Positions 1 through 46,043 of a stretch of 46,043 nt of DNA are shown one piece after another (the first letter of the stretch is position 1; each line of letters begins with the position of its first letter). Location of the stretch: contig VFZD01000004.1 of NCBI GenBank assembly GCA_016871295.1, positions 1-46,043 on the forward strand. Reading direction: 5' to 3'. The DNA is from Actinomycetota bacterium (GTDB lineage: Bacteria; Actinomycetota; Acidimicrobiia; Acidimicrobiales; Ilumatobacteraceae). The position numbers and the translations under genes are program-made. Below the pieces are notes generated by a model. The model was not told the DNA's origin and made no database searches. It was given only the letters and a program-made list of their open reading frames with translations.

Positions 1-211
1 TGTTCGAAGATCTTGACCCGCGGTGATACATCACCAATGCGTTCGCATGCGCCTGACTGAACCCGTGGTTTTCGCGCAAAAAAGCGATTTGCTCTTGATA
101 TTTGTCGGTGTTCAGATCTTTTAGTCGCTTCAGCCATGCTGCGGCTTTTTCGCCGTGCTTCTTCTCGATCGCCGCAAAGTGCTTGCTCCGGTCAGAACTT
201 GTATCAGCCAT
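1..211 (-). CDS. DUF4287 domain protein (partial, 3' end off window)
   Basis: The minus strand reads from an ATG at 211 without a stop to the window edge, giving 70 residues beginning MADTSSDRSKHFAAIEKKHG. The segment with HFAAIEKKHG, a WL.RLK core and the closing motif HGFSQAHANALVMYHRG matches what I know of DUF4287, a short helical domain of unknown function common in Actinobacteria. It is often followed by a DUF5655 domain, so the missing C-terminal part may carry one. The start is the first in-frame ATG, 57 bases from the divergent methyltransferase start. No biochemical function can be assigned. Confidence that it is a real gene is high because the match covers the whole visible protein. 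Confidence 0.72.
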   Translation of the reverse strand, partial: MADTSSDRSKHFAAIEKKHGEKAAAWLKRLKDLNTDKYQEQIAFLRENHGFSQAHANALVMYHRGSRSSN

Positions 212-268
212 CAGAAAAGACTAATTGTCGTGCTATCTGTTTTTGGTTTGGAATATAGTGAGACAGCA

Positions 269-1051
269 ATGAATCTTTGGCGTCAAATAAGACCATTGGC
301 GCTGCGTATCTACTATCTGTTCGCCGACGGACCTAGAGCCTTTGAGGCGGCCGAAAATTCGGTGGCTGATCTAAGCAGTGAGTTTTCAGCGCTCTTTTTT
401 CAGCACTCGGGGCGCGTGTGCGATAAGTGGCATCACTATTTGCCGGTTTATGACAGGCTTTTTGGCCCTTTTCGTTCGGCAAGCAAAGAAGGAGCGCCAA
501 TTCGGTTCTTGGAGATTGGGGTTTGGCGCGGGGGGTCGTTAGAGATTTGGCGAAAGTTTTTTGGTGGCTCGGCCGTTATTCATGGCATTGATCGCGATGA
601 GAGTTGTGCAGCGCTGAACACAAGTGATCTGCCTGTACACATTGGTTCTCAAACCGACCAAGATTTTCTCGCAAATGTCGTGAATCAAATGGAAGGTCTC
701 GACATTGTGCTTGATGACGGCAGCCATCGTGCCCGCGATCAGAGGAAAACTTTCGATGTCCTGTTTCCTTTGCTTTCTGACGGCGGATTGTATGTGATCG
801 AAGATACGCACACTTCATATTGGTGGTCTTATGGAGGTGGTTTTCGAAAACCAGGAACTGCAATTGAAATGGCAAAGTCGCTAGTCGATGGCATGCACAG
901 CTGGTATCACCGATTTCCCGTCAAGAGAAAAATGTGGGCAAAAACCGATGTAAATGCTGTTCACTTTTTTGATTCGATCATTGCAATCGAGAAGAAACGA
1001 CGCATACCACCGGTTCGAAGCAATCGCGGTGTTGATCCATTTGGCGCCTAA
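269..1051 (+). CDS. Class I SAM-dependent methyltransferase (MycE-like)
   Basis: About 260 residues from the ATG at 269; an earlier in-frame start at 155 would run through the divergent DUF4287 gene and is less likely. The middle shows a Rossmann methyltransferase core: FLEIGVWRGGSLEIW is motif I (SAM binding), VIHGIDRD gives the acidic residue at the end of strand 2, and LDIVLDDGSH followed by FPLLSDGGLYVIEDTHTSY resembles the metal-binding region of macrolide sugar O-methyltransferases such as MycE. Proteins of this type also occur in cell-surface glycan clusters. The substrate is not predictable. The DNA is clearly AT-richer than the genes to the right and uses codons such as aat, ttt and tat more freely, which suggests acquisition by transfer or the end of a variable glycan region. 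Confidence 0.75.
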   Translation: MNLWRQIRPLALRIYYLFADGPRAFEAAENSVADLSSEFSALFFQHSGRVCDKWHHYLPVYDRLFGPFRSASKEGAPIRFLEIGVWRGGSLEIWRKFFGGSAVIHGIDRDESCAALNTSDLPVHIGSQTDQDFLANVVNQMEGLDIVLDDGSHRARDQRKTFDVLFPLLSDGGLYVIEDTHTSYWWSYGGGFRKPGTAIEMAKSLVDGMHSWYHRFPVKRKMWAKTDVNAVHFFDSIIAIEKKRRIPPVRSNRGVDPFGA

Positions 1052-1053
1052 GA

Positions 1054-1824
1054 TTACGACGCGAGAGAGCCTGAGAAAACCTGCCAGGCGAGAAGCGATT
1101 TAGCGACGAGGCTGAGAATGATGTAGGCCCGCTCGCCGTGCAGGTAGTTCGCCCACTTGCCTTGTGCCTTGTACTGCTTGTATTGCACGATCGCGAAACA
1201 ATTGAACATTATGAACAGTGAGACGACGATTCCGTAGACGAAACCCGGGGTTGTCGATTCGGCCGGTCCTTTCGGCGAAAGAATGTTGACCACGGTTGCG
1301 AGCCACGGCACGATGCCGGCGATGCATCCGAACCAAAACGGCAGCAGGTCGCCGTCACCGGGTGTCGTATATTTTTCTTGCAGCCAGCCAAACAAGATCA
1401 TGCTGACATTGACGCCGGCGACACCCATGAGCGCGATGTAATCGGCGGTGCCGTTGAGTTGCAGAATGACGATGATCATGATCGTCGACGACATCGAATA
1501 TTCGACCCATCTGAAGACATTGATATGGTTCTTCAACCCGGTCGTGTATTTGCCGAACATCGACGGCGAAACGATGAAGAAGTGGAAAAAGGCCGAGAGC
1601 GCCAAAAACGCCGCGACCATGTAGCCAATTTTCAAATTGAACAGGTTGATCGGATCAGAAAAGTTGCCCGTGCCCGGGGCCTCGGTCAAATAGATCGCAT
1701 TCACCGGGAGTTTTGCGTCGTTGGCGAGAAACAAGATCGCGAGAAGCGAAACAAGGTGCAGCACGCCCGCGATCAGATTCAGGCGCTTGACTTTGCCGAC
1801 TTCAGGGTCGAAAGTGAGGTTCAT
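1054..1824 (-). CDS. Heliorhodopsin (HeR-48C12-like)
   Basis: A 256-residue seven-helix retinal protein. I recognise near-identity of pattern with heliorhodopsin HeR-48C12: a first helix with IAGVLHL, FRWVEYSMSSTIMI in helix 3, a long conserved block from MILFGWLQEKYT to PFWFGCIAGIVPW, and YIILSLVAKSLLAWQ in helix 7. From the ATG at 1824 the retinal Schiff-base lysine is K242, the counterion is E108, and the two conserved helix histidines are H23 and H81. A TTG 12 bases upstream is in frame, but GGAG lies six bases before the ATG and decides the start. Heliorhodopsins sit inverted (N-terminus inside), do not pump ions in the members studied, and have slow photocycles, so a sensory or regulatory role is inferred. 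The gene is divergent from a DUF2889 gene, with about 70 bases between. Confidence 0.96.
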   Translation of the reverse strand: MNLTFDPEVGKVKRLNLIAGVLHLVSLLAILFLANDAKLPVNAIYLTEAPGTGNFSDPINLFNLKIGYMVAAFLALSAFFHFFIVSPSMFGKYTTGLKNHINVFRWVEYSMSSTIMIIVILQLNGTADYIALMGVAGVNVSMILFGWLQEKYTTPGDGDLLPFWFGCIAGIVPWLATVVNILSPKGPAESTTPGFVYGIVVSLFIMFNCFAIVQYKQYKAQGKWANYLHGERAYIILSLVAKSLLAWQVFSGSLAS

Positions 1825-1836
1825 CGTGTTCTCCAA

Positions 1837-1894
1837 ACCAATAGAAATTCAGTGAAAACTTCACACTATTACATTTGCAGTTAGCGTAAGTGCA
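1837..1894. promoter_or_regulatory. Divergent promoter region of heliorhodopsin and DUF2889 gene with a short dyad
   Basis: The stretch between the two divergent genes is AT-rich and must hold both promoters. It contains a small inverted repeat, GTGAA-aac-TTCAC, at 1852-1864, which could be an operator. No convincing -35/-10 pair can be fixed by eye. The dyad is short enough to be chance. Confidence 0.3.
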
Positions 1895-2557
1895 ATGTTC
1901 TCCGACAAATTGTTTCTAGTTGACGCTGATTATCCGTTGATTCATACGCGTCAATATCAAGTGCAGGCTTTCCGCATGTCAGCCGAGCGGTTCTTGTTGC
2001 GCGGGGCGGTCGTCGATGAAAAACCGGCGGGTCTGTATATCGAGAACGATCCAGATCCGATTTGGATGCACCACATGATCATCGAACTCGAGATCGTTTA
2101 TCCGTCGTTCTTGATCGAGAAGGCGAGCGTCGAGTTCAAAAATCACCCGCATCTGGGCTGCACCGAGATCACCGATGACTACAAGAAACTCGAGGGCATG
2201 TCGATCGCCCGGGGTTTCAACGCCAAAGTTCGCGAACTGTTCGGCAGTTCGCGCGGTTGCACGCATATCGGGGCGTTGCTTGCGGCGATGGCCCCCGCGG
2301 CGATTCAAACGGGCTGGTCGATGCGGGTCGGTACCGCGGCGGCGGGCGAAGACTCGGCGAAATCGTCACAAGATCTGCAGGAGCAGCGGGTCAAGCAATT
2401 CGCGTCGACGATCAACACCTGCCACATGTGGGATGAAAACGGCGAGCTCGTCGCCAAGGTTCGCGCCGGTGAAGAAGTCGAAATGCCGATGCCCATCGTG
2501 CGCCGCTTGCGCGATCTCGGCCGCGACGAAACCGACTGGCTCGTCAGCCGCGACTAG
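1895..2557 (+). CDS. DUF2889 domain protein
   Basis: A 220-residue soluble protein from the ATG at 1895. The pattern from RGAVVDEKPAGLYIE through MHHMIIELEIVYPSFLIEKA, the HLGCTEI box, ARGFNAKVRELFGSSRGCTHI and the terminal LRDLGRDE segment fits the DUF2889 family. Two conserved cysteines, in HLGCTEI and GCTHIGALLAAMAP, are visible, but no activity is established. It has no signal peptide and no membrane segment. It is transcribed away from the heliorhodopsin gene, so the two share a control region. Whether that reflects co-regulation is unknown. Confidence 0.75.
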   Translation: MFSDKLFLVDADYPLIHTRQYQVQAFRMSAERFLLRGAVVDEKPAGLYIENDPDPIWMHHMIIELEIVYPSFLIEKASVEFKNHPHLGCTEITDDYKKLEGMSIARGFNAKVRELFGSSRGCTHIGALLAAMAPAAIQTGWSMRVGTAAAGEDSAKSSQDLQEQRVKQFASTINTCHMWDENGELVAKVRAGEEVEMPMPIVRRLRDLGRDETDWLVSRD

Positions 2558-2634
2558 CCGATTGTGCCTAGCGCCTGGTGGCGCGAATGGTCAGTCGCAG
2601 CGGCGTTGCCGCAGCCAATTGGATGGGTGAGCAT
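2558..2634. terminator. Possible weak bidirectional terminator between convergent genes
   Basis: The short gap between the DUF2889 gene and the peptidase gene contains the hairpin GCGGC-gtt-GCCGC at 2600-2612. No T-run follows on either strand, so intrinsic termination is only a possibility. Confidence 0.25.
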
Positions 2635-4665
2635 TCATACCCCGAGTTTTTCGGCGAAGAAGTCGAGAATAATTTCGGCGCGTTGCACGCGATGCAGTGG
2701 TGAGCCTGATCGCGACAATTCGTGGGTCTCACCGGGGAACCGATAAAAAGTCACATCTTTTTTCAACAGCCTCAGCGCCATGAACAACTCTTCCGCTTGG
2801 TTGATCGGGCATCGCAAATCGTCTTCACTATGAATTATCAGCATCGGCACATTGATGTTTCGCACATGGCGAATCGGCGACATGAGCATATATTCGGCCT
2901 CGTCCTCCAAGTGATTCGGCCCGTGCTCGACGCGAAACACAGTGCCGATGTCGCTCGTCCACTCCTCAGACAACATGTTGTTCACCGCGCGCTCGCTGCA
3001 AATCGCGCCGAATCTCTCGCCGTGGCAACCAGCCAACATCGTCGCCATGTATCCGCCGTAACTACCTCCGAGCATTCCGACCCGCTTGGCGTCGATGAAC
3101 GGATACTTCGCCAGCGTGCCGTCGAGCACCGCGAGAACATCTTTGACATCGGCGTCGCCCCAGCCAGTGCCGGGGGCAACCGGGTGTTTGCGACCGAGAA
3201 TCGCCTGACCCCAGGCCTGCTCGCGACCGCTCGAACCGCGCGGGTTGCTCATCACGACGACGAATCCCGCGGCGGCCTGCATCTGTGCTTCGTCAAAATA
3301 TGTTTCGCCATATTGCGTGTGCGGTCCGCCGTGCACATTCAGCAACATCGGATATTTCCTTTTCGAGTTAAAGCCGCGCGGCTTCATCATCCACGTGTCG
3401 ATTTCGGCCGGGCCACCCGAGTAAGTTGAACCGCACTTCACGACGAAGTGTTCCCACTTTTGTGGCGGCGACTGTGCGACGAGCGCCGCGCTCAGATTGC
3501 TGAGTCGCTTCTCGCCCGAGCGTTGAAGCACGAACAACTCGGTGAGTTGATCAACTTCACTGGCGACAAAAGCGATCGTCGAGTTCGACTTTCCCGACAC
3601 CGCGCTGAACGATTTGACGACTCTTTTTCCTTTTGTCAACCATCTCGGTGCGGCCTTGCCGCGCGCGTCGACGCGCACGACATGCGCGGTACCCCGATTT
3701 TCGGCATAGGCCACGAGCGTGTTGTTGTCCGTCCAGATCGGGGCGACGGCGCCCGAAGTCGGCGAAAAAGTGCGGTCGAGGCGGCGCGAAACCCACTGGC
3801 GTTTCTTCGTCCGAATCTCGAGCACACCGATGTGATCGTTTTGCGGCGATGTAAGCGGATCATCTGAGCCGACGAACGCCACCCGTGTTCCGTTGGGTGA
3901 AACGCTTGGCGCATAGTAAACGCCCTTTTGATTCGTGAGCGTCGTGATTTCGCCGTCGAGCGTGACGAGATGCAGGTCGGTGGCGAGATCCTCATCCCAA
4001 GTGGCGTGCAGCGCACCACTTGTGACGACACCCGAAGAGTCGGCGAGCCACGATGGCCCCGAGTGCTCGTGCTTTCCTGGTGTCAGGTTGCGCGGGGCCG
4101 CCGTACCGTCGCTCGGCACTATATATACGTGTTGCGGGCGATCGAAGACGAAGTCTTCACCGTTCAAACGCGTGAAAAAAGTCTCGATCTTGCGCGGCGA
4201 CATCCACGACTCGTCGTCTTTGGTGTAGCGCTCGTCCTGTGTGCGCGAGGTGAACGCGATCAACTTGCCGTTGGGCGACCAGCGCACGTTGCCGATGCCG
4301 TCGGGCATGGTCGCGATCGTGCGAATCTCGCCGCTCGATCCGATTGGCATGACATGAAGCGTTGTTTCGCCTTTCTTTTCGCTACGGCCCGAGGTGAAGG
4401 CCAGCCACGAACCGTCGGGTGACCAACTTGGATTTCCGTCACGCTTTTCACCAGCGGTCAGCGGGCGTGATGGTTGTTTGCCAGAGGTCCGGGCCAACCA
4501 AACCTGCGAACGATACTTGTTGGCCTTGAAATCAATACGGGTGACTACATAGGCGATTTGAGACCCGTCGGGTGAAACCGTCGGCGACGACGCACCGATC
4601 TGATTTTCAATTATCTTCTCGGCAATTTGACGATGCTTCGATGTCTGTTCTTCTTCGCTTTTCAT
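2635..4665 (-). CDS. S9 family (prolyl oligopeptidase/acylaminoacyl-type) peptidase
   Basis: A 676-residue serine peptidase with an N-terminal beta-propeller and a C-terminal alpha/beta hydrolase domain. The first ~400 residues hold repeated propeller blades of the form SPDGS.IAYV, SWSPDGSWLAFTS and WSPNGKLIAFTS. The catalytic part has the oxyanion segment VHGGPHTQYGE, the nucleophile elbow GGSYGGYMA (serine about residue 535), the acid in HSEDDLRCP and the histidine in GETHELSR. This layout is that of S9C acylaminoacyl peptidases, which trim short or N-blocked peptides in the cytoplasm; no signal peptide is seen. It starts at an ATG and is divergent from the GH3 gene, with 47 bases between. 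Confidence in the family is very high; the exact substrate is unknown. Confidence 0.95.
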   Translation of the reverse strand: MKSEEEQTSKHRQIAEKIIENQIGASSPTVSPDGSQIAYVVTRIDFKANKYRSQVWLARTSGKQPSRPLTAGEKRDGNPSWSPDGSWLAFTSGRSEKKGETTLHVMPIGSSGEIRTIATMPDGIGNVRWSPNGKLIAFTSRTQDERYTKDDESWMSPRKIETFFTRLNGEDFVFDRPQHVYIVPSDGTAAPRNLTPGKHEHSGPSWLADSSGVVTSGALHATWDEDLATDLHLVTLDGEITTLTNQKGVYYAPSVSPNGTRVAFVGSDDPLTSPQNDHIGVLEIRTKKRQWVSRRLDRTFSPTSGAVAPIWTDNNTLVAYAENRGTAHVVRVDARGKAAPRWLTKGKRVVKSFSAVSGKSNSTIAFVASEVDQLTELFVLQRSGEKRLSNLSAALVAQSPPQKWEHFVVKCGSTYSGGPAEIDTWMMKPRGFNSKRKYPMLLNVHGGPHTQYGETYFDEAQMQAAAGFVVVMSNPRGSSGREQAWGQAILGRKHPVAPGTGWGDADVKDVLAVLDGTLAKYPFIDAKRVGMLGGSYGGYMATMLAGCHGERFGAICSERAVNNMLSEEWTSDIGTVFRVEHGPNHLEDEAEYMLMSPIRHVRNINVPMLIIHSEDDLRCPINQAEELFMALRLLKKDVTFYRFPGETHELSRSGSPLHRVQRAEIILDFFAEKLGV

Positions 4666-4712
4666 CTAGACGACTTTAATCAGCCGAAACAGTTGACCTA
4701 CAGTTGCGCGAT

Positions 4713-7202
4713 ATGAACTCGCGCGTTGGTGCGTGGCTGAGCCAAATGACGCTCGAGGAGAAATGTCGATTGCTGGGCGGGGCGTCGTCGTGGCGCACCC
4801 ATGCGATCGCACGACTTGGTATTCCCGAGATCAAGATGTCCGACGGCCCAAATGGGGTGCGCGGCGAATCGCTGGGACCGGATCGCACGCCGGGTTTAAA
4901 TATTCCGACATCCATCGTCATCGGCGCGTCGTGGGACATCAGCCTGGCCAACCAACTCGGCGTGTTGCTTGGTCGCGAGGCGCGGCGCAAGGCCGTGCAT
5001 GTGGTGCTCGCACCGACGGTGAACCTGCATCGCACGCCGATCGGTGGTCGAACCTTCGAGTGTCTGAGCGAAGACCCCGAACTTTCGGCGCGCATCGCCA
5101 CGGCGATCGTGCTCGGCGTGCAATCGCAAGAGGTCGCCGTGACGGTGAAACACTTCGCCGGCAACGACACCGAGGTTGACCGCATGACGGTCGACGCCCA
5201 AATCGATGAAACCACCTTGCGCGAGTTTTATTTGCGCCCGTTCGAGGCGACGGTGATCGACGCCGGCGCCTGGGGAGTCATGAGCAGTTACAACAAACTG
5301 AACGGCGCGCACGCCGCGAACAACAAAGAACTTTTGCACCAAATTTTGCGCACCGACTGGGGCTTCAACGGATTCGTGGTTTCCGACTGGTTCGGTGCCC
5401 ACGACACCGTCACCTCGTTGCAAGCCGGCCTCGATATCCCGATGCCAGGACCAAAAACCATCTACGGCAAATATCTCTTGCAGGCCGTGCAAGAGAAACG
5501 AGTTACTGAAGACGAGATCGACGAACGGGTTGCGACGGTGTTGCGGTTGATCGAGCGCACCCGCGCCGACGAACGACCCGCATCAAACACCGAACAAACC
5601 GTCGACGACGCGAGCGAGCGGGCGATCGTCCGCGCGGCGGCGGCGGCGGGCACGGTTCTTGCGCGCAACGAGAAAAAGGCCCTGCCAATTCGACCCGACT
5701 CGGTGCGCAAGATCGCCGTGCTTGGCCCGAACGCAAAATCAACCCGAACCCAGGGTGGTGGCTCATCGAGCATGCAGGCGATCGAGACGAGCACGATTCT
5801 TCACGGTCTAGAAGATCGATTCGGTAAATCAAAGATCGAATGGCGACGGGGCACTTCGATCGACAAGTTGGCCCCGATACTCGATGCCGACCAGATGCGC
5901 ACAGCAGAGGGCACGCCCGGTTGGCGCGTCGACTACTACGACCGCGACGAAACCGCGGGCGAACCGCGTCGCCGCGAGATCACATTGCGTTCGGCGCTCT
6001 CGTTTTTCGGCGCCGCCCCGCCCGGCGTCAACGCATACAACTTCACGATCGTGGTTTCGGGTGAGTTCATCCCAGAGACCGACGGCATCCATGATGTTTC
6101 GCTAGTGATCACGGGTATGGGCTCGCTCAGCGTCAACGGCGAAACCATCGTCGACGATCCGCTCGGTCTGCTGCCGCGCGGTCGCGAATATTTCGGTTTC
6201 GGCAGCCAAGAGCAGGTGCACGGCATTCCGATGCGACGCGGAGTTCCCGTGAAATTCGAAGCGCGCATGCGCACTCGCGCCGGCTTCAGCGCGCTGCGGA
6301 TCGGTGTGCGCGCACCAGAAGATCCGCACGAGTTTGAAGCCGCCGTGCAACTCGCGGCGCAGAGCGATGTCGCCGTCGTCGTCGTCGGCACCAACGACGA
6401 GTGGGAGACCGAGGGTCACGATCGCGACACGATCGCATTACCTGGTCATCAAGACGAACTGGTCTCGCGAGTCGCCGCGGCAAACTCGCGCACCATCGTC
6501 GTTGTCAATGCGGGCGCGCCGGTCGCGATGCCGTGGTTCGACGAGGTGAGTGCGGTGCTGATCGGTTTCTTTGGCGGAATGGAGATGGGCCGCGCCATCG
6601 CCGAAATCATCAGTGGCGACACCGACCCCGGTGGCCGCCTGCCGCTCGTGTACCCGAAACGCCTCGAAGATTCGCCGGCGATGCGCGATTATGCGCCGGT
6701 CGATGGCGTGCAGCGATACACCGAGGGCGAGTGGTTCGGTTGGCGCGGTCAGGCGCGCAATGGCGTCCAACCGCTGATCCCATTCGGGCACGGATTGAGT
6801 TACGGCGAGGCGATGTGGGGCGCACCACAAGTTCGAGTCGAAGCCTCGTGGCCACGCTGCACCGTGACCGTGCCGGTGAGTTGCGTGTCATCGCGTGCGG
6901 TAACAGCGGTCGTGCAGTGCTACGCGCGACCGGTTGGCGACACCAACCCGCCGCGACTGGCGGGGTGGACGAAGCATGTGATTGCTGCGGGCTCGCACCG
7001 CGATTTTGTCGTTGACGTGCCGTGGACCGCCTTCCGACGATGGAATCCCGCCAAGCGCGCGTGGCGCATTTCTGGTGGCAAATGGGAAATTCTCGTCGCC
7101 GCTTCGAGCCTCGATGTGCGAGCGACGGTCATCGTCGAGATCGACGAATGCGAATCGGCCCCTTCGCGCGGCTCGGATCAACCACCATTCCGCCCTGCGT
7201 AA
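4713..7202 (+). CDS. Glycoside hydrolase family 3 beta-glycosidase with PA14 domain
   Basis: About 829 residues from the ATG at 4713; a TTG nine bases earlier is an alternative. The N-terminal GH3 barrel shows KMSDGPNGVRG, the substrate-binding KHFAGND and the nucleophile motif GFVVSDWFGAHD (Asp about residue 225). Residues ~395-540 form a PA14-like insert beginning WRVDYYDRDE. The second GH3 domain follows, with VVVVGTNDEWETEGHDRD, whose glutamates include the likely acid/base, then a fibronectin-III-like tail after PFGHGLSYGE. This arrangement is typical of cytoplasmic beta-glucosidases of the BglB/DesR type. No signal peptide is seen, so it probably acts on imported oligosaccharides. Its 3' end overlaps the convergent DUF2256-DUF3253 gene by 74 bases. 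Confidence 0.95.
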   Translation: MNSRVGAWLSQMTLEEKCRLLGGASSWRTHAIARLGIPEIKMSDGPNGVRGESLGPDRTPGLNIPTSIVIGASWDISLANQLGVLLGREARRKAVHVVLAPTVNLHRTPIGGRTFECLSEDPELSARIATAIVLGVQSQEVAVTVKHFAGNDTEVDRMTVDAQIDETTLREFYLRPFEATVIDAGAWGVMSSYNKLNGAHAANNKELLHQILRTDWGFNGFVVSDWFGAHDTVTSLQAGLDIPMPGPKTIYGKYLLQAVQEKRVTEDEIDERVATVLRLIERTRADERPASNTEQTVDDASERAIVRAAAAAGTVLARNEKKALPIRPDSVRKIAVLGPNAKSTRTQGGGSSSMQAIETSTILHGLEDRFGKSKIEWRRGTSIDKLAPILDADQMRTAEGTPGWRVDYYDRDETAGEPRRREITLRSALSFFGAAPPGVNAYNFTIVVSGEFIPETDGIHDVSLVITGMGSLSVNGETIVDDPLGLLPRGREYFGFGSQEQVHGIPMRRGVPVKFEARMRTRAGFSALRIGVRAPEDPHEFEAAVQLAAQSDVAVVVVGTNDEWETEGHDRDTIALPGHQDELVSRVAAANSRTIVVVNAGAPVAMPWFDEVSAVLIGFFGGMEMGRAIAEIISGDTDPGGRLPLVYPKRLEDSPAMRDYAPVDGVQRYTEGEWFGWRGQARNGVQPLIPFGHGLSYGEAMWGAPQVRVEASWPRCTVTVPVSCVSSRAVTAVVQCYARPVGDTNPPRLAGWTKHVIAAGSHRDFVVDVPWTAFRRWNPAKRAWRISGGKWEILVAASSLDVRATVIVEIDECESAPSRGSDQPPFRPA

Positions 7203-7503
7203 TTTCAACTAAACCGCGCGCCACCAATCTTCGCGCCGCCATTCGCGCCGACTCCATCAAGGTCTGCCACTTTTCACCGCCGACATGCCGTGCCGCCTCG
7301 GACGGGCAGATTGACGCGTCGCGGGCACGCGCGGCGAGCAGTGCAAGCATCGCGGTTTCGAGCGCCGTGTCTTCGGCGGTCAACCGTGCAGTGCGACAAC
7401 TGTCCGAACAATATTTGACGGTTTCCCAATTGCGTGCCCACTTCGTCCGCCACTGCATCGTGCGCCCGCAGCGCGCACAAGTTTTTTCGGCTCGCTCAAC
7501 CAC
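7129..7503 (-). CDS. DUF2256-DUF3253 protein
   Basis: A 124-residue protein. The first ~45 residues form a zinc-ribbon-like DUF2256 module (CARCGRTMQWRTKWARNW..., then KYCSDSC, i.e. CxxC and CxxxC). The rest is a DUF3253 winged-helix-like module with MLALLAARARDASICPSE, then RMAARRLVARGLVEITQGG and the terminal KGPIRIR. I chose the GTG at 7503, eight bases after the sufU stop, with AAGG upstream; the longer open frame runs back inside sufU. The gene ends inside the convergent GH3 gene, a 74-base overlap. The position after sufU suggests the same transcript. Function unknown; the zinc-ribbon plus winged-helix pairing would fit nucleic-acid binding. Confidence 0.75.
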   Translation of the reverse strand: MVERAEKTCARCGRTMQWRTKWARNWETVKYCSDSCRTARLTAEDTALETAMLALLAARARDASICPSEAARHVGGEKWQTLMESARMAARRLVARGLVEITQGGMVVDPSRAKGPIRIRRSRR

Positions 7504-7510
7504 GAGCGAC

Positions 7511-7954
7511 TCAACCTTGTGTTGAGTTGAGTCCCTCGAGCAGGGTGTTCCAACCGAGGGTCGCGCATTTGATGCGCACGGGAAACTTGACCACGCCACC
7601 CAGCGCCTCGATATCGCCAAGTTTGATCGACTCGTCGACGGCGCCGTCGTCATCCGAAAGCGTCATCATGTGTTTGAACCGGCGCACCAGCGCCCGAACT
7701 TCGTCGACCGGTCTGCCCTTGATCGCCACGGTCATCATCGATGTCGAACTCTGGCTGATCGAGCAACCCTGGCCCGAGAATTTGACATCGCGAACCACGC
7801 CGTCGGCGATATCCAAGAAGATTCGAATATCATCGCCGCACAGCGGGTTGTTGCCTTCGGTGCAGACGGCGGGCGGCGGCAATTCGCCACGGTTGCGCGG
7901 CGTTCGATAGTGATCGAGAATTATTTCTCGGTAGAGATCTTCGACTCCCGGCAT
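7511..7954 (-). CDS. sufU: Fe-S cluster assembly sulfur-transfer/scaffold protein SufU
   Basis: A 147-residue IscU-fold protein. It keeps the three cysteines and the aspartate that bind zinc in SufU: C39 and D41 in NPLCGDD, C64 in GQGCSIS and C130 in RIKCATLGW. The ~20-residue insertion that separates SufU from IscU is present (GRPVDEVRALVRRFKHMM region). SufU takes persulfide sulfur from SufS through zinc-ligand exchange and hands it to the SufBCD complex. The ATG at 7954 is chosen because MPGVEDLYREIILDHY is the family start and AAAGAG precedes it; upstream sequence is a shadow of sufS. It lies 23 bases after the sufS stop. Confidence 0.95.
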   Translation of the reverse strand: MPGVEDLYREIILDHYRTPRNRGELPPPAVCTEGNNPLCGDDIRIFLDIADGVVRDVKFSGQGCSISQSSTSMMTVAIKGRPVDEVRALVRRFKHMMTLSDDDGAVDESIKLGDIEALGGVVKFPVRIKCATLGWNTLLEGLNSTQG

Positions 7955-7977
7955 TATGGCTCTTTCAAATCCAGTAG

Positions 7978-9225
7978 TTAGAAGATATCCGAGGCCGAGT
8001 CGAGCGCGTTGGCCAAAGCGTCGGCATCGGCTTTCGTGTTGTAGAGATAAAAACTGGCTCGCGTGGTCGCGTTCGCGCCGATGATTTTCATCAGCGGCTT
8101 GGCGCAGTGATGGCCCGCGCGCACGCAAACATTGGTCTGATCGAGTATCTGGCTCAAGTCGTGCGGGTGAATGCCCCGAAACGCAAAACTGAAGGTCGCC
8201 CCGCGCAACTCGGGATTGCGCGGACCATGAATCGTGATCTCATCGCCGAATCTGCTGGTCAGGTTTTCGAGGACATAACTCGACATCTCGACCTCGTGAC
8301 GACGAACATTCGCCATGCCGATCCCGCTCAAATAGTCGACCGCCGCACCCAAACCGACGACCTCGGTAATCGGTGGTGTGCCGGCCTCGAATTTGGCGGG
8401 TAGTTCGGCGCATTTGAAACCGTCGAGACGAACCTCCGAAATCATGTTGCCGCCCCCCAAAAATGGTGGTATCGCTTCGAGCAATTCCTCTCGACCCCAC
8501 AGCACACCGACGCCCGACGGCCCGCACATTTTGTGGCTGGAGAACATCGTGAAGTCGGCACCCCACGCTTGCACATTGGTTGGGGTGTGCGGCACCGACT
8601 GACAAGCGTCGACGATCGCCAACGCGCCGACCGCATGCGCCGCCGCACAGAGTTTTTCAACGGGATTAATCGTGCCCAGCACATTCGACATCGAAGTGAA
8701 CGAAAATACTTTCGCTCCGGCGAGCAGGCTCGCCAATGAACTCAGGTCGAGTTGAAAGTCGGCGGTCAGTGGCACCCAGCGCAACTCGATGCCGATCTCT
8801 TGTTGCAACATCTGCCACGGCACGATGTTGGCGTGGTGCTCCATGTGGGTGAGCACGACGACATCGCCGCGCTTCAAATTGGTTCGCCCCCACGAGTAGG
8901 CGATCAGATTCAGCGCCTCGGTCGCGTTTTTCGTGAACACGATCTCGCGCGAACTCTTGGCGTTGATGAACTTCGCCACCTTGGTGCGGGCGGCCTCATA
9001 TCTTTCGGTCGCTTCCGCGGCCAGCGAATAGGCGCTGCGATTGATCGGCGCATAGCCCTCGCGCATGAAAGCGGTCATCGCGTCGATCACCACTTCGGGT
9101 TTTTGCGAGGTGTTCGCGCTGTCGAGATAGACCACCGGTTTGCCGTTGATGCTGCTCGTCACGACGGGAAAATCGCGTCGAATCTTCTCGGCGTCGAGGT
9201 TCGTGTTTGCTCCCGCCATTCTCAT
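7978..9225 (-). CDS. sufS: Cysteine desulfurase SufS
   Basis: A 415-residue group II cysteine desulfurase. It contains RRDFPVV near the start, YLDSANTSQKP, the PLP-binding pattern ending in SSHKMCGPSGVGVLWG (Schiff-base Lys232) and the persulfide cysteine in RAGHHCAKPL (Cys374). It liberates sulfur from cysteine and passes it to SufU. The start at 9225 overlaps the sufC stop as ATGA; an ATG six bases later (9219) is an equally good protein start. It is second in the sufC-sufS-sufU order. Confidence 0.96.
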   Translation of the reverse strand: MRMAGANTNLDAEKIRRDFPVVTSSINGKPVVYLDSANTSQKPEVVIDAMTAFMREGYAPINRSAYSLAAEATERYEAARTKVAKFINAKSSREIVFTKNATEALNLIAYSWGRTNLKRGDVVVLTHMEHHANIVPWQMLQQEIGIELRWVPLTADFQLDLSSLASLLAGAKVFSFTSMSNVLGTINPVEKLCAAAHAVGALAIVDACQSVPHTPTNVQAWGADFTMFSSHKMCGPSGVGVLWGREELLEAIPPFLGGGNMISEVRLDGFKCAELPAKFEAGTPPITEVVGLGAAVDYLSGIGMANVRRHEVEMSSYVLENLTSRFGDEITIHGPRNPELRGATFSFAFRGIHPHDLSQILDQTNVCVRAGHHCAKPLMKIIGANATTRASFYLYNTKADADALANALDSASDIF

Positions 9226-9977
9226 CCCGCTTTTCGAAACGCTTCGTAACCGTTGCGTTCCAGTTCGGTTGCGAGTTCCATGCCGCCCGATTTGACGATT
9301 CGGCCGTCGATCAAAATGTGCACGAAATCGGGCTTGACTTCGTCGAGCAACCGCTGATAGTGGGTGATCAGCACGATGCCCAAGTCGGGGCGGTCTGAAC
9401 GAACTTCGCGAATACCCTGGGCGACGATTCGCAGCGCGTCGATGTCGAGACCCGAGTCGGTCTCGTCGAGAATCGCCAGTTCGGGCTCGAGGATCGCCAT
9501 CTGCATGATCTCGTTGCGCTTTTTTTCGCCGCCCGAGAAACCTTCGTTCAAATATCTGTCGACGAACGACGAGTCCATGCCGAGGCGCTTCATCCAATCA
9601 ATGATTGACAAACGCAGTTCGAGCACCGACAGGTCGATGCCTTTGCGCGCCGAGAGCGCCTGGCGCAGAAACTGAATCACCGAAACACCGGCGATCTCCT
9701 GCGGATACTGGAAGGCCAGAAAAATTCCCGCTTTCGCCCGAACCTCGGGCGGCCACAACGAAATATCCTCACCCTTGTAATAGACGCGTCCGCAGGTGAC
9801 CTCATATTCAGGTGAGCCGAGAAGGGTCGTGGCCAGAGTTGATTTTCCCGAGCCGTTCGGCCCCATGATCGCGTGCACCTCACCTTTATCCACGGTGAGG
9901 CTCACCCCGCGCAGAATTGGGCCGTCGGTCTCGGTGGGTTTGGCGTGCAAATTTTCGATGCGAAACAGTTCGCTCAC
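9222..9977 (-). CDS. sufC: Fe-S assembly ATPase SufC
   Basis: A 251-residue ABC-type ATPase. Walker A is GPNGSGKST, the signature is FSGGEKKRNEI and Walker B is LAILDETDSGLDIDAL, all in forms specific to SufC; the GMDSSFVDRYLNEG segment before the signature is also typical. SufC drives remodelling of the SufBCD scaffold. The start codon is GTG at 9977 (MSELFRIENLHAKP) with a weak ribosome site. No sufB or sufD gene is adjacent on either side, so the scaffold partners must lie elsewhere. Confidence 0.97.
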   Translation of the reverse strand: MSELFRIENLHAKPTETDGPILRGVSLTVDKGEVHAIMGPNGSGKSTLATTLLGSPEYEVTCGRVYYKGEDISLWPPEVRAKAGIFLAFQYPQEIAGVSVIQFLRQALSARKGIDLSVLELRLSIIDWMKRLGMDSSFVDRYLNEGFSGGEKKRNEIMQMAILEPELAILDETDSGLDIDALRIVAQGIREVRSDRPDLGIVLITHYQRLLDEVKPDFVHILIDGRIVKSGGMELATELERNGYEAFRKAG

Positions 9978-10038
9978 TCAACTGATTGTAATTGCGAACG
10001 CCGTAATTTGCACTATGGCCGTAGTGGAAATCACCGTG

Positions 10039-10713
10039 TCACCATCCGCGCGCGACCCACGACGCCAGTTGCGGTCGCTCGGCACCGATCGTCGTGTCCA
10101 AACCGTGACCCGGTAGGACAATTGTCTCAGCAGCAAAAGTAAACAACTTGTTGTCGATCGAATCGATGATCGTTGCGAAGTCGCCACCCTCAAGTTTCGT
10201 GTTGCCCGGCCCGCCGGGAAACAAGGTATCGCCAGTGAACAGCAACGGTGTGTCGACGACGTGAAACGAAATCGACCCCGCCGTGTGCCCCGGGTTGTGA
10301 ATCGCCCGCAATCGCAGGTCGCCGATTTCGATGATCTCGGCATCGTCGATGAAAACGTCGTAACCCACTTCTTTGAGTCGGGGAGCGTCGGCTGCCGTGA
10401 CGGCGACCTCGTAACCCGCCTCGCGCATCGCGGGCACCGCTTGAATGTGATCCCAGTGTCCGTGTGTTTCGAGCACGCGTCGTACACCGAGGCGCTTGCA
10501 AAGTTGCAGAAGTTGTTCGTGCTCATTGGCCGCATCGATCAACACGCCGTCGCCCGTTCGTCGACATCGCACGATGAAAACATTGTTGTCGAACGGCCCG
10601 ACCACGACTTTGTGCACTTCGACATTGGCGTCCTTCCAATGCAAAGTGGCGTCACCAGGTGCGGGCGCACCCGAGTTCTCGACCCCGCCCGATTTCGCCT
10701 CGTCAGCCGTCAT
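10039..10713 (-). CDS. Metallo-beta-lactamase fold hydrolase (glyoxalase II-like)
   Basis: A 224-residue enzyme with the full dinuclear metal set: THGHWDHIQAVP (HxHxDH), HNPGHTAGS, the bridging Asp in FTGDTLFPGG and the final His in VLPGHG. This pattern fits hydroxyacylglutathione-hydrolase-like thioester hydrolases. An actinobacterium would probably use a mycothiol or other thiol ester, which is inference. The start at 10713 (MTADEAKSGG) is the ATG nearest the conserved fold; an 18-residue extension to a non-ATG start is unlikely. It lies 61 bases upstream of sufC on the same strand and may be cotranscribed with it. It is divergent from the acyl-CoA dehydrogenase gene. Confidence 0.85.
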   Translation of the reverse strand: MTADEAKSGGVENSGAPAPGDATLHWKDANVEVHKVVVGPFDNNVFIVRCRRTGDGVLIDAANEHEQLLQLCKRLGVRRVLETHGHWDHIQAVPAMREAGYEVAVTAADAPRLKEVGYDVFIDDAEIIEIGDLRLRAIHNPGHTAGSISFHVVDTPLLFTGDTLFPGGPGNTKLEGGDFATIIDSIDNKLFTFAAETIVLPGHGLDTTIGAERPQLASWVARGW

Positions 10714-10790
10714 ACATATCAAGTATCTCAGCCGCAAACTCGGATGCCCCCGATTGGCGAAAATCACCCCGTCGCTGGCAAGATATATGC

Positions 10791-11906
10791 ATGAACTTTG
10801 CCTTCACCGAAGAACAAGAAGAGCTCCGCAAAACGGTTCGCGCATTTCTCGATGCCAAGTCGCCCGAGACCGCCGTGCGCGAGCAGATGGAGACCGTGAA
10901 CGGCTTCGACCCCGCGGTTTGGTCGCAAATGGGCTCGCAAATGGGCCTGATGGGCATTCACATTCCAGAAGAGTACGGGGGCATGGGTTTCAGTTACATC
11001 GAACTCGGCGTCGTGCTCGAAGAAATGGGTCGATCGTTGCTGTGCGCGCCATATTTTTCGACCGTCGTTCTCGCGGCCAACACGTTGTTGCAGTCGGGCG
11101 ACGACGCGGCGAAGAAAAAATATCTGCCAGGCATCGCCGCCGGTGAACTCACGGCAACGGTCGCTTCGGTCGAGGCCTCCGGCAAGTGGGACGAATCGGG
11201 CATCACGATGCAGGCCAAAGGCTCGGGTTCGAGTTTCACCTTGTCCGGCACGAAGATGTTCGTGCTCGACGGTCACACCGCGTCGTTGATCATCGTCGCG
11301 GCCCGCACCAAGAATGGCGTCTCACTTTTCGCCGTCGACGGCAACGCCAAAGGTCTGACCCGCACCGCACTTTCGACGATGGATCAAACCCGCAAACAAG
11401 CCAAACTCGAGTTCGCCGATGTTCCGGCGACGCTCATCGGCGCCGAGGGCAAAGGCTGGGAAGTTCTCACCCGAGTCAACGACCTCACCGCCGTCGCCCT
11501 GGCCGCCGAGCAGGTTGGCGGGGCCCAAAAAGTTCTCGACATGGCCGTCGAATATGCGAAGGTCCGCGTCCAGTTCGGTCGACCGATCGGTTCGTTTCAG
11601 GCGATCAAGCACAAGTGCGCCGACATGTTGCTCGAAGTCGAGTCGGCGAAGTCCGCCGCCTACTACGGCATGTGGTGCGCTTCAGAGATGAACGACGAGT
11701 TGCCGTCGGTCGCATCGTTGTCGAAGGCCTACTGTTCAGAGGCCTACTTCCACGCCGCCGCAGAAAACATTCAGATTCACGGCGGCATCGGCTTCACCTG
11801 GGAGCACCCGGCACATCTCTATTTCAAGCGCGCCAAGTCGAGCGAGTTGTTGTTCGGGGATCCGACATATCACCGCGAACTTCTCGCACAGCGCATCGGC
11901 ATCTAA
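10791..11906 (+). CDS. Acyl-CoA dehydrogenase
   Basis: A 371-residue flavoenzyme. It opens with the typical MNFAFTEEQEELRKTVRAFL, has the MGIHIPEEYGGMGFSYIEL segment and a VEASG-type FAD-binding strand region, then VQFGRPIGSFQAIKHKCADM and the signature IQIHGGIGFTWEHPAHLYFKRAKS. It introduces the alpha-beta double bond in an acyl-CoA. The catalytic base is not certain from sequence: the position near HGGIGFTWE resembles the short-chain or bile-acid/sterol branches, where the base varies. Substrate unknown. The ATG at 10791 follows an AT-rich stretch, and the gene probably continues into the small membrane protein 15 bases downstream. Confidence 0.93.
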   Translation: MNFAFTEEQEELRKTVRAFLDAKSPETAVREQMETVNGFDPAVWSQMGSQMGLMGIHIPEEYGGMGFSYIELGVVLEEMGRSLLCAPYFSTVVLAANTLLQSGDDAAKKKYLPGIAAGELTATVASVEASGKWDESGITMQAKGSGSSFTLSGTKMFVLDGHTASLIIVAARTKNGVSLFAVDGNAKGLTRTALSTMDQTRKQAKLEFADVPATLIGAEGKGWEVLTRVNDLTAVALAAEQVGGAQKVLDMAVEYAKVRVQFGRPIGSFQAIKHKCADMLLEVESAKSAAYYGMWCASEMNDELPSVASLSKAYCSEAYFHAAAENIQIHGGIGFTWEHPAHLYFKRAKSSELLFGDPTYHRELLAQRIGI

Positions 11907-11921
11907 AAGTTTTTTCGCCGC

Positions 11922-12374
11922 ATGTCCGCGGTAATCATTCTTGCGATCGTCGCTGCGACGGTCCTCGTTTTCATGATCGCGGCGATCACGATTGGTCGCG
12001 AAGCCCGTCGTCTCGACAGCGTCGCGCCGCGCGCGGTCTACGAACTCGAGCAGGCGACCCAGTTCGTCGCCGACCGTCTGCCCGTAGCCAGCCAGGCCCG
12101 TCTGACCTACGCCGATGTGCGAAAACTTCTCGTCTTTCACATGCGCTGGTTGCACGACAAAGGGCTGCAACCCAGCAATGTCGTCGACCGGCGCCAAGAC
12201 ATCGTCGACGAGATCGTGATCGACGAACAAACCCTCACCGCGTATCTGCTCGGGGCGGCCGAACAAAATCGGATCGAAATTCTCGACGATGTCGACGTCG
12301 TGCATCTGGTCAAGGCCCACCTCGAATACTTCGACGCGATCGGCGCGGTCGGTCCGCAGACCGAACTCAACTGA
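11922..12374 (+). CDS. Membrane-anchored protein of unknown function
   Basis: A 150-residue protein. One N-terminal hydrophobic segment (residues ~2-24, VIILAIVAATVLVFMIAA) is followed by a soluble, acidic, mostly helical domain (residues 30-150) with YELEQATQFVADRLP, RLTYADVRKLLVFHMRWLHDKG and VVHLVKAHLEYFDAIGAVG. I do not recognise a named domain. The topology suggests a membrane tether with the domain in the cytoplasm, because the residues after the helix are basic. It follows the acyl-CoA dehydrogenase by 15 bases and its stop codon directly abuts the stop of the convergent glycosyltransferase. Confidence 0.7.
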   Translation: MSAVIILAIVAATVLVFMIAAITIGREARRLDSVAPRAVYELEQATQFVADRLPVASQARLTYADVRKLLVFHMRWLHDKGLQPSNVVDRRQDIVDEIVIDEQTLTAYLLGAAEQNRIEILDDVDVVHLVKAHLEYFDAIGAVGPQTELN

Positions 12375-13910
12375 TCAGATCAACGCCTCGTCGAGGGTCT
12401 GCTTCGATGTCGAATCGGTTTTCCAAACATTCGTGTATCGCTGGAGTTTCGGGTTGAAATACGGATCATCGTTGAGCACCGACCCCCATCTCGCGCCGAG
12501 TTTCGCGACTTCCGCATCGATCCGCTTGGCGATGCGCGTCCTCGACTCGAAATGAAACAAGTGCGCATGCGGCGTGAACACGACGCGGCAACCCGCTAGT
12601 TGCACCTTGAGGCAGAAGTCGATGTCGTTCCAGTTGCCCGGAAAGCCCATGCACAGACCGCCGACCTGCTCGAAAACAGCGCGACGAATCAACGCGCACG
12701 CGGCGATCAGGCTTGACACTTCGCGCTGAACTTTCAGCAGATTCTGCGGCCCCGCCGTTTCGGGGCTCCGTGCTCGATAGAGGTCGGTGGGGTCGGGGCT
12801 GAATATGTGACCCGCGCTCTGAATTGTCGAGTCTTCGAACAACAACATCGGGCCGACCACGCCGACTGTCGGGTCGTTGAATATCGCCACCATCGTTTCG
12901 AGCGCGTCAGCGGTGATGATCTCGGTGTCGTCGTTGAGCAGCAATATCAAATCAGATTCGCTCGACATCGCCCCGAGGTTGTTCTTCTCGGCGAAATTGA
13001 ACGGACGGTCATAGTTGATGATTTTCAAGCGGTCGCCGCCAATTCTCTTCAGCGATTCGAGCACGCTCGGCGGTGTCGGTGTGTCGGCGACAACTACAAC
13101 TTCGAAGTTTTGATAGGTCGATTTCTCGAACAGGCTGCGCACGGCTTCGACCACCAACACCCGTTGCGCGCCGAACACCTCGGCCGATGTGCCGCGGGTC
13201 GGCACGATCACGGCGACACTCGGCTGTGTTTTCAGTTTTCGCATCACTCTTACGCTCGGCACGTTCGGCTGAAACTCGCAGTTCGCGTCGATGTTTTGTC
13301 GGGCGCAGTGTTCGACCACGGCGGCCAGATTCGCCGCCGGGCGAGAATCGCCGCTTTTAGCGATCGTCAAAATCTCCGGCATGCGCACGATGTGCGAGGC
13401 CACTTCGCTCAACCGCAGTGCACGATCGTGCGGGTGACGGGTCAACAGATCAACCAAGCCACCGCACTTATCGACGAGATCTGTCGCGGCGATCAGCGTC
13501 TCGCCGACATAGCAATGGCTGCGCAGGCGCTCCGGCGACCAACCAGGACGCCGCACAAAACTCAACGGTTCGACTCTTATGCCTGTCGGGTGCGCCGAAT
13601 CACCGTAGATCAGGTCGGGTCGTTCGCTGTTTGCCAACAACTGGCGCACATCCAACAACGACTCGCGCTGCAAAGCGTCACCCGCGTTCAAAAAAATCAC
13701 GAGTTTGCTCGTTGTCGACTGGCTGTTCGCGACCACCCTCACTCGTCTGAACGACCGGCGACGTTGCAAGTGGGTCAAGGCGTCGGGCAGGGCACCTGAA
13801 ACGAGCCACAAAATATCTTTGGAACCGGCGACGACCAGCGACTTGTGGGTCGTGACGAGATCGTCGAGCGTCGCATGTTGCGCATCTGTCGCCACCAGAA
13901 ATTCACTCAT
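12375..13910 (-). CDS. Two-domain family 2 glycosyltransferase
   Basis: A 511-residue protein. Residues ~255-490 are a complete GT2 domain: SVAVIVPTRG at the first strand, NFAEKNNLGA, the metal/nucleotide motif LLLNDDTEI, VGVVGPMLLFEDSTIQSAGH and the GNWNDIDFCLK acceptor/base region. Residues ~80-200 look like the remains of a second GT2 domain (FLNAGDALQRESLLD, RPDLIYGD, RRPGWSPERLRSHCYVGETLI) that has lost its first strands and carries NAGD where the metal-binding DxD would be. Such tandem GT2 proteins build surface polysaccharides. The ATG at 13910 overlaps the upstream small gene's stop as ATGA, so the two are translationally coupled. Confidence 0.88.
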   Translation of the reverse strand: MSEFLVATDAQHATLDDLVTTHKSLVVAGSKDILWLVSGALPDALTHLQRRRSFRRVRVVANSQSTTSKLVIFLNAGDALQRESLLDVRQLLANSERPDLIYGDSAHPTGIRVEPLSFVRRPGWSPERLRSHCYVGETLIAATDLVDKCGGLVDLLTRHPHDRALRLSEVASHIVRMPEILTIAKSGDSRPAANLAAVVEHCARQNIDANCEFQPNVPSVRVMRKLKTQPSVAVIVPTRGTSAEVFGAQRVLVVEAVRSLFEKSTYQNFEVVVVADTPTPPSVLESLKRIGGDRLKIINYDRPFNFAEKNNLGAMSSESDLILLLNDDTEIITADALETMVAIFNDPTVGVVGPMLLFEDSTIQSAGHIFSPDPTDLYRARSPETAGPQNLLKVQREVSSLIAACALIRRAVFEQVGGLCMGFPGNWNDIDFCLKVQLAGCRVVFTPHAHLFHFESRTRIAKRIDAEVAKLGARWGSVLNDDPYFNPKLQRYTNVWKTDSTSKQTLDEALI

Positions 13911-14179
13911 ATTGAAAATCGCTTGATAATCCTTCGCAATGGTCGCGGAATATTGCGATAGACGAAACGAAACGGTCGCAGCCACGGCTGATGAACCCAG
14001 TCGGTCACATGAACCTGCGTCGTATTCGGGGGAAACTCATATTTACGCACCGCACCGAATTCGGCGATTTGTCGGTCCCTTTCCCGCGACTCGGCCAACT
14101 TCACGAATTCGGCGTCGCGCGCGGCGAGATCTTCCATCCTTTCTTGTACGGTCGCAGGGTCGAGATTCGGCGACACCAT
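13907..14179 (-). CDS. Small basic-tailed protein coupled to the glycosyltransferase
   Basis: About 90 residues from the ATG at 14179; a TTG nine bases upstream is possible. The first half is charged and helical (MEDLAARDAEFVKLAESRER), likely a short coiled coil. The last 25 residues are arginine- and aromatic-rich (PWLRPFRFVYRNIPRPLRR) and may lie on the membrane surface. No family is recognised. Its stop overlaps the GT2 start by four bases, so a role with that enzyme, for example in membrane recruitment, is plausible but only inferred. Confidence 0.65.
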   Translation of the reverse strand: MVSPNLDPATVQERMEDLAARDAEFVKLAESRERDRQIAEFGAVRKYEFPPNTTQVHVTDWVHQPWLRPFRFVYRNIPRPLRRIIKRFSI

Positions 14180-14213
14180 GAATATCAAGGATATCCAACA
14201 CCGCCGCGGGTGT

Positions 14214-15029
14214 TCAGATCATCACGTTCAACGAGTCGGCGATCTTCATGCCGAGTTCTGCATCGCCGTTGATTTTTATTTTTTCGCGAAGATCTTCGCC
14301 GGTCGCCCTGCCCGTGGCCAACTCGATGAACGTGTTGCTGTCGAACGAGAGTTCAACAATCGGCGTCGAGTCGAAATTTTCGACGACCGCTGCTCGACCA
14401 TCTTTTACCGTGATCGCGATCGAGCGATTCACCGGTCCGGTGATCCTCACGACACTCGTCGAACCTTCGGGGGCCTTTGCGCGCTTGCCGACGACCATCG
14501 GCAATGTGCGACAAAGTCGATCGACGCTCAGTTCGGCGCTCGCCGAATCTTGGTTGCCCGGCAGACCAAGGGCACGACGAACATCCTGCTCGTGCACCCA
14601 ACAATCCATGGCCCGAATGCTCAAGAAACTCGCCATCGGTGCTCTGCCGATCGGGGTCATCGATTCGTCGGTGAAAAAACTTTCGGGGGCCCTTTCGAAA
14701 AACTCCCGGCGAATTCGGGTCATCTCGGCGAACTCTTTCATCACCTCGGCTCCAGACAGCCGCCGCCGCGAGTCGACCTGGTGCTCGTTCATCTCGCCGA
14801 TCGCATTCTTGACATGTTCAAGATTCGTCGCCCGATGTTGGGTATCGCCGAGACCACCCAGCGCACGCTCCGTGCCGATCAGGTGGGAAATATTGTCTTG
14901 CACCGACCAACCCGGGCAAGCCGTCTGGGTTTTGAATTGGGCTTCGTTGAGGGTCTCGCCGAGCGATTGAATCGACCGCCATGTCTCGTAAAGACAGTTC
15001 AGCGTGAATTTGTAATCGGCGTCGTTCAT
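14214..15029 (-). CDS. Maleylpyruvate isomerase-type, mycothiol-dependent family protein
   Basis: A 271-residue protein with a DinB-like four-helix N-terminal domain (TACPGWSVQDNISHLIGTE, whose His is a metal ligand, and later MDCWVHEQDVRRALG) and a C-terminal SCP2-like domain (VELSFDSNTFIELATGRATG). This matches the MDMPI family of mycothiol-dependent isomerases and transferases of Actinobacteria. The real substrate is unknown. The chosen ATG at 15029 overlaps the upstream gene's stop as ATGA; an alternative start lies 27 bases upstream inside that gene. The coupling to a DsbA-fold gene suggests a shared thiol-dependent pathway. Confidence 0.85.
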   Translation of the reverse strand: MNDADYKFTLNCLYETWRSIQSLGETLNEAQFKTQTACPGWSVQDNISHLIGTERALGGLGDTQHRATNLEHVKNAIGEMNEHQVDSRRRLSGAEVMKEFAEMTRIRREFFERAPESFFTDESMTPIGRAPMASFLSIRAMDCWVHEQDVRRALGLPGNQDSASAELSVDRLCRTLPMVVGKRAKAPEGSTSVVRITGPVNRSIAITVKDGRAAVVENFDSTPIVELSFDSNTFIELATGRATGEDLREKIKINGDAELGMKIADSLNVMI

Positions 15030-15715
15030 GGTGCCGGGGTCTGCACGGTTCGCCATTCGCGCGCCTGCAAATATGAGGCGAAAGTTTCGGCGATGTTCTC
15101 AAGATCTTGTTTGGTTTTCGGCGTTTTGATCTCATAGAGGCCCGCAATTTCGCTGTAGTCGACCAGCAGTCGCCAAAGTTTGAGCGCGTCATCACCGCGC
15201 GGGGGCGGCACGACGACCGGTCCGAACACGCTGCGACCGTTCTCGAAAACGATCAGCGGCACCCCGAATGCCGCGTATTTGTTCACCGATTCGTCGTGGT
15301 CTTTGCGCACGTCGTCATGGGTGGTTTGGTCGGCGAGCGCTTCGTCCCATGTTTCGGCGGGTGCCGAGATCGCCGCCAGAAGTTCGCGCGCGGTCGATTC
15401 TTCGTAGGGTCGCAAACCGTCTTCGTGCAGGGCCTTGGCCGCCGCGAGATACCAGTCGTCGCAGAGGTCTTGATCGATGCGACGCAACCACGCGGCGATT
15501 CGCAGCGGCGTCCATCCGTAGGCGAGTTCGCGCTCCCAGGGGTGTTTCTTTCCTTCTTCGCGATTGATCTCTTCGAGGCTGAAAAAACGCCAGTTGATCT
15601 CGAGGTTCAGTTTCTCGCGTATCTCGCGAATCCACAACGAAGTTTGATACGCATACGGGCACATGATGTCGAAAAAGAAATCGATCTTGATCGGTTTTTC
15701 TTGCGCGACCGCCAC
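15026..15715 (-). CDS. DsbA-family thioredoxin-fold protein with a CPYA site
   Basis: About 229 residues. The N-terminal strand KIDFFFDIMCPYAYQTSLWI carries the active-site region, and FGVPLIVFENGRSVFGPVV supplies the cis-proline (VP) of the fold; between them is the helical insert typical of DsbA/HCCA-isomerase-like proteins. The usual CxxC is CPYA, so only one cysteine remains. It cannot work as a standard dithiol oxidase and may use mycothiol. There is no signal peptide. No ATG fits the start; a GTG at 15715 is the best candidate because sequence further upstream is not protein-like and meets the divergent gene at 15773. It is first in a run of overlapping minus-strand genes. Confidence 0.78.
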   Translation of the reverse strand: MAVAQEKPIKIDFFFDIMCPYAYQTSLWIREIREKLNLEINWRFFSLEEINREEGKKHPWERELAYGWTPLRIAAWLRRIDQDLCDDWYLAAAKALHEDGLRPYEESTARELLAAISAPAETWDEALADQTTHDDVRKDHDESVNKYAAFGVPLIVFENGRSVFGPVVVPPPRGDDALKLWRLLVDYSEIAGLYEIKTPKTKQDLENIAETFASYLQAREWRTVQTPAP

Positions 15716-15772
15716 GAACTCAGCGTAATCAGGCGGCGAACTCGTCCGAGAAGCGAAGGCTAGATTTGAGTC

Positions 15773-16006
15773 ATGCAACGCCCGACGAAATTCGGCCACA
15801 CGCGCTATCTGGGCGACAAACGCACGCAGTTGGTTTACGATGTCGACTCGATCGACGAGACCAGATTTGGCGCGATTATCCTCGACATCGTCGAAAACGA
15901 AGTCGGCATCTGTTTTGCTCCCGACACGTTGCCCGAGGCGCGCAACCGCGGCTACACGCTCGCCACCGAGTGTTCGAAGCGTAGGCATTTGAAGCCACGA
16001 GCCTGA
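15773..16006 (+). CDS. Small protein of unknown function
   Basis: A 77-residue protein from the ATG at 15773. It is composed of short strands (YLGDKRTQLVYDVDSI, FGAIILDIVENEVGICFA) and a short helix (PDTLPEARNRGYTLATEC), with two cysteines. I do not recognise a family, but the amino-acid composition and codon use are those of real genes here, and it fills the space between a divergent neighbour and a downstream hydrolase. It lies 22 bases before the alpha/beta hydrolase and is probably cotranscribed. Confidence 0.55.
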   Translation: MQRPTKFGHTRYLGDKRTQLVYDVDSIDETRFGAIILDIVENEVGICFAPDTLPEARNRGYTLATECSKRRHLKPRA

Positions 16007-16028
16007 GGATCGGCGAGATTCTGTCGTC

Positions 16029-16787
16029 ATGAACGGATCATTTCTTTCGAACGGCATCACCATCGCGCGCTATCTCGCCAAACCCACGGGCAAAGCGGGC
16101 GCCGTTCCGGGAATGTTGCTTTGCCACGGTTTTCCCGTGGCGATGAACGACGCCCGCCACTCGGCGAGCACTTTTCCCGAACTCATCGATCGCGTCGCCA
16201 ACGAATTGGGTTGGGCGGCGATGACGTTCACATTTCGCGGTTGCGGCGGCAGCGGCGGAGATTTTTCGATGCAAGGTTGGATCGACGACCTTCGTTCGGC
16301 GATCGATCATCTCGTCGAGCAAGCCACGCCGAGTGGTGTTTGGCTCGCGGGCACCAACACCGGCGCGTCGCTCGCTCTCTGTGCGGCGGCCGACGATCCG
16401 CGGATCAACGGTTGCGCGCTTCTCGGCCCCCGCGCCGACTTCGACGATTGGGCCGCCCAACCGCGGCGTTTCTTGGAACATGTGCGTGAAGTTGGCGCGA
16501 TTCACAAACCAAAGTTTCCCGAGTCGTTCGACGAGTGGTCGCGCGAACTGCGGCGCTTCAGACCCACCGATGCCGCTCGACGATTCGCACCGCGACCGTT
16601 GTTGTTGCTGCACGGCGACGACGACGAAGCCGTGCCGAGCGCCGACTCGCGGGTGTTGGCCGAGGCGCACGGATCGGCAGAAATTCAGGTGATTCCCGGT
16701 GCGGGCCACCGCTTGCGTCACGATCCGCGGGCGATCGCCGTCCTGTTGGGTTGGTTGGACCGCCAACGATCCAACATGTCAGATTAA
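16029..16787 (+). CDS. Alpha/beta hydrolase-fold protein lacking the nucleophilic serine
   Basis: A 252-residue alpha/beta hydrolase-fold protein. The fold landmarks are LLCHGFPVAMND, MTFTFRGCGGSGGDFSMQGW and, at the nucleophile elbow, GVWLAGTNTGASLAL. The elbow reads G-T-N-T-G in place of G-x-S-x-G, so the serine nucleophile is replaced by asparagine. The acid (LLHGDDDEAVP) and histidine (VIPGAGHRLRHDP) positions are kept. It is therefore either a non-hydrolytic member of the fold or uses another chemistry. Its TAA stop overlaps the stop of the convergent galE (shared TTAA). Confidence 0.85.
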   Translation: MNGSFLSNGITIARYLAKPTGKAGAVPGMLLCHGFPVAMNDARHSASTFPELIDRVANELGWAAMTFTFRGCGGSGGDFSMQGWIDDLRSAIDHLVEQATPSGVWLAGTNTGASLALCAAADDPRINGCALLGPRADFDDWAAQPRRFLEHVREVGAIHKPKFPESFDEWSRELRRFRPTDAARRFAPRPLLLLHGDDDEAVPSADSRVLAEAHGSAEIQVIPGAGHRLRHDPRAIAVLLGWLDRQRSNMSD

Positions 16788-17779
16788 TTTCCTCGGCGAT
16801 ATCCGTTCGGGTGGGTGCGATGCCATTCGTATGCCGACTCGATGATCTCGGGCAATCCGCGCGCCGCCTTCCAACCGAGTTTCTTTTCGGCCAAGCGCGC
16901 ATCGGCAAAAACACTGATCGGGTCGCCGGCACGACGAGCCGCGATTCGATACGGCACTTTTTTTCGCGAAATCTTTTCGGCAAGGTCGATCACCTGCATC
17001 ACCGAGGTGCCCGACCCGGTGCCGATATTGCAGACCAGCGTCTCACCGCCAGACTCGAGATAGTCGAGCGCCTTAACATGGGCGACGGCCAGATCTTCGA
17101 CGTGAATGTAGTCGCGCACCCCGGTGCCATCTGGGGTCGGGTAGTCGTTGCCGAAAATCTCGAGTTTGAAATCTTTGTCGAGCAGCGCCCGCATCACCTG
17201 CGGCACCAAGTTCTGCGAACTCGACCAGTCCTCACCGATTCTGTTGTCTTTGCTCGCTCCCGCGGCGTTGAAGTATCGCAAGCTCACCGATCGCAACCGA
17301 CAGTCGGTGTTCTGTGAGAACGCACCCAGAAGCTTTTCAACGGCGAGTTTTGTTTCTGCATAGACGCTCTCGGGCTTCGTCGGGTCGCTTTCGGTGACGG
17401 GCATCGACAGCGGCGTGCCATAGACGGCGGCAGACGACGAGAACACGAACTTGTCGACGCGTTGCTCGGTCAAGACATCCAACATTTTCTCGGTCGACGC
17501 CACATTGTTGTTCCAATATTTCTCGGGTTCGAGCATCGACTCGCCGACGGCCTTGTAGGCGGCGAAATGAATCACGCTTGAGACCCCTTTGTCGCCACAA
17601 ATCTTGGCGACGAGACCCTGGTCGGCGACGTCCCCGACGATCAACTCGGCGTCGATCACCGCCTCGCGATTGCCCCTCTCGAGCGTGTCGAGCACCACTA
17701 CTTTTCTGCCCGAAGATCGCAACGCTCGCACGGTGTGGGCGCCGATATATCCGGCGCCACCAGTGACCAGAACCGTCAC
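16784..17779 (-). CDS. galE: UDP-glucose 4-epimerase
   Basis: A 331-residue extended SDR enzyme. It shows the NAD-binding GGAGYIGAH, the IHFAAYKAVGES segment, the catalytic SSSAAVYG and YAETK (Tyr and Lys; usually YGxSK/YGxTK), SLRYFNAAGA, and PDGTGVRDYIHVEDLA, which is diagnostic for GalE. It interconverts UDP-glucose and UDP-galactose for surface glycans. The ATG at 17779 overlaps the stop of the upstream HhH-GPD gene by four bases. The 3' end shares bases with the convergent hydrolase stop. Confidence 0.97.
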   Translation of the reverse strand: MTVLVTGGAGYIGAHTVRALRSSGRKVVVLDTLERGNREAVIDAELIVGDVADQGLVAKICGDKGVSSVIHFAAYKAVGESMLEPEKYWNNNVASTEKMLDVLTEQRVDKFVFSSSAAVYGTPLSMPVTESDPTKPESVYAETKLAVEKLLGAFSQNTDCRLRSVSLRYFNAAGASKDNRIGEDWSSSQNLVPQVMRALLDKDFKLEIFGNDYPTPDGTGVRDYIHVEDLAVAHVKALDYLESGGETLVCNIGTGSGTSVMQVIDLAEKISRKKVPYRIAARRAGDPISVFADARLAEKKLGWKAARGLPEIIESAYEWHRTHPNGYRRGN

Positions 17780-18375
17780 TTCTTTGGCCTCTTCAGCGGT
17801 CGATCTTGTTTGTCTTGTTCACGCGCGCGTTGAACCTGTTTGTAGCCCCGAACCTTGAGCAATGTCGCCGCAGAATATATGTCTGCCACCGACCTTGGTC
17901 GATGGTCTGAAAAAACTCCCGCGTATCTTTTCCAGTTCTTCGGACGAACCCTGAAGCGCTTGCCGAGCAACGCGATGAAGATCTCAGATTTTTCTTGGCC
18001 GAAGCCCGGCAATTTGCGCAACCTGGCGATCAACACCTTGGCGTCGTCCACGTCTTTCCATACATTGGCCCCTTTGCCGTCGTAGTCGGCGTCGAGCGCG
18101 ACGCACAACTGGTGAATTCGCGTCGCCATCGAACGCGGAAACCGGTGGATCGCCGGCTTCTCCGAGCAGACGGCAACGAACTTTTCGACGTCCATCGAGG
18201 CGATTCGTTTGGCGTTCAAATGCCCGAGCCTCGTGCGGATCGTGTGCGGCCCGGTGAACGCCCATTCCATTGGCACCTGTTGGTCGAGCAACATTCCGAT
18301 CATCAGCGCGGTGCCGTCGCGATTCAACAGGGCGTCGGCACTCGTATTGCCCGTGATATACAGCGTGCGCGTCAT
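17776..18375 (-). CDS. HhH-GPD superfamily protein (TIGR03252-type)
   Basis: A 199-residue protein of the helix-hairpin-helix base-excision glycosylase superfamily. The N-terminal part LMIGMLLDQQVPMEWAFTGP corresponds to the QQ-containing helix of glycosylases. RLRKLPGFGQEKSEIFIALLGKRF is the helix-hairpin-helix followed by a position where an active enzyme has its catalytic residue. It fits the actinobacterial family annotated as TIGR03252, whose activity is unproven. The C-terminus is very basic, fitting DNA contact. It overlaps both aceE (upstream) and galE (downstream) by four bases, so it is in the middle of a translationally coupled trio. Confidence 0.85.
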   Translation of the reverse strand: MTRTLYITGNTSADALLNRDGTALMIGMLLDQQVPMEWAFTGPHTIRTRLGHLNAKRIASMDVEKFVAVCSEKPAIHRFPRSMATRIHQLCVALDADYDGKGANVWKDVDDAKVLIARLRKLPGFGQEKSEIFIALLGKRFRVRPKNWKRYAGVFSDHRPRSVADIYSAATLLKVRGYKQVQRAREQDKQDRPLKRPKK

Positions 18376-21065
18376 TGATTGAGAGAAAACTCGACTTCTG
18401 GGTCGATTCCGTGGCGCTGAATCGCCTCGGTCACCGCCTCAGATTTGATTTCGCCCGCCTTTGCCAACTCGTGCAGCACGGCCACGACGATATGTGGCGC
18501 GTCGATTTCGAAATGACGGCGCAACGCCGCGCGAGTGTCACTGCGCCCCATGCCGTCGGTGCCGAGCGGCGTGAAGGTTCGGTTTGGCACGAAGCGCGCG
18601 ACCTGCTCGGGCACGATTCGCATGAAGTCGCTCACCGCCACGATCGGTCCCTGACCACCGTCGAGAAGTTCGGTCACCAGCGGTTTTCGTTCTTGTTGTT
18701 CGGGGTGAAGTCGGTTGTAACGCTCGACTTCGATCGCCTGGTCGCGCAACGCCTTGTAGGAGGTCGCCGACCAGAGTTCGCAACCCACCGAATATCTCTC
18801 GAGCAATTCCGCTGCCGCTGCGCTCGCCGCCGAGTGCGCCGAACCCGAAAACAAAATCGTCGTCTTCAGTTGCGCCTCGGGTGCGGGCTTCCACAGATAA
18901 AGACCCTGCATAATCTGTCGCGAGATGTCGGAAATTTTCGGCATCTCGGGCATCGGATAGTTCTCGTTGTAAAGAGTCAGGTAACAGAAAACATCGTTGG
19001 GTGCATCGCCATACATTTCTTTGATGCCTTCGCGCACGATCGTCGCGACCTCGTAGGCGAACGCCGGGTCGTAGGCCCGACATGCGGGCACGGTGCTCGC
19101 CAAAACCAACGAATGACCGTCTTGATGTTGCAGGCCTTCACCGTGCAGGGTCGTTCTGCCGGCGGTCGCGCCCAACAAGAAACCGCGAGTCCGAGCGTCG
19201 GCTGCCTGCCAAATCAAATCGCCGACGCGTTGAAAGCCGAACATCGAGTAAAACGTGTAAAACGGCACCATTGGCACGCCGCGAGTCGCATGGCTCGTGC
19301 CCGCGGCGATGAAACTCGCCAAACTCCCAGCCTCGGTGATGCCCTCTTCAAGAATCTGGCCGTCGCTTGCCTCGGCGTATCTCAACAACATGTCGTGGTC
19401 GACGGGCTCGTACTTCTGGCCCTGCGACGCATAGATCTTGAGTTCGCGAAACAGCGAGTCCATACCGAAGGTGCGCGCCTCGTCGGGAATAATCGGCACG
19501 ACCCGCTCGCCGAAAACTTCATCGCGAGCCAAATTGCGCAACAACCTCGTGAACACCATCGTCGTGCTGACACTTTGGTCGCCGCTTCCGTTTTCAAACT
19601 CGGTGAACACGGCGTCACTGGGCAAACTCATCGGCTTGCGGATGTTCGTCGTGCGTCGCGGCATCACGCCACCCAGCGCCCGACGGCGCTCGATCATGTA
19701 TTGATACTCGACGCTGTCGATCGGCGGTCGGTAGTAGGGCGGGTCATCGGCTTCGAGATCTGCATCTGAAATTTCTTCGTTCAGGTGCAGGCGATCGCGC
19801 AGTTTTCGCAACTGGGCATTCGTCATCTTTTTGATCTGGTGCGTCGCGTTTCGGCCCTCGATGTCGTCGCCGAGCGTCCATCCCTTTATCGTCTTGCACA
19901 AGATCGCCGTTGGTCGACCCGAACCCGCGTTCTCGGTGGCGGCGCGATACGCCGCGTAGAGCTTGCGATAGTCGTGACCGCCGCGGGGCAGGTTCTGCAG
20001 GTCTTCGTCCGAAAGATGGCTGACCATCTCGCGCAGGCGCGGGTCGGGTCCGAAAAAGTTCTCGCGAATATAGTTGCCGTCCTCGACCGTGTAGCGCTGA
20101 AACTCGCCGTCGACCGTCGTGTTCATCTTGTTCAGCAACACACCCGAGGTGTCGCGGGCCAGCAGTTCGTCCCACTTCGAGCCCCAGATCACCTTGATCA
20201 CATTCCATCCCGCACCGCGGAAGGTCGCCTCGAGTTCCTGGATTATCTTTCCGTTGCCGCGCACCGGCCCGTCGAGGCGTTGCAAGTTGCAGTTCACGAC
20301 GAACACGAGGTTGTCGAGATGTTCGCGAGCAGCGAGAGAAATCGAACCCAAAGTCTCTGGTTCATCGCATTCGCCGTCGCCGAGAAACGCCCACACCCGG
20401 CTCGCCGAAGTGTCATCGAGTTTGCGGTTCAACAAATATCTGTTGAACCTCGCCTGATATAGGGCGGTAAGCGGGCCGAGACCCATCGACACCGTCGGGA
20501 ACTCCCAAAACTCGGGCATCAAACGCGGGTGCGGATAACTCGACAGACCGCGACCGCCGCGACCAATTTCGCGTCTGAACGAATCTAGGTCGTCTTCGTT
20601 GAGGCGACGCTCGAGAAATGCGCGAGCATAAACGCCGGGTGCCGCGTGTCCCTGAAAATAAACGTGGTCTCCGGGCGTGCCGTTGTCTTTGCCCCTGAAA
20701 AAGTGGTTGAATCCGATTTCATACAGGCTCGCCGACGACGCGAACGTCGAGAGGTGGCCACCGATGCCCTCGGCTTTCGTGTTTGCGCGAACCACCATGA
20801 CGGCGGCATTCCAACGAATGTACGCGCGAATTCTTCGCTCCAAATGTTCGTCGCCGGGGAACCACGGTTCAAATTCAGCCGAAATGCTGTTGATGTATGG
20901 CGTCGAGACCGTCGCCGGAAAACTCACCTGGCTCGCGCGGGCACGCTCCAAAAGTCGCGACAGCAAATATCTGGCGCGCGTCTTGCCTTGGACTTCGACC
21001 ACCGCGTCGAGCGAGTCGAGCCATTCTTCGGTCTCACCCGGGTCGGTGTCGGGCAGTTGATGCAT
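18372..21065 (-). CDS. aceE: Pyruvate dehydrogenase E1, homodimeric type
   Basis: About 897 residues, the usual length. Landmarks include HLSTFASSASLYEIGFNHFF, HVYFQGHAAPGVYARAFLE, the thiamine-diphosphate motif GDGE...N (FLGDGECDEPET, then FVVNCNLQRLDGPVRGNGKI) and the C-terminal region with PFYTFYSMFGFQRVGD and TTLHGEGLQHQDGHS. It decarboxylates pyruvate and acetylates the lipoyl arm of E2. The E2 and E3 partners are encoded at 31621-34506. I chose the ATG at 21065 (MHQLPDTDPGETEEW), preceded by GGA; a GTG at 21083 would add six residues. It heads the aceE / HhH-GPD / galE series. Confidence 0.97.
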   Translation of the reverse strand: MHQLPDTDPGETEEWLDSLDAVVEVQGKTRARYLLSRLLERARASQVSFPATVSTPYINSISAEFEPWFPGDEHLERRIRAYIRWNAAVMVVRANTKAEGIGGHLSTFASSASLYEIGFNHFFRGKDNGTPGDHVYFQGHAAPGVYARAFLERRLNEDDLDSFRREIGRGGRGLSSYPHPRLMPEFWEFPTVSMGLGPLTALYQARFNRYLLNRKLDDTSASRVWAFLGDGECDEPETLGSISLAAREHLDNLVFVVNCNLQRLDGPVRGNGKIIQELEATFRGAGWNVIKVIWGSKWDELLARDTSGVLLNKMNTTVDGEFQRYTVEDGNYIRENFFGPDPRLREMVSHLSDEDLQNLPRGGHDYRKLYAAYRAATENAGSGRPTAILCKTIKGWTLGDDIEGRNATHQIKKMTNAQLRKLRDRLHLNEEISDADLEADDPPYYRPPIDSVEYQYMIERRRALGGVMPRRTTNIRKPMSLPSDAVFTEFENGSGDQSVSTTMVFTRLLRNLARDEVFGERVVPIIPDEARTFGMDSLFRELKIYASQGQKYEPVDHDMLLRYAEASDGQILEEGITEAGSLASFIAAGTSHATRGVPMVPFYTFYSMFGFQRVGDLIWQAADARTRGFLLGATAGRTTLHGEGLQHQDGHSLVLASTVPACRAYDPAFAYEVATIVREGIKEMYGDAPNDVFCYLTLYNENYPMPEMPKISDISRQIMQGLYLWKPAPEAQLKTTILFSGSAHSAASAAAAELLERYSVGCELWSATSYKALRDQAIEVERYNRLHPEQQERKPLVTELLDGGQGPIVAVSDFMRIVPEQVARFVPNRTFTPLGTDGMGRSDTRAALRRHFEIDAPHIVVAVLHELAKAGEIKSEAVTEAIQRHGIDPEVEFSLNQ

Positions 21066-21163
21066 TGATCCGTCGAACAGCACATGGCTATTCTCGCAGA
21101 TTTTTTTGATGGTTCACAGATGTATGTCGCTATTCACCTTTTGTTTGCGCAAGTATTGAGTAG

Positions 21164-21601
21164 ATGTCGATTGTTATCTATACGGATGGCGCGTGTTCGG
21201 GCAACCCCGGGCCGGGCGGGTGGGCATGGGCGATCGCGCCGACGGGCAAAGCGAAAGGTTCTGGCGGCGAACCAAACACCACCAACCAGCGGATGGAATT
21301 GCTCGCCGTGATCAATGCCTTGCGAACTTATTCCGATGCCGCGGGGCCGATCGAAATCGTCTCCGACAGCACCTACGTCGTGCATTGCTTCCGCGACAAA
21401 TGGTGGATGGGCTGGCAGCGTCGCGGTTGGAAAAACTCGCAACGCCAGCCGGTTGCCAACCGTGATCTGTGGGAACCGCTCATCGAATTGGTCACGAGCC
21501 GCGACGATGTTTCTTTCACCTGGGTGAAAGCCCACGACGGCGATCCGATGAACGAACTAGTCGACCAACTCGCGGTCAACGCCTCGCTCAGCGTCAGATA
21601 A
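21164..21601 (+). CDS. rnhA: Ribonuclease HI
   Basis: A 145-residue single-domain enzyme. The four metal-binding carboxylates are in place: Asp in YTDGACSGNPGPGGW, Glu in NQRMELLAVINAL, Asp in VSDSTYVV and Asp in NELVDQLAV. The WVKAHDGDPMNE segment holds the flexible catalytic histidine. It cleaves the RNA strand of RNA:DNA hybrids. It starts at an ATG, 98 bases from the divergent aceE start. The SDR gene follows after about 110 bases. Confidence 0.96.
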   Translation: MSIVIYTDGACSGNPGPGGWAWAIAPTGKAKGSGGEPNTTNQRMELLAVINALRTYSDAAGPIEIVSDSTYVVHCFRDKWWMGWQRRGWKNSQRQPVANRDLWEPLIELVTSRDDVSFTWVKAHDGDPMNELVDQLAVNASLSVR

Positions 21602-21711
21602 CTTCGTCGGCGACTGCGCTGTCATGCGCCGTGACATGCCGAGACGCGCGATCTCGACTGGCGTGCGCACAAGTTGCCGATTTGCAATGTGATTGCCTAG
21701 TGTGCTTAGCC

Positions 21712-22488
21712 ATGGAGATCAAAGGTGTAAGTGCAATCGTCACGGGTGGCGCATCAGGTATCGGCGCGGCGGTGGCAAGAATGCTCGCCGATCGCGGCGC
21801 GAAGGTTGTCATTGCCGATCTGCAAGAAGACAAGGGCAAGGCGCTTGCCAAAGAAATCGGCGGCGCATTCTGCAAGGTCGATGTGACCAACACCCAAGAC
21901 ATCATCAACGCCACCGAGATGGCCAAGTCGATGGGTCCGGTCCGCGTGCTCGTCAACTCGGCGGGCATCGGTTGGGCGCAACGAACCGTGGGCAAGGGCG
22001 GCACCTATGAGTCGGCCGCCAATCTCGACGCGTTCAAGCGCGTGATCGCGATCAACCTCGTCGGTTCGTTCGACTGCATTCGCATCGTCGGCACGGCGAT
22101 GAGCACGACCGAACCACTCGAACACGGCGAGCGGGGAGCGATCGTCAACATCGCCTCGGTCGCCGCATACGACGGTCAAATCGGTCAGGCCTCGTACTCG
22201 GCCTCGAAGGGCGGCGTCGTCGGCATGACTCTGCCCGTCGCGCGCGACCTCGCCGCCATCGGTGTCCGCGTCAACACGGTGGCACCCGGCTTGATCGACA
22301 CTCCGATATATGGCACGGGCGACGCCAGCAACGCCTTCAAGGCGAACCTCGAGAAAGGCGTTTTGTTTCCGCATCGCCTCGGCGCACCGCAAGAACTCGC
22401 GTCGATGGTCGTCGAGTGCATCACCAACAGTTATATGAACGCCGAATCGATTCGCGTCGACGGTGGCATTCGCATGCCGCCCAAGTGA
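21712..22488 (+). CDS. Short-chain dehydrogenase (3-hydroxyacyl-CoA dehydrogenase-like)
   Basis: A 258-residue classical SDR. It has the NAD-binding TGGASGIGAAVAR, an acidic residue at the end of strand 2 (VVIADLQ) that selects NAD(H), NSAGIGWA, the catalytic serine in NIASVAAYDG, YSASKGG (Tyr and Lys) and the VNTVAPGLIDTP loop. The pattern resembles human HSD17B10-type 3-hydroxyacyl-CoA dehydrogenases. The ATG at 21712 (MEIKGVSAIVTGG) is clear; longer frames run into rnhA. The DUF3445 gene begins right after. Confidence 0.93.
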   Translation: MEIKGVSAIVTGGASGIGAAVARMLADRGAKVVIADLQEDKGKALAKEIGGAFCKVDVTNTQDIINATEMAKSMGPVRVLVNSAGIGWAQRTVGKGGTYESAANLDAFKRVIAINLVGSFDCIRIVGTAMSTTEPLEHGERGAIVNIASVAAYDGQIGQASYSASKGGVVGMTLPVARDLAAIGVRVNTVAPGLIDTPIYGTGDASNAFKANLEKGVLFPHRLGAPQELASMVVECITNSYMNAESIRVDGGIRMPPK

Positions 22489-22492
22489 CGAA

Positions 22493-23410
22493 TTGATTCT
22501 TGTGGTTGGCACCCACTTCACACATCGCCACCCGTTCACACCGTTCGACGAGGCGCCGCCGCGCGAAGCAGATTCATTCGTGGCGATGCCGATACCCGAG
22601 GCGATTTTGCCCCAGGTCGTCGGCGAAAATTTTCGTCATCGCCTCGGCACATTCGCCTTGGATTTATCCGACTGGTTGCCGAAGGACTCAGAGACCAGCC
22701 TGACGATCGATCTGAAACGCAAACTTTTGAAGAGTCGTCGCCCCGAAGTCGTCGCCGTGTTGCCGGGTGGCGAGCAGTGCGCCGAAGAAGCGGCGCAACT
22801 CGTCGGGCGATGGGCGGGCGTCGACATCAAAAGCAGTGGCATCGAAGCCTTGGTCGAGGCGAGTTTGCTCGTCGCCGACGATCTGGCCGTGCTCCAGCCC
22901 GTCAAGCAATCGGGCGGTGACGAGCAACTGTTGTTGACGAGCGCGGTCGTTTGTTGTCCGAGTCGTTGGGTGCTCGCCGAAAAAATGGGCAGGGACATGA
23001 TGCAGGTTCATGCCCCTGTGGCCAAATACGCCGAACATCTCGGGGCTGCGGTCGACAACTACTTCCAGCGCATCGCCGTCGACAAGCCGGTTTGGCGTTC
23101 GAATTGGATCATCCAAGATCACCCCGCGCTTTTCCAGCCGCGTATTCCGGCGTCACCGCTCGTCGACAATCCAAACGACTTGTGGATTCGCATGGAGCGA
23201 CAAACCCTGCGTCGACTGCCCAGAACCGGCGGAGTGTTGTTCACAATTCGCGGATTCCAACAGCCGCTGCCCGAATATCTCGCGCGGAGCAAGACGATCG
23301 CGCAAAACATTCGCACCCTGCTCGAACGGCTTCCCGCCGATGTGGCGCAATACAAATCGGTGCTTCACTATCTCCCGCAAATCGTGCCGTGGATCAACCA
23401 ATACTGTTGA
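22493..23410 (+). CDS. DUF3445 family protein (heme-dependent oxidative N-demethylase-like)
   Basis: About 305 residues. The pattern of the family is visible: HPFTPFDEAPP near the start, the LQPVKQSGGDEQLLLTSAVVCCPSRWVLAEKMGRDMMQVHAPV core, WRSNWIIQDHPALFQP, LWIRMERQTLRRLPRTGGVLFTIRGFQ and a helical tail. Members were described as heme enzymes that demethylate amines; the conserved HAPV histidine and the R/E-rich block are typical. The start is uncertain: TTG at 22493, GTG at 22502, or a GTG at 22463 that overlaps the SDR. I chose 22493, just after the SDR stop, with AAGTGA upstream. Confidence 0.8.
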   Translation: MILVVGTHFTHRHPFTPFDEAPPREADSFVAMPIPEAILPQVVGENFRHRLGTFALDLSDWLPKDSETSLTIDLKRKLLKSRRPEVVAVLPGGEQCAEEAAQLVGRWAGVDIKSSGIEALVEASLLVADDLAVLQPVKQSGGDEQLLLTSAVVCCPSRWVLAEKMGRDMMQVHAPVAKYAEHLGAAVDNYFQRIAVDKPVWRSNWIIQDHPALFQPRIPASPLVDNPNDLWIRMERQTLRRLPRTGGVLFTIRGFQQPLPEYLARSKTIAQNIRTLLERLPADVAQYKSVLHYLPQIVPWINQYC

Positions 23411-23431
23411 TCGCGTCGATCAACGCGGGAG

Positions 23432-24586
23432 TCATCTTGTGTATTCGGCGTTGATGCGAACGTAGCCGTCGGTCAGGTCGCAGCCCCAGACGGTGCTCGA
23501 GGCCGAGCCGGTCTGCAGCGAAACATGAATTCGCACCGTGTCGCTGCGCATGTATTTGCTCAACGCATCAAGACCTTGTTCATCGACTTGTCCGGGGTAC
23601 ACCTCCTGTGATCCGAATCGAATCACGACCTTGTTCGCGTCGATATCCGTCTCGGTGCTGCACTTGCCGACCGCCATCGCCACGCGTCCCCAGTTCGGGT
23701 TGGCACCGTGCACGGCGGTCTTGATCAACGGCGAATTGACGATCGCCTTGGCCACGAGTTTCGCCTGACGCTCATCGCGCGCCGAATCGACGCACACTTC
23801 GATCAGCTTTTCTGCCCCCTCACCATCGCGGGCGACCTGTTGGGTCAGCGAGAGCGCGACTTGATACAGCGCCGACTCGAACGCGTCGAGGTCGACTGCA
23901 CCGGATTTTCCGCTCGCCAAAACGATCGCCGTATCGCTGGTCGAGGTGTCGGCGTCGATCGAAACACAATTGAAGGTTTTGTCGATCACCCGCCTGAAAA
24001 TGTTGTCGAGATCCTTTTTGTCGACCATCGCGTCGGTGAACATCAGGGTTATGAGTGTCGCCATGTTTGGCTCGATCATTTTGATGCCCTTGGCCACGCC
24101 GACGACACGCGCCGTCGAGCCGGCAATCGTCGACTCGGCCGTCTTGTGCCTGGTGTCGGTAGTCATGATTGCGCGCGCGACATCAACCACCGAAGTTTCG
24201 TCGATTGTCGCCGGTATCGCCGCCAGACCGGCTCGAACTTTTTCCATCGGATACTGTCTGCCGATCACGCCGGTCGACGCGATCAGCACTTCATCCTCGG
24301 CGCAGCCGATTTTCTTTGCGACTCCGCTCACGATCTCGCGTGCGTTGCGCATGCCCTCGGCCCCGGTGGCGACATTGGCGTTTTTCGAGATCACGACCAC
24401 GGCCCGCGCCGCGAGTTTGCCGACATGTTCACGGCTGAGAAGCACGCTCGGCCCGGCAAATCGACTCTGGGTGAAAACTCCAGACGCCGCGCATTGCGTG
24501 CGGGCGACGACAAGCGTGAAATCGGTGCTCGAGTCCTTTATGCCGATGTTCGCGACATACGCGCCGAAGCCCTCGGGTAGCCTCAC
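23432..24586 (-). CDS. argJ: Glutamate N-acetyltransferase / amino-acid N-acetyltransferase ArgJ
   Basis: A 384-residue ArgJ. It shows AASGVFTQSRFAGPSV near the start, STGVIGRQYPMEKV, MTTDTRHK, KGIKMIEPNMATLI, the DADTSTSDTAI block and VHGANPNWGRVAMAVGK. The protein self-cleaves before the threonine of the ATML motif; here the motif is ATLI, with the essential threonine kept. It transfers acetyl from acetylornithine to glutamate in arginine synthesis. The start is a GTG at 24586. No other arg gene is adjacent. The downstream end faces the DUF3445 gene. Confidence 0.96.
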   Translation of the reverse strand: MRLPEGFGAYVANIGIKDSSTDFTLVVARTQCAASGVFTQSRFAGPSVLLSREHVGKLAARAVVVISKNANVATGAEGMRNAREIVSGVAKKIGCAEDEVLIASTGVIGRQYPMEKVRAGLAAIPATIDETSVVDVARAIMTTDTRHKTAESTIAGSTARVVGVAKGIKMIEPNMATLITLMFTDAMVDKKDLDNIFRRVIDKTFNCVSIDADTSTSDTAIVLASGKSGAVDLDAFESALYQVALSLTQQVARDGEGAEKLIEVCVDSARDERQAKLVAKAIVNSPLIKTAVHGANPNWGRVAMAVGKCSTETDIDANKVVIRFGSQEVYPGQVDEQGLDALSKYMRSDTVRIHVSLQTGSASSTVWGCDLTDGYVRINAEYTR

Positions 24587-24595
24587 GGATTCGCG

Positions 24596-25069
24596 CTATC
24601 TGTTCGGTGAAAAGTGGTTCGCCAGATTTTCGAGGGTCTTGCGCATATCGCGTTCGTTGTTGCGCACGTAGCCGGCGAGTTTCAGCATCAGTGGCGACTT
24701 GCTGGTGCCGTATGAGAACTGTTCGGTGACCATGGTGCCGCCGTTCGACGGCTCGAGAATGTAACGCCAAACATGTCCGCCGAAATGCCGCCAGGCGATT
24801 CGTTTCGACTCGACGAACTCGACGACCGTATTTGTGATCTTGTATGGCGCACCTTTTTTCATGCTCATTCCGAATTTTGCACCCTGCGAGAGGCGACTTG
24901 GTGCCGAGTCTTTCGGCGCGCGCACCGAACCAGAGCCGTCGATGACCGAGTGCATCGCCGGGTTGGCGAGCAACTCGAAAATTTCTTGTACGCCCGCCGC
25001 CACCAACTTGCTGACTGAAACGATCTTGTTCTTCCTGTCGTGCCCGTCGATCGGGGCCGCCGAGTTCAT
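24596..25069 (-). CDS. SRPBCC (polyketide cyclase/dehydrase-like) protein
   Basis: A 157-residue START/Bet v1-fold protein. The pattern KIVSVSKLVAAGVQEIFELLANPAMHSVIDGSGSV, a GAKFGMSMKKG hairpin, RIAWRHFGGHVWRYILEP and a C-terminal long helix (KLAGYVRNNERDMRKTLENLANHF) is typical of SRPBCC hydrophobic-ligand binders. Ligand unknown. The ATG at 25069 follows the FAD oxidoreductase by nine bases, and argJ starts nine bases after its stop, so it probably shares one transcript with both. Confidence 0.85.
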   Translation of the reverse strand: MNSAAPIDGHDRKNKIVSVSKLVAAGVQEIFELLANPAMHSVIDGSGSVRAPKDSAPSRLSQGAKFGMSMKKGAPYKITNTVVEFVESKRIAWRHFGGHVWRYILEPSNGGTMVTEQFSYGTSKSPLMLKLAGYVRNNERDMRKTLENLANHFSPNR

Positions 25070-25078
25070 GACTCGACG

Positions 25079-26317
25079 CTACACAAGCGACGCGGCAACC
25101 GCCTCACCGCACCGGCGCCCAGAGTAGAGAGCCCCTTGAATCGAGCCCGTATCTCGGTGATCTCCGCAAACGAACAAGCCGTTGCCGAGCGAAACTTTTT
25201 GTTTCGGGTTGAACGGCGGCAATTGTTCGGGCCCGGCGTGGGTGATGCGATATGTCTTGAGATGACGCCACCCGTCGACCTGTGGCCCCCACCAGGTTCG
25301 CAAATGATCGCGCGACATCGTCTCAAGATCGCCCGTGATGATGCCGGGTAGCGCGGCGACGATCAGATGCTTTCCCGCCGGGGCATACGAAGGGGCGACA
25401 TTGCTCAGCACCGCCGCGTTCAGCACGGGTCCTTGTCCGGTGCCGTCGAGCACGACAAATTTTTCCTTGGTTGGTGGGGTATCGGCGCTGAAATAGACGC
25501 AACCCACCACGCGAGAAGCAATTTCGCGCGTGTTCAACAATTCGCTGGCGGTTGGTTGGTCGGTGGCGACGACCACCGCGTTGGTGCCGATGCGGGTGTC
25601 GGCGACATCCACGAAACCCGGCTCGATTTTCGTCGCCCGTCGCCCCAGAAAAATATTTTCTGCGCCGAAGTTTTTCGCCATCTGCTCTGGAATCGCGCTC
25701 ATGCCTTTTGCCGGCAAGGCGCTTTGGCCCTCGCTCAAGGATTTGAAAATGATCTCGAACATTCGCCGCGAAGTTCGCAGATCGGGGTCGAGTTGAATGC
25801 CGCCGAACAATGGTCTGAAAAATCTGTCGATCATCTTCGATGAAAAACCGAAACTGCGCAGGGCCACGACGGTCGAAATATCCGGGCTGTTCAAGATGCG
25901 GGTCGCATCGCGGTGCATCACGCGCCAGCGCAGGGCGGCGATGCGCATCTTGTCGCTCAGCGAGCCCACGGGCGCCACGACCGTCGCCGCCGCCCGCCGC
26001 GGTTCGCGAAACGGGTCGGTGACGACCGATGGTTTTCCGTCGCGCATCACCAAGGCACCCGAACTGAACATCTTCAGGTCGAGCGCCCGCATATCGATCT
26101 GGTTTTTCAATTCGGGATACGCCGTGAGCAAGACCTGAAATCCGCGGTCGAGCACGTATCCATCGACCTTGTCGGTGCGCACCCGACCACCCACGCCGTC
26201 TTGGGCCTCGAGCACGATCACCGAGCGGTTTCGTTTTTTGATTTCTCTGGCGGCGGCCAGACCGGCCAGACCCGCGCCGATCACGACCGCGTCGACGCGA
26301 TCGGGAAGTTGCTTCAT
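25079..26317 (-). CDS. FAD-dependent oxidoreductase (phytoene desaturase/amine oxidase-like)
   Basis: A 412-residue flavoprotein. The FAD-binding motif VIGAGLAGLAAAREIKKRN with VLEAQDGVGGRVRT is near the N-terminus, and the closing FAD contact is FVCGDHRDTGSIQGALYSGRRCGEAVA. The middle (FRPLFGGIQLDPDLRTSRRMFE, ALPAKGMSAIPEQMA) resembles carotenoid desaturases and protoporphyrinogen-oxidase-like enzymes. Substrate unknown. The ATG at 26317 overlaps the stop of the upstream epimerase gene by four bases. Confidence 0.9.
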   Translation of the reverse strand: MKQLPDRVDAVVIGAGLAGLAAAREIKKRNRSVIVLEAQDGVGGRVRTDKVDGYVLDRGFQVLLTAYPELKNQIDMRALDLKMFSSGALVMRDGKPSVVTDPFREPRRAAATVVAPVGSLSDKMRIAALRWRVMHRDATRILNSPDISTVVALRSFGFSSKMIDRFFRPLFGGIQLDPDLRTSRRMFEIIFKSLSEGQSALPAKGMSAIPEQMAKNFGAENIFLGRRATKIEPGFVDVADTRIGTNAVVVATDQPTASELLNTREIASRVVGCVYFSADTPPTKEKFVVLDGTGQGPVLNAAVLSNVAPSYAPAGKHLIVAALPGIITGDLETMSRDHLRTWWGPQVDGWRHLKTYRITHAGPEQLPPFNPKQKVSLGNGLFVCGDHRDTGSIQGALYSGRRCGEAVAASLV

Positions 26318-27207
26318 TTGTTCAACAACGCACGCAGGGCGACATCGAGCGTGGCGTGCTGAAAGGCGAAACCCGTCTTTTGCAGAACGGCCGGCATGAC
26401 GCGCTGACCCGTGAACAAGAGGGCGTCGGCCAACTCGCCACCGAGCAGGAGTTTCGGCCCGAATTCGGGAATCGGCAAGACCGCCGGGCGCTTCAGGGTT
26501 CGCGCCAAAGTTTTCGTGAATTCGGCGTTGGTCACGGGGTTCGGTGCCGTCAGGTTGACCGCGCCAGAAACATTGGCCGACAAAAGATGTTTGATCGCCG
26601 AGATTTCATCGTCGAGCGAGATCCAACTTTGCCATTGCCTTCCGTTTCCGAATTTTCCGCCCAGACCAAACTTGAACAGGGGCAGTTGTTTTTTCAACGC
26701 GCCACCCGCGGGCGTCAACACGATGCCCGTGCGCAAAAAGACCGTGCGAACCCCGGCGTCTGCAGCGGGTCTTGCGGCGGCCTCCCATTGACGGCAAATC
26801 TCGGCCAAAAAACTCGCTCCACCCGCAGACTGCTCGGTCAACTCTTCGTCTCCGCGCGGGCCATAGATGCCGATTGCCGAACCGGAGAGAAACACGCCCG
26901 GCCTTTTCGTGCACTTCGAAACTGTCGTCGCCAGAAGGGCGGTGCTCTTGGTTCGACTCTCCAAAAGTTCTTGTTTATACTTTGCGGTCCAACGCCGATC
27001 ACCGATGCCCGCACCAGAGAGATGGATCACGGCGTCGGCACCTTCGATCGCCGCCACATCGAGTTGCCCGGCGCTCGGGTTCCATTGTTTTTCGCCGTCG
27101 CGCGGCGGGCGACGCACGAGTTGCGTCACTTCGTGTCCCGAATCTCGCAGGTCGGCCACGAGCGGCTTGCCGATCAGACCGCTCGCTCCCGATACGACGA
27201 TTTTCAT
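26314..27207 (-). CDS. TIGR01777 family NAD-dependent epimerase-like protein
   Basis: A 297-residue extended SDR with a C-terminal DUF1731 domain. It starts MKIVVSGASGLIGKPLVADL (Rossmann glycine motif) and shows VIHLSGAGIGDRRWTAKYKQEL, SGSAIGIYGPRGDE, FLRTGIVLTPAGGALKK, WQSWISLDDEI and the terminal GGELADALLFTGQRVMPAVLQKTGF that define this family (YfcH-like). It lacks the classical YxxxK in its usual position. Function unknown. The ATG at 27207 is the family start; it lies 15 bases after the permease stop on the same strand. Confidence 0.9.
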   Translation of the reverse strand: MKIVVSGASGLIGKPLVADLRDSGHEVTQLVRRPPRDGEKQWNPSAGQLDVAAIEGADAVIHLSGAGIGDRRWTAKYKQELLESRTKSTALLATTVSKCTKRPGVFLSGSAIGIYGPRGDEELTEQSAGGASFLAEICRQWEAAARPAADAGVRTVFLRTGIVLTPAGGALKKQLPLFKFGLGGKFGNGRQWQSWISLDDEISAIKHLLSANVSGAVNLTAPNPVTNAEFTKTLARTLKRPAVLPIPEFGPKLLLGGELADALLFTGQRVMPAVLQKTGFAFQHATLDVALRALLNK

Positions 27208-27221
27208 TGTGGCAATGCTAG

Positions 27222-29093
27222 TTACTCGATGATGATTGGCACCGAGGTAACGACCGTGTTTTTTCGAAAGAGCAGCCGCGCCTTGATCGCCAAGGCCGAC
27301 TGGTTGTGCAACCACTGCGATCGAATCGCGGTGACGAACTCGGGGATCACGACCGTGATGATGTCGTCGCTGTTCTCGTCGTCCAGTTCATTGATTCGGT
27401 TCAATATCGCGTCGGTCAAATCCCTGAAGTCGTCGTTGATCGTCTCGAGTTCGACCGTCAGTTTGTACTTTTCCCAATTTTTTTCGAGTTTGTCTTTCTC
27501 TTCGTTCGAGCCGACCACAGAAATCGCCAGAAGTTTGTCGGGGCGAAGGCTCTCCGCGTATTTCACCGCTTGAAGCACGCCCTTGTTCACCGAGCCGACC
27601 AGCACGACCACGGTGTGGGTTCTTCGGGGTGCGACATAACCCTCCTCGATCCGCAGGAACGATCGCACCCTCAAGTAGTGCCTGTTGATCGAGTGGAATA
27701 CGAGCATCATCGAAGGAATAACCACCGCGGGAATCCAGGCACCATCGGTGAACTTCACGACAACCACGATTCCTGCCACGAAAAATGTTGTCGCCGCACC
27801 GATACCCGAGAAAAATACGCGCACCTGCCAGCCCGACTCCTTCAGTTTTCGGTGTCGAATCAACATGCCGAACTGGCTCAAGGTGAAACCCGTGAACACA
27901 CCGACGGCATACAACGGGATCAGGGCGTTGACGATGCCGCCGAACGCGAACACCAAAATGCTCGCCGCAAGTCCGAGAAAAATGATTCCGTTCGAAAACA
28001 CGAGACGATCGCCGCGGTTCATCAATTGGCGTGGCAAGTAATTGTCTTTGGCGATTATCGACGAGAGTCGCGGAAAATCGGCATACGCCGTGTTGGCCGC
28101 CAAGATCAAGATTCCGAAAGTGGCGAACTGAGTGATGTAAAAGAAGATATTTCTCCCGCCATAAACCTGTTCGGCCATCTGCGCCAATGCGGTGATCTTG
28201 ATGTTGCCCTCGTGGTCTTTGATCGGCTGAATCTTTTCGGCGAGAATGCTCAGACCCAAAAACGAAGAACCGAGAATTACGGCCATCCAAACAAGGGTTT
28301 TTGAGGCGTTCTTCGGTTCGGGCTTTTCGAAGGCCGGCACGCCGTCGGCCACCGCCTCGATACCCGTCAATGCGACCGCGCCCGATGAAAACGCCTTCAA
28401 AAAGAAGAAAAGTGTCAGAGTCTTTTGATCCGACAGAAGCTCTTGCGCATACGGGTCGGAGTGGTCGATCGGCCCAAGGTCCCGAAAGTAGACCTTGAAC
28501 AAACCAACGGCGATCAGCGAGGCGAGACTCAAAATATACAGGTATGTCGGCGGGGCAAAAAGTGCACCCGACTCCTTTATCCCGCGCAAGTTGGCCAACG
28601 TGATCAGGGCGATGAAGCCGATGCACAATTCGACCCGGTACGGCACCAAGTTTTGAAATGCCGAAACGATCGCCGCCACACCGGCGCTCACCGACACTGC
28701 CACGGTCAAGATGTAGTCGACGAGCATCGACGCGCCCGCCACCAATGACGGCGACCGACCCAGGTTCTCGCGTGAGACGACGTAGCTTCCACCACCTTTT
28801 GGATATGCATGAATCGTCTGCCGATAACTGCTCACGACGATCGCCAGCAAGATGATCACCAAGATCGAAATCGGAACGAGGTTGTCGAACGCCGTCATTC
28901 CGACGGCGGCGAGCGACAAAAATACGATCAGAATTTCTTCGGTCGCGTACGCCGTGCTCGAAATCGCATCGCTCGCGAAAACGGGGAGCGCGACTTTTTT
29001 CGACAGACGATGATGCCGGTCTTCCGAACTAGCAATCGGTTTACCGATTAACAAACGCTTGAGCGCCGAGGGAGAAATCACCATTTCGTCCAT
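27222..29093 (-). CDS. APC-superfamily permease, KimA-like potassium importer
   Basis: About 623 residues: ~12 hydrophobic helices (residues ~30-460) and a soluble C-terminal domain. LPVFASDAISSTAYATEEIL, SYRQTIHAYPKGGGSYVVSRENLG and SMLVDYILTVAVSVSAG match KimA-type proton-coupled potassium importers of the KUP/APC group. The tail from RRTHTVVVLVGSVNKGVLQ to the end is a UspA-like Rossmann domain that could bind a nucleotide. Divergent CeoB- and CeoC-like RCK proteins follow the order known from M. tuberculosis (Rv2690c-Rv2691-Rv2692), which supports a potassium role. The start may be the ATG at 29093 or at 29084; a GTG at 29105 is also in frame. Confidence 0.88.
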   Translation of the reverse strand: MDEMVISPSALKRLLIGKPIASSEDRHHRLSKKVALPVFASDAISSTAYATEEILIVFLSLAAVGMTAFDNLVPISILVIILLAIVVSSYRQTIHAYPKGGGSYVVSRENLGRSPSLVAGASMLVDYILTVAVSVSAGVAAIVSAFQNLVPYRVELCIGFIALITLANLRGIKESGALFAPPTYLYILSLASLIAVGLFKVYFRDLGPIDHSDPYAQELLSDQKTLTLFFFLKAFSSGAVALTGIEAVADGVPAFEKPEPKNASKTLVWMAVILGSSFLGLSILAEKIQPIKDHEGNIKITALAQMAEQVYGGRNIFFYITQFATFGILILAANTAYADFPRLSSIIAKDNYLPRQLMNRGDRLVFSNGIIFLGLAASILVFAFGGIVNALIPLYAVGVFTGFTLSQFGMLIRHRKLKESGWQVRVFFSGIGAATTFFVAGIVVVVKFTDGAWIPAVVIPSMMLVFHSINRHYLRVRSFLRIEEGYVAPRRTHTVVVLVGSVNKGVLQAVKYAESLRPDKLLAISVVGSNEEKDKLEKNWEKYKLTVELETINDDFRDLTDAILNRINELDDENSDDIITVVIPEFVTAIRSQWLHNQSALAIKARLLFRKNTVVTSVPIIIE

Positions 29094-29143
29094 CCATACT
29101 CGCACAATTTGCGGTATTTGACGCAGTCATAGTCGTATGCTTT

Positions 29144-29149
29144 AAGGAG
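29144..29149 (+). promoter_or_regulatory. Strong ribosome binding site of the first RCK gene
   Basis: AAGGAG lies five bases before the GTG at 29155. It overlaps an in-frame GTG at 29149, which rules out that earlier codon as start. Confidence 0.75.
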
Positions 29150-29154
29150 TGCAT

Positions 29155-29802
29155 GTGATTATTGTTGGTTGCGGGCGGGTCGGTTCAACGCTCGCACTGG
29201 GCCTCACCGCGACGGGCCACAGCGTCGCGGTGATCGATCGCAAGCCCGATGCGTTTTTCCGCCTGCGCGAGAACTTCTCCGGCAAGACGATCGCCGGCAT
29301 CGGTTTCGATCGCGATGTTCTCGAACAGGCGGGCATCAAAGAGGCGGGCGCCGTCGTCGCCGTGACCAACGGCGACAACTCGAACATCCTGGTGGCGCGC
29401 GTGGCGCGCGAAAGTTTCGGCATTCAAAAAGTCGTGGTGCGAATCTCCGATCCGCGACGGGCAGAAATCTACGAGCGCCTCGGCATCGTCACCATCGCCA
29501 CGGTGAAGTGGACATCCGACCGAATCTTGCGTCGAATTCTTCCCGATTTTCCAGCCATCGAATGGACCGACGCGACCTCGAGCGTCGTCATGGTCGAAAG
29601 AACCTTTCCCGATCGTCTCGTCGGTGAAAAGGTTCTCGAGCTCGAACTGCACGACGCGCGTTTGTCGGCTCTGCGACGCCTCGGTGAGGCAGTGATACCC
29701 GACCACAAGACGATGGTTCAGCAGGGCGACGTCGGCTACTTCACCGTGCAGAAGGACGCCTTGCAGGACCTCGACAAATTTTTGGCCGAGGACAAGTCAT
29801 GA
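29155..29802 (+). CDS. ceoB: RCK/TrkA-type potassium regulatory protein (CeoB-like)
   Basis: About 215 residues beginning MIIVGCGRVGSTLALGLTA. The RCK_N Rossmann domain shows GCGRVGS and an acidic residue closing strand 2 (VAVIDRKPDAF), which suggests NAD(H) or another nucleotide. ITG.D.D-like contacts follow as VAVTNGDNSNILVARVAR. The C-terminal ~75 residues form an RCK_C-like ligand-binding part. The GTG at 29155 is set by the perfectly spaced AAGGAG. It overlaps the second RCK gene by four bases and is divergent from the KimA-like permease, which it probably regulates. Confidence 0.9.
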   Translation: MIIVGCGRVGSTLALGLTATGHSVAVIDRKPDAFFRLRENFSGKTIAGIGFDRDVLEQAGIKEAGAVVAVTNGDNSNILVARVARESFGIQKVVVRISDPRRAEIYERLGIVTIATVKWTSDRILRRILPDFPAIEWTDATSSVVMVERTFPDRLVGEKVLELELHDARLSALRRLGEAVIPDHKTMVQQGDVGYFTVQKDALQDLDKFLAEDKS

Positions 29803-30467
29803 AAGTTGTCGTCGCGGGCGGCGGCAGCGTGGGTCGTTTCACCGCCGAACAACTCGTCGCCGCCGGGCACAAGGTCATCGTCATCGAAAATGATCGCGGC
29901 GTGGTTAGTACCTACGGCAAAGAAGAAGAGGCCAAGGGCGTTCGTTGGCACCTCGGTGACGCGTGCGATGTCGAGGTGCTGCGCATGGCGGGTGTCGTCG
30001 ACGCCGAAGTGGTCGCCGCGGTCACCGGCGACGACGAGGACAACCTGGTCGTTTCACTCTTGTCAAAGCAAGAGTTTGGTGTGCCGCGCGTCGTCGCCCG
30101 AGTCAACAACCCGAAAAACCATTGGATGTTCAACGAGATGTGGGGCATCGATGTGGCGGTGTCGACACCACACTTGATCACCAGCCTCGTGCAAGAGGCG
30201 GTCACCGTCGGCAATTTTGTCAAACTAATGGACATCAAGGGCGGCAAAGCAGAACTCGCCGAAGTTACCTTGGCTCCCGACTCGCCGGCGTGCAACAAAT
30301 TGCTCAAAGAATTGAAGTTTCCACGAAGCTCGACCGTGGTCGCGATCGTGCGCGACGAGATCGTGCTTGTCCCCGAGAGCGACACGATTTTGCGAAGCGG
30401 TGACGAGGTGATGGTGCTGATCAACGCCGACACCGAGGGTGCGATTCAAAAAATTCTGATCGGCTAG
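29799..30467 (+). CDS. ceoC: RCK/TrkA-type potassium regulatory protein (CeoC-like)
   Basis: A 222-residue protein with RCK_N (VVVAGGGSVGRFTAEQL, VIVIENDRG, VVAAVTGDDEDNLVVSLLSKQEFGVPRVVARVNNPKNHWMF) and RCK_C (LAEVTLAPDSPACNKLLKELKFP... ILRSGDEVMVLINADTEGAIQKIL) domains. It is a tandem paralogue of the preceding gene and starts at an ATGA overlap with it. The pair likely forms a hetero-octameric gating ring or regulatory complex for potassium uptake. The 3' end is nine bases from the convergent OB-fold gene. Confidence 0.92.
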   Translation: MKVVVAGGGSVGRFTAEQLVAAGHKVIVIENDRGVVSTYGKEEEAKGVRWHLGDACDVEVLRMAGVVDAEVVAAVTGDDEDNLVVSLLSKQEFGVPRVVARVNNPKNHWMFNEMWGIDVAVSTPHLITSLVQEAVTVGNFVKLMDIKGGKAELAEVTLAPDSPACNKLLKELKFPRSSTVVAIVRDEIVLVPESDTILRSGDEVMVLINADTEGAIQKILIG

Positions 30468-30475
30468 AACTCTCG

Positions 30476-30829
30476 TCACCCCAACAGGGTGTAGGCGGGA
30501 TTCAAAACAACGGTGCGGTCGCCGACCTTGTGCGGCACGCCGTCGACCATTATGCATTTGCCGTGATCGACCCCGGGGATACTCTTGCGACCGCTGAAGA
30601 TAACGGTCGCTTCACCGGTGCCGTCGTTGATCACAAGTTCGACTGCGGGTATGCCGCTGCGGGGTTTGATGCGCATTCGCTTGATCTCGCCGGCGATCTT
30701 CGTGCGGGATCTGCAGACCGAGTCGGCGATAGGGACAAAGTCGTAATCTTTGAAGCGCTCGCACAGACGCTCGGCGTCGAGCGTCTGGTTGTCGGCGTTC
30801 AGTTTCTTGCCAAATGCCCTGATGCCCAT
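30476..30829 (-). CDS. OB-fold nucleic-acid-binding-type protein (Rv2694c-like)
   Basis: A 117-residue protein. Residues ~30-115 form an OB-fold with CRSRTKIAGEIKRMRIKPRSGIPAVELVINDGTGEATVIFSG and a closing GDRTVVLNPAYTLLG. The INDGTGEA pattern is that of tRNA_anti-type OB domains. The same small protein sits near ceoBC in mycobacteria. The ATG at 30829 overlaps the upstream lipoprotein gene's stop by one base (TGATG), so translation is likely coupled. Function unknown. Confidence 0.85.
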   Translation of the reverse strand: MGIRAFGKKLNADNQTLDAERLCERFKDYDFVPIADSVCRSRTKIAGEIKRMRIKPRSGIPAVELVINDGTGEATVIFSGRKSIPGVDHGKCIMVDGVPHKVGDRTVVLNPAYTLLG

Positions 30830-31398
30830 CAACTAGTCGCCAATCTGTTCAGTTCCTCCTTCAATTCTAAATCTGAAAGAACGCCAATTTTCGTCGTCAC
30901 AGATCCGTCTTTGCCGATGAACACCCAGGCGGGCTGGTAGGGCACATTGAAGCGGGCAAAAATCTCGCCGTCACCGTCGTTGATATTGGTGAACGAGAGA
31001 TTGTTTTCGATGACGAAATCTTGCATGTCACCGCCGCTGCCATTCCATGCCACGCCGGTGATTTGAATCTTTCCTTGCCAGGTCTTGTATGCAGCCTCGA
31101 CCGAGGCTGACTCAGATTTGCAGGTCCGTCAACCGGGCGCCCAAAACCAAAGTGCGAGCGGTTGCTGGGCCAAGACATTGGCGCTGACGAATTTTTCTCC
31201 ACTGAGCAGAGTCGCCTCAAAATCGCCGAGCATTTCGGTCTCGCTCGGCGAATCCTGGCCATACGGCTGTTGCGCTGTTTCGGTTTGCTCGGTCGGTGTT
31301 TTCGTATAGGTCGCCGAGCCGTCTGCGCCGCAACCAGCGAGCGCGATCGCCGCAACGGCAACGGACAAACTTCGCCAGAACTTTGAGCGGCATTTCAT
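30829..31398 (-). CDS. Candidate selenoprotein: TlpA/DsbE-like lipoprotein thioredoxin with UxxC
   Basis: Read through one in-frame TGA (31129-31131), the frame encodes 189 residues. Residues 1-23 are a lipoprotein signal ending in the lipobox LAGC (Cys23). A low-complexity linker leads to a thioredoxin fold: FEATLLSGEKFVSANVL, ALWFWAPG-[TGA90]-RTC93, SASVEAAYKTW, ITGVAWNG, the insert DMQDFVIENNLSF, the cis-proline YQPAWVF (Pro156) and IGKDGSVTTKIG. Homologues carry Cys at the TGA position (WAPxCxxC), so selenocysteine is the natural reading. Both halves are in the same frame, the C-terminal half is fully conserved in pattern, and the stop overlaps the next gene (TGATG), all against decay. 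A point-mutated pseudogene or sequence error remains possible. The role would be extracytoplasmic thiol redox. Confidence 0.75.
31092..31109 (-). promoter_or_regulatory. Putative bacterial SECIS hairpin
   Basis: On the mRNA, 19 bases after the UGA begins CAGCCUC-GGUC-GAGGCUG: a 7-bp perfect stem with a GGUC tetraloop. Immediately 5' is GAGU, where the G can pair with the C after the stem, leaving the U bulged. Bacterial SECIS elements read by SelB sit within the coding region about 16-37 bases after UGA, with a G(G)U apical loop and a bulged U below it; E. coli fdhF has a comparable loop. Here 26 bases separate the UGA from the first loop G. The fit is good, but a short hairpin in GC-rich DNA can occur by chance. 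Confidence 0.55.
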
Positions 31399-31461
31399 AG
31401 TCGCTCAGAATATCTCAACCATTCGTCGCTGGCGAGAACTTCGGCTCTAGCCTTAGATCAA

Positions 31462-31554
31462 ATGAGCACTCGAAAGTTGATCATCGCCTCGCTGATTTGC
31501 GGTGTCGTTATTTTGTTGGCGGGCACGCTGCAGTTGTTCCTCTTGTCACGATAA
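31462..31554 (+). CDS. Possible 30-residue single-helix membrane peptide
   Basis: The frame from the ATG at 31462 to a TAA encodes 30 residues beginning MSTRKLIIASLICG, with a basic N-terminus followed by a ~22-residue hydrophobic helix. It lies between the divergent lipoprotein gene and lpdA, where nothing else is coded. The ribosome site is weak. It could be a real small membrane protein or the remnant of a longer one. Confidence 0.4.
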   Translation: MSTRKLIIASLICGVVILLAGTLQLFLLSR

Positions 31555-31563
31555 GTTTTTCGT

Positions 31564-31592
31564 TTGCCGTGAGTCGTCACGGCTACGATAAA
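31564..31592 (+). promoter_or_regulatory. Possible lpdA promoter with operator-like palindrome
   Basis: TTGCCG (31564-31569) and GATAAA (31587-31592) are spaced by 17 bases and could be -35 and -10 elements. An 18-base inverted repeat, GCCGTGA-gtcg-TCACGGC (31566-31583), fills the spacer, where a repressor site would block RNA polymerase. No T-run follows the repeat, so it is not a good terminator for the small gene upstream. Confidence 0.4.
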
Positions 31593-31620
31593 TAGGGCAA
31601 TTCACCCGAAAAGAGAGCTC

Positions 31621-33021
31621 TTGGCAGACCAATTTGACCTAGTCGTGATCGGCGGTGGTCCTGGTGGCTACGCAGCGGCGTTTTATGCGGCCTCGACGGG
31701 CATGAAGGTCGCGCTGATCGAGCGCGACACGATTGGTGGCACATGTCTCAATCGAGGTTGCATTCCCGCCAAGGCGTTTCTCGAAACGGCGGCGGCCAAT
31801 AGACATGTCGCCCACGCGTCTGAGTTCGGTATTTATGCCAATTCGACGGGCATCGATTTCGCCGTGAGCCAAGCCAGAAAGGTTCGCATCGTCGACGGAC
31901 TCGTCAAGGGTCTCACCGGTCTCACCAAGTCGAAGAAAGTTGCATATTTTCTGGGCACGGGTTCGCTCGAGGCCGACCGAATTGTGAACATCGCGCTCGC
32001 TGACGGCTCTTCGAAAAAAGTTCAGGGCACGAACGTGATTTTGGCCAGCGGATCAGTGCCCCGTACGATCAAAGGTTTTCCGATCGGCGGCTCGATTCTC
32101 ACCTCCGACGAAGTTTTGATGTTGAGTGTGATCCCGAAACGCATCGCAATCATCGGCGGGGGAGCAATCGGTTGCGAGTTCGCCTCGACTTTTGCCGACC
32201 TTGGTGCGGCGGTGACGATCATCGAAGTCTTGCCAAAAATTTTGCCGGGGCTCGACCCCGATATCGCCAATGTGGTGGTCAAAACATTCGCCAAAAAGAA
32301 GATCAACATTCGCACCGGCGCCGTCGTCGCGGGCCAGGGCAAGCAACCCGACGGTTCTCTTCAGATCACCTTCGCCAACGGTGATCCCGTCGTGTGCGAT
32401 GTCGTGATCATGTCGATCGGTCGACGACCGTTCGCCGACGAACTCGGGCTCAAGGGCACTGCGGTCAAGGTCGACGACCGGGGTTTCGTCGACGTCGACG
32501 GATACTGTCGCACCAACGAGCCGAATGTTTTTGCGATCGGAGACCTGATCAATTCACCGCAACTCGCTCATGTCGCCTATGCCGAGGCGATTTTGGCTGT
32601 CAAACTAATGCGCGGCGAGAATGCGACGCCGATCAGTTACGACCGCGTGCCATGGGCGATCTACTGTCACCCCGAGGTGGCCTGGGCGGGGTTGTCTGAA
32701 GAACAAGCCCGCGCCGCAGGTCATGATGTCGTCGTCGCCAAACATCAGTTTCGTGCAAACTCGCGGGCGATGATCCTTGGAGAGACCGACGGGCTCGTGA
32801 AGGTAATCGCGAAGAAGAACAGCGACGGTTCGGCGGGCCAAGTCTTGGGGGTTCACATGGTCGGACCATGGGTCACCGAGCAGTTGGCGGCGGGTTATCT
32901 GGCCGTGAACTGGGAGGCTTCGGTCGAAGAAATCGCCGAGTTCATCATGCCCCACCCGAGTTTGAGCGAACTCTTCGGTGAGACCGTGATTTCATTGACG
33001 GGCAGAAGCATCAACGCATGA
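31621..33021 (+). CDS. lpdA: Dihydrolipoyl dehydrogenase (E3)
   Basis: A 466-residue flavoprotein disulfide reductase. It has the FAD motif VVIGGGPGGYAAAFYA, the redox pair GGTCLNRGCIP (Cys42 and Cys47), the NAD-binding IIGGGAIGCEFASTFADLG, the FAD contact NVFAIGDLI and the C-terminal catalytic histidine in MPHPSLSELFGE. It reoxidises the dihydrolipoyl arm of E2 using NAD+. The start is a TTG at 31621 (MADQFDLVVIGG) after GAGAG. The E2 gene follows after 36 bases. Confidence 0.97.
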   Translation: MADQFDLVVIGGGPGGYAAAFYAASTGMKVALIERDTIGGTCLNRGCIPAKAFLETAAANRHVAHASEFGIYANSTGIDFAVSQARKVRIVDGLVKGLTGLTKSKKVAYFLGTGSLEADRIVNIALADGSSKKVQGTNVILASGSVPRTIKGFPIGGSILTSDEVLMLSVIPKRIAIIGGGAIGCEFASTFADLGAAVTIIEVLPKILPGLDPDIANVVVKTFAKKKINIRTGAVVAGQGKQPDGSLQITFANGDPVVCDVVIMSIGRRPFADELGLKGTAVKVDDRGFVDVDGYCRTNEPNVFAIGDLINSPQLAHVAYAEAILAVKLMRGENATPISYDRVPWAIYCHPEVAWAGLSEEQARAAGHDVVVAKHQFRANSRAMILGETDGLVKVIAKKNSDGSAGQVLGVHMVGPWVTEQLAAGYLAVNWEASVEEIAEFIMPHPSLSELFGETVISLTGRSINA

Positions 33022-33057
33022 CAAACTTGAATGCACCTGTGTATAGCGAGCAGTTAG

Positions 33058-34506
33058 ATGGCTGACATCACACTTCCACAATTGGGCGAGACCGTCACCG
33101 AGGGCACGATCACCCGTTGGTTCAAAAAGGTTGGCGACACTGTTGCCGTCGACGAACCGTTGTTTGAAGTTTCAACCGACAAAGTTGACACCGAAGTTCC
33201 GTCGCCGATTTCCGGCACGCTCATTGAGATTCGCGTCAATGAAGGCGACACGGTTCCTGTCGGCACGGTGATCGCAGTTGTTGGGGCGGCAACTGGTGCC
33301 AGCGCGCCTGCGCCCGTCGCAAAGGCTGCGCCCGCACCGACACCCGTACCGACACCCGCACCGACACCCGTCGCAAAGGCTGCACCCGTACCGACACCCG
33401 CGCCGACACCCGTCGCAAAGGCTGCGCCCGCACTGACACCCGCGCCTGCGCCCGTCGCAAAGGCTGCGCCCGCACCGACAAAGGCACCCGTGGCGAAAAC
33501 CACCAGCGCCTCGAACAAACTGCTCTCACCCGTGGTCCGTCGTTTGGTGACCGATCATCGCATCGATGTCGACGCGTTGGTCGGCACAGGCCCCGGCGGT
33601 CGAATCACTCGCGAAGACGTTTTGGATTTCATCGACAAAAACGGTTTGACCAATTGTGCATTGGCTCAAGGCGCAGCAAGCGCGGCAACCGCGTCGGCGC
33701 AAGCACCTGCACCGGCGCAAGCACCTGCGCCTGTACCTGCACCCGTCGCCAAAACTTCCCCCGCACCGGCTGCCAGGTTCACTTCGCCGTCCGAGCGCGA
33801 AACAGTTCTGCCTCTCAGCAAAATTCGCCGTCTCACCGCCTCGCACATGATCATGTCGCAGGCCGTGAGCGCGCACGCGTTCAGCGTCGTCGAAGTCGAC
33901 TATGCCAATGTCGATGCGACTCGCAACGCGGTCAAAGATCAGTTCAAACAATCAGAAGGCTTCACGCTGACGTATCTTCCGTTCATCGCCCGCGCAATCG
34001 TCGACGGGTTGGCCGAGTTTCGACATTTGAACGCCAGCATCGAGGGCGACAATCTCGTCGTGCACAACTATGTCGACCTCGGCATCGCCGTAGATCTTGA
34101 ATTCAACGGTCTGCTGGTGCCGGTTGTGCGAAGTGCCGACGGCAAGCGCCTGCGCGCGATTGCCCGCGAGATTTCAGATCTCGCCGCTCGTGCGCGCACA
34201 CGCAAACTCACGCCAGACGAAATTCAGGGCGGCACCTTCACGATCTCCAACAACGGGTCGGCCGGTTCGGTGTTGACGATGCCGATCATCAACCAACCGC
34301 AGGTGGCGATTGTTTCCACCGATGTGATCGTGCGCAGACCCGTCGTGGCTCATTTGGCCGACGGTTCAGAGAGCATCGCGATTCATCCCGTTGGCAACCT
34401 GGCAATGAGTTGGGACCACCGCGCGTTCGACGGCGCATATGCCGCAGGGTTCTTGGCAAAAGTCAAGCGAGTTCTTGAAACACAGGACTGGTCAGCGGAG
34501 ATCTAA
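33058..34506 (+). CDS. sucB: 2-oxo acid dehydrogenase E2 (dihydrolipoyl acyltransferase)
   Basis: A 482-residue E2. Residues 1-77 are one lipoyl domain with the lipoylated Lys42 in STDKVDTEVPSP. Residues ~80-150 are an Ala-Pro-Thr-rich swinging linker with repeated APTPVAKAAP-like units. Residues ~153-195 form the peripheral subunit-binding domain (LSPVVRRLVTDHRIDVDALVGTGPGGRITREDVLDFI). After a second Ala-Pro linker, residues ~245-482 are the catalytic domain ending in MSWDHRAFDGAYAAGF (His454, Asp458). With aceE and lpdA it should make the pyruvate dehydrogenase complex; service to a 2-oxoglutarate complex is also possible, as in other Actinobacteria. It lies 3 bases before the lipB-lipA gene. 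Confidence 0.95.
   Translation: MADITLPQLGETVTEGTITRWFKKVGDTVAVDEPLFEVSTDKVDTEVPSPISGTLIEIRVNEGDTVPVGTVIAVVGAATGASAPAPVAKAAPAPTPVPTPAPTPVAKAAPVPTPAPTPVAKAAPALTPAPAPVAKAAPAPTKAPVAKTTSASNKLLSPVVRRLVTDHRIDVDALVGTGPGGRITREDVLDFIDKNGLTNCALAQGAASAATASAQAPAPAQAPAPVPAPVAKTSPAPAARFTSPSERETVLPLSKIRRLTASHMIMSQAVSAHAFSVVEVDYANVDATRNAVKDQFKQSEGFTLTYLPFIARAIVDGLAEFRHLNASIEGDNLVVHNYVDLGIAVDLEFNGLLVPVVRSADGKRLRAIAREISDLAARARTRKLTPDEIQGGTFTISNNGSAGSVLTMPIINQPQVAIVSTDVIVRRPVVAHLADGSESIAIHPVGNLAMSWDHRAFDGAYAAGFLAKVKRVLETQDWSAEI
33300..33500 (+). repeat. Coding tandem repeat: Ala-Pro linker of E2
   Basis: Imperfect repeats built from GCACCCGTACCGACACCCG- and CCCGTCGCAAAGGCTGC-like units encode the flexible APTPVAKAAP linker. 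Similar linkers in other E2 proteins vary in length between strains by repeat slippage. Confidence 0.75.
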
Positions 34507-34509
34507 ATC

Positions 34510-36177
34510 GTGTCTCGCGAGAATGCTGAAGTCGCGACGAAACTCAACGTGCGCTGGTTGGGCAAAGTGCCGTATCGCGAGGCGTTGGCGATTCAGTCGG
34601 CGATGTTCACCCACACGGGCATGCAGCATCTGTTGATGCTCGAACATCCGCATGTTTTCACATATGGGCCGAGTGCCGACCTCGAAAAAAATCTGAAGTG
34701 CGACCCCGCCGCGGTCGGCGCCGAACTGGTCAAGGTGAATCGAGGTGGCGACATCACTTATCACGGCCCCGGTCAATTGGTCGTGTATCCGATCTTGAAT
34801 CTGGTCGCAAAACACGGTGTTGGCGGCCCGGCCGATATGCGGGCCCATGTTTTTGGTGTCGAACAACTCGTGATCGACACGCTCCAACAATTGGGCGTGA
34901 AAAGTGTCGATCGTCTCGCCGGTTTCCCCGGCGTCTGGGTAGACACGGACAGCGACGAACCCAAAAAAATCTGTGCGATCGGGGTTCGGGTCTCGCGTGG
35001 TCGAACGATGCATGGTTTTGCCTTGAATGTCTCGACCGACCTGAGTTTTATGCGCGACCACATCGTGCCCTGCGGCATCGCCGAATTCGGCGTGACATCA
35101 CTTCATGAACTGGGTTTTGCTTTTTCGTTGCGCGAAGTCGCCGATGTCGTCGCGCGATTGGCCGCAGATCGCTTCGCCAATGGCAAATCAGATCGACATG
35201 ATGTCGCTTGGGGTGCCGCGCCGGTCGTCTCCTCTGACCAGTCGGCGCCAAAGCCGGCAGTGCGCACCAGCGTCGAGTACACCGCGCGCAAACCCGAGTG
35301 GTTGCGCCCCCATGTCAACCATGGCGCCGAGGTTTTGTCGACCAGAAAGACATTGCGTGATTTGAATCTGGTCACCGTGTGTGAACAGGCGGGCTGCCCG
35401 AATCTTTCTGAATGTTGGGCAGACGGCACGGCGACGATGATGGTGTTGGGCGAGCGATGCACGCGGGCCTGCGGTTTTTGTCTGATCGACACCCGCAGGC
35501 CGCTGGCTCCCGATGTCAACGAACCGATGCGGGTCGCACAAGCGGTCGCCAAAATGAGACTCGAACACGCGGTGTTGACGATGGTCGCCCGTGACGATCT
35601 CGCCGACGGCGGCATGGCACATGTCGCCAGTTGCGTGCGCGAGATTCGCGCGCGATCGCCGTTCACCCGCGTCGAAACCTTGATCTCCGACGCCAAAGGC
35701 TCGGACGCGCTGGAGATCTTGTTCGCCGAACGACCAGATGTTTTGAACCACAACATCGAGACCGTCGCGCGACTGCAGCGCGATGTGCGCCCATCGGCGG
35801 GTTATGCGCGAAGTCTGGGCGTGTTGGCCCGCGCTCGGGCGGCCGGCCTGACGACCAAATCGGGCTTGATGTTGGGTTTGGGCGAGAGCAAAGCCGAGGT
35901 CGAGGCGACGCTGATTGACTTGGCGAGCGTGGGCGTGCAAATCGTGACGATCGGTCAGTATCTGCGACCCTCGGCGCAACATTTGCCCGTCGTGCGTTGG
36001 GCCGACCCGCAAGAGTTCGTCTACTTCGCCAGGTTCGGCGAAAGAATTGGCATCGACCATGTCGAGGCGAGCCCGTTGACTCGGTCGAGTTACCACGCAA
36101 AGCAGGCGGCCGAGGCGACCGCGGCGCAAATCGCCAGCGAGCCTCCAGCGCCACAGTTCGTGAGCGTGCGATCATGA
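34510..36177 (+). CDS. lipBA: LipB-LipA fusion: octanoyltransferase / lipoyl synthase
   Basis: A single 555-residue frame. Residues ~10-215 are LipB: VNRGGDITYHGPGQLVVYP, the catalytic lysine in PKKICAIGVRVSRGRTMHG and the acyl-accepting cysteine in DHIVPCGI (Cys188). A ~35-residue linker leads to LipA (~255-555): the auxiliary cluster cysteines C291, C296 and C302 (VCEQAGCPNLSEC), the radical-SAM CTRACGFC (C317, C321, C324), FTRVETLISDAKG, NHNIETVARLQRDVRPSAGY, MLGLGES and the closing serine ligand in SPLTRSSYHAKQ. It would move octanoate from acyl carrier protein to E2 and then insert both sulfurs. Placement three bases after the E2 gene links it to its substrate. It starts at a GTG, and its stop overlaps the pirin start (ATGA). 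Confidence 0.95.
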   Translation: MSRENAEVATKLNVRWLGKVPYREALAIQSAMFTHTGMQHLLMLEHPHVFTYGPSADLEKNLKCDPAAVGAELVKVNRGGDITYHGPGQLVVYPILNLVAKHGVGGPADMRAHVFGVEQLVIDTLQQLGVKSVDRLAGFPGVWVDTDSDEPKKICAIGVRVSRGRTMHGFALNVSTDLSFMRDHIVPCGIAEFGVTSLHELGFAFSLREVADVVARLAADRFANGKSDRHDVAWGAAPVVSSDQSAPKPAVRTSVEYTARKPEWLRPHVNHGAEVLSTRKTLRDLNLVTVCEQAGCPNLSECWADGTATMMVLGERCTRACGFCLIDTRRPLAPDVNEPMRVAQAVAKMRLEHAVLTMVARDDLADGGMAHVASCVREIRARSPFTRVETLISDAKGSDALEILFAERPDVLNHNIETVARLQRDVRPSAGYARSLGVLARARAAGLTTKSGLMLGLGESKAEVEATLIDLASVGVQIVTIGQYLRPSAQHLPVVRWADPQEFVYFARFGERIGIDHVEASPLTRSSYHAKQAAEATAAQIASEPPAPQFVSVRS

Positions 36178-37037
36178 GCCTGCGCAAGATCGTGCAGGTC
36201 ATCGACTCGCAAACCACGCTCGAGGGCGGTGGCTTCAAGGTGCGCCGACCGTTTCCGACACCGGGTGTCGACCACATCGATCCGTTCTTGTTGCTCGATG
36301 AAATGGGCCCAGCCGATTACGCACCGGGCGAAGCAGTCGGCGCACCGTCGCATCCGCACCGAGGTTTTGAAACGGTCACATATTTGATCTCGGGGGCGAT
36401 GGTGCACGAAGACTCGATCGGCACGCGAGCGGTGATCAAACCGGGCGGCGTGCAATGGATGACGGCAGGTTCGGGTGTGATCCACAGCGAACTGCCGACC
36501 GACGAGATGTTGGCGCTCGGCGGTCGCATGCACGGCTTTCAACTCTGGGTGAATCTCAGCGCCGATCGCAAGATGATCGCGCCCCGATATCAGGGTTACG
36601 ACGCCGAACAACTCGCGCAGGTCAAACTTGCAAACGGCGGCTTGGTCAAGATCGTCGCCGGCGAAGTTTTGGGCGTGGTCGGCCCCGTCGAAACAACGAG
36701 CCCGATGACATATGCCCACGCCGCGCTGCGGGCAAACGATTCGATCGAATGGACACCCGACCCGGCGCACACGGCGCTCGTGCATGTCTTCGAGGGCGAA
36801 GTCACTGTCAATGGTCGGCGTGTCGTGTCTGGCCAGATGGTCGTGTTCGATCGATCTGCTGGCGCCGTGCACATTTCGGCGCCAACTTTGCCGGGGGCGC
36901 AGTCGGCGCAATTGCTGATTCTTGGTGGTGCGCCGCTCAACGAGCCGGTCGTGCGCTACGGCCCGTTCGTCATGAACACGCGTCAAGAAATTGTCGATGC
37001 GGTCGACGATTATCAAAATGGTGTGTTGGTGAAATGA
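36174..37037 (+). CDS. Pirin family protein
   Basis: A 287-residue bicupin. The N-terminal cupin has the metal-binding set in PFLLLDEMGPADY, APSHPHRGFETVTYLISG and the later VQWMTAGSGVIHSELP and MHGFQLWVNL; the C-terminal cupin includes ALVHVFEGEVTVNG. Some bacterial pirins are quercetin dioxygenases or regulate pyruvate dehydrogenase by binding E1; the second role is attractive here because E2/E3 genes precede it, but this is inference. The ATG at 36174 overlaps the lipB-lipA stop, and its own stop overlaps the M24 peptidase start. Confidence 0.95.
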   Translation: MSLRKIVQVIDSQTTLEGGGFKVRRPFPTPGVDHIDPFLLLDEMGPADYAPGEAVGAPSHPHRGFETVTYLISGAMVHEDSIGTRAVIKPGGVQWMTAGSGVIHSELPTDEMLALGGRMHGFQLWVNLSADRKMIAPRYQGYDAEQLAQVKLANGGLVKIVAGEVLGVVGPVETTSPMTYAHAALRANDSIEWTPDPAHTALVHVFEGEVTVNGRRVVSGQMVVFDRSAGAVHISAPTLPGAQSAQLLILGGAPLNEPVVRYGPFVMNTRQEIVDAVDDYQNGVLVK

Positions 37038-38155
37038 GCGTGATCTCGGCGACGAGCCAAAGCGCTCTCTATGCTTCGCGTCTCAACCGAGTGCGCGACG
37101 AAATGCAGCGCCAGGCGATAGACGCCACGCTTCTCAGCGTCGGCCATGATCTGCCGTATTTGACGGGGTATTGCGCGATGCCGCTCGAGCGCCTGACGAT
37201 GCTGGTCGTTACGCACGACGCACCGGCGACGCTGATCGTGCCGCGACTCGAAGCACCCCGAGTCACCGCACACGACGAAGTTTTCAAGATCGTCGCCTGG
37301 GGCGAAACCGAAAACCCAGTCGAGATCGTCGCCAAACATCTCGGTCGCGCCAAGAAAATCGCGATTGGCGACCAGATGTGGGCCCGATTCCTGGTCGAGT
37401 TGATGGGTTTCGTCTCGGGCGCGAGTTTCGCCCGTGCGGTCGATGTCGTGGGTGCGATGCGGATGATCAAAGACGCCGCTGAAATCGCGGCGCTGCAGGC
37501 GGCCGGGGCGGCGGCTGATCGCGTGGCTTCGCAACTGCAACGCGGCGAGATCGCCCTGCGCGGCCGCACCGAAGCCCAGGTATCTGCCGACATTTCAGCG
37601 CGTCTGATCGCCGAAGGTCACGATGCGGTCAACTTTGCGATCGTCGCCGCCGGCGAAAACGCGGCGAGTCCGCATCATCACGCGGGGCCGCGCGTGATTC
37701 AAAACAATGAGATCTTGTTGTGCGACTTCGGCGGCACGATGAACGGCTATTGCAGCGACATCACGCGCTGCGTGTTTCTCGGCGAGCCCTCGCGAAAAAT
37801 CATGAGCGCCTATTCGGTTCTGCGGGCGGCACATTCGGCCGGCGTCAAAGCCGGCGTCGTCGGTGCGACCTGCGAATCGGTCGATGCGGCCGCCCGCGCA
37901 GTTATCGACGATGCGGGCTTCGGCGACTTCTTCATCCATCGAACGGGTCACGGCATCGGCATGGAGGCCCACGAAGAGCCGTATATGGTCAGCGGCAACA
38001 AACTGCCGATCAAGGCGGGTCATGCTTTCAGCGTCGAACCGGGCATTTATCTGCCGGGCAAGTGGGGAATGCGGCTTGAAGACATCGTGGTCGCCACCGA
38101 GGCGGGGCCGTTGTCGATGACCCATGTCGATCATTCACTCGTGATCTTGAGTTGA
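37034..38155 (+). CDS. M24 family Xaa-Pro aminopeptidase
   Basis: A 373-residue two-domain enzyme. The N-terminal creatinase-like domain covers residues ~1-140 (LLSVGHDLPYLTGY). The C-terminal pita-bread domain has the five dinuclear-metal ligands: Asp in LCDFGGTMNGYCSDIT (two), His in FIHRTGHGIGMEAHEEP, Glu in FSVEPGIYLPG and Glu in MRLEDIVV. It removes N-terminal residues preceding proline. The ATG at 37034 overlaps the pirin stop; the stop overlaps the next gene's ATG. Confidence 0.95.
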   Translation: MSVISATSQSALYASRLNRVRDEMQRQAIDATLLSVGHDLPYLTGYCAMPLERLTMLVVTHDAPATLIVPRLEAPRVTAHDEVFKIVAWGETENPVEIVAKHLGRAKKIAIGDQMWARFLVELMGFVSGASFARAVDVVGAMRMIKDAAEIAALQAAGAAADRVASQLQRGEIALRGRTEAQVSADISARLIAEGHDAVNFAIVAAGENAASPHHHAGPRVIQNNEILLCDFGGTMNGYCSDITRCVFLGEPSRKIMSAYSVLRAAHSAGVKAGVVGATCESVDAAARAVIDDAGFGDFFIHRTGHGIGMEAHEEPYMVSGNKLPIKAGHAFSVEPGIYLPGKWGMRLEDIVVATEAGPLSMTHVDHSLVILS

Positions 38156-38877
38156 TGCGACTCGACGCCGCGACATTTCTGCTGCAGTGGTCGACGGGCG
38201 GCCTCGCATTCTTGTGGTTCACGCTGCGCGGCAACGAGATCTCGGCGGGTTATTCAAAGTTGTTGCGGGGGACTTACGGCGTCCTGGCGTTGCTCGGTGT
38301 CGTCGCCGGTTTTTATTTCGATCGCGTGATCATCCGCGAGATTGCGGGTCTGGTCGTGGCTGGCATCGCCCTTGCGACTTTTGCCAAACGCGACTCGCGC
38401 TCTGATCTTGTCGCCGTATCTTGCGGCGCAATCGGTTTGATCGGTTCGGTCGTCGCCAACGGCGGCTCATTGGTCGATTTATTGCGCGTGATCATCGGTG
38501 CGGCGTTTCTCGGCGCGGTCACCGACCTGATGTTGCTCGGTCACTGGTATCTCGTGCAGCCCGGCATGACGCGAAAACTTCTCAACGATTTGACCAACGC
38601 GGTGTTGTTCATTTGGCCGCTCGAGGTCGTGGCGATGATCTTGCCCACGGGCATGATCAGCGTCTTGAACAAGACGATCGACGACGGGTGGAACGGCATT
38701 CTCGGATACTTCTGGTTGGGGTGCGCCGTCTTGACGGGGCTGCTGGTGTCTTTCACTCGCGCCGCGTTGAAAGAGCGAAGCTATTCGGCCGTGATGGCGG
38801 CGACCGGGTTGAGTTATCTGGCGATCCTCACGGCGTTCGGCACCGACCTAGTCGCCCGCGCCGTGCTCGCCGCCTAA
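38155..38877 (+). CDS. Multi-helix integral membrane protein of unknown function
   Basis: About 240 residues with some 7 predicted hydrophobic helices. Segments such as GVLALLGVVAGFYFD, LGAVTDLMLLGHWYLVQPGMTRKLL and GYFWLGCAVLTGLLVSFTRAALKERSY are consistent with a membrane protein found near metabolic genes in Actinobacteria. No transporter signature is recognised. The ATG at 38155 overlaps the peptidase stop (TGATG); a TTG one codon earlier is possible. Its stop overlaps the convergent amidase. Confidence 0.75.
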   Translation: MRLDAATFLLQWSTGGLAFLWFTLRGNEISAGYSKLLRGTYGVLALLGVVAGFYFDRVIIREIAGLVVAGIALATFAKRDSRSDLVAVSCGAIGLIGSVVANGGSLVDLLRVIIGAAFLGAVTDLMLLGHWYLVQPGMTRKLLNDLTNAVLFIWPLEVVAMILPTGMISVLNKTIDDGWNGILGYFWLGCAVLTGLLVSFTRAALKERSYSAVMAATGLSYLAILTAFGTDLVARAVLAA

Positions 38878-40259
38878 TTTGGCGAGGTGAGCGGCCACGG
38901 GTTGCGGCGCTCGATGTCGAGGGCGAGATCCAACAACAACTGCTCTTCAAAATGACGGGCCATGATCTGCATGCCGACAGGCAGGCCGTCGACGAAACCA
39001 ACCGGCACCGAAACGCCCGGGTTGCCGTAAATGTTCGCCGGAAATGTCAGCACGCCGTTGTTGCCCGCGCCGCCGACGACACCACCAAATGTGTCGGGCA
39101 GCGGACCCTCGGCGTTGAACGCCACGTCGGGGTTGCTCGCGGTGATGATCAGATCAACTTCGCTGAAGATCTGCGACATGCGATTGTTCAGTTCGGTTCG
39201 TCGTTGCTCGAACTTTCCGCGCGCCTCGACGCCGTAAAGGTTCGCCGTGCGTTCGATGCCGTAGCGAATTTCGGGCGTGAGTTGATCGGCGCACGCCGGC
39301 CATCGATCACCGAGTTGAAACGCAATCGCCGCCATGCCCGTGACCGACCACGCCGCACCGAGCCGTGGCAGCGAAAGATCGACGACATCGCGGCGTTTCA
39401 AGCGTGTGCTCGCGACAAGTTCTTCGGCGGCGCGTTCGATCACTTGCCACATCGCCGGCGAGACCACACCGCCGCCGAAATTTGGCACCATCGCAACCCG
39501 CAGACCCGCTGTCGAAACCGTGCCGAGCCCAGTTTCCCAGCCAGATGTGCGTTGCAAACTGAGCGGATCATGCGGCTCGTGGCCATTGACGACATCGAAC
39601 CATCGAGCCGTGTCGCGAACGCTGCGCGACAAACAACCGATCACCGTGGTCAGGTTGCCGTTGGGTGCGCCGGGTCCGCGCGGCACCCGACCGAAGGTCG
39701 CTTTGAGTCCGAGCAGTCCGGTGAAACCTGCGGGTATGCGAATCGAGCCGCCGCCGTCGCCGCCCGTCGCCAGCGTCACCAATCCGCCGGCAACCGCCGA
39801 TGCGCTGCCACCCGACGAACCACCTGGGGTGCGGTCGCGGTTCCACGGGTTTCGCGTCGCGCCGTGCAGCACCGTGCGCGTCAAGTTGACCCCGCCGAAT
39901 TCGCTGGCGTTGGTCTGGCCGATTCGTATCGCCCCGCCAACCCGGCAAATTCGGTTCACCTGCGTGTCGGTCGTCTTGGCCAGACGATCTTTGAACACCA
40001 TGCTCGCTTCGGTGTCGGGCCAACCGGCGACCAGGTCGAGTTCCTTTATTCCGATCGGCACGCCGCCAAACGGCAGAGAGATGTCGGCGTTCTTCGCGTC
40101 GCGTTCGGCGGCCTCGCGATCCAAAAAACAAAACGCATTCAACTCGCTCTTGTCGATTGCGGAGTAAGTTGCCTGCAACTCTTCGGTGGGTGAGCGCTCG
40201 CCGGTGCGAAACGCCTCGACCAACGACACCGCGTCACCCCGCCACGGAGAGTCAGCCAT
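38874..40259 (-). CDS. Amidase (amidase signature family)
   Basis: A 461-residue enzyme. The Ser-cisSer-Lys triad is in place: Lys in VPIGIKELD, the glycine/serine-rich signature TPGGSSGGSASAVAGGL with the cis-serine, and the nucleophilic serine in GGDGGGSIRIPAGFTGLLGLK. The closing GNPGVSVPVGFVDGLPVGMQI is also typical. It hydrolyses an amide. GatA is not likely because gatB and gatC are absent, the length is short for the family and the GatA-specific regions are missing. It starts at an ATG and overlaps the convergent membrane-protein gene by four bases. Confidence 0.93.
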   Translation of the reverse strand: MADSPWRGDAVSLVEAFRTGERSPTEELQATYSAIDKSELNAFCFLDREAAERDAKNADISLPFGGVPIGIKELDLVAGWPDTEASMVFKDRLAKTTDTQVNRICRVGGAIRIGQTNASEFGGVNLTRTVLHGATRNPWNRDRTPGGSSGGSASAVAGGLVTLATGGDGGGSIRIPAGFTGLLGLKATFGRVPRGPGAPNGNLTTVIGCLSRSVRDTARWFDVVNGHEPHDPLSLQRTSGWETGLGTVSTAGLRVAMVPNFGGGVVSPAMWQVIERAAEELVASTRLKRRDVVDLSLPRLGAAWSVTGMAAIAFQLGDRWPACADQLTPEIRYGIERTANLYGVEARGKFEQRRTELNNRMSQIFSEVDLIITASNPDVAFNAEGPLPDTFGGVVGGAGNNGVLTFPANIYGNPGVSVPVGFVDGLPVGMQIMARHFEEQLLLDLALDIERRNPWPLTSPN

Positions 40260-40306
40260 GACTCAAAACTAGTCGGCATACAGGTGCAATTAATTAGAGT
40301 GTTGAA

Positions 40307-41107
40307 GTGGATAGTCGCAGTTTTCTCGGTCTGACCCGCATCGGCGATTCCTCTCGGTTCTCGATGCCCGTCGACCTGCGGATTTCGACTGGCGGTTATT
40401 TCATGTATGGCGGCGCGGGTCTCGGTTCTTGCATCAGCGCGCTCGAAACCGTGTCGCAGCGCAATCTGGTGTGGGCCACCGCGCAATACCTGTCGTTCGC
40501 AAAGACCGACGAGGTAGTGACGATCGAGGTCACCCTCGCTGTAAACGGTCCGCAGATCACCCAGGGTCGGGCAGTCGCCCGAGTCGGCGAGAGAGAAATT
40601 CTCACGGTCAATGCCGCGCTTGGCGATCGAAACTTCGTCGCCGTCGGTCAGTTTTTGAAAGTGCCGACGGCGCCGGCGCCAGATCTGGCGCGCGCACGCG
40701 AGCATCGATCCGAGGTCTCGGGCACGATTCATGATTCTCTCGAACAACGCATCGTCAAGGGTCGAACGCTCGATCAACTCGACGGCACCTTGAGCGACGG
40801 CAATGTCGTGATGTGGGTGCAAATTCCCGCGTTGATCGAAAGCGTCGACGCGACGGCGCTCGGCATTCTCGGCGACTTCGTGCCGATGGCGGTGGGACAG
40901 GCGGTGGGGTTGGCCGCGGGCGGCAACAGCCTCGACAACACGATCCGCATCGTCAAACTCGTGCCAACCAAATGGGTGCTGCTCGACATATATATAGACG
41001 CGATCGAGCGGGGCTTCGGGCACGGGCGGGTGAATATGTTCGCCGAAGACGGCACCTTGATGGCGATCGCCAGTCAAAGTTGCAAAGCACGAAAGTGGAA
41101 GAATTAA
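40307..41107 (+). CDS. Acyl-CoA thioesterase (TesB-like double hotdog)
   Basis: A 266-residue protein. The N-terminal hotdog has YFMYGGAGLGSCISALETVSQRNLVWATAQYLSF and VVTIEVTLAVNGPQITQGRAVARVGEREI; the C-terminal hotdog has DALGILGDF-type and LDIYIDAIERGFGHGRVNMFAEDGTLMAIASQS, typical of TesB-like thioesterases. It hydrolyses acyl-CoA esters. The start is a GTG at 40307. It is 3 bases upstream of the LLM oxidoreductase gene. Confidence 0.85.
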   Translation: MDSRSFLGLTRIGDSSRFSMPVDLRISTGGYFMYGGAGLGSCISALETVSQRNLVWATAQYLSFAKTDEVVTIEVTLAVNGPQITQGRAVARVGEREILTVNAALGDRNFVAVGQFLKVPTAPAPDLARAREHRSEVSGTIHDSLEQRIVKGRTLDQLDGTLSDGNVVMWVQIPALIESVDATALGILGDFVPMAVGQAVGLAAGGNSLDNTIRIVKLVPTKWVLLDIYIDAIERGFGHGRVNMFAEDGTLMAIASQSCKARKWKN

Positions 41108-41110
41108 GCG

Positions 41111-42103
41111 GTGCGGCAACAACGACCCGGAATGACAGTGCCGTTGCCGGGGCATCTGCACGCGCAACGCGAGAACTACAAGAAACTCGCCGATCTCGGT
41201 TACACAGATGTTTGGTCGGCAGAATCCGACGGCGCCGATGCGTTCACCCCGCTGGCGATGGTCGCCGCGTGGGAGCCCCGCTTGCGTCTCGGCACGGCGA
41301 TCGTGCCCGCGTATACGCGCTCGCCGGCGCTGATGGCCCAAAGCGTGGCGACGATGGCCGACGCCGCGCCGGGCAGGTTTGCCATCGGCATCGGTTCGTC
41401 GAGCAATGTGATCATCGAAAAGTGGAACGCGATTCCGTTCGTTGAGCCGTACAAGAAAGTTCGCGATGTCGTGCGCTTTTTGCAAGACGCGATGAGCGGC
41501 GAAAAGATCACCAAGCAATACGACACTTTCAACATCGACGGGTTTCGTCTCGGCATTCGTCCCGAAGTCAAGCCGCAGATTCTGGTTGCGGCGTTGCGCG
41601 AGGGCATGTTGAAGTTGGCGGGTCGCGAGGCCGATGGCGCGATCATCAATTGGCTGTCGGCCGACGACGTCAAGAAAGTCGTCGAAGTCGTCGATCGGGC
41701 GGCGCAAAAGTCGCCAAACCCGTCCCCGCGCGAGATCGTCGCCCGAATTTTCGTCTGTCCGAGTGAGAACGCCGATCTGGTGCGCGGCGCGGCCAAGCGG
41801 CTGATCGCCGCATATCTGACGGTGCCGGTTTACGCCGAGTTTCACAAGTGGCTCGGGCGCGGCGAAATGTTGCAACAGATGTGGGATCTCTGGAAGGCGG
41901 GCGACCGCAAAGCCGCCGTGGCGGCGATACCCGACGAGGTGGTCGATCAATTGTTCGTGCACGGCAGCGTCGCCCAGTGTCGGGCGACGATCAAAAGATA
42001 TTTCGACAACGGCGTGACGACTTCGTCGTTGGCGATCGTCGCGTTCGATCCCGAAGTCAGTTATTGGAGTTGCGTCGAGTCGTTGTCCCCGAGCGCCGGC
42101 TGA
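41111..42103 (+). CDS. LLM class (F420-dependent-type) flavin oxidoreductase
   Basis: A 330-residue luciferase-like barrel protein. Typical segments are MTVPLPGHL, YTDVWSAESDGADAFTPLAMVAAWEPRLRLGTAIVPAYTRSPALMAQSVATMADAAPGRFAIGIG, FRLGIRPEVKPQILVAALREGMLKLAGREADGAIINW and a late GSVAQCRATIKRYFDNG. The pattern favours F420-dependent members over FMN ones, which is likely in this lineage but not proven. Substrate unknown. The start is GTG at 41111. It runs straight into the ABC transporter pair. Confidence 0.92.
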   Translation: MRQQRPGMTVPLPGHLHAQRENYKKLADLGYTDVWSAESDGADAFTPLAMVAAWEPRLRLGTAIVPAYTRSPALMAQSVATMADAAPGRFAIGIGSSSNVIIEKWNAIPFVEPYKKVRDVVRFLQDAMSGEKITKQYDTFNIDGFRLGIRPEVKPQILVAALREGMLKLAGREADGAIINWLSADDVKKVVEVVDRAAQKSPNPSPREIVARIFVCPSENADLVRGAAKRLIAAYLTVPVYAEFHKWLGRGEMLQQMWDLWKAGDRKAAVAAIPDEVVDQLFVHGSVAQCRATIKRYFDNGVTTSSLAIVAFDPEVSYWSCVESLSPSAG

Positions 42104-42106
42104 AAC

Positions 42107-43942
42107 ATGTCTGTCAGCGAAACCGATTCGGAAGTCGCCGCGCGTCTCGAGTTCGAGCAGTCCCAGCGCAGCGAAGGCTGGAAACTTCTGCGCGGGTTGT
42201 TGCGCGACCAGCGGCGCAACCTGATCATCGGCGTGTTGATCGGCATCTCGTGGGCGTCGTTCAAAGTCGCAGTGCCGCAGGTCACGAAGTTCGCGATCAA
42301 CGAGGGCATCGAGAAAAACGGCCCGCTGTTGCGTTGGTCGTTGATCATCGCCGGGCTCGGCGTGCTCACCGGCGTCTTGTCGGGCTTCAGGCGTTATTTC
42401 GCTTTCCGCGAGAGTCGCTGGGCCGAAACTTTGTTGCGCGAAAAACTTTTTGGTCATGTCTTGAACCTCAACATCGGCTACCACGACAAAGCCCAGACGG
42501 GTCAGTTGATGAGTCGGGCATCCAGCGACCTGATGCAGATTCAGGGATTCATCGTGATGATTCCGATCACGATGTCGAATGTCATTCAGATCATCGCCGT
42601 GGCGGCGATCTTGTTCGTGACCGATCCCGTGTTGGCGGTGGTGGCGATGTTGCCACTGCCGTTCGTCAATCTCTCGGCACGCCGTTTCAGCAATCGAATC
42701 CACCCGGCGTCGATCGCCGTGCAGGCGGAGCAGGCCCAGTTGGCCAATGTCGTCGAAGAGTCGGTGTCGGGCGTTCGTGTGATCAAGGGTTTCGGCGCCG
42801 AACGGGTGCAGTTCGACAAACTCGAAAAAGAAGCCGACGACATCTTTTCCGAGTCGATGAAAGCCGCCAAGATTCGCAGCAACTTCATGCCGGCGATCGA
42901 TGTCTTGCCGGCCATCGGTGCCGTGGGTGTTCTCTTGGTGGGCGGGCATCGCGTCTTGTCGGGCCAACTCTCGATCGGCGACATGGTCGCTTTCAATGTC
43001 TATTTGACGCTGCTCGTCTGGCCATTGCGAAATGTCGGCATGATCATCGCCCTCGGTCAGCGGGCGGCTTCGGCGCTGGTGCGCATCAACGAGGTTCTAT
43101 CGACCGATTCTGAGATCGTCGACCCACCAGAGCCCCGTGAATTGCCCTCGCAAAACGGGCGACAGTTGGGCTCGGTGAAGTTCGATCGGGTGCAGTTTGG
43201 TTACGACCCGACCCGACCAGTGTTGAAAAACTTCAATCTCGACGTCGTCGCGGGCGAGTCGATTGCGATCGTCGGTGCGACGGCGTCGGGCAAGTCGACG
43301 GTGCCACGACTGCTGTTGCGCTTCTATGACACGAACAGCGGCCACGTCTTTTTGGACGGAGTCGACGTCCGCAAAATCAAATTGCACGAGCTTCGTCGTC
43401 AAATCAGCGTCGTCTTCGAGGACACCGTGCTGTTCAACGACTCGGTGAAAAGCAACATCGCCTTTGCCAAACCCGATGCGTCGCAGGCCGACATCGAGCG
43501 CGCGGCAAGACTGGCGGGCGCGCACGACTTCATTCTGCAATTGCCGAGCGGTTACAACACGGTTATCGGCGAGCGCGGGTTCTCGCTCTCGGGCGGCCAG
43601 CGTCAGCGCGTTGCGATCGCCCGTGCGATCATCTCCGATCCGCGGGTGTTGGTGCTCGACGATGCGACGAGCGCCGTCGACCCGAGCAAAGAAGGCGAGA
43701 TTCGCGAGGCGATGCGCACGGTGATGTCGGGCCGAACGACGATCGTCATCGCGCATCGACCCGGGACCATCGCCCTGGCTTCGCGTGTCGTGTTCATCGA
43801 CGACCAGACCGTCGCGGCGATCGGCAAGCACGAAGAACTCGTGGCGACGAACGCCCGCTACCGAGAAGTGCTCGCGAGCATGCAACAAACCGAAGACCTA
43901 CCCGCGAACTCTTCGCGCGAGTCGGCGAAAGCGACGAAATAA
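42107..43942 (+). CDS. ABC exporter half-transporter, first subunit (degenerate ATP site)
   Basis: A 611-residue protein with six N-terminal helices (residues ~30-330) and an ATPase domain (residues ~355-600). Walker A is GATASGKST (~389-397), the signature is LSGGQRQRVAIARA and Walker B is VLVLDDATSAVD. The residue after the Walker B aspartate is Asp in place of the catalytic Glu, so its own ATP site is likely slow. The following gene has the canonical Glu, which fits a heterodimeric exporter such as BmrCD or TM287/288. Substrate unknown. It starts 3 bases after the LLM gene. Confidence 0.95.
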   Translation: MSVSETDSEVAARLEFEQSQRSEGWKLLRGLLRDQRRNLIIGVLIGISWASFKVAVPQVTKFAINEGIEKNGPLLRWSLIIAGLGVLTGVLSGFRRYFAFRESRWAETLLREKLFGHVLNLNIGYHDKAQTGQLMSRASSDLMQIQGFIVMIPITMSNVIQIIAVAAILFVTDPVLAVVAMLPLPFVNLSARRFSNRIHPASIAVQAEQAQLANVVEESVSGVRVIKGFGAERVQFDKLEKEADDIFSESMKAAKIRSNFMPAIDVLPAIGAVGVLLVGGHRVLSGQLSIGDMVAFNVYLTLLVWPLRNVGMIIALGQRAASALVRINEVLSTDSEIVDPPEPRELPSQNGRQLGSVKFDRVQFGYDPTRPVLKNFNLDVVAGESIAIVGATASGKSTVPRLLLRFYDTNSGHVFLDGVDVRKIKLHELRRQISVVFEDTVLFNDSVKSNIAFAKPDASQADIERAARLAGAHDFILQLPSGYNTVIGERGFSLSGGQRQRVAIARAIISDPRVLVLDDATSAVDPSKEGEIREAMRTVMSGRTTIVIAHRPGTIALASRVVFIDDQTVAAIGKHEELVATNARYREVLASMQQTEDLPANSSRESAKATK

Positions 43943-43943
43943 C

Positions 43944-45731
43944 ATGTGGCACGCGGGCGGGGTCAGCGACGAAGATCGCCTGAGTCGCGCCCAGGCGCGC
44001 ACGATCTTGGGACGTGTCTTCAAAATGGCTTCGCCGTTTCGCAGGACGATGTATATCTCGTTCGGCTGCGTTCTGATGACCACGGCCGCCACGCTGGCCG
44101 CACCGGTGATCGTGCGGCACGGCATCGACGCGGGTATCCGGGCGAAAAATTCGAGCGAATTGAATCTTGCCGTCGTTCTCTATCTGGTCGTCGTCGCGCT
44201 CTCTTACATCTTCGGCCGTTTGCTTTTCGTGTTCGTCAATCGCACGGGCGAGTCGTTCTTGCGTCTGTTGCGTCTCGCGGTTTTCAGGCAGATGCAGCGG
44301 CAATCCATGGCGTTTTACGATCGCAACAAGGCCGGCGTTTTGGTCGCGCGAATGACCGCCGACATCGAGTCGATGTCTGAACTCGTGCAGTGGGGTTTGC
44401 TGCAGTTTTTGTCGGCGATCCTGATGCTCGTTTTCTCGATCGTCGTGTTGCTCTTTTTGAGTTGGCAGTTGACGATCGTCGCCCTGCTGGTGATGCCCGT
44501 TCTGGTCTTGTCGTCGGTCAAGTTTCAACGCGACTCGAATCGCGCCTATCTGACGGTGCGCGAGCGGGTCGGCGCCAACCTTTCGGCGTTGCAAGAGGGC
44601 ATCACGACCGTGCGAGTGATTCAGGCCTACGCCCAAGAAGACGAGGTCAAGCGCAAGTTCAAGATCTCGAATCGGTCGTTGTTCGCCGCGCACGAAAAGA
44701 GCGTTCGGGTTTCGACCTGGTACTTCGCGCTCGTCGAGTTCTCCGGCGTTCTCGCCACATCGCTGATGATCGGCATCGGCGGCTGGTTCGCGCACCGCGG
44801 CACAGTAACGCTCGGCACGGTCGTGGCGTTCGTGTTGCTGCTTTCCAGTTTGTTCGACCCGGTTCAACAACTTTCGCAGCTCTACAACACCGTGCAGTCG
44901 GCGGGGGCGGCACTCAACAAGTTGTTCGCGATCCTCGACGCCAAACCCGAAGTTGATGAACATCATTCGGCGGTCGATCTGCCAGACGTCGGTGAACTGA
45001 TGGTCACCGATGTCTCGTTCACCTATGCGGGCGCCGAGAGCGCGGCGCTCGAAGGTGTCTCGATCAAAGTTGGTGCTGGCGAAAAACTCGCCCTCGTCGG
45101 GCCGACCGGCGCGGGCAAGTCGACGTTGGCCAAACTGATGGCGCGTCTTTATGACCCGCAAAGCGGCACCGTCTCATTTGGTGGCGTCGACCTGAAGTTG
45201 GTGACGATGACGTCCCTTCGTCAACGCATCGCGGTGGTGCCCCAAGAGGGTTTCTTGTTCAACGGATCAATTCGCGACAATTTGCGCATCGCCCGCGCCG
45301 GCGCCACAGATGCCGAAATCGAAGCGGCGATTGCGGCGATCGGGGCGACCGAGCATTTCTCGCAATTCAGCGATGGTCTCGACACCGAGGTGCACGAGCG
45401 CGGCAGTCGTTTGTCGGCGGGCGAGCGACAATTGGTCGCGCTTGCGCGGGCCGCGCTCATCGACCCGGCGGTGCTGGTGCTCGACGAAGCGACCTCGAAT
45501 CTAGACCCAGGCACCGAGGCCGAAGTCGAGTACGCACTCGAGCGACTGATGGTGGGGCGCACCGTGATCGTCGTCGCGCACCGTTTGTCGACCGTGCAAA
45601 GAGCCGACAAAATCGCCGTGATCGTCGACGCCAAGATCGCCGAATACGGCAGTCACAGCGATCTGCTCGCGCGCAACGGTCACTACACCCAGCTCGCCCG
45701 CGCCTGGCAAAAATCCCACATCATTGTTTAG
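43944..45731 (+). CDS. ABC exporter half-transporter, second subunit
   Basis: A 595-residue protein from the ATG at 43944, one base after the previous stop. It has six membrane helices (residues ~25-310) and an ATPase domain with Walker A GPTGAGKST, signature LSAGERQLVALARA and Walker B VLVLDEATSNLD (Glu present), then VIVVAHRLSTV with the switch histidine. Its signature LSAGE pairs with the degenerate site of the partner, and the partner's LSGGQ completes this protein's canonical site. The pair likely forms an outward drug, lipid or peptide exporter. Everything upstream in the same frame is shadow of the first gene. Confidence 0.95.
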   Translation: MWHAGGVSDEDRLSRAQARTILGRVFKMASPFRRTMYISFGCVLMTTAATLAAPVIVRHGIDAGIRAKNSSELNLAVVLYLVVVALSYIFGRLLFVFVNRTGESFLRLLRLAVFRQMQRQSMAFYDRNKAGVLVARMTADIESMSELVQWGLLQFLSAILMLVFSIVVLLFLSWQLTIVALLVMPVLVLSSVKFQRDSNRAYLTVRERVGANLSALQEGITTVRVIQAYAQEDEVKRKFKISNRSLFAAHEKSVRVSTWYFALVEFSGVLATSLMIGIGGWFAHRGTVTLGTVVAFVLLLSSLFDPVQQLSQLYNTVQSAGAALNKLFAILDAKPEVDEHHSAVDLPDVGELMVTDVSFTYAGAESAALEGVSIKVGAGEKLALVGPTGAGKSTLAKLMARLYDPQSGTVSFGGVDLKLVTMTSLRQRIAVVPQEGFLFNGSIRDNLRIARAGATDAEIEAAIAAIGATEHFSQFSDGLDTEVHERGSRLSAGERQLVALARAALIDPAVLVLDEATSNLDPGTEAEVEYALERLMVGRTVIVVAHRLSTVQRADKIAVIVDAKIAEYGSHSDLLARNGHYTQLARAWQKSHIIV

Positions 45732-45896
45732 TGATTTTGATGGTGTCAAGGTCGCCGGTTTTTGAAAATTCGTCACCCGTCCTTCGACGGTTCCCGGCGA
45801 CGTGAAACGGCGCAACGAGCAGACGTGCGGGCCTCTACGGCCCTCGGCGGAACCCGCCGTTCGGCGGCGTGTGCGCGCAAACGTTCCCACGAACGC
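45732..45896. other. Non-coding stretch with a chain of hairpins
   Basis: No gene is recognised here. Inverted repeats follow one another: an outer GTCGCCGG/CCGGCGAC (45751-45758 with 45794-45801) enclosing CCGTC-cttc-GACGG (45777-45790); GGGCC-tctac-GGCCC (45829-45843); and CCGCC-gttc-GGCGG (45854-45867), whose first arm can also pair with GGCGG at 45846-45850. It may be a transcript 3' end or a structured RNA. No T-run marks a terminator. Confidence 0.4.
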
Positions 45897-46025
45897 GACG
45901 AGCGATTTTCCGTTTTGATTGTCCATCAAACTCAGGTTTGAACGAGGCGAGTGACCCGCCAATCCCATCGGATGGCCGTATTCGTGAATCCAGAGGCTCC
46001 AGAGTTCAAATTTTCTGTCGTAAAA
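45897..46025 (-). pseudogene. Probable metzincin-type metalloprotease remnant
   Basis: In the minus strand, codons from 46025 read FYDRKFELWSLWIHEYGH and continue PMGLAGHSPRSNLSLMDNQNGK. HEYGHPMGLAGH is an exact HExxHxxGxxH zinc motif (45951-45986), and the methionine nine residues after the third histidine is at the spacing of a matrixin Met-turn. An in-frame TAG at 46026-46028 interrupts the frame just upstream, and downstream the sequence stops looking like a protein. A fragment of a broken gene is the simplest reading; a frameshifted real gene continuing past the window is possible. Confidence 0.45.
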
Positions 46026-46043
46026 CTACTCAGATCCGCCGAA

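Follow-up and report, generated by a model that had tools for sequence, protein, structure and literature searches.

Heliorhodopsins are light-absorbing membrane proteins that bind retinal, have a slow photocycle and, as a rule, do not pump ions. The heliorhodopsin gene at the start of this locus raises the question of whether its flanking genes tell what it does, and of where its retinal comes from. The window analysed here (46,043 nucleotides) is the entire contig C4 of a 1.52-Mb draft genome (G000), which is 91% complete. The features relevant to this question are as follows.

155..1051, plus strand: Methyltransf_24 gene, 48% GC, convergent, ending 2 bp from the HeR stop; a sporadic neighbour.
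1054..1824, minus strand: heliorhodopsin (HeR) gene, 256 amino acids, with retinal lysine K242 and counterion E108.
1825..1894, no strand assigned: spacer between the divergent HeR and DUF2889 genes, 70 bp, AT-rich, 37% GC.
1867..1886, minus strand: conserved block CGCTAACNNNNAATGTAATA, shared by all six HeR-clade members.
1895..2557, plus strand: DUF2889 gene, divergent, starting 70 bp upstream of HeR; judged a positional neighbour and not a partner.

The HeR frame is intact, running from an ATG that ends at 1824 to a stop at 1054. Its product matches the Pfam family Heliorhodopsin (PF18761) with 299.9 bits (cut-off 26.7), the NCBIfam equivalog NF038020 'heliorhodopsin HeR' with 301.6 bits (cut-off 100), and the solved structure of HeR-48C12 (PDB 6su3) with E = 3.6e-95. 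These matches bear out the preliminary description, which had placed a heliorhodopsin at these positions. In the alignment to 48C12, which covers 48C12 residues 8-253, 142 of 246 aligned residues are identical (57.7%). The active-site residues H23, H81, E108, and K242 correspond to H23, H80, E107, and K241 of 48C12, and the four residues named beforehand were thus all correct. N102, R105, W106, Y109, N139, E150, and S238 are also shared (N101, R104, W105, Y108, N138, E149, and S237 in 48C12). The SxxxK retinal motif of helix 7 (S238-K242) is present, together with the counterion Glu and both histidines of the 48C12 proton network (E108, H23, and H81). Neither the lysine nor the counterion has been lost, a point on which the preliminary description had asked for an alignment. 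When the window protein is compared with 95 related heliorhodopsins, H23 and E108 do not vary in any sequence, every sequence long enough to include the position has K242, all except one have H81, and the seven further residues are invariant or nearly so. Based on homology to 6su3, the protein is expected to have the inverted topology, with a cytoplasmic N-terminus.

The nearest heliorhodopsins (95 to 82% identity) come from MAGs of freshwater Actinomycetota, Acidimicrobiaceae and 'acIV'; some titles among the closest matches, such as 'Bifidobacterium breve', look like mislabelled MAGs. In an IQ-TREE phylogeny of 90 sequences, the window HeR groups within the clade of its congeners (support 100/99), while 48C12 falls in another clade (100/100). 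The earlier wordings 'very similar to HeR-48C12' and 'agrees almost throughout' are therefore overstatements, given 57.7% identity and the different, well-supported subclade. Because the closest heliorhodopsins belong to Actinomycetota MAGs and the tree agrees, the host is identified, from these nearest Actinomycetota/Acidimicrobiia loci, as a streamlined freshwater Acidimicrobiia ('acIV') actinobacterium, a monoderm. This agrees with the published finding that heliorhodopsins are confined to monoderms (PMC8612252). A diderm host, which would contradict that report, had been suspected via the freshwater Acidobacteriota UBA12189 and was ruled out, the relatives being Actinomycetota. The window gene is an ordinary, well-preserved member of the known heliorhodopsin family from an uncultured acIV lineage.

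The neighbours had been named correctly as an AT-rich methyltransferase gene (Methyltransf_24, convergent) and a divergent DUF2889 gene, and they had been offered as a clue to function. To follow the flanks across related genomes, as had been proposed, genes were called and clustered in about 100 related loci; the flanks of the window gene are not conserved. A relative of the methyltransferase lies beside HeR in only two of these loci (L028 and L032). Both immediate neighbours are on the opposite strand, so that the window HeR has no same-strand adjacent partner gene. The neighbours therefore fail as a clue, since the methyltransferase is sporadic and DUF2889 became adjacent through GH1 loss and rearrangement. 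The DUF2889-HeR junction is found in six related genomes; it is real, but is a product of rearrangement. The neighbours of the window HeR arrived by recent rearrangement and say little on its function.

Within the spacer, a GGAG ribosome-binding site precedes the HeR ATG. The block CGCTAACNNNNAATGTAATA occurs with zero mismatches in 6/6 clade members and nowhere else in the window, where 0.06 chance matches are expected at up to 3 mismatches. Its two halves behave differently. CGCTAAC is found before DUF2889 even in genomes that have HeR far away or not at all (including L123); its presence in species without HeR assigns this half to the DUF2889 leader. The other half, AATGTAATA, lies 42 nt ahead of the HeR start codon and occurs only in front of HeR; it is a candidate HeR promoter element, perhaps a -10 region. 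A scan for consensus promoters and terminators returned no HeR promoter above chance.

The conserved block is one of the points in favour of HeR and the divergent DUF2889 gene forming a functional, co-regulated pair with a common bidirectional promoter. In addition, DUF2889 co-occurs with HeR in the genus (9/12 genomes with HeR versus 2/17 without; Fisher p = 0.0013, ignoring relatedness), and its homologues carry a possible metal site made up of the invariant residues C89, C122, H124, C176, and H177. Gene order in the relatives, however, makes such a pair improbable. GH1 stands between DUF2889 and HeR in L034/G026, other genes intervene in G021, and on contig L057/G004 a complete 5S-23S-16S operon separates DUF2889 from GH1-HeR. 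Moreover, G008 and G028 have DUF2889 adjoining the 5S rRNA gene and no HeR was found in either, and in other family members DUF2889 and HeR are on different contigs. Likewise very unlikely is the related proposal of a divergent pair under light regulation, in which the rearrangement in this clade joined HeR to DUF2889, with its invariant Cys/His set, and the two then stayed together. The structure model of DUF2889 (pLDDT 79.7) gave no significant fold match, the top Foldseek result being ISCU with E = 0.12, and a PDB sequence search with DUF2889 returned no match. An IscU/NifU-like identity is supported neither by this ISCU value nor by a profile comparison with the SufU-like protein of the window (probability 0.3%). 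The rRNA operon itself has moved within this one genus: it lies beside DUF2889 in G004, G008, and G028 (L057/L122, L161, and L162), and elsewhere, in a common context, in the window's genome, G005, and G022.

In sister lineages HeR belongs to a different arrangement, GH1 glycosidase-HeR and/or HeR-glutaredoxin, all on one strand. GH1 lies 20-56 bp upstream of HeR where frames are intact (L118, L032-L036, and L039), and glutaredoxin directly follows HeR, 34-56 bp downstream, in 11 related loci; the latter association is already published (PMC8612252). These two genes could be the ancestral partners, with HeR gating either redox defence or the use of sugars, as the window copy would still do in trans, a reading that we hold to be tentative and on balance unlikely. 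It is favoured by the close GH1 homologue in the genus, which occurs only in genomes with HeR and adjoins HeR in 4/4, by the recurrent and published glutaredoxin link, and by a glutaredoxin retained in the window's genome on a separate contig (C60:3053-3271). Against it, no close GH1 homologue was found in the window's genome, GH1 having been lost in this clade, and congeners have glutaredoxin regardless of HeR (Fisher p = 1.0).

A further possibility is that HeR is decaying or non-functional in a streamlining genome. HeR is present in 12/29 genus members and was not found in 17/29, most of which are incomplete MAGs; given these 17, the gene is retained yet dispensable in the genus. The HeR frames of G004 (L021/L027) and G027 (L023/L025) are disrupted by a stop or frameshift, through sequencing errors or decay. 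The missing genes and these broken copies, the latter possibly artefacts, would suit a relic, but the window frame is intact, every active-site residue is kept, and dN/dS ranges from 0.03 to 0.07 across comparisons. The nearest relative gives dN 0.030 and dS 0.72 (dN/dS about 0.04), and six other relatives give dN 0.05-0.11 with dS > 1.2, close to saturation. The window HeR is under strong purifying selection, and we consider decay extremely improbable. We favour with good confidence the reading that the window HeR is intact, functional and vertically inherited in a streamlined freshwater Acidimicrobiia actinobacterium; it would give a light signal without pumping, act on a partner encoded in trans, and most likely use scavenged carotenoid or retinal.

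The source of this retinal had been noted as absent from the neighbourhood, and a search of the genome for a carotenoid/retinal pathway had been suggested. Profile searches found neither phytoene synthase (PF00494) nor Blh/Brp (PF15461) in the window's genome or in 28 congeners, and both profiles were positive in G033 of the same family. A retinal-synthesis gene is thus neither nearby nor detectable genus-wide. For the earlier statement that retinal must be scavenged or made elsewhere, half an answer comes from a carotenoid-cleavage oxygenase (PF03055) in 13/22 congeners searched, including the nearest, G005 (L170; others L171-L174). The best NCBIfam model for this oxygenase is 8'-apo-carotenoid 13,14-cleaving dioxygenase, with scores below the model cut-off. 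The oxygenase was not found in the window's 91%-complete draft, where a segment search without positive control was also empty. With the usual pathway genes missing across the genus but oxygenases present in congeners, carotenoids obtained by scavenging are a plausible source; most likely, the cell scavenges carotenoid or retinal and, where cleavage is needed, a carotenoid oxygenase performs it. The window's genome also encodes a second, type-1 rhodopsin (G000:C67:799-1548; L159), with xanthorhodopsin 3ddl as best match (E = 1.2e-51) and an Asp-Thr-Glu (DTE) pump motif, read by eye from the sequence. Given two rhodopsins, oxygenases in congeners and a missing carotenoid pathway, retinal scavenging in these bacteria becomes a testable question.

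By analogy with other heliorhodopsins, light would isomerise the retinal bound at Lys242, and, as in 48C12, the Schiff-base proton would shift inside the Glu108/His23/His81 network with no net pumping. The slow photocycle would then yield a light signal acting on other proteins. Because one viral heliorhodopsin transports protons (PMC9448325), we infer rather than observe that the window HeR does not transport. In the window's clade HeR would form its own transcription unit, with a probable promoter in the 70-bp spacer, and retinal would be common to HeR and the xanthorhodopsin-type pump of the same cell. Any partner would be encoded elsewhere, given that no known HeR partner gene is adjacent here.

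Few heliorhodopsins have known partners, which are glutamine synthetase (PMC9529153), photolyase (PMC9769723), and an ABC transporter (PMC11109279); none of the three is adjacent to the window HeR. The window HeR shares with the described operon-partner groups (PMC11109279; PMC8612252) that it is an actinobacterial heliorhodopsin, but the operon groups (PMC11109279) have a same-strand adjacent partner, which it lacks. The heliorhodopsins of acIV/Ilumatobacteraceae MAGs (VGAB01000090.1 and others) and of IMCC26256 are 69-95% identical to it and fall in the same clade, whereas their flanking genes are unlike those of the window, some having GH1 upstream and/or glutaredoxin downstream. HeR neighbours turn over quickly, and single-genome neighbourhoods should therefore not be taken as function. 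Compared with HeR-48C12 (PDB 6su3, 6uh3), the window protein has one extra residue, which raises its residue numbers by one beyond about position 53, and the likeness between the two extends over the full-length alignment and includes all active-site residues.

Follow-up and report, generated by a model that had tools for sequence, protein, structure and literature searches.

A predicted selenocysteine-containing relative of actinobacterial DsbE/DsbF thioredoxins, encoded as a lipoprotein in Ilumatobacteraceae

Introduction

Selenoproteins of the TlpA-like superfamily with selenocysteine (Sec, U) in the first position of a UxxC motif were first seen as four Sargasso Sea metagenomic sequences assigned to cd02966 (PMC1088965), and a 2026 review cataloguing over 110 families of prokaryotic selenoproteins includes them as "thiol-disulfide isomerase-like" cd02966 UxxC proteins (PMC13188914). 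Compared by description only, these predicted proteins resemble the one presented in this study in superfamily and in the position of Sec. The Prx-like thiol:disulfide oxidoreductases (PF00578, UxxC or UxxU) and the Redoxin-family proteins (PF08534, UxxC) are listed in the same review as separate selenoprotein families (PMC13188914); their fold is broadly the same, the present protein likewise has its best Pfam match in PF00578, and it is the catalogue listing that sets them apart. Actinobacteria are not mentioned in the text of PMC1088965 as far as we found, and no report of selenoproteins in Acidimicrobiia or Ilumatobacter was found in the open-access literature. The initial annotation of the locus, which proposed a selenoprotein, had left room for a family not yet described with Sec; that part does not stand, as UxxC cd02966 proteins are already catalogued from metagenomes in both papers, but no actinobacterial assignment was found there. 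The well-supported addition made here is the placement of such a protein beside actinobacterial DsbE/DsbF and in Ilumatobacteraceae.

The nearest solved structures, by both sequence and fold, are those of Mycobacterium tuberculosis DsbE/MPT53 (Rv2878c; PDB accession number 1LU4) and DsbF (Rv1677; PDB accession number 3IOS), which are exported actinobacterial proteins with a thioredoxin fold, a WFWxPx[C/U]xxC motif, and a QP cis-proline loop, and which are described as oxidants. More distant proteins of the same fold are ResA, StoA, and CcmG (also called DsbE) of other bacteria, which are outward-facing thiol-disulfide oxidoreductases.

Results

The window analyzed in this study, i.e., the whole stretch of 46,043 nucleotides, contains on its minus strand a gene of 189 codons (31398-30829) that starts with ATG at 31398-31396 and encodes a lipoprotein thioredoxin of the TlpA/DsbE type related to MPT53 and DsbF. 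Its reading frame is interrupted by a single stop codon, the TGA of codon 90 (31131-31129), in the motif WFWAPG-[TGA]-RTC, and the true terminal stop (TGA, 30831-30829) shares one base with the ATG of the next gene; both points agree with the initial annotation, and the strand, which was absent from it, is now fixed. Standard ORF calling yields two fragments, 31398-31129 (89 amino acids) and 31053-30829 (74 amino acids). The downstream gene (30832-30476, minus strand), which encodes 118 amino acids and overlaps the true stop, gave no match in a Pfam search at 1e-5. The divergent upstream neighbor is lpdA (31621-33021, plus strand), which encodes a dihydrolipoyl dehydrogenase-like flavoprotein. 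Adjoining lpdA and an E2 acyltransferase, a 555-amino-acid frame (34510-36177, plus strand) carries an LplA-B_cat domain and the lipoyl synthase domains (LIAS_N and radical SAM), and is apparently a LipB-LipA fusion.

The N terminus of the read-through protein is a signal peptide (31398-31333) with the lipobox LAGC at residues 19 to 22 and a predicted lipidated Cys22, followed by a low-complexity linker that leads to the thioredoxin domain. The LAGC sequence satisfies the pattern [LVI][ASTVI][GAS]C of bacterial lipoproteins, most orthologues have a lipobox-like cysteine at the corresponding site, and the match of the signal region to LPAM_1 is below the cut-off. The Pfam model AhpC-TSA (PF00578) matches residues 58 to 168 across the TGA (E = 8e-10; 39.1 bits, cut-off 26), and the sequence also matches 1LU4 (1.7e-24), likewise across the TGA, and 3IOS (1.2e-16). 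In the AlphaFold model the pLDDT exceeds 90 over most of the domain, and the best Foldseek matches in the PDB are again 3IOS and 1LU4; sequence matches and model together show a predicted thioredoxin/TlpA fold. None of the NCBIfam models covers the protein above its cut-off (ResA, 37.6 versus 170 bits), and ResA, StoA, and CcmG, despite the shared fold, have CxxC and only 18-26% identity.

The catalytic position taken by the TGA is occupied by cysteine in the non-Sec homologues of both alignments (A1 and A2), as had been proposed for the first active-site cysteine. The resolving cysteine of the UxxC motif, Cys93 (TGC, 31122-31120), is invariant in A1 and A2. An orthologue from a same-genus MAG (L038, genome G025) reads U-S-T-F, with phenylalanine in the place of the resolving cysteine. 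The cis-proline loop Q155-P156 (30936-30931), which is expected to face the redox motif, is invariant in A1, and in A2 Q155 is invariant and P156 nearly so. The protein differs from MPT53 and DsbF in having UxxC where they have CxxC; because of this replacement, it is classed from its predicted Sec as a Sec-containing relative of actinobacterial DsbE/DsbF and not as a plain DsbE. MPT53, in addition, is named as a soluble secreted antigen, whereas the present protein is a predicted lipoprotein.

Orthologues were found in 24 of the 28 other genomes of the genus, all 24 with TGA at codon 90, and the four genomes without one are only 57-82% complete. The same codon is TGA in many relatives from the family, the order, and the phylum, and neither TAA nor TAG occurs at this position among the matches listed. 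In nearly all genus loci the gene lies between lpdA and the gene for the 118-amino-acid protein. Across 24 genus loci, that of the window included, the segment 3' of the TGA is exactly 99 codons long without a single indel, and the median omega is approximately 0.11 after the TGA and 0.09 before it. A gene broken by a nonsense mutation and now decaying would give the two fragments that standard ORF calling yields, and a sequencing or assembly error from TGC or TGT is suggested by the fact that one base change restores the usual CxxC. The same TGA in independent assemblies of the genus, family, order, and phylum, followed by an intact frame under selection, excludes both: a decaying pseudogene is extremely improbable given the conserved codon, the lack of indels, and the lack of other stops at codon 90, and the probability of an error is close to nil, given also that the hairpin codons described below go with TGA and not with TGY. 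The view that both sides of the TGA are functional thus stands, with purifying selection on either side, the lipobox, and the conserved cis-proline loop, and the possibility of a decayed gene in close relatives is refuted by synteny and the same measures.

Within the genus the orthologues end in TGA or TAA, and among more distant ones TAG is used as well. TGA is therefore an ordinary terminal stop of the selenoprotein gene itself and of many orthologues, as had been noted for other genes of the window, and the code is not globally reassigned. If codon 90 were decoded as another amino acid (Trp or Cys), because the code is reassigned or read-through is unspecific, the full-length protein would likewise result; this ordinary use of TGA, the complete Sec pathway of the genome (see below), and the coincidence of the TGA with a catalytic cysteine followed by a SECIS-like hairpin make such decoding highly improbable.

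A bacterial SECIS hairpin, CAGCCUC-GGUC-GAGGCUG, is predicted at 31109-31092 with its loop at 31102-31099, and folding, frozen codons, occurrence in Sec versus Cys forms, and paired changes all bear on it. It begins nineteen nucleotides after the UGA, its loop lies at 26 nucleotides, its stem has 7 bp, and its minimum free energy (MFE) is -14.0. Published bSECIS criteria place the loop 16-37 nucleotides after the UGA, with G in the first two loop positions followed by G or U, a stem of 4-16 bp, and an MFE of -7.5 or lower (PMC13188914), and the predicted hairpin lies within all of these limits. Like the SECIS of E. coli fdhF, it is a stem-loop shortly after the UGA with an identical GGUC loop; the fdhF loop, on the other hand, is 18 nucleotides after the UGA rather than 26, and its stem has a bulged U. 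Compared with shuffled sequences, the single hairpin does not stand out in folding energy (z = -0.32), and the genuine fdhF element likewise gives z = 0.28. A loose hairpin model was often satisfied by synonymous shuffles and does not discriminate either, in part because the constrained codons were in the codon pool of the shuffles. Because neither measure discriminates, support for the predicted element is comparative, and the loose model was replaced by a codon-entropy test and a Sec-versus-Cys test.

In the 47 distinct Sec sequences whose residues +9 to +11 are S-V-E, serine is encoded by TCG and valine by GTC in every case (47/47 each) and glutamate by GAG in 45/47; the valine at +21 of the same sequences uses all four codons. 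A strict hairpin rule is satisfied by 64/69 Sec forms versus 6/90 Cys forms (p = 5e-31, only indicative as the sequences are related), and two of the five exceptions among the Sec forms (L019 and L066) fail solely through a G-U pair. Sec relatives with A-V-A keep the GGUC loop on a different stem (CUGC-GGUC-GCAG). A second hairpin geometry, with the loop at +34 and the loop sequence AGGU or AGUU, was observed in Sec relatives that belong to other families of actinobacteria (L182-L191 and L216-L230), and paired stem changes (G-C/A-T/T-A and C-G/T-A) are present in this group. By the strict rule, the Cys relatives almost always lack the hairpin.

The assembly to which the window belongs (1.52 Mb, 91% complete) encodes tRNA-Sec (selC) on contig 43 (63.7 bits, anticodon TCA), selA adjoining selB on contig 5 (E = 2.4e-86), and selD on contig 38 (E = 1.3e-95). 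Absence of selB/selC, by which the initial annotation proposed that its reading might fail, is thus refuted, with all four genes in the genome of the selenoprotein gene. A molybdopterin oxidoreductase on contig 22 (FdhA, formate dehydrogenase-like; L265:1729; approximately 17867-19138 of C22) has an in-frame TGA in SCNRT-U-HAPSVVGL, and the hairpin 3' of this TGA presents GGUC in the centroid fold. Because this is the Sec motif of formate dehydrogenases, the genome is predicted to have at least one further selenoprotein. A pattern scan of the genome for other UxxC genes having the loop CGGUCG gave 29 matches, among which only the gene at 31398-30829 is convincing. In a set of 100 relatives, the presence of a Sec form is associated with that of selB/selC (p between about 1e-6 and 1e-7); when only genomes at least 90% complete are counted, selB or selC is present in 33/33 with a Sec form and in 14/31 others (p = 2e-7, a value that ignores relatedness).

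Sec forms were found in the genus, in Ilumatobacteraceae, and in other families of the phylum. One genome (G043; L056, contig C154) has tandem Cys and Sec copies with the hairpin only in the Sec copy, apparently a Sec-to-Cys reversion after duplication, and several different Sec-containing paralogues in another (G086; L074, L077, and L078) suggest a lineage expansion. In quick trees, the named Cys forms (Mycobacterium, Lentzea, Streptomyces, and others) group together, and the mycobacterial relatives form a separate all-Cys clade; the search for named relatives back-translated Cys as TGY, and its 80 named matches are therefore Cys forms only. These trees suggested descent of the Cys DsbE/MPT53 clade from a Sec ancestor. 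That idea is unsupported, because a tree constrained to unite all Sec rows with the two local Cys rows gives a better fit and is retained by the AU test (p-AU = 0.73). A single Sec clade with two local reversions, and hence one origin of Sec, is possible on these alignments.

Discussion

The conserved TGA, the comparative evidence for the hairpin, and the Sec machinery leave us nearly certain that the gene encodes a selenoprotein in which the UGA at 31131-31129 is read as selenocysteine. The alignment of genus orthologues, with TGA conserved in every one found, supports the initial annotation in this respect. Termination is in general a competitor of Sec decoding. With a start, a signal, and a stop of its own, the first fragment could be a product of programmed termination at codon 90, either with the 89-residue lipopeptide as the functional form or with both forms made to sense selenium. 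The short form would be without most of the thioredoxin domain, and selection at the amino acid level is as strong after the TGA as before it; programmed termination is accordingly very unlikely.

With selenocysteine at codon 90, the UGA would be decoded by Sec-tRNA(UCA), for whose synthesis SelA would use selenophosphate supplied by SelD, and SelB would deliver this tRNA by recognizing the GGUC-loop hairpin a short way downstream in the coding sequence; genes for all these components are in the genome. The product would be exported, lipidated at Cys22, and, as the lipobox indicates, attached to the cytoplasmic membrane on its outer side, where Sec90 would attack as the nucleophile, Cys93 would resolve, and disulfides of exported proteins or small thiols would be exchanged via an Se-S intermediate. 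The most likely identity of the protein is a selenol-disulfide oxidoreductase that is anchored in the membrane and faces outward. Selenols attack faster than thiols, and Se-S bonds generally have a lower potential. This low potential would favor a reductive or repair role, whereas its nearest solved relatives, DsbE and DsbF of M. tuberculosis, are described as oxidants. A search of the genome (91% complete) for a DsbD_TM/CcdA or VKOR partner gave no match, though exported thioredoxin-fold proteins are present. Elsewhere in the window, a frame without an internal stop (15685-15221, minus strand; DFFFDIMCPYAYQTS) matches the DsbA family (PF01323), and its sequence points to a FrnE-like protein of the cytoplasm and not to a DsbA that is exported.

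It is somewhat probable that Sec-containing proteins of the DsbE/DsbF type make up a clade that is widespread and deep in Actinomycetota, possibly of single origin, and retained along with the complete Sec machinery even where the planktonic genome is small. If so, extracytoplasmic selenol-disulfide exchange would be a main use of selenium in these bacteria, and Sec would occasionally revert to Cys, as after a gene duplication. A second selenoprotein, beside formate dehydrogenase, adds to the reasons for a small genome to keep selA to selD. Gene callers split the gene at the TGA, and a conserved redox selenoprotein is likely missed in many aquatic actinobacteria. There are natural Cys/Sec pairs in this family, including tandem copies in one genome, and Cys members have solved structures, so that the contribution of selenium to extracytoplasmic disulfide exchange is directly testable.
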